Below, one piece after another: positions 1-20,749 of a stretch of DNA of 20,749 nt. Origin of the DNA: a virus; the IMG/VR virus record IMGVR_UViG_3300017951_000174, positions 1 to 20,749 of that record. One strand, written 5' to 3'. The notes under the pieces were generated by a model. It did not search any database. It saw nothing but the letters and a program-made list of their open reading frames with translations, and was not told the origin of the DNA. Position numbers and translations under genes: made by a program. Numbering within the stretch: position 1 is the stretch's first letter; the number at the start of each line of letters is the position of its first letter.

Positions 1-3000
1 TCCCGCTCGTCAGCCTCGGCCTTGGCAACGCATGCAGACGAAGTGCAGGCGGTGACAGATTCGAGACTGTATTCCGAGCTGTCGTATTTGTTCAGTGTAA
101 CAAGGAAGTCCTCATCAGAGCCTGAGATCTCCTGGATGGCTACGAGTTCTTCGTACTTCTCCTTGGAGATCGGCTCCATTGGCAGACGAGGATAGGTTCC
201 ACCATCAACGTCAAAACGAGCCAGCAGGGCGGCAGAGATGTAGCCACCGTCGTTCTGAATGGTGTCGTAGATCAGCTTGGCCAGTGTTGGCACTTCGTGC
301 TCACGCAGTTCAATGGTCGCAGACGTGTTGTGATCCGTAAAGTAGTTCTGCACCTGCATATAAAGACCATACTGGGCCTCGACGGGCAGATAGGCCAGGT
401 CGAACTGATCGCAGCCAGGCAGGTTGGCCCAGCTCACCTCTGTTGGGATTTCGACCAGAACTTCTTGAACTCGTGGGTCTGTAATGTCATCCAGAAGGTT
501 GCCCTTTTCGTCACGAGCGGACTGAGCGGGGATGACAGAATATCCTGTTTCCAGGAGAGCTGCGACCAGAGGATCATTGACTCCAAGGGTGATACGACGG
601 ATGAAGCGCTGAGCCTTAGGAGGATGCCAGCCAGAGGAGGCACCTGTCAGCAGGCTCTTAGTACCCGCAGGTTGCACGGTTGTGATGCGGTTTGGTGTGC
701 GAATGCCGTGGTTGCGGCAATAGTCGCGAACACCCTGGCGAGCGGCGATAGCGAAGCGCTCGAGGTACATGGCCTCGACCTCCTTGAAGTAGTCCGCACG
801 ACGACTACCTTCGGGGCGACCCTTCATCATCCAGCTCAACCACTCGGACCCGCAAGCGTGAACGAGAAAATCAAACAGACCAGTAAAGCTGACGCCAACA
901 ATAGGATCGATCTCACGAGAGTACTGGTACCGCTCATAAACGAACTCGTGTTGCAGAAGTGCAGCCACCTGTAGGCCAGCAGCGTAAAAAGCGTCGGCTT
1001 GTGCTTTTGCATCCTTCGGGTCCAGGGTATTCAGGTGGACTTCGCTGAGGTTGCAGTGGAAGTCACGGCCGACAATCTCACCGCAAGGGTTAAGTCCGTA
1101 CCGATCCATGCGATGTGAAAGCTCGCGCTCATCCAGTTCAGGGGCTAAGGTCTTCAGGAAGGACAACCCAGCCTCGCGACCGCCCTCGGTGTAGTCACGA
1201 ATGAAGGCGGACTTTAGGGCAGGAGTGTTCAACAGGTCAACATTGGCTCGAGCCACGGCTTCAGGTACGTACTGAATGGCTCCTTCGCCTGACTGGAATT
1301 GCAGACGCACAGCATCTTCGACTTCCTGGTAACTGGGCTTGCTGTGGTAGCAGCGGGTGTGATTGGCCATCCGCAGGGCTTCCTTCTTCGGGTCAACACG
1401 CCAGTTGCCCTCTTCATCCTGAGAGTACAGTCCGAGCTTGGCGGTAGCGGCTTCTGAGTCGTTTTGACTGAACTGCCTCATGCCCGCACTGTTGTGAGTC
1501 AGGTAGCCGTCAGCGTAGAAGCAATGAGCATCTTCGACTGTGATGTCATAGGTGGGAAGCACTTCACTTTCTCCAAAACCGAGAACGGTAACAGGAACGT
1601 GCTGGCACTCTCCTACACGCTCCTCCCATGACTCGAAGTTGAGATCGACGTCCTTTGCCCCGTTGAAACCAAACTCCCTGAGCTCCTTGTAGGAGAAAGC
1701 CTCCCTGGCAACCTTCCCTGGCACTGTAAACCCATTCATTTTTAGGGTATCGATAGGGATAAGACCTTTTACTGAGTAGCGGCAGACAAAAGTATTGAAG
1801 CGCTCTTTCAAGGCCACAATGTTGAGATGAAAACGATCGTTCCAATGCTTTTTCTCTGCCTTGTTGACTTTTCCTCGCACGACAATACCAAGACTTGAGG
1901 CAAGTCGAGCGACCTGTTCTGCAAAGACTGGATAGATGGTCGTGACAAGGTTGATCGGACGGGTCTTGATGGACCCATCGCTGTCGAAAAGGCCTGCTAA
2001 GTAAGCCCCTCGGACTTGAGCACTTCCTTCGATGATGTAATAAGGTACGGAAATTTCCTTATTGGGTTGTTTGACGTTTTCGAAGAAATACTCAGCAAGT
2101 CGAATAGAGGAGCAAGTGATCTTCAGAGTGTTTTCTCCCTTCACCCGCTTGACCGCAGCGTCAAGACCAAACTCGCTAAGAGCCAGGTTGATTTTGGCTG
2201 ACAGGTTTTGACTCAACTCCGTCTCGCGACTGTCGGTGCTCCAAGTAACCGCTCCGTAGGGTTTGCCGTGCTTATTGATCCCAAGAGAGACGTAGCCGTT
2301 GCCGTGGGTAAATCCAATAAGCCATGCGACAGCGGGACTAAGAGTGCTTGGAATGACGATGTTCTTAGCACGACTCATGGATGAGCGTCCACCAGTAGCG
2401 TCATCTGGCAACCGAGCCGTGTCGTCGGAACCTCGTGTAGCCTCGTTGATATGGAGCAACCGATCTCCAGGCATAAGATGTTCAACTGTTGTCCATTTTA
2501 TGTCATCTGGAGAAGTTCCCATAATAGCAACTTCATGGTTTGCTGTCGCAAGCATGTCAGGTCCGTTCGTGAGAACGCGCACGACAGGTTGACTGCCTTG
2601 AATAAACTTGTCAGTAACTTGCTTGACCCCGTAAGGAGTGTGGACTTCAGCTCCAACAGTGATCTCATCCATCCGCACGAGACCCTTGGTGGTGCTTACG
2701 AGGGAGTGTCCAGGTAAACAGCGACGGATGTTGCCAGCCACGATGCAAGCAGCAGCTTCATCGATCAGCAGGCAAGCCTCAACAGTGGTCAACTTACGGC
2801 CGACGGCACTGTTCAGCAGATCCACCACCTTGCGGAACATGGTTTCCAGCTTGATGGGATTAGAGGTGCCACCAAAACCCTTCAGACGCTCGCCAGCGGG
2901 GCGGACGTTGCCCAGATCCAGGTGGATGCGGATGTGCCCCTCGTGGTGCTCCAGGCCCTCGTGAGCCCAGTTGACGATGAGTTGGTAGGCGTCCTGCCAA

Positions 3001-3551
3001 CCCTTGCGGGAATCGCCCACGGAGAGGGTTACAGTGCCAGAAGGCAGAAGGGTGTCAAAGGTGGTCTCAGCGCGGCGGGCGGAGTTCGTGCCAATCTCGG
3101 TGGTCGAGACGATCTCCAGCTGGTGGCTAACGGCAGGTAGTGCATCGATCACATCCTGTTCAAGCACAGCGCCAGTGCCAGAGCCCTGCATGGCCAGGTC
3201 TACCAGCAGGCCGAAAGCTTCCAGGTCGGACATGTGAGTGTTGGTACAGTTGTACCAGCCGCTAAAGTTCTCGGGCTTCTTGCTCCACTCGGTGCCGGCT
3301 ACCCAGAAGGCGCGACCAGAGGGGAAGGCATGCTGAGCTAGGGCTTGCTCGGTAACTTGCGCGGCTTCTTGCTCGGTAAACTTGCCGATGCGGGCAATAT
3401 CCTCGACGGTACGGGTCATTGCTTCCTGGAAGTTCTCGCGGGTGCCGTCTGCTTTGCGGCGCGAGTACGTCCTGAAGTACACCACCTCAGCGCTTGGTGC
3501 CGAATCTCGAAACGGCTTGGACTTGCTAGGCTGGAACTCAAAATCTGACAT
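1..3551 (-). CDS. nrdJ: Class II (adenosylcobalamin-dependent) ribonucleotide reductase, intein-containing, C-terminus cut by window edge
   Basis: This gene encodes a monomeric B12-dependent ribonucleotide reductase that makes deoxyribonucleotides for phage replication. The frame is open from the ATG at 3549-3551 to the window edge, about 1183 codons including a 410-residue intein, leaving about 773 extein residues, a normal size for NrdJ. After in-silico splicing, Cys102 (in GWYNCTN), Cys413 (in NPCGEI) with Glu two residues on, and Cys423 (in FHCNLSEV) sit where the Lactobacillus enzyme has Cys119, Cys408, Glu410 and Cys419. The visible C-terminal end has a Cys-rich stretch (ACTSSACV) that may be the redox tail. 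No strong ribosome binding site is seen. A terminator and a TAGAAT -10 lie just upstream, so it probably starts its own transcript. A glutaredoxin encoded at 5363-5557 could be its reductant. The family call is firm; the true end lies outside the window. Confidence 0.93.
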   Translation of the reverse strand, partial: MSDFEFQPSKSKPFRDSAPSAEVVYFRTYSRRKADGTRENFQEAMTRTVEDIARIGKFTEQEAAQVTEQALAQHAFPSGRAFWVAGTEWSKKPENFSGWYNCTNTHMSDLEAFGLLVDLAMQGSGTGAVLEQDVIDALPAVSHQLEIVSTTEIGTNSARRAETTFDTLLPSGTVTLSVGDSRKGWQDAYQLIVNWAHEGLEHHEGHIRIHLDLGNVRPAGERLKGFGGTSNPIKLETMFRKVVDLLNSAVGRKLTTVEACLLIDEAAACIVAGNIRRCLPGHSLVSTTKGLVRMDEITVGAEVHTPYGVKQVTDKFIQGSQPVVRVLTNGPDMLATANHEVAIMGTSPDDIKWTTVEHLMPGDRLLHINEATRGSDDTARLPDDATGGRSSMSRAKNIVIPSTLSPAVAWLIGFTHGNGYVSLGINKHGKPYGAVTWSTDSRETELSQNLSAKINLALSEFGLDAAVKRVKGENTLKITCSSIRLAEYFFENVKQPNKEISVPYYIIEGSAQVRGAYLAGLFDSDGSIKTRPINLVTTIYPVFAEQVARLASSLGIVVRGKVNKAEKKHWNDRFHLNIVALKERFNTFVCRYSVKGLIPIDTLKMNGFTVPGKVAREAFSYKELREFGFNGAKDVDLNFESWEERVGECQHVPVTVLGFGESEVLPTYDITVEDAHCFYADGYLTHNSAGMRQFSQNDSEAATAKLGLYSQDEEGNWRVDPKKEALRMANHTRCYHSKPSYQEVEDAVRLQFQSGEGAIQYVPEAVARANVDLLNTPALKSAFIRDYTEGGREAGLSFLKTLAPELDERELSHRMDRYGLNPCGEIVGRDFHCNLSEVHLNTLDPKDAKAQADAFYAAGLQVAALLQHEFVYERYQYSREIDPIVGVSFTGLFDFLVHACGSEWLSWMMKGRPEGSRRADYFKEVEAMYLERFAIAARQGVRDYCRNHGIRTPNRITTVQPAGTKSLLTGASSGWHPPKAQRFIRRITLGVNDPLVAALLETGYSVIPAQSARDEKGNLLDDITDPRVQEVLVEIPTEVSWANLPGCDQFDLAYLPVEAQYGLYMQVQNYFTDHNTSATIELREHEVPTLAKLIYDTIQNDGGYISAALLARFDVDGGTYPRLPMEPISKEKYEELVAIQEISGSDEDFLVTLNKYDSSEYSLESVTACTSSACVAKAEADER
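1491..2720 (-). other. Intein in NrdJ with a two-motif LAGLIDADG homing endonuclease domain
   Basis: A 410-residue intein interrupts NrdJ after residue 277, between GNIRR and SAGMRQF, whose joining restores the conserved NrdJ segment. It begins with Cys (CLPGHSLV) and ends with HN, followed by Ser as the first C-extein residue. Block B (TANH, within MLATANHEVA) and block F/G (YDITVEDAHCFYADG then YLTHN) are all present, so splicing should work. A DOD endonuclease lies in the middle: motif one reads LIGFTHGNGYV (around residues 134-144) and motif two LAGLFDSDGSI (around 241-251). In motif one the position of the catalytic acid holds Asn141; motif two keeps Asp248. The endonuclease may therefore be a nickase or inactive. 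Confidence 0.9.
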
Positions 3552-3585
3552 AGGTGCGATGCGCGTGGAGAAAGGTTGCCGAATT

Positions 3586-3591
3586 ATTCTA
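3586..3591 (-). promoter_or_regulatory. -10 element TAGAAT upstream of nrdJ
   Basis: TAGAAT with CTG directly before it lies 34 bases upstream of the nrdJ start and 2 bases after the T-run of the preceding terminator. The -35 position would fall inside the terminator stem and shows no TTGACA-like match. It belongs to the recurring -10 family of this window. Confidence 0.5.
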
Positions 3592-3593
3592 CA

Positions 3594-3615
3594 GGAAAGG
3601 GCGGCTTGGCCGCCC
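3594..3615 (-). terminator. Hairpin terminator before nrdJ
   Basis: A perfect 7-bp GC stem, GGGCGGC with GCCGCCC around a CAA loop, is followed on the minus strand by TTTCC. The short T-run makes it moderate in strength. It would end the transcript of the small genes at 4685-3685. Confidence 0.5.
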
Positions 3616-3640
3616 CCTTGTGACACATTTGTAACTTTCA

Positions 3641-3677
3641 ATCGGGAATCCTGATAACATGCGTTTATCGGGAATCC
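3641..3677. repeat. Pair of 11-bp direct repeats between a small gene and nrdJ
   Basis: ATCGGGAATCC occurs at 3641-3651 and 3667-3677, 26 bp start to start, in the short gap before nrdJ. The spacing of about two and a half helical turns could suit a protein binding site, but nothing else supports an operator. Confidence 0.4.
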
Positions 3678-3684
3678 GCGTAGG

Positions 3685-3888
3685 TCAATCCTCCTCGACC
3701 GTCAGGCGAGACCAAGCTGTGTAGGTTTGGTCAAAGAGGCGGGCTGCCTCGTACTCAGACTTGGCACGGACCTTAAAGGTGCCGTAGACGCGCTGAGAAC
3801 TAGGTGGCAGCGTGCGGCGCTGGGCGAAAACAACGTACTCGCGAGAGCCGAAGTCGTCGCTAAACAGGTGTGAAAACAGGTTAAACAT
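3685..3888 (-). CDS. Hypothetical 67-residue protein
   Basis: A small soluble protein beginning MFNLFSHLFSDDFG. The start at 3888 is chosen because the ATG comes two bases after the stop of the upstream Cys-rich gene (TGATCATG), implying translational coupling. A longer in-frame form from 3933 would overlap that gene. The middle reads like a compact domain (YGTFKVRAKSEYEAARLFDQTY) similar in feel to small phage proteins that handle sensory-type alpha/beta folds, but I do not recognise the family. It is the last gene before the nrdJ terminator. Confidence 0.6.
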   Translation of the reverse strand: MFNLFSHLFSDDFGSREYVVFAQRRTLPPSSQRVYGTFKVRAKSEYEAARLFDQTYTAWSRLTVEED

Positions 3889-3890
3889 GA

Positions 3891-4070
3891 TCAGTCGTAA
3901 CGGCAGTGGGTAGAGTTTGGGCGAATGGCGCACTCACGCATGAAGTAGGTGGAAGGAGATTCCAGCCACTGGCGCTGTTGAGTTGCCATAGGAGAAGGAT
4001 CAGCCTCGATGTAGTCGGAGCTGTAAACAGTGTTGCAGGTGCAGTTTTTGCAGGGTGTCTTGCAGGGCAT
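3891..4070 (-). CDS. Small Cys-rich protein
   Basis: A 59-residue protein with a Cys-rich N-terminus, MPCKTPCKNCTCNTV, containing four cysteines in about ten residues, plus two more near the C-terminus. The spacing could bind a metal, but no known zinc ribbon is matched. The start at 4070 has an AGAGGAACC ribosome binding site seven bases or so upstream. An alternative in-frame ATG at 4127 overlaps the stop of the upstream gene as ATGA and would add 19 residues (MIPGFCLTRLNQRYQEEPL); I cannot exclude it. Confidence 0.6.
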   Translation of the reverse strand: MPCKTPCKNCTCNTVYSSDYIEADPSPMATQQRQWLESPSTYFMRECAIRPNSTHCRYD

Positions 4071-4123
4071 TAAAGGTTCCTCTTGGTAGCGTTGGTTGAG
4101 TCGGGTGAGGCAGAAGCCAGGGA

Positions 4124-4258
4124 TCATCGCTTGCCCTGGCCAAGGTATTTCTTCTGACCCTTTTTCTTGAAGGATCCGCGCTTGCGAAGGCCGTCGCCTT
4201 GGCTGGTCCGCTTCTTGGGACCACTTTGGAACAGTTCGCCAGATTTGTACATTGCCAT
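4124..4258 (-). CDS. Very basic 44-residue protein
   Basis: This tiny protein (MAMYKSGELFQSG, then a run rich in Lys, Arg and Gly ending YLGQGKR) has about a dozen Lys and Arg in its last 30 residues. Such composition suggests nucleic-acid binding or a minor capsid-packaged peptide, but that is inference. It has its own promoter candidate (TTGACC, 17 bp, TAGAAT) 28 bases upstream, which is the main reason to believe it is expressed. Its TGA overlaps an ATG of the next gene as ATGA. A second ATG two codons in is equally possible as start. Confidence 0.6.
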   Translation of the reverse strand: MAMYKSGELFQSGPKKRTSQGDGLRKRGSFKKKGQKKYLGQGKR

Positions 4259-4285
4259 AGGAATCAGGGATAGGTGAACAGGTTC

Positions 4286-4314
4286 ATTCTAGCTTTCACG
4301 GTCCCAGAGGTCAA
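4286..4314 (-). promoter_or_regulatory. Sigma-70-type promoter TTGACC-N17-TAGAAT
   Basis: A -35 TTGACC (4309-4314) and -10 TAGAAT (4286-4291) are separated by 17 bp, ending 28 bases before the ATG at 4258. The TAG of the -10 is also the stop codon of the gene at 4289-4525. This is the best -35 match in the window. Confidence 0.6.
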
Positions 4315-4525
4315 CAAAGACAAAGGATCCAGGCTTGGGAAAGCCATTTTCTTCGCACCTCTTAACAAGAGAGCGATACACGCGCCATGCAGCCCACTTG
4401 GTGCGCAGATTCATAACGTAAACCTCTGCCTTCAATAAGGCAGCTCGCAGAATACGAGTAGTGAGCTCGCCATCGATGGCAAACGCACAGGCCAAAAGAA
4501 TCACGAGTAGATAAAAACCTTGCAT
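4289..4525 (-). CDS. Small single-pass membrane protein
   Basis: A 78-residue protein with an N-terminal hydrophobic helix (FYLLVILLACAFAI, residues 4-17) followed by a basic amphipathic region (LRTKWAAWRVYRSLVKRC) and a C-terminal GSFVFVDLW segment. The ATG at 4525 is preferred over an upstream start at 4573 because of a GGAGC ribosome binding site in the end of the gene before it. It could be an inner-membrane protein with a cytoplasmic tail, near the endolysin; a lysis role (holin-like or pinholin) is possible but there is only one clear membrane segment. Confidence 0.6.
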   Translation of the reverse strand: MQGFYLLVILLACAFAIDGELTTRILRAALLKAEVYVMNLRTKWAAWRVYRSLVKRCEENGFPKPGSFVFVDLWDRES

Positions 4526-4529
4526 AAAT

Positions 4530-4685
4530 TCAGCTCCAGTCAGGATTGTGGAAGACGCGGATGAGTTCCGCATCGGTTGGAATTAGTTCCTTTGCTGACA
4601 ACGTGGCGCCAGTTAGGTCTTTGGCGTACATGTCGAGGTTGTGTTCCTGGCCTTTGTGGCGGTAGACGGCTCGGTACAGGTGCAT
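4530..4685 (-). CDS. Hypothetical 51-residue protein
   Basis: MHLYRAVYRHKGQEHN opens a small protein with a likely beta-hairpin start and an acidic middle, ending RVFHNPDWS. A GGAG ribosome binding site sits nine bases before the ATG, and a promoter candidate lies 28 bases upstream. It ends four bases before the ATG of the membrane protein gene. I do not recognise the family. Confidence 0.6.
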   Translation of the reverse strand: MHLYRAVYRHKGQEHNLDMYAKDLTGATLSAKELIPTDAELIRVFHNPDWS

Positions 4686-4712
4686 GTCGTGTATCTCCAA
4701 GTGGACTCCACA

Positions 4713-4740
4713 AGCATAGCATCAGGTGCTAGGCTGCCAA
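4713..4740 (-). promoter_or_regulatory. Promoter TTGGCA-N16-TATGCT
   Basis: TTGGCA (4735-4740) and TATGCT (4713-4718) with TG one base before the -10 make an extended sigma-70-like promoter. The -35 lies in the last codons of the endolysin gene. The ATG at 4685 is 28 bases downstream. Confidence 0.55.
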
Positions 4741-5357
4741 GCCCCTTTGATACTTTGTAACACAGGGATCACCTCTGCCCTGGTGATCTTTGCCCGATTG
4801 CCGCCGATGTGATCATAGAAGCCGTGGCCGTTGCGGTACTCAATTGAAGCCCATTCCTTGGCTAGTTCGTCCAAAGCCCAACCCAGCAGATCATGGTCAC
4901 CGCGCAAGTAGGCGCCAACAGCTGGACGCTTGTAGACGATCAGGGTGGCCATCAAGGTGTCCTGGACTTCAGGTGTAAACATGTCCAGCTCGTTGACACT
5001 GGAATGATTGACAGCCCAGCGAAGGGTGGAGGGGATGAACTGGTAGCGGCCGACAGCGTAGATTTGCCAGCGCTGCATCTGAATTACCTCCTTGACGGTA
5101 AAGTCCTCGAAAGTGCGTCCCTTGAGCCACTGGATGCCGCCAGGCGTGTCACCAGCGCGTCCTCGGTTGATCGAGTTGTAGTCACCCTCACCCGTCGCTA
5201 TGAGGTCCATAAGCGGCCTCAGGCGCTTTTCTGGGGAAATGTACTCAGGGTTGGGGCAAAAGGCCCTGGAGGCCCTTGCAGGGGGCGCAAGGAAAGCCCC
5301 TGGCCCACCCAGCAATGCAGCCAGAGCGAGACAGGGGCAGAGTTGAGAAAGTTTCAT
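4722..5357 (-). CDS. Secreted lysozyme-like endolysin (GH104/transglycosylase-type fold)
   Basis: A 211-residue cell-wall hydrolase that would cut peptidoglycan at lysis. Residues 1-30 form a Sec signal peptide: basic start (MKLSQ), hydrophobic core, and a PPARA-S cleavage site, so export would be independent of a holin. The mature domain carries LMDLIATGEGDYNSIN, where the Glu of GEG is the expected catalytic acid, and VGRYQFIPSTLRWAV, the substrate-groove motif shared by lambda-R-like GH104 enzymes and lytic transglycosylases. The ATG at 5357 starts five bases after the glutaredoxin stop without a clear ribosome binding site, so it is probably coupled. Exact glycosidase family is not certain. 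Confidence 0.82.
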   Translation of the reverse strand: MKLSQLCPCLALAALLGGPGAFLAPPARASRAFCPNPEYISPEKRLRPLMDLIATGEGDYNSINRGRAGDTPGGIQWLKGRTFEDFTVKEVIQMQRWQIYAVGRYQFIPSTLRWAVNHSSVNELDMFTPEVQDTLMATLIVYKRPAVGAYLRGDHDLLGWALDELAKEWASIEYRNGHGFYDHIGGNRAKITRAEVIPVLQSIKGAWQPST

Positions 5358-5362
5358 CAAGT

Positions 5363-5557
5363 TCAGTGTTTACGGCACCAAGCGGCCAACTCAGTGAAGC
5401 CGCCAATCGCTTCACCGTCCACTTCGATGAATGGTACCGTCGGCCACAGGTCGGACTTGCCTTCAGCTTCGATGTATTGGATGCCTTTGAGGTCCAGAAG
5501 TTTCTTGGCTTTTTGGCACCACCGACAATTTGGCAGGGTGTTAATTGTTGCTGTCAT
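5363..5557 (-). CDS. Glutaredoxin-like protein
   Basis: A 64-residue thiol-disulfide protein. It has the redox site CRWC (residues 11-14), a TVPF segment with the cis-proline, and a GGF turn (IGGFTEL), the three hallmarks of glutaredoxin/NrdH. It is shorter than the usual 75-85 residues. The start overlaps the previous stop as ATGA. The natural partner would be the class II ribonucleotide reductase of this genome, supplying electrons to its active-site disulfide; this pairing is inferred. Confidence 0.85.
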   Translation of the reverse strand: MTATINTLPNCRWCQKAKKLLDLKGIQYIEAEGKSDLWPTVPFIEVDGEAIGGFTELAAWCRKH

Positions 5558-5862
5558 AGGTCGTTAGTGATTTCGTAAGCGTAGATGTAGCGCTGTGCGT
5601 TGGCGATGTTGTTGGCAGCGTATTCCAGGTTACCCCAGTCAGACACACCTTCAACGGATTGCCCTTGCATAGCCTTGCGGAGATAGTCCATGTTGTACCA
5701 GTAGACCTCCTCATCCTCAGAGCAAATGGCGTTGTCTCGGGCGCTATCCAGGGATCCGTAGAGCTGGATCTCAGTGTAGTCGCCATCGGTGTCGAAGACG
5801 CTTTCTAGCGAGTCCAGTACATGCTTCAGGTGCTCGTAGAGCTTCTTTTCGGCGTTGGTCAT
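5554..5862 (-). CDS. Hypothetical acidic 102-residue protein
   Basis: An acidic, mostly helical protein (MTNAEKKLYEHLKHVLDSLE at the start, then YWYNMDYLRKAMQG and a Asn/Ala-rich helix near the end). No motif is recognised. It is joined to both neighbours by ATGA overlaps, so it is part of the operon that ends with glutaredoxin and endolysin. The regular start, overlaps and biased composition make it a real gene. Confidence 0.7.
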   Translation of the reverse strand: MTNAEKKLYEHLKHVLDSLESVFDTDGDYTEIQLYGSLDSARDNAICSEDEEVYWYNMDYLRKAMQGQSVEGVSDWGNLEYAANNIANAQRYIYAYEITNDL

Positions 5863-6092
5863 CGGTTCAGAGCGTTGTGACGAGCCTTAGCGGCTTTCTG
5901 AGGAGCAGAGTACCAGCCTAACAGGACAAGGGTTCCTTTGATCTTGGCGGTTGCCTGGTAGCGGACCTCCCCGCAGTTCAGGGTCACGAGTCGGACCCCC
6001 TCAGGAAGGGAAGTCGCGGGGACGGGAGTCGGCAGCGTTGTCTGTCCTGGGACTTCCTTCGTTGCAGGCTTGCGTCTTTTGGAAGGAGACAC
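5859..6092 (-). CDS. Small protein with an AP2-like DNA-binding domain
   Basis: A 77-residue protein starting at GTG (6090-6092), chosen because of a strong GGGAGGT ribosome binding site seven bases upstream. The first 30 residues are basic and Pro-rich. Residues 40-75 (GEVRYQATAKIKGTLVLLG, then WYSAPQKAAKARHNAL) match the AP2 pattern of three beta strands with LG-x-(F/Y) and a helix rich in EAA/KAA. AP2 domains are known in phage homing endonucleases and as integrase arms; here there is no nuclease attached. It may be a small DNA-binding regulator or a relic of a homing enzyme. The domain call is by eye. Confidence 0.6.
   Translation of the reverse strand: MSPSKRRKPATKEVPGQTTLPTPVPATSLPEGVRLVTLNCGEVRYQATAKIKGTLVLLGWYSAPQKAAKARHNALNR
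5915..5920 (-). promoter_or_regulatory. Extended -10 TGTTAGGCT inside the AP2-like gene
   Basis: TGTTAGGCTG lies in the 3' part of the AP2-like gene, 52 bases before the next start at 5862. It matches the window-wide motif but is inside coding sequence and has no -35, so it is weaker evidence. Confidence 0.3.
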
Positions 6093-6252
6093 GTTTGTAC
6101 CTCCGGGAGAATGGGTCAGGTGTCCAGTGTACCACAACCCAGTCAACCTTGGGATTGAGATCGATGTGGCGCTGGACAGAATGGTTGTGAACCCCTAGCT
6201 GTACGTACCCGTCATGAGTGGTGCAGCCAGAGGGGGTTTCGACGATAAGCAT
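6001..6252 (-). CDS. Hypothetical 83-residue protein overlapping the AP2-like gene
   Basis: MLIVETPSGC opens a protein whose first 60 residues look like a folded beta domain (VQLGVHNHSVQRHIDLNP, VDWVVVHWTPDP). The ATG shares one base with the stop of the metallophosphoesterase gene (TGATG). The last 30 residues are low-complexity and lie opposite the start of the AP2-like gene in another frame, with a 92-base overlap. I do not recognise it. The overlap could be genuine or reflect a nearby frameshift. Confidence 0.5.
   Translation of the reverse strand: MLIVETPSGCTTHDGYVQLGVHNHSVQRHIDLNPKVDWVVVHWTPDPFSRRYKRVSFQKTQACNEGSPRTDNAADSRPRDFPS
6126..6131 (-). promoter_or_regulatory. Extended -10 TGGTACACT before the AP2-like gene
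   Basis: TGGTACACTG lies 33 bases before the GTG at 6092, within the overlapping upstream gene. It has the same spacing to the start as the other motif copies. No -35 is visible. Confidence 0.35.
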
Positions 6253-7523
6253 CAAATTACCACCTGAATAATCGTTTGAGGCTCTCGAAGTGCTTCATGA
6301 GCCTTGTCAGCCGACCTTGCGTTGTACTGCTCGAGTTCAGAAATAATCTCATAGCCTTCGACTCCATCCACATTTTGAAGGTCAGCCTTAAACCCATCCA
6401 GTCCCTGAGGCGTGACAATGTGGATGTTCTGCGCTGCTTTCGACACGAAGCCCAGTGCCTCCTCAGAATAGGCGTTAGAGCCCACGAGAGAGGCGTTGCG
6501 AGAAACGTAGTCAGAGACGACTGTCGCATGGATGTGACCGCAGAGGATGTGAGTGATGTTGATACCTCTGGCGGCGAACTTGCCGATAATAGCCTGGACC
6601 TTCTTTTGGTCGGTGGCCGAGATCTGATGGCCATGCACGCCCAAGAAGGTCTCGTTGTGGACCTGGAAGATGACCTCGTTGGCATTGAAGTAATGGAAGC
6701 GCATGCCCTTGTCGTCCGTTGCATCAAAGACGGCCTGAAGCATTGCGTAGATGGTGTAGTCGTAGCTATCGGTGGCCACGACGTCCACCCAGCCCAGGTT
6801 TTCCTTGGCGCGGGACTCGTTGCCGGCAACGCCGAATACGTCCACGAAGAAGTCTGCCCGCAGATCCATCAGGAACTGCTTGTACAAATGAGTTGCAAGG
6901 ATGGTGGCCCGAGCACGGTTGGTGCTCATCGCCAGCAGCTCATCCAAACGGCGGTCAGAGTTCATGAGATCGCCTCCGAAAAAGACAACCACACGCTCAA
7001 CGCCGTAAGCCTTGCCAAGGAGTTTAGCCTTCTGAGCCAATAACTGAAGGCGCTTGGCTCCTACTTCAAAGTCGAAGCGGTTGGTCGGCAGGTTGACGAG
7101 TTCGTTCCAGTGATTGTCGGACAAGTGGACAACCAAAACAGCTGCAGAGGGATCCAGAGGGCCACTGCGACGGGGACAATCAGCAAGAGAGGCGCCGTGC
7201 TGCTCCAGCTCCGCAAGAATGGCCTCGTTGTAAGCCGTGACAGCGTTTTCAATGCGAGCATGTTCCCTAAAAGCCTTGTTAGCGATGCGGTTGCGATCGA
7301 GGAGCCCTTGATTTGCCTTAGCCAGCTTGACATTAGCCTCGATGGTTTCGTAGTCGACGGTCGGGCCTGCCAGCTCGGTCTTAATGTAGCTGCGCAGGTG
7401 GTTGGGCTTAGCGAGGTGCGGGTACCGCTTATGAAGAGCGTTCGCTACACCCAGGTAGCTGCCGATCTCTTCGTAGAGTTCGGCGACCTCGTCATGCAAA
7501 TGACTGATGGGTGTCAGGCTCAT
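6252..7523 (-). CDS. Calcineurin-like metallophosphoesterase
   Basis: A 423-residue two-metal phosphoesterase. The metal-binding signature is complete: LSDNHW (134-139), GGDLMNSDR (183-191), GNESR (234-238), GVHGHQ (295-300) and CGHIHA (328-333). The GNESR motif has Ser-Arg where GNHD/E enzymes have His-Asp/Glu, so the catalytic His is altered. About 100 N-terminal residues are helical and begin with a segment like a helix-turn-helix (VAELYEEIGSYLGVANALHK). The start at 7523 is preferred to 7541 because the TATACT -10 at 7550-7555 lies 26 bases before it but only 8 before the other. It could be a nuclease (SbcD/MRE11-like) or a phosphatase; the substrate is unknown. It follows primase, suggesting a role in DNA metabolism. 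Confidence 0.82.
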   Translation of the reverse strand: MSLTPISHLHDEVAELYEEIGSYLGVANALHKRYPHLAKPNHLRSYIKTELAGPTVDYETIEANVKLAKANQGLLDRNRIANKAFREHARIENAVTAYNEAILAELEQHGASLADCPRRSGPLDPSAAVLVVHLSDNHWNELVNLPTNRFDFEVGAKRLQLLAQKAKLLGKAYGVERVVVFFGGDLMNSDRRLDELLAMSTNRARATILATHLYKQFLMDLRADFFVDVFGVAGNESRAKENLGWVDVVATDSYDYTIYAMLQAVFDATDDKGMRFHYFNANEVIFQVHNETFLGVHGHQISATDQKKVQAIIGKFAARGINITHILCGHIHATVVSDYVSRNASLVGSNAYSEEALGFVSKAAQNIHIVTPQGLDGFKADLQNVDGVEGYEIISELEQYNARSADKAHEALREPQTIIQVVI

Positions 7524-9099
7524 GTTTTTCTTGGGGTACATCTTTTGACAGTATAACAGATATGTGACTCAGTACACCATCCGTATCGTCGATCTGCACG
7601 TTTGGCTGAACCACAGTCCGAAGCTGTGCCATGAAGTGGGGCTCAGAGGCCGCTACAACGGCCATCACACTGTGAGGAGTAAGATCGGTCAGACAGTGTG
7701 CCTCCAGCTCTTCCAGTCGCTCACAGAGCCATTGCAGGGGCGGATGGGACACGCTTGCCAGTAGGGGGCGCAGCCGATTGCGATGTTCTGGCTTGTGAAC
7801 AAAGATCCGCAGCATTCGGCGCTCTGTCGTCACCCGTGTTTGTGCCTCTGTAGGGGGCGTCCACTCGCGCTTCTCGATCACCACACTGCGATCACCCCAT
7901 CCCTTGGCAGTTGCCGCAGCCTCCTTCTCCGTGCGAGACAGGACCCTGGACACCTTGTCGATGTAGTGCGTTCTGACGGCATTGCTGTGCAGGCCATCGA
8001 TGACCGCACGCAACTGATTCTCCACCTCGGTGACGTAGGCACTGTTGTCCAGGTCCAGGTCGGCGGCCCAATAGTCAATCACCCAGTCCAACCATGGGTC
8101 AGCAGCGGCCAGCAAGCTGTGGAATGCGTCGGCGCCCTGCTCACGACAGATCTCGTCAGGGTCCTTGCCAACAGGCAGTTGAGCTACGTTGACCTGGATC
8201 TCACCTTTCTGGGCCAGTGGCCCTGCTGCTGAGATAAACTGCTGGACGGCCTTCTTGCCGCCCTCGTCGCCGTCGAAGCAGAGGATGAAGTTGTCGACAG
8301 TCTTGGCCAGACGCTGCAGGACGAACGGCTCAGGGGCTCCAGTGCCCTGCATTGCCACTACGTTGGCGATCCCATGCTGCCAGAGCGACACCACGTCCAG
8401 ATGACCTTCCACAAAGATCAAGGAGCCAGCCAGGCGTGCAGCTTCCTTGGCCCTAACCTCATTGAATACCAGCGACTTCTTGTGGAACAGGTCGCCGTCT
8501 GCCGAGTTCTTATACTTACCAGGCATGCCTGGCTTAGTGGCACGGCCACTCCACCCCACCAGCTCGTTGCGATGGTTGAGGATTGGAATCGTTATACGGC
8601 CAGCGAAAAAGTCTGTCGGATCAAAGCCCAGGCCGAACTCTTCTGCGGTGGCCTTCGTCAGCCCACGGTCCTTGAGCACCTGGCGGATCCGACCAGCCTT
8701 CTCGTGATGCAGGTTTGCGGCATAACCTTGCTGTTTCTTGGCCAGCCTGTCCAGCGCTGCTTGGCGCTCTGCCCTTTTCTTGGCCTGCTGCTCAGGGCTG
8801 ATGCCATCAGTCTCTAACTGGATGCCCAGAATCTCTGCCGCCAGGTTGGCTGCATCCACAAATTCAAGGCCCTTGCGACGCCTGGTATAGGCAATCACGT
8901 CGCCGCCTTCACGGCAAACGTGGCAGAAGCAAAACCCCTTGTCGTCGTTGATTGTTAGCGACGGGTTGGTGTCCTCGTGCCAGATACACTGGGTGACAAA
9001 CTCCCTGCCCACCCGTTTCAGCTTGCTTCCCAGGCTCTCGATGACCTTGGAGATCGAGCCAGACTTGAGCTTTTCGAGTGAAGCGGAGGTTATAGCCAT
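7492..9099 (-). CDS. dnaG: DnaG-type DNA primase
   Basis: A 535-residue primase that would synthesise RNA primers at the fork. The N-terminal CHC2 zinc finger is intact as C38-x2-H41-x17-C59-x2-C62. The core domain is followed by TOPRIM: Glu231 in FVEGHLD, Asp275 and Asp277 in FDGDEGG, and KDPDE at about 312-316. The C-terminal 150 residues look like a helicase-interacting region (LRIFVHKPEHRNRL, helical). No helicase is fused or present in the window. The end overlaps the metallophosphoesterase gene. Size is slightly short of cellular DnaG, as often in phages. Confidence 0.93.
   Translation of the reverse strand: MAITSASLEKLKSGSISKVIESLGSKLKRVGREFVTQCIWHEDTNPSLTINDDKGFCFCHVCREGGDVIAYTRRRKGLEFVDAANLAAEILGIQLETDGISPEQQAKKRAERQAALDRLAKKQQGYAANLHHEKAGRIRQVLKDRGLTKATAEEFGLGFDPTDFFAGRITIPILNHRNELVGWSGRATKPGMPGKYKNSADGDLFHKKSLVFNEVRAKEAARLAGSLIFVEGHLDVVSLWQHGIANVVAMQGTGAPEPFVLQRLAKTVDNFILCFDGDEGGKKAVQQFISAAGPLAQKGEIQVNVAQLPVGKDPDEICREQGADAFHSLLAAADPWLDWVIDYWAADLDLDNSAYVTEVENQLRAVIDGLHSNAVRTHYIDKVSRVLSRTEKEAAATAKGWGDRSVVIEKREWTPPTEAQTRVTTERRMLRIFVHKPEHRNRLRPLLASVSHPPLQWLCERLEELEAHCLTDLTPHSVMAVVAASEPHFMAQLRTVVQPNVQIDDTDGVLSHISVILSKDVPQEKHEPDTHQSFA
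7550..7555 (-). promoter_or_regulatory. Extended -10 TGTTATACT before the metallophosphoesterase gene
   Basis: TGTTATACTG sits in the last codons of primase, where it encodes Val-Ile-Leu with a rare ATA codon, and is 26 bases before the chosen ATG at 7523. The same nonamer appears before the gene at 13873, again coding Val-Ile-Leu. Confidence 0.45.
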
Positions 9100-9120
9100 A
9101 AGGAACGAGTATTTCCCCTC

Positions 9121-9126
9121 AGCCTA
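9121..9126 (-). promoter_or_regulatory. Extended -10 TGGTAGGCT before primase
   Basis: TGGTAGGCTG lies 21 bases before the primase ATG, in the short gap after the sigma-like gene. A TTGCAA hexamer is 18 bp upstream. With a purine-rich GAGGGG following, it looks like a promoter with a short leader. Confidence 0.45.
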
Positions 9127-9129
9127 CCA

Positions 9130-9858
9130 TCAAAAGAGCGAGCCTTGCAACCGTCCGTCGCTAATCTCTTCCCAGCCATCGATCAAATCGATTTCTTCTT
9201 CCGACCAGTCAGTGGCATTGCAGCCAGCAGCGAGCAGAAAATCGTTGACCTCTTCCCTAGGGATCACGCTGCCATTGCCGCTCAGGTACACGTCCAACGC
9301 TGCGATAGCGCTCTCCCCGCCGATGCGTTTAATGGCATCCTCAGCCAGGCCTAGGTACATGGCGCCGAAGTCAATCTCATCGGGCTCCAGTGGGTCTGTC
9401 GGCTTGGCCTGTTCCTTCAGCTCCAGTGGTGGACCAGAGCACACTTTGCGCACTTCCAGCCATTCCTCCTTGGTAATACCGAGCTCAGCAGCGACCTCGT
9501 GGTCGGTAGAACCTCGGTACAACAGCTTGCGTCCTTTCACCCAGCGCTCACGCATCTTGTGACTAAGCCTTACTGCGTAGGTCTTGTCCCGAACCCAGTG
9601 CAGCAGCTCTCCTCGGATCGTCGGCACTGCCAGGGAGCTGAATTTCATACTCTTCCCTGTGACAGGATGCGGTCGATCGGGGTTGTAGCGATGGGCAGCC
9701 TTGCACAAGCCCTCGAAGGCGACAGACTCCAGGGTGTGGTAATCGATACCAGTGGTGCGCTGTATGCGCCATGCCTCACGACGGGCGAGGTTAAGATTGT
9801 CTGTAGCGAGCTTCTGCTGCTCCTGGCTCATTTGAAACTTTGCAGGCTTCCGAGCCAT
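9130..9858 (-). CDS. Divergent sigma-70-family factor (regions 2 and 3, no visible region 4)
   Basis: A 242-residue sigma factor that would redirect RNA polymerase to phage promoters. Region 2 spans about residues 19-92 (LARREAWRIQ, then LESVAFEGLCKAAHRYNP and FSSLAVPTIRGELLHWVRD), closest in style to SigF/SigB-like factors with the (F/Y)-A-x-P-T-I-R-G-E helix that reads the -10. Region 3 follows at about 97-140 (VRLSHKMRERW, DHEVAAELGITKEEWLEV). The last 100 residues are acidic and show no recognisable region 4 helix-turn-helix for the -35. The start at 9858 has ACAGGTC upstream and its own -10. It lies between terminase and primase. Confidence 0.85.
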   Translation of the reverse strand: MARKPAKFQMSQEQQKLATDNLNLARREAWRIQRTTGIDYHTLESVAFEGLCKAAHRYNPDRPHPVTGKSMKFSSLAVPTIRGELLHWVRDKTYAVRLSHKMRERWVKGRKLLYRGSTDHEVAAELGITKEEWLEVRKVCSGPPLELKEQAKPTDPLEPDEIDFGAMYLGLAEDAIKRIGGESAIAALDVYLSGNGSVIPREEVNDFLLAAGCNATDWSEEEIDLIDGWEEISDGRLQGSLF

Positions 9859-9880
9859 GACCTGTTAAAATACTACACAC

Positions 9881-9886
9881 AGTCTA
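9881..9886 (-). promoter_or_regulatory. Extended -10 TGGTAGACT before the divergent sigma gene
   Basis: TGGTAGACTG is 22 bases before the ATG at 9858. Its TAG is the stop codon of the terminase large subunit. No -35 is evident. Confidence 0.45.
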
Positions 9887-11401
9887 CCAGGCGGAGTATT
9901 TTTCGACATTCGGCAAGATCCTGTCACCACGCCCCCAGGTAACAGTTGTCATCTGAGGAGCAGAGCGTTGAGCGCAGTAATTCAGGGCCATCGTCAAACT
10001 GTCGACCATGTCGTCGTTCTTAGAGGCAGGAAACAAGGCGAATTCGTTCAGGAACGCATCCAGCCAAGGTGTGCTGGCAGGTAGGTAAACATTGCCAGCT
10101 TCAACCATAGGCACAATACCCGCCGCTCTTGATTCCTTAGACTTCTCTGGCCTAACACCGATTAGTCCAGGTACCTTCTTTTGCATCATTTGATAGACAG
10201 CAAAACCCGATGCCGCAAGTTCGATCACAGTGCCCGACAGATTATGACGCTTGTAGAGCCTGGCGATCATGGCCATTGTGCCGACGACGTCCAGCTTCTC
10301 CCTGACCATGTCTAAGACATAAAATTGAGACCCTGCTTGTCCCACGACAGTGCCCACTACGTAGTCACTTTTGTTGTTAGCAGTAAACGTAGCGTCAACA
10401 GACAGAATGACACGCTGAAAGTCTGGTAGCGGTGTATCCCAGTCGTAATACTGCCACCAGCTGGGGTCGAACATGTTACCACCCTCAGGAGCTGGCCTCT
10501 GCTGGTAGAGAGAGGCGAAGTCCCTGGAGCCAACTGCCTCTCTGATGCGCTCCAGAGCATCCTTGTCGTAACGCTGAGGGCAGAGTGCTTCGCCCACCTC
10601 AGTACGCCAGTCAGGCACTACAGGGCAGTGCTCGGGAAGTCTTGGGCGGTCGTCGAGGTCTTCGTAGAGGGCAGGGAGGTCAACGATAGTCCAGTTCTCG
10701 CGACCTTTCTCAGAGACATTGCGTTCGTTCTCCAGCAGCTGCCCGATCATGTCATTCTCCGACCAACGGGTCTGAATGACCACGATGGCGCCGACATGAG
10801 GTTCGAGGCGGGTGTACAGGGTCGAGGTGTACCAGTCGTTGAGCTTCTCCATCATGCGGCCACTCTCGGCATCCTCGCGGTTCTTTACGGGGTCATCGAT
10901 GATCAGCAGGTGGCCAGATCGGCCAGTCACAGCACCGCCGACACCAGCGGCCCACAGACCACCGCCGCCTTGAGTACCCCAAGCATTAACAGCCTTTGAG
11001 GACTCATTCAGGAGTCCACCGCCATCCTTGAAGTACTCTCGAGCCTTGCGGGAGAATCCTTCGGCGAGTTCGGCTGAGTAGGACGAAATACCGACATAGC
11101 GGTCAGGGTGAGCCAGCAGGTAAGCCGCTGGCAAAAGCTGCGATGCAAGCAAACTCTTACCGTGCCTGGGACTGCATTGGATAATAAGGCGATTACATTT
11201 ACCGTCGATAACCTTTTGAAGTTGCTCAATTATAGTCGCGTGGAAACGGTACATGCGATATGTGGGCATAACGCGCTTAATAAAGCGCCAGAGAATCACC
11301 CTCTCTGCATTCTTTTCACTCTTTTTTCTCTTGACGTCCTTGATCAGGTCCTGACCAGACGCAGCGTACTCTAGAAAATCCTTTCCTAATTTTTGACTCA
11401 T
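9884..11401 (-). CDS. terL: Terminase large subunit (ATPase and nuclease)
   Basis: A 505-residue packaging motor. Walker A is CSPRHGKSLLAS (76-87), Walker B is LLIIDD (165-170), and a coupling motif QTRW follows (210-213). The RNase H-like nuclease has SVDATF (Asp336), TVIELAASG (Glu394) and NDDMVDS near 462-468. The start at 11401 is chosen for a GGAGGA ribosome binding site seven bases upstream; a TTG further up is less likely. It follows the small subunit by 33 bases. All catalytic motifs are present, so it should be functional. The end shares its TAG with a -10 element. Confidence 0.96.
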   Translation of the reverse strand: MSQKLGKDFLEYAASGQDLIKDVKRKKSEKNAERVILWRFIKRVMPTYRMYRFHATIIEQLQKVIDGKCNRLIIQCSPRHGKSLLASQLLPAAYLLAHPDRYVGISSYSAELAEGFSRKAREYFKDGGGLLNESSKAVNAWGTQGGGGLWAAGVGGAVTGRSGHLLIIDDPVKNREDAESGRMMEKLNDWYTSTLYTRLEPHVGAIVVIQTRWSENDMIGQLLENERNVSEKGRENWTIVDLPALYEDLDDRPRLPEHCPVVPDWRTEVGEALCPQRYDKDALERIREAVGSRDFASLYQQRPAPEGGNMFDPSWWQYYDWDTPLPDFQRVILSVDATFTANNKSDYVVGTVVGQAGSQFYVLDMVREKLDVVGTMAMIARLYKRHNLSGTVIELAASGFAVYQMMQKKVPGLIGVRPEKSKESRAAGIVPMVEAGNVYLPASTPWLDAFLNEFALFPASKNDDMVDSLTMALNYCAQRSAPQMTTVTWGRGDRILPNVEKYSAW

Positions 11402-11434
11402 GACACGATCCTCCAACCCTTGTTATTCATAACC

Positions 11435-12079
11435 TCATTCTACCTCGTCTTCGTCAAGTGGAATCTGGTATGCCTCGTCCTCTTCTTCGTTGAGGATTTC
11501 TACAGAAACCTCTTCCAGCTCCTGGTCAACCACGGCCATGAGCTGCCCGACTCCAAGGGCCGTAGCCCAGGACTGGCGGCCAGAGTCGGAGATGTTGGCG
11601 GCGGCCCGCATCAGGCCACTAATCAACCCCATGGGGATGTCTTCGCCCTCAGCCTCTGCCTTGATGATCCGTTTTTGGATGATCGCCATTAGATCTGCAG
11701 ACGTCTCCATCATCATCTTGGCCTGCTCTTCGTTGGCCTTGCGGTACTCTTCGATAGAATCCCGCTGACGCTTGCGCTCGATCTTGTTGGCTTCCTTGAC
11801 AGCCAGGGCCATCTCTTTCGTGTCCCATGAGGCAGCACGACGTTCCCACTGGTACTTTTTCGCCCACTTGGCGATCGTGGCAGAAGTTACGCCGCTCTCG
11901 GCCGCTACGTCCTCAAAGTTGCGTTTGCCGTGCAGGTAGACCTGAAAGGCGTTGAACTGGTCGTTGTTTTCATGTTGACCAGCAGCGTAGACATGATAGC
12001 CACGCCGAAACTCCCAGATCTTGCGGTCGTACTTAACCTCTGGCTTCCATTCCTTGAAGGGCTTACTCTCCTGCGACAC
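11435..12079 (-). CDS. terS: Terminase small subunit
   Basis: A 214-residue DNA-recognition subunit of the packaging motor. Residues 40-80 hold a helix-turn-helix (RNFEDVAAESGVTSATIAKW, then WERRAASWD), the middle is a long charged coiled-coil for oligomerisation (KEANKIERKRQRDSIEEYRK), and the C-terminus is highly acidic, which usually contacts the large subunit. It starts at GTG with AGAGAGA upstream. A terminator and a -10 directly precede it, so terS and terL form their own transcript. The identification rests on architecture and position before terL. Confidence 0.87.
   Translation of the reverse strand: MSQESKPFKEWKPEVKYDRKIWEFRRGYHVYAAGQHENNDQFNAFQVYLHGKRNFEDVAAESGVTSATIAKWAKKYQWERRAASWDTKEMALAVKEANKIERKRQRDSIEEYRKANEEQAKMMMETSADLMAIIQKRIIKAEAEGEDIPMGLISGLMRAAANISDSGRQSWATALGVGQLMAVVDQELEEVSVEILNEEEDEAYQIPLDEDEVE
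11437..11442 (-). promoter_or_regulatory. -10-like TAGAAT before terL
   Basis: TAGAAT overlaps the last codons and stop of terS, 35 bases before the terL ATG. It lacks the TG extension and a -35, so it is a weaker member of the family. Confidence 0.3.
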
Positions 12080-12105
12080 GACCAGAATCTCTCTAGGGCT
12101 GCGCT

Positions 12106-12111
12106 AGTATG
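12106..12111 (-). promoter_or_regulatory. -10 element CATACT before terS
   Basis: GGCATACT lies 26 bases before the terS GTG and 10 bases after the T-run of the terminator at 12122-12141. The same GGCATACT follows the terminator before the sigma gene at 18501. Confidence 0.45.
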
Positions 12112-12121
12112 CCGAGACATC

Positions 12122-12141
12122 AAAAAAGGGCCCGAAAGCCC
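12122..12141 (-). terminator. Intrinsic terminator between the thyX and terS transcripts
   Basis: On the minus strand GGGCTTTCGGGCCC folds into a GC stem with a UUCG-type loop and is followed by six Ts. It starts five bases after the stop of the frameshifted small gene, closing the thyX operon. Confidence 0.8.
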
Positions 12142-12146
12142 AGTGG

Positions 12147-12417
12147 TCAAGCTTGCCATGTATCTGGTCGAACAAAGTCGGCTCCTACATGGTCATAGTT
12201 GTCGGGGTCAGCCGTTTTCTCGAGCTGAGCAAGAATCAAGGCCTGATGGAGTCTTTGAGCATTTTCCGGCGTGAGCGATGTACACGTTTTCGTGATCAAT
12301 CTCGACGCGGGCCCCGGTAGGCGTGTGCTGATCAGGGCCTTCTCCAGAGGAGATCCAGAAGCTTAGCGAGTCGAGATCAATGGTCGGCTCGCCGTAGTCG
12401 TTGAAGTTGATGATCAT
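12147..12417 (-). pseudogene. Small gene with an apparent +1 frameshift
   Basis: The ATG at 12417 overlaps the thyX stop (ATGA) and encodes MIINFNDYGEPTIDLDSLSF onward. In that frame the protein ends at 12208 with an unconvincing tail (HAGKCSKTPSGLDSCS). Moving forward one base after the codons for ENVYI (about 12275-12282) gives LTPENAQRLHQALILAQLEK, then a sensible acidic end, stopping at 12147 just before the terminator. The joined product would be about 89 residues. It could be a base insertion, a sequencing or assembly error, or a programmed +1 shift. The joined protein family is not recognised. Confidence 0.65.
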
Positions 12418-13637
12418 GTGAATGCTGCCTCGTAGATGGTCGGAAACTCCTGCTCGAAGATGTCCATGATCGCGTGGGCTACCAGGCGGTGCTCAAACTG
12501 AGTCTCGATCCCACTGCGAATCTGCAGAAAATGCACCCAGGACCTTAGAGTGCCATTCATGTAGAGCCTTGTTGGCGTACCCAGGGGCAGGATGCTGCGA
12601 GCGCATTCCTTGGCGACGCCTTCGCTGAGCAGATACTCGTAGTAGTCGAAGATGCTGTGGTAGAGCTGCTGGATCTGTTTGTTCATCAGATCGACCTTCT
12701 TGGGGTCCAAGTCGTCGTGCGATGCCTGCTTGTTCTTCGGGTCCTGGCTGCGGAGGTGGGGTAGGCCGATAGTGCCGAGCTGATCGACAGAGCTGTAGCG
12801 CTGCGAGTTGTGGACGACAATGCCATCGGCTACGAAGTTGTGGGTCGGATGGTTCATCTCGATGTCGTAGGTCATCTGAACCCCTAGATAGGACTGAGAG
12901 TCGATCTTGCTCCACTTGGCAGTCATCCCAAGTGTCCATCCATGTAGGACCTTTGGGTCTTGGTATGGGAGCGGCTCTGCTGTTGTTCCGTTGAGAGCTA
13001 CCGTCAGGTTATTGTCGTAGGCCTCTCCAAACTCAACAAAGCCGCGCTCTTGAGTCAGGACACGGTGCTCGCGAGTGCAGTCAATGCTTCGCTTGCCGAC
13101 CTGAAAGCGATAGACAGGTTTTTTACCAGACTCGTATACGGACAGGATGGGAGCCTCGATAAAGCGGCCAACAGACTCGTCGTAGGAGCGGGCGTAGCGG
13201 GCCTTGAAAGAGGGGTTATTCCACTTCCTATAGAGGTCCTCGATCGGCAGCCGCTGGACGCCCCCTGAGCCGTTGGAGACCGTGATACTGGTATTTCCAG
13301 CCAGGCAGAACTCCTGAAAACTGAAGCTTTTATGACGCAGAATCTGAGCAGCGATAGCACGAGTTGTTTCAATCTCGACCACCATGTTGGACATTTCCAG
13401 CGGACTCCAATGCTTGTGCTTCATAAGGTAGCGAAGCAGACGAGGAGCGGTCTTGACGTTCTCTTGGTTGTTCGGATTCGAGACGCGAGCGCAGTAGGTC
13501 ACGATGAACTCGGACTCTGCTAGCTCGGTTGGATCGGAAAGATTATGCCCACGCTCCTTTTCGAAGAGCCGAATAAGCTCTTCGTCTGCCAGCTTGGAAG
13601 TGCTGATGAGACGGGCAGTGTGAACTTCGCGTTGCAT
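12414..13637 (-). CDS. thyX: FAD-dependent thymidylate synthase, intein-containing
   Basis: ThyX methylates dUMP to dTMP using FAD, NADPH and methylene-tetrahydrofolate. The extein is 240 residues, the usual size. After splicing the signature reads RHKSFSFQEFSQR, which fits RHRxxS-x4-SxR except for Lys in place of the second Arg. The C-terminal part has the ARSILPLGTPTRLYMNGTLR and EIETQF-like substrate segments (here RSGIETQFEHR). The intein splits the signature between EF and SQRYS. No good ribosome binding site is seen before the ATG at 13637. It teams with nrdJ for dTTP supply. Confidence 0.94.
   Translation of the reverse strand: MQREVHTARLISTSKLADEELIRLFEKERGHNLSDPTELAESEFIVTYCARVSNPNNQENVKTAPRLLRYLMKHKHWSPLEMSNMVVEIETTRAIAAQILRHKSFSFQEFCLAGNTSITVSNGSGGVQRLPIEDLYRKWNNPSFKARYARSYDESVGRFIEAPILSVYESGKKPVYRFQVGKRSIDCTREHRVLTQERGFVEFGEAYDNNLTVALNGTTAEPLPYQDPKVLHGWTLGMTAKWSKIDSQSYLGVQMTYDIEMNHPTHNFVADGIVVHNSQRYSSVDQLGTIGLPHLRSQDPKNKQASHDDLDPKKVDLMNKQIQQLYHSIFDYYEYLLSEGVAKECARSILPLGTPTRLYMNGTLRSWVHFLQIRSGIETQFEHRLVAHAIMDIFEQEFPTIYEAAFT
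12807..13307 (-). other. Mini-intein in ThyX, no endonuclease
   Basis: A 167-residue intein with only splicing blocks. It starts with Cys (CLAGNTSITV), has block B TREH (in DCTREHRVLT), block F (TYDIEMNHPTHNFVADG) and ends VVHN before Ser of SQRYS. No LAGLIDADG or HNH domain fits in the short linker around residues 95-135, so it is not mobile by itself. Its insertion site is inside the flavin/dUMP signature loop, so unspliced ThyX must be inactive. Confidence 0.92.
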
Positions 13638-13678
13638 AATTGTTCAGGGGTAAAGGGGGCAGCATGAATGAAGACCGA

Positions 13679-13873
13679 TCAGCGGCCCGCTGAGATAGCG
13701 CCGATGATGAACAGAACGAGGAAAAGCGAAAGGCTGATCAGTGATGGAGACAGGACCAGCAGCCAAGGCCAGGCAATATGGCCAGTGAGCTTAAGGACGA
13801 TGAAGACAATGGTCAGAAGATCAGTGAATCCCATTTTGAATTTGAAGGTAAGGGTTTTTGTTTTGGGCGCCAT
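13679..13873 (-). CDS. Small membrane protein
   Basis: A 64-residue protein with two hydrophobic helices (FTDLLTIVFIVLKLTGHI and WPWLLVLSPSLISLSLFLV) running into LFIIGAISAGR. A short basic N-terminus (MAPKTKTLTFKFK) would stay in the cytoplasm. Similar short membrane proteins with the GFTDLL...KLTG pattern are common in aquatic phages, of unknown role. The promoter element 34 bases before supports the ATG at 13873, though Met14 is an alternative. Confidence 0.75.
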   Translation of the reverse strand: MAPKTKTLTFKFKMGFTDLLTIVFIVLKLTGHIAWPWLLVLSPSLISLSLFLVLFIIGAISAGR

Positions 13874-13879
13874 AGGAAA

Positions 13880-14782
13880 CTAGAAGACATCTTCTAGGGG
13901 CTCCTCCAGTATAACAGGTCGATAGCCTGAGGGTAAGCTCAGTTTCTTGATAGCAACGTCAGGAGCAGGCCATTCCTGTGTGTTTATGCAGGCCTTGTAC
14001 AGTCCGATAGCCTTAAGGCACTGGTTCCTGCCTTCTTGCAAGAAATCTTCATCTGCAACTAGGATGTCTGCGATATACGGGGCTTTCTTCTCGACGACAG
14101 CAAATTCAAACCCCCACTTGCTACCGAAGGCGATTTCAGCAGCCTTGGTGTACAGTCCGGCTTGAAAAATATATCCAAGATCAACTGACTTCCAACCAAA
14201 CTTAACCTCATCAACGGAATCAGTGGTCTTAACATCAAGGATTACTTTTCTTTCAAAATCAACACGATCAAGCCTTGCTTTGAACCTAATCCCTTCCCAT
14301 TCAAAGTAGATCGATACCTCGTTATCCTTTATGTAGTTGGGCTGTGAAGGGTCAAAATACGCAACACGTTGCAGTGATGCTGCCATGCCCTCCACGCCGG
14401 CATAGTCGTCCTCCGAGAGGCCTGTACGGCGGTCTACGGGCTTGCCGTCAGGGTAGAGCAATGCTTCTAGTTCAGCCTTCTTTGCAGATTTTTTGTAGGT
14501 GATCCCATTTTTATCCAGGGCCTCCTTGATCTCAGGCACCGTCAAGTCGAGTTTTTCCTTGGATCTATCAAAATAAGACGCATCAAAGGCCTTGCGACCA
14601 TCCAAAAGGAGTGTGTGGACAGCAGTACCCAGTGCCATAGCTGGCGTGATGATGAGTTTCTTTTTCAGCTCGGCCTGGTAATGGGCTGGGCTTTTCAGAA
14701 TGTGCTTAAAGCTCGACTGATTGACTCCAGGTTCTTTCCTGTAGACAAGGTCACTTTGGTTGTAAGCAATTTCAGTGTTCAC
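13880..14782 (-). CDS. RecE-like PD-(D/E)XK exonuclease (DUF3799 type) with inserted HeH/SAP-like segment
   Basis: A 300-residue nuclease likely to resect DNA ends for the annealing protein. It has the RecE/RecB-type order: SSFKHILKSPAHY (23-35), MALGTAVHTLLLD (49-61), then ARLDRVDFERKVILDVKTT (catalytic Asp172, Asp183, Lys185) and YIFQAGLY with the QxxxY motif (204-211). Between residues 78 and 110 lies an extra LDLTVPEIKEALDKNG and KSAKKAELEALL segment, matching the HeH/SAP helix-extension-helix pattern seen in DNA or RNA tethering. The GTG at 14782 is the first in-frame start after the RusA stop, though the ribosome binding site GGTGGAG is 14 bases away. Confidence 0.85.
   Translation of the reverse strand: MNTEIAYNQSDLVYRKEPGVNQSSFKHILKSPAHYQAELKKKLIITPAMALGTAVHTLLLDGRKAFDASYFDRSKEKLDLTVPEIKEALDKNGITYKKSAKKAELEALLYPDGKPVDRRTGLSEDDYAGVEGMAASLQRVAYFDPSQPNYIKDNEVSIYFEWEGIRFKARLDRVDFERKVILDVKTTDSVDEVKFGWKSVDLGYIFQAGLYTKAAEIAFGSKWGFEFAVVEKKAPYIADILVADEDFLQEGRNQCLKAIGLYKACINTQEWPAPDVAIKKLSLPSGYRPVILEEPLEDVF
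13908..13913 (-). promoter_or_regulatory. Extended -10 TGTTATACT before the small membrane protein
   Basis: TGTTATACTGG lies in the last codons of the RecE-like gene, 34 bases before the ATG at 13873. It is identical over nine bases to the element at 7550. Confidence 0.45.
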
Positions 14783-14804
14783 GGGTAGCCAGGCATCTCC
14801 ACCC

Positions 14805-14810
14805 AGTCTA
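14805..14810 (-). promoter_or_regulatory. Extended -10 TGATAGACT before the RecE-like gene
   Basis: The rusA stop TGA forms the TGn of this TGATAGACTG element, 22 bases before the GTG at 14782. No -35 is seen. Confidence 0.4.
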
Positions 14811-15194
14811 TCAGAAAGGCAGCTCTTCCTGCTCTTCCCCGATCGGGATAATCCTGACATACCAGCAGCTCTGGTCCTTTTTCGCCTTCATCCATTTGAC
14901 CGACAGTTCTGGGATGATGCTGATCCGGTCGTCTTCCCAGAGCACTTTATTGGCAGTGTCGAAAAAAGCGCCAGTCACGTTGTCTATATCTGCCCTGCCC
15001 TCGCCGTGCAGCTCCATCTCAACACGAAGGGGCCCCTTTAGAGGAGGCCCATCGTACTGCTCCTTGATCTTAGCAAGAAGCTCTTTCTGGTTGTTGCGGT
15101 AAGCAACTGGCATAAAGGCATGACCTGTCTTTGTCACCCTGGGCCTTGCTTTGGAAAAAAGCGGATAGAAGATCTCAAGAGATACCGTAGACAT
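14811..15194 (-). CDS. rusA: RusA-family Holliday junction resolvase
   Basis: A 127-residue endonuclease resolving recombination junctions. The family core is clear: GRADIDNVTGAFFDTANKVL (66-85) with Asp69, Asp71 and Asp79, followed by WEDDRIS (86-92). The N-terminus (PLFSKARPRVTKTGHAFMP) matches the usual KxRPRxT beta strand. The start at 15194 gives the normal family length; upstream in-frame codons give only low-complexity sequence and overlap the previous gene. It overlaps the gene at 15175-15420 by 20 bases. Confidence 0.92.
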   Translation of the reverse strand: MSTVSLEIFYPLFSKARPRVTKTGHAFMPVAYRNNQKELLAKIKEQYDGPPLKGPLRVEMELHGEGRADIDNVTGAFFDTANKVLWEDDRISIIPELSVKWMKAKKDQSCWYVRIIPIGEEQEELPF

Positions 15195-15420
15195 CGACGT
15201 TTTCCAGATAGTACGATATGATGCCATCTGGGTCTGTGTTGCCGTGAGACACGTAGTCATGGGCGGCGCCGTACAGACTGCGTGGGCAGTGAGACGGGGT
15301 GTCATCGTCCCCAAGCTCGCCGCCAAACGTCTTCAAGAGTCGCAGAAGGGCCGCAGAACGCGCCTCCAGTCGCTCGTCACTGTGGAGCCAGGCCATTTGG
15401 TCAGAATCGTCAATAGTCAT
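15175..15420 (-). CDS. Hypothetical 81-residue protein
   Basis: MTIDDSDQMAWLHSDERLEA opens a mostly helical acidic protein that ends with SYYLENVDVYGIS. No family is recognised. The ATG at 15420 lies within the end of the tiny membrane ORF (ATGACTATTGA), and the stop is inside rusA, so the set is probably translationally coupled. An upstream TTG is less likely as start. Confidence 0.6.
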   Translation of the reverse strand: MTIDDSDQMAWLHSDERLEARSAALLRLLKTFGGELGDDDTPSHCPRSLYGAAHDYVSHGNTDPDGIISYYLENVDVYGIS

Positions 15421-15517
15421 CGGTAGCAATACCTAGAAGAGCAAATAAAGAAAGAATGGCCGCAGACATCCCGAAGTACTGGATGAATGCGACCACCGCG
15501 ACGGTTGTTAGACACAT
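15410..15517 (-). CDS. Possible tiny membrane protein, 35 residues
   Basis: MCLTTVAVVAFIQYFGMSAA and a further LSLFALLGIATDDY make up nearly a single hydrophobic helix. The ATG overlaps the end of the DUF3310-type gene and the stop overlaps the next ATG, filling exactly an otherwise empty 87-base gap. That fit and the sharply hydrophobic composition are the evidence; there is no visible ribosome binding site. Confidence 0.5.
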   Translation of the reverse strand: MCLTTVAVVAFIQYFGMSAAILSLFALLGIATDDY

Positions 15518-16098
15518 CGTCTGTTGCCGCCCAGCTCACAGGTAGAGCCGTCTTTCTTGATGCCCAGGATAAAGCCACGCTTCTCGACTGTAGCGACGAT
15601 CTCAGCGTCCTCAAACCGGTCCAAGGCCTTCTTGGATAGAATCCCTTTGATCTCGTCTTCAGACAGCTCCACGGGGCCTACAGAGGGGTCCCAGAGCACG
15701 TCTGTGTGATCCTCAGACCAGAAGTCCTCCCGGTCTTCGTCGGTCACCTCGATGTTGACACTTGGGCCGTAGTCGATGACCCTCGGCTTAGGTGGCCAAG
15801 CTTCCTTCTCGTCCTGAGTCTGGCCGTAGTAGATCAGCACGTCGTCGTAGATACCTTCCTCGTCGGGAATGTAGTTGCTAATTTGGTCGACTTCAAGGCG
15901 CTGGATCTCGCGGTCCAGGTACCAGCGGGCCTTACGCAGATCCTCAAGGGCGTCTTTTTTGCGACCAGCACGGCTGATGTATTTCACCGTGTTGGCCAGG
16001 CGGAAGTTGAGCTGCCAATCCTCGATGACCTCGATGGGCTCGAACTGACGGCCTTCAGTATAGTGAGCTGGACGATCAATGGCGTTGAAATCAGACAT
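15508..16098 (-). CDS. DUF3310-domain protein with long acidic C-terminal extension
   Basis: A 196-residue protein. Residues 8-70 match DUF3310: DRPAHYTEGRQFEPIEVIED, then LANTVKYISRAGRKKDALED and LRKARWYLDREI. This domain is common in phages, sometimes annotated near nucleotide kinases, with unknown reaction. The remaining 120 residues are acidic (GIYDDVLIYYGQTQDEKE, TDEDREDFWSEDH) with a C-terminal LSEDEIKGILSKKALDRF segment, and I do not recognise them. The start has AGGAGG about nine bases upstream. Confidence 0.82.
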   Translation of the reverse strand: MSDFNAIDRPAHYTEGRQFEPIEVIEDWQLNFRLANTVKYISRAGRKKDALEDLRKARWYLDREIQRLEVDQISNYIPDEEGIYDDVLIYYGQTQDEKEAWPPKPRVIDYGPSVNIEVTDEDREDFWSEDHTDVLWDPSVGPVELSEDEIKGILSKKALDRFEDAEIVATVEKRGFILGIKKDGSTCELGGNRRCV

Positions 16099-16112
16099 GC
16101 TTCCAGGTCCTC

Positions 16113-16322
16113 CTAGATTTGTTTGATGTTGCGGGCGTCAAAACAGGTTCTGGACCTGTTAGTGCCTCGATTCAGCCTAACAGAGCAATGGCGCTTTGTC
16201 GACTCAGTAACTGTTCCCTTCTCCCAGCCAGCGCCCATGTAGATGCTGACAGGAGTGCCTCTGCGAAAGACAGGCATAGGGGTGGCTGGCTTGGAAAGTC
16301 GCTCCTGTTCGGTTTCTTTCAT
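16113..16322 (-). CDS. Hypothetical basic protein, possible SH3-like barrel
   Basis: A 69-residue basic protein. The segment PVSIYMGAGWEKGTVTES followed by HCSVRLNRG reads like a small KOW/Tudor-like beta barrel (strand, GW, strand, charged tail), which often binds RNA or DNA. This is a pattern judgement only. It starts by ATGA overlap with the upstream gene. Confidence 0.6.
   Translation of the reverse strand: MKETEQERLSKPATPMPVFRRGTPVSIYMGAGWEKGTVTESTKRHCSVRLNRGTNRSRTCFDARNIKQI
16174..16202 (-). promoter_or_regulatory. Promoter TCGACA-N17-TGTTAGGCT within the 16113 gene
   Basis: TCGACA (16197-16202), 17 bp, and TAGGCT (16174-16179) with a TG extension form a good sigma-70-like promoter. 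It lies inside the coding sequence and 75 bases before the DUF3310-type gene. Confidence 0.45.
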
Positions 16323-16546
16323 CGGCCCATCCTGTGAGACTCTGATAAGATTATGGCCTTACCATGCTCATTCCAGGCTGCGACAGCCTGCTCCCAGTTG
16401 AGACCAGACGCGACTGTCTTGCGGGCTCGCTGGTCGTAGACCTTGAACGTACCAGGGCGATGGTCGTCGACACCGTTGGTATTGATGTCATTCTCGAGCT
16501 GGACTTGGCGGCGCTGTGCGCGTTTGCGCTGTGCTTTCTTGGGCAT
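16319..16546 (-). CDS. Hypothetical protein with basic N-terminus
   Basis: A 75-residue protein opening MPKKAQRKRAQRRQ, a strongly basic segment likely to bind nucleic acid, followed by a small domain (TFKVYDQRARKTVASGLNWE). The ATG at 16546 has GGGAGGGAG seven bases upstream. No family recognised. Confidence 0.65.
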   Translation of the reverse strand: MPKKAQRKRAQRRQVQLENDINTNGVDDHRPGTFKVYDQRARKTVASGLNWEQAVAAWNEHGKAIILSESHRMGR

Positions 16547-16548
16547 GG

Positions 16549-16977
16549 TCAAACTCCCTCCCTTTCTGCAATATACGACTGCGGAAGGCTACCATTCGTG
16601 CCCGACACAGCGTTGATCACCTGAGGCAGGTGCTTGTTAGAGCTGTTCAGAATCCAGAGATCCGCCTTGGTGCTGTAACGCAGCAGCCCAGAGGCAACCA
16701 TGTCACCCAGAACCTCCTCCACAAGCCACTCCAGGCGGGTTCTGTCGTCCTCGTCGTCCAAGTACTCCGACCAGCCACTATAAAGCTCTCCATGAGCGCA
16801 CATCGGGGTAATGGCTCCAACCACTTCACTCTTCCTGACTGCTCCACGGAACAGCAGGATTGACCAGACAAATGGCCGTACGTCAGCTGTTGTCAGCTCT
16901 GGGGTTGAGTCATACAGCAGGCCAAGAGTGCCTGGAGCGACCTCTGCTTCTTCGATGCGAAGGCCAAACTGGTTCAT
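16549..16977 (-). CDS. Hypothetical 142-residue protein
   Basis: The first half (EEAEVAPGTLGLLYDSTPEL, FVWSILLFRGAVRKSEVVGA) and second half (TRLEWLVEEVLGDMVASGLL followed by LWILNSS) read as helical, the latter resembling a winged-helix wing and recognition helix. No conserved catalytic residues are apparent. GAGGTG precedes the ATG, which overlaps the upstream stop as ATGA. Confidence 0.68.
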   Translation of the reverse strand: MNQFGLRIEEAEVAPGTLGLLYDSTPELTTADVRPFVWSILLFRGAVRKSEVVGAITPMCAHGELYSGWSEYLDDEDDRTRLEWLVEEVLGDMVASGLLRYSTKADLWILNSSNKHLPQVINAVSGTNGSLPQSYIAEREGV

Positions 16978-17192
16978 GAGTTCACCTCGTCAGTAGAAAA
17001 ATAGACAGAGCAGTTGGTGGCACTTATTTCTCGGTAAGGCAGCGCTTCACCCTCGGCCAGATTGTAATGCGGGTTGGAAGATAGCTCATCCACGTTCTGC
17101 CAGTAACCAAGAGCTATGGCCGCATCCTCGATCCCATCATTCCAGACTAGGACCTTTTGCGGTGTCTCGAAGTGAAAATACTGAAGTGACAT
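16974..17192 (-). CDS. Hypothetical 72-residue protein, first gene after a terminator-promoter
   Basis: MSLQYFHFETPQKVLVWNDG begins a small alpha/beta protein ending CSVYFSTDEVNS. The ATG at 17192 has an AAGGAGG ribosome binding site and follows the promoter by 25 bases. A longer frame from 17267 would run through the terminator hairpin and is rejected. Family not recognised. Confidence 0.72.
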   Translation of the reverse strand: MSLQYFHFETPQKVLVWNDGIEDAAIALGYWQNVDELSSNPHYNLAEGEALPYREISATNCSVYFSTDEVNS

Positions 17193-17217
17193 AAAACCTC
17201 CTTGGTTGACTGAGCAC

Positions 17218-17223
17218 AGCCTA
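17218..17223 (-). promoter_or_regulatory. Extended -10 TGTTAGGCT with -35 in the terminator loop
   Basis: TGTTAGGCTG lies 25 bases before the ATG at 17192. Exactly 17 bp upstream is TTGCGC, which sits in the loop of the terminator at 17229-17256. The first gene of a small-gene operon follows. Confidence 0.6.
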
Positions 17224-17228
17224 ACACC

Positions 17229-17256
17229 AAAAAAGCCCAGGCGCAAGGCCCAGGCT
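17229..17256 (-). terminator. Intrinsic terminator after ssb
   Basis: Minus-strand AGCCTGGGC and GCCTGGGCT pair as nine bp including two G-T wobbles around CTTGC, followed by six Ts. It lies 37 bases after the ssb stop. The loop carries part of the -35-like TTGCGC of the next promoter. Confidence 0.82.
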
Positions 17257-17292
17257 CTTAAGGTCATTCGGAGAAGGGGTTAGCCCATCCTA

Positions 17293-17646
17293 TCAGAAGG
17301 GATCAGCGCCACCTGATGCAGGAGCATCCTTGCGACCTTCTAAAAACGTAACTCGACTGTTCTTTACGTCCAAATAGATCTTGTCCTGATACTTGCGCTG
17401 AACGAGCTGTCCGTGCACAGCAACGCGGTCGCCGCGCTCCAGACGGTCAGCCACGATTTCTGCGCCCCTGCCTGTGACTTCTACACTGTAGAACTGGCCG
17501 AGCTTGTCGTCGTCTTTTGAGTAGAAGTACTCAGTGTCGACCATGCTGAATTTGGCGATCTTGCCGCCATTGCCGAATTCGTGAACCGTGACAGCAGGTT
17601 CACCCTGTTTGCCAGTCACTTTTCCGCCGAGAGAGATTGAAGCCAT
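17293..17646 (-). CDS. ssb: Single-stranded DNA-binding protein
   Basis: A 117-residue OB-fold SSB. The family pattern is visible: SISLGGKVTGKQGEPAVTVH as the first strands, KIAKFSMVDTEYFY, FYSVEVTGRGAEIVADRLER and GDRVAVHGQLVQRKYQDKIY. The C-terminus ends GGADPF, close to the DIPF partner-binding tip. GAGGAC precedes the ATG. It protects single-stranded DNA during replication and would work with the primase and annealing protein. Lies after the sigma gene and ends before a terminator. Confidence 0.93.
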   Translation of the reverse strand: MASISLGGKVTGKQGEPAVTVHEFGNGGKIAKFSMVDTEYFYSKDDDKLGQFYSVEVTGRGAEIVADRLERGDRVAVHGQLVQRKYQDKIYLDVKNSRVTFLEGRKDAPASGGADPF

Positions 17647-17697
17647 TTTCGTGTCCTCGTTGAGGGTTTACAGTTTTGCGTGGTCCGACCACACTTC

Positions 17698-17703
17698 AGC
17701 CTA
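17698..17703 (-). promoter_or_regulatory. Extended -10 TGATAGGCT before ssb
   Basis: TGATAGGCTG lies just after the stop of the sigma gene, 51 bases before ssb. A 5-bp hairpin (GTGGT with ACCAC) follows in the leader. Confidence 0.4.
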
Positions 17704-17709
17704 TCAGCC

Positions 17710-18501
17710 TTAAGCTACTTTGTACCGCATGGTGCGAACAGCTTCCTGGTAAAGGTTCTGGCAGTGCTTAGGACTAAGGGACAACTTGCTGGCGACAACA
17801 GACATGCGGCCACGCTTGGTGTAGTTGCGCACGATCTCTTGGGTGCGGGGTTTAATGCCGCACTCATCCATGAGCTGATCCAGTTCAGCGGATGCCCTGA
17901 GGCTTTCGCCCTGCTTGCTGTGGTACAGACTGTTGTCGTTGCCCATCAGGTCGGCCAAGGTGCTACCCTCCTCGTCGTCCAGGCGGATGTCGAGAGAGCT
18001 GATGGAGTTGCAGCGATTGGCAGCACTGATACATTCCTCGCTGACAATGCGGCCCCTGGACTTGCTGGGCTTACCATGGCGCTTACGGTACAACACCTCG
18101 GTCATCGTACCCTCGGGAACGTAGATAGTACGGTCATGGCTGTTGTGCCAGCGGGTAGACGCCTGGTAGATCCAGGGGTGGGCGTAGGTAGAGAAGGTAA
18201 AGCCACGAGCACCGTCGTATTTCTCAGCGGCACGACGCAGGCCGATATAGCCCTGCTGGAGCAGGTCGGAGATGACCTCGCTGCTCATCGTGAAGCCCAT
18301 GCGCTTGTTGATGTACTTGCGCACCACGTTGGGTACAAGGCGCAGGTTGTGCTCACAGATCTTGTTGATCACCTTGATGTAGGCGCGGGAGCCAGGCTCC
18401 AGAGTGTCGCGCTTCTTGGCGAGTCGGATCATTTCGGACTTAGGCAGGAGAGGGAAACGTCCTGCTGCGTTGAGCCATGCCTGGATTGGGTCGTTAGTCA
18501 T
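17710..18501 (-). CDS. RNA polymerase sigma-70 family factor (group-2-like)
   Basis: A 263-residue factor. Region 1.2 (DPIQAWLNAAGRFPLLPKSE, 4-23), region 2 (EHNLRLVPNVVRKY, 50-63; VISDLLQQGYIGLRRAAEKY, 76-95; FTFSTYAHPWIYQASTRW, 101-118) and a region 4 helix-turn-helix (about 218-258) are visible. In the -10-reading helix the usual TWW is HPW, so the first Trp of the pair that stacks on the melted base is lost, while Gln and Thr that read -12 are kept. Region 3 is weakly conserved. The start at 18501 has GAGGG upstream and follows the terminator-promoter; a start at 18540 sits against the T-run and is unlikely. It is downstream of the annealing protein and upstream of ssb. Confidence 0.88.
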   Translation of the reverse strand: MTNDPIQAWLNAAGRFPLLPKSEMIRLAKKRDTLEPGSRAYIKVINKICEHNLRLVPNVVRKYINKRMGFTMSSEVISDLLQQGYIGLRRAAEKYDGARGFTFSTYAHPWIYQASTRWHNSHDRTIYVPEGTMTEVLYRKRHGKPSKSRGRIVSEECISAANRCNSISSLDIRLDDEEGSTLADLMGNDNSLYHSKQGESLRASAELDQLMDECGIKPRTQEIVRNYTKRGRMSVVASKLSLSPKHCQNLYQEAVRTMRYKVA

Positions 18502-18530
18502 TTCGGGCCCTCGGGGAGGTGGATGAATCA

Positions 18531-18536
18531 AGTATG
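18531..18536 (-). promoter_or_regulatory. -10 CATACT with -35 in the terminator loop
   Basis: TGGCATACT lies 29 bases before the sigma ATG. TTGCGT is exactly 17 bp upstream, inside the loop of the terminator at 18541-18569. Confidence 0.6.
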
Positions 18537-18540
18537 CCAT

Positions 18541-18569
18541 AAAAAGGGACCCTACGCAATGAGGGTCCC
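18541..18569 (-). terminator. Intrinsic terminator after the annealing protein gene
   Basis: GGGACCC and GGGTCCC form a perfect 7-bp stem, extendable by a T-A pair, followed by five Ts on the minus strand. It lies 28 bases after the stop at 18598. The loop carries TTGCGT. Confidence 0.85.
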
Positions 18570-18597
18570 CTTAAAGAAATCTATAAATCCGCTGAGA

Positions 18598-19314
18598 TCA
18601 CCACTGCTCTGAACTGGCTTCTTCCTCTTTGGGGCCGTACTTGGAGTTGAGTTCTTCTGCTGACTTGCTTCCCAGAACCTCGAGTCCTTTCCCGAAGTCA
18701 CCGCCGAGTTTTTCGCCTTTGACGATTGCAACGAGGGCGTCGATGGCAACGGTATGGACGCCTTTCTCGAGGGCGGCTTCGCGAAACGTGGTCTCAGACA
18801 CCTCAGAAGTGCCACCAGTAGCCGCTGCAGGGGCCGCCTTGGGAGCAGCCTGGGCAATTGGAGCCTTTGGGGCAGAGTCAGGGGCAGAATCAGGGGCAGG
18901 ACGGCGGTATGAGTCCTCCATCGGATCATTAGCCCACAGCTCGTAGCCCAGCCCGAAAACCATGGCTGCTGCCATGCACGTTCCGCGACGCTGCGTGTCT
19001 GTAACGTCACGGGCTCCAATCTTTTCGTATGCGATTGGATTATGCTTGTGGTCCTTGATTGCCTGGGGCAGTGCTGGTGTCACGGTGCCGTCAACATGAC
19101 GGAAGCGGATCATCAGGTAGCCGCCGACAGGGGCGCGGTGGATCATGCCTCCATCAGGAGCAGCCTCATAGTCAACCATCCAGCCAGGTGCGTGCTGGTG
19201 GAGCAGGTTGATTGTGCGACTCCATGAAATATAGCTCGCAGAATACCTGCCAGTGCCGATCTTGTCGACCAGGTCCTTGGTTGCCACACCTGCGAGATTT
19301 GGAAGTTCAGCCAT
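18598..19314 (-). CDS. Single-strand annealing protein of the Rad52/ERF superfamily (DUF1071/Sak3-like)
   Basis: A 238-residue recombinase that would pair single strands exposed by the RecE-like nuclease. The core, about residues 10-145, follows the family layout: YISWSRTINLLHQHAPGWMV, GGYLMIRFRHVDGTVTPAL, then TDTQRRGTCMAAAMVFGLGY and ELWANDP. The C-terminal 95 residues start with a low-complexity Ala/Pro linker with a PDSA repeat and continue as a small helical domain, ending acidic (EEEASSEQW), likely an SSB-like or partner contact. The ATG at 19314 has GAGGAACC. The family is by pattern. Confidence 0.8.
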   Translation of the reverse strand: MAELPNLAGVATKDLVDKIGTGRYSASYISWSRTINLLHQHAPGWMVDYEAAPDGGMIHRAPVGGYLMIRFRHVDGTVTPALPQAIKDHKHNPIAYEKIGARDVTDTQRRGTCMAAAMVFGLGYELWANDPMEDSYRRPAPDSAPDSAPKAPIAQAAPKAAPAAATGGTSEVSETTFREAALEKGVHTVAIDALVAIVKGEKLGGDFGKGLEVLGSKSAEELNSKYGPKEEEASSEQW

Positions 19315-19345
19315 GTCGGTTCCTCGGGGATAAGATTGCTTGGTC

Positions 19346-19351
19346 ATTCTA
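19346..19351 (-). promoter_or_regulatory. Extended -10 TGTTAGAAT before the annealing protein gene
   Basis: TGTTAGAATG is 31 bases before the ATG at 19314, at the low-coordinate end of the hairpin-rich gap. No -35 match. Confidence 0.5.
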
Positions 19352-19859
19352 ACAGCACGAAATCCCTATCGGGTGCAGCCGACAGGGTTCGTAGGTGATG
19401 TAGGTCCAGGACAGCCCGTGCAGAGACTGCTGGCGGCTCAGTAGGTGTTCGATTGATCGTCGCGGTGGAGGATTTTTCACCTCTGGTCGAATGACCGTCA
19501 ACTCCGCTTGCCGCCGGATTCCTCGTCTCCTGCCACCGCTTACTACCCCGTAGAGGTTCGCCGGATTCTGCAGAAGGGTCGTACGGGCAATGACTCCCGT
19601 CTACCGTCGCTGACTTTGATCGAATAGGGGTTACTCCCCGCCAAGATCTTTCTTGGTGCCATCCCTCCAATGAGGCGAGGCTCTTTGCGGACTTCTTTAC
19701 CCGCTCGCTACCTGTCAATTCAGGTTTTAAGTTTTGGATGCTTCAGACACCCTTGCGACCTGTGAATTCAGGCTTTTAGGTTTTGTTTCTCGCCTGACGC
19801 TGCACCGTCTTCGAGGATTGAGCTAATTGCCTCGGCCGCTTATGTGCCTTGGTGATTCC
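19352..19859 (-). ncRNA. Hairpin-rich gap of about 500 bases, possible structured RNA
   Basis: No convincing gene is present: the one long minus frame (19344-19718) starts at TTG and has an implausible product. The stretch instead holds ten compact hairpins, for example at 19759-19772, 19711-19724, 19664-19675, 19641-19656, 19627-19639, 19583-19600, 19543-19553, 19485-19496, 19468-19483 and 19364-19373, each with a 3-5 bp perfect stem. A TAGGAT -10 (19860-19865) lies just upstream on the minus strand and the annealing gene promoter closes it. A decamer GAATCCGGCG occurs twice. I could not match it to tmRNA, RNase P RNA or group I introns. It may be a large phage RNA of an unrecognised class, or degraded sequence; the strand is assumed from the neighbours. 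Confidence 0.4.
19710..19785. repeat. Two diverged direct repeats of about 28 bp
   Basis: Units at 19710-19736 and 19758-19785 share ACCTGTnAATTCAGG followed by TTTTAAG or TTTTAGG and TTTTG, with one inserted base. Each contains a CCTG...CAGG hairpin. They lie in the hairpin-rich gap. Confidence 0.7.
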
Positions 19860-19865
19860 ATCCTA
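19860..19865 (-). promoter_or_regulatory. -10-like TAGGAT at the head of the hairpin-rich gap
   Basis: GGTTAGGATG starts with the TAG stop of the frame at 19863-20081 and points into the gap. It has neither TG extension nor -35, so support is only from likeness to the motif family. Confidence 0.3.
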
Positions 19866-20081
19866 ACCGCCTGTTTCGGTATTCTCCAGGATCTCCTGCT
19901 CAGTTGAGTAGATTTGCTTACGACCAGTCTTCAAGTCCCAGGCTTGTTGAACAACAGGGAGAAGCCATACATCGTGGTTAGTCGAGCACGCCTGCCAGTT
20001 TACTGGCTGCAGACACGGGACGATTAACCCACTCCACACGGCTTGAAGCTGCAGCAGAAGTACGAGCAAGCTTTGCGACAT
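19863..20081 (-). CDS. Overlapping frame: separate small protein or shifted tail of the membrane protein
   Basis: This frame ends in a sequence that reads as real protein (DVWLLPVVQQAWDLKTGRK, then QIYSTEQEILENTETGG) beyond the stop of the membrane protein gene, without a start codon of its own in that part. Opening at the ATG at 20081 gives 72 residues with a hydrophobic N-terminus (MSQSLLVLLLQLQAVW), overlapping the neighbour by 104 bases. An embedded spanin-like gene or a frameshift in the neighbour are the two explanations. I cannot decide from the sequence. Confidence 0.4.
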   Translation of the reverse strand: MSQSLLVLLLQLQAVWSGLIVPCLQPVNWQACSTNHDVWLLPVVQQAWDLKTGRKQIYSTEQEILENTETGG

Positions 20082-20289
20082 GAGGAGCAAGGACGACGAC
20101 ATTGACGGTCGAGAAGAACACGCTCAGGGCAATCATGTCCCAGGCGCGATGCTTCAGGGCAAACGGGACGATGAGGATTTGTCCGACGAGGTTGAGGCCG
20201 GCACCAACGGCCACCAGGCCAGAGACCAGGGAGATGTAGCTGATTGGCGCAAGAGCTGACGCAGCCAGGCGGCAACGGTTTGGAGACAT
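19978..20289 (-). CDS. Small membrane protein
   Basis: A 103-residue protein with two or three hydrophobic segments (LVSGLVAVGAGLNLVGQILI and MIALSVFFSTVNVVVLAP) and a basic, Ala/Ser-rich C-terminus. A -10 lies 29 bases before the ATG at 20289, matching the spacing elsewhere. No family is recognised; holin-like topology is possible but the gene is far from the endolysin. Confidence 0.65.
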   Translation of the reverse strand: MSPNRCRLAASALAPISYISLVSGLVAVGAGLNLVGQILIVPFALKHRAWDMIALSVFFSTVNVVVLAPHVAKLARTSAAASSRVEWVNRPVSAASKLAGVLD

Positions 20290-20318
20290 CGAGGGGGTTC
20301 AGAATTAGCCATGAACCC

Positions 20319-20324
20319 AGTCTA
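20319..20324 (-). promoter_or_regulatory. -10 TAGACT before the 20289 membrane protein
   Basis: GGTGTAGACTGGG lies 29 bases before the ATG. TGGCGC, one base different from the TTGCGC seen at 17241-17246, is 17 bp upstream in the weak terminator hairpin. Confidence 0.45.
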
Positions 20325-20335
20325 CACCTTGAATG

Positions 20336-20357
20336 AAAAACGCGCCACAGTTCGCAC
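20336..20357 (-). terminator. Weak hairpin with T-run
   Basis: GTGCG and CGCG can pair with wobbles, followed by five Ts on the minus strand, 10 bases after the stop of the gene at 20368. The stem is poor, so this is tentative, but its place between a stop and a -10 fits the pattern at 17229 and 18541. Confidence 0.3.
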
Positions 20358-20367
20358 CATGAAGGAA

Positions 20368-20655
20368 TTATAGCGATTTTTTCATGCGCTGCTCCCTGAG
20401 CCTGGCATTCTCCCTGGATTTCTTCCAGCGCTTGTAGTCCTCAGGGTTGTCCTTGACCCAGTGGTACCGATACAGCTCCAGCTTCCACCTGGGGCCAAGT
20501 ACGCCGCCGAGCATCTTCCAGGCCTTGATCGCCTTGTCCTCGTACCAGAGAAAATACCTACCCAGAGCCTTGCCATGCTCCTCGTAGTCCTTCCGCAGCT
20601 TGGGGCACTGCGTGAAGCCTGGAGGTGGTGTGAATCGCCTTTTCCGTCCAGCCAT
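20368..20655 (-). CDS. Hypothetical basic 95-residue protein
   Basis: MAGRKRRFTPPPGFTQ begins a basic protein rich in Trp, Tyr and Lys (YFLWYEDKAIKAWKM, ELYRYHWVKDNPEDYKRW) and ending in a charged helix (ENARLREQRMKKSL). The start at 20655 is preferred because the 94 bases before it are AT-rich, unlike coding sequence, with AAGAGAAA as a possible ribosome binding site. No family recognised. Confidence 0.65.
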   Translation of the reverse strand: MAGRKRRFTPPPGFTQCPKLRKDYEEHGKALGRYFLWYEDKAIKAWKMLGGVLGPRWKLELYRYHWVKDNPEDYKRWKKSRENARLREQRMKKSL

Positions 20656-20664
20656 TTTGAGTGG

Positions 20665-20710
20665 GTTTCTCTTTCTTAGATAACTTCTTAAATTCTTATA
20701 TATAGATGTG
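20665..20710 (-). promoter_or_regulatory. AT-rich leader with TATATA before the 20655 gene
   Basis: The minus strand reads CTATATATAAG, then a run rich in A and T up to the AAGAGAAA before the ATG. It stands out from the GC-rich surroundings and differs from the TAGRCT family, so it may be a promoter of another class. Confidence 0.35.
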
Positions 20711-20749
20711 CCGTCAGCAGACATCGCGGAAACCGTCAGCAAAGGACGA

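Follow-up and report, generated by a model that had tools for sequence, protein, structure and literature searches.

At operon borders of the virus fragment analysed here, the intrinsic terminator closing one unit and the sigma-70-type promoter opening the next are probably fused, with the -35 hexamer in the loop of the terminator hairpin; such fused elements are given a probability of about 0.85. The design is real, selected and wider than first claimed, and it is not wholly new in kind. The window, i.e., the whole stretch of 20,749 nucleotides, is a 20.7-kb fragment of an S-CRES3/S-CBS2-like cyanosiphovirus. The genes follow the order Rad52/Sak-like, sigma, ssb, RusA-like, ThyX, terminase, second sigma, primase, phosphatase, and ribonucleotide reductase, as they do in three Synechococcus cyanosiphoviruses, S-CRES3, S-CRES1, and S-CBS2. 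The genes around both sites considered below are carried by the minus strand. Upstream of site 2 lies the gene of a Sak/Rad52-like single-strand annealing protein (18598..19347; weak matches to PHROG 8492 and PF06378), S-CRES3 having a Rad52 recombinase. Site 2 would start a sigma-70-family factor gene (17710..18501; PF04542, E=4e-11; PHROG 351), and the unit that lies between sites 2 and 1 ends with ssb (17293..17646; PF00436, E=4e-10). The first ORF after site 1 (16974..17192) encodes 72 aa without family match and is preceded by an AAGGAGG ribosome-binding site.

Site 2 stands at the recombinase/sigma border, where the 3' border of the Rad52/Sak-like gene is a terminator hairpin, AAGGGGACCCT-CATTGCGT-AGGGTCCCTTT, with 11 bp and a loop of 8 (18543..18572, minus strand; MFE about -18 kcal/mol). 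Along the minus strand, the hairpin is followed by the T-run, TATGG, and CATACT. The loop CATTGCGT (18561-18554) holds the entire -35 hexamer TTGCGT (18554..18559), for which relatives display TTGACA, TTGACT, or TTGACG. The T-run TTTTT (18541..18545) continues the 3' arm and falls within the 17-bp promoter spacer, which leads to the -10 hexamer CATACT (18531..18536), kept in relatives and immediately preceded by TGG. The earlier note had placed at 18541-18569 a terminator with TTGCGY in its loop, 17 bp before a -10, a description that proved exact, the hexamer lying wholly in the loop.

The same arrangement had been claimed for site 1, at 17229-17256 on the ssb border; there, the terminator, the 17-bp distance, and the -10 are confirmed, but only four bases of the hexamer are in the loop. 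The hairpin, AAGAGCCTGGGC-CTTGC-GCCTGGGCTTTT, follows ssb and comprises 12 pairs with a loop of 5 (17231..17259, minus strand; MFE about -18.6). The -35-like TTGCGC (17241..17246) has its first four bases in this loop and its last two in the 3' arm, and the T-run TTTTTT (17229..17234) is again within the spacer. On the minus strand, the order is hairpin, TTGGTGT, and TAGGCT, with a spacer of 17 bp; this -10 (17218..17223), with TGT just before it, is TATGCT in L001 and TAGGAT in L010. At both sites, a TG one base ahead of the -10 makes it an extended -10. Both also display a GC-rich RNA hairpin with a U-run directly after it, as in intrinsic terminators, together with hexamers 16-18 bp apart, as in sigma-70-type promoters, the family form being TTGACA-17-CATACT and the window's hexamers being weak.

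A relaxed form of the pattern matches twice in the window, versus a mean of 0.005 over 200 dinucleotide shuffles, none of which gave two matches; the exact, overly strict form found no match in the window's own record. Judged by hexamer match alone, the window promoters would be weak, TTGCGY agreeing with the consensus at 3/6 positions and the -10s at 3/6 and 4/6. The weight given to these predicted promoters comes from the conservation of the signals in relatives, not from hexamer match. That both sites are terminators only, matching a promoter by chance, agrees with the weakness of the hexamers taken alone (3/6 and 3-4/6). It is nevertheless very unlikely because TTGACA and CATACT are kept across relatives with unrelated stems and because a sharp 17-bp peak is found in unrelated phages, among the matches listed.

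Comparison at site 2 covered loci encoding the sigma factor or the Rad52-like protein, plus S-CRES1, S-CRES3, and S-CBS2, which amount to 16 distinct versions of the border. All 16 carry TTGNNN inside a hairpin (TTGACA in 11), the -35 extending partly into one arm in some relatives, and in all 16, CATACT or a similar hexamer stands 16-18 bp further on, with spacers of 17, 18, and 16 bp in 12, 3, and 1 versions, respectively. Mean pairwise identity is 0.88 for the -35 and 0.88 for the -10, whereas the two stem arms (inner seven bases) reach 0.34 and 0.33, about the level of unrelated sequence. Arms of the same border pair at 99% of positions versus 44% when arms are swapped. As the stems are unalike while their pairing, the hexamers, and the spacing are kept, the stem has been replaced many times under pairing pressure, and the comparison shows selection on both stem pairing and promoter signals at once. 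It also speaks against the hairpin being no terminator but an operator in the DNA, a dyad with the -35 at its centre to which a repressor or activator would bind. Operators often are dyads over -35 elements, which speaks for such a dyad, but the arms share no sequence among relatives or between sites (identity 0.34) and the GC-rich stems run into T-runs as in intrinsic terminators, so that the operator reading is very unlikely. Against the fused terminator-promoter reading, a remote clade (L067, L068, and L070) has no element before its sigma gene.

At the ssb border, relatives are less uniform than at the recombinase/sigma border. One stem with TTGCGC is common to the window, L001, L003, and L010. 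In relatives with other stems, the loop contains TTGACG, TTTACG, or TTGACA, 16-18 bp before TAGAAT, TATAAT, or TATAGT; L004, with TTGACA, displays the same design. Other relatives count against the fused reading. L064 has the same stem and -10 as the window but CCCGCG in the loop, and S-CRES1, S-CRES3, L062, and L065 combine a terminator with an extended -10 and no loop -35. In L055 and S-CBS2, only a terminator is found. From L064 and the relatives without a loop -35, it follows that at this border the -35 would be dispensable or the promoter different; the loop -35 is, on this comparison, not strictly required. Thus, the expectation that stems vary with compensatory changes while loop word and spacing are kept is borne out at the recombinase/sigma border and fails as a universal rule at the ssb border. 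The loop word itself had been given as TTGCG and has to be replaced by TTGAC[AGT], the family form; relatives indicate that TTGCGY is no special hexamer but a lineage-specific form of TTGACA.

Elsewhere in the window, a third site proposed at 20319-20357 with TGGCGC is rejected as a fused element, having neither terminator nor conservation. No GC-rich terminator hairpin is found there, the fold being weak (-10.6 over 61 nt), and in the closest relative this stretch has neither hairpin nor T-run, just TAGACT being kept. The stretches 3586-3615 and 12106-12141 are, as had been described, GC-rich hairpins with T-runs (GGGGGCGGCCAAGCCGCCCTTT and GGGCTTTCGGGCCCTTTTTT, respectively) devoid of a loop -35. 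That one part would both end an operon and begin the next is consistent with geometry, conservation, and recurrence, but not with the inclusion of the third site nor with universality at the ssb border.

The design recurs in other phages. In about 311 kb of this group, made up of the window, five contigs related to it, and portions of two cultured phages (eight sequences in all), the strict pattern yielded 15 elements, some of them orthologous, versus about 0.1 expected from dinucleotide shuffles and 1 in reversed sequences. Among reference phages, the scan found four elements in P-SSM2, three or four in T1, and nine in KVP40. T4 and RB49 gave one weak match each, shuffles giving at most one, and no element was found in lambda, T7, T5, Syn9, HTVC008M, HTVC010P, and S-CBS1. 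Two T1 elements (TTGCGC, 17 bp, and TAGAAT or TATAAT) coincide with the depositor-annotated terminators 22793-22816 and 24972-24994, at which the T1 record annotates no promoter. Promoters have apparently been missed in T1, a classic phage. More generally, annotation may miss promoters hidden in terminators, the T1 record listing two such stretches as terminators only. In L530, these T1 elements are 4194-4217 and 6373-6395, with TTGCGC in the loop or overlapping it.

In a broader collection, the scan of viral contigs asked for a terminator whose loop contains TTGAC, no -10 condition being imposed. The figures are samples in database order among the matches listed rather than counts, redundancy being removed solely per 30-bp element. 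A -10-like hexamer stands 16-18 bp further on in 97 of the 116 non-redundant viral terminators (84%) and at exactly 17 bp in 77/116, among the matches listed. The control loop GTCAA gave a -10 in 11/86 (13%; Fisher p=4e-25 versus TTGAC, among the matches listed), and with reversed stem polarity, the values are 46/87 versus 8/77 for the control loop CAGTT (p=6e-9, again among the matches listed). The same TTGAC-loop pattern in genomes of bacterial and archaeal species gave 29/117 (25%), a small excess among the matches listed. Since the proportion is 84% in viral contigs versus 25% in these genomes, the design is mainly a phage trait, and the predicted fusion is widespread in phages. L098, one of the contigs, has a gene for a single-strand binding protein of the cyanomyovirus type.

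In the proposed mechanism, RNA polymerase coming from the upstream operon would make the hairpin RNA and halt at the U-run. The same DNA bases would act as the sigma-70-type promoter of the next operon, with its -35 in the loop and often an extended -10 just after. The 17-bp spacer would consist of the 3' arm of about 7-11 bases, the T-run, and TGN. The shared bases could serve both functions because the demands differ: arms that pair plus a U-run for the terminator, two hexamers at a given distance for the promoter. The stem alone would be free to vary, and it does so with pairing maintained. Site 2 would form the divide between the recombinase gene and the sigma-ssb unit; site 1, whose -35 is weaker, would likewise set apart the genes that follow ssb. 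Presumably, both activities work in vivo, the promoters being read by a sigma factor of the host (or phage).

Within this fused reading, the sharing of bases may reflect economy only, the short intergenic space packing two signals that act independently. This is somewhat probable, the genomes being dense and all observations compatible with economy alone. Moreover, at the ssb border of some relatives, an extended -10 comes after the terminator and does not overlap it, and RB49 puts its -35 after the T-run. Using the loop so precisely to hold the -35 exceeds mere adjacency, yet it is also the shortest arrangement. The element might otherwise be a coupled device, in which a polymerase ending at the T-run would already be in place on the next promoter and start again there. 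After intrinsic termination, bacterial RNA polymerase commonly stays on DNA, diffuses, and reinitiates nearby, more so with added sigma (PMC6978380, PMC6978322), a behaviour that favours such recycling. The release point also falls within the promoter, and the promoter of site 2 would drive a sigma gene. The coupling is nonetheless purely inferential, and a polymerase still in elongation might block the promoter instead; recycling is an unlikely candidate. Still a little more doubtful is its extension to a widespread and repeatedly evolved border device in which polymerase would be released onto the next promoter, operons would be chained by hand-over, and the sigma gene would be self-supplied. 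Space economy accounts for the anatomy equally well as recycling.

Among known systems, the closest counterparts of the fused elements are the PeSL motifs of T4-like phages, reportedly treated by Arbiol 2010 (10.1093/gbe/evq006) and Comeau 2014 (10.1093/gbe/evu129). PeSL stands for promoter early stem-loop, and the titles cited in PMC4503421 present these as composite promoter-terminator motifs. Like the window elements, they combine a terminator stem-loop with a sigma-70-like promoter within a single short intergenic stretch. The -35 of the window group sits in the loop, unlike in the PeSL sequences of KVP40, near-identical copies with the -35 inside the paired stem, 17-18 bp before the -10, and unlike in that of RB49, in which TTGACA comes after the T-run. 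The nine similar hairpins at KVP40 loci L334-L339, e.g., AAAGGGTTGAC...GTCAACCCTTT followed by TATTAT at 17-18 bp, are the stem-type counterpart of the loop-type element. PeSLs have repeat homology, with copies able to recombine and shuffle genes, whereas here the copies of one genome have unrelated stems (G001, G005, and G007). PeSLs also occupy the hyperplastic regions of T4-like myoviruses, whereas the present elements keep fixed positions in cyanosiphoviruses, at the rad52/sigma border and the ssb border. As these two features differ, the elements are not filed as PeSLs; in their predicted action, each is like a PeSL with its -35 shifted to the loop.

A tandem of terminator then promoter likewise ends one unit and starts the next but shares no bases, whereas in window-type elements the -35 and the spacer belong to the terminator itself. 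In the promoters of the phage N4 virion RNA polymerase, a hairpin also coincides with the promoter. Those hairpins are DNA structures near -11 for a phage single-subunit RNA polymerase, whereas those of the window group are centred on the -35, run into T-runs, and are followed by a standard -10; a promoter of the N4 type is ruled out on this anatomy. No description of a -35 within a terminator loop was found in the literature searched, and the passages covered on LUZ100 show none of the design. The fused element may offer a compact natural stop-and-start part with separable functions, the loop for initiation and the stem for termination. Its wide occurrence in phages would carry the PeSL idea past T4-like phages and supply natural templates for asking whether RNA polymerase, having just terminated, immediately starts transcribing the next operon.

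Other features of the window were recorded. The phage has two different sigma-70-family genes on the minus strand (9130-9858 and 17710-18501; PHROG 36098 and 351, respectively), both also carried by S-CRES3 and S-CBS2. Putative inteins are present in the ribonucleotide reductase (3-3641) and ThyX (12414-13637) frames of the minus strand, called by eye from translations that start with CLPGHS... and CLAGNT... and end with ...HN. Upstream of the Rad52-like gene, 19360-19760 on the minus strand comprises about 400 nt without a shared reading frame. It is missing in L001 and gives no match in Rfam; L055 is the sole other viral contig found to have it (71% over 379 nt), conserved blocks being split by indels of 49, 30, and 19 nt. 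This stretch is a candidate for a structured RNA of a new type.
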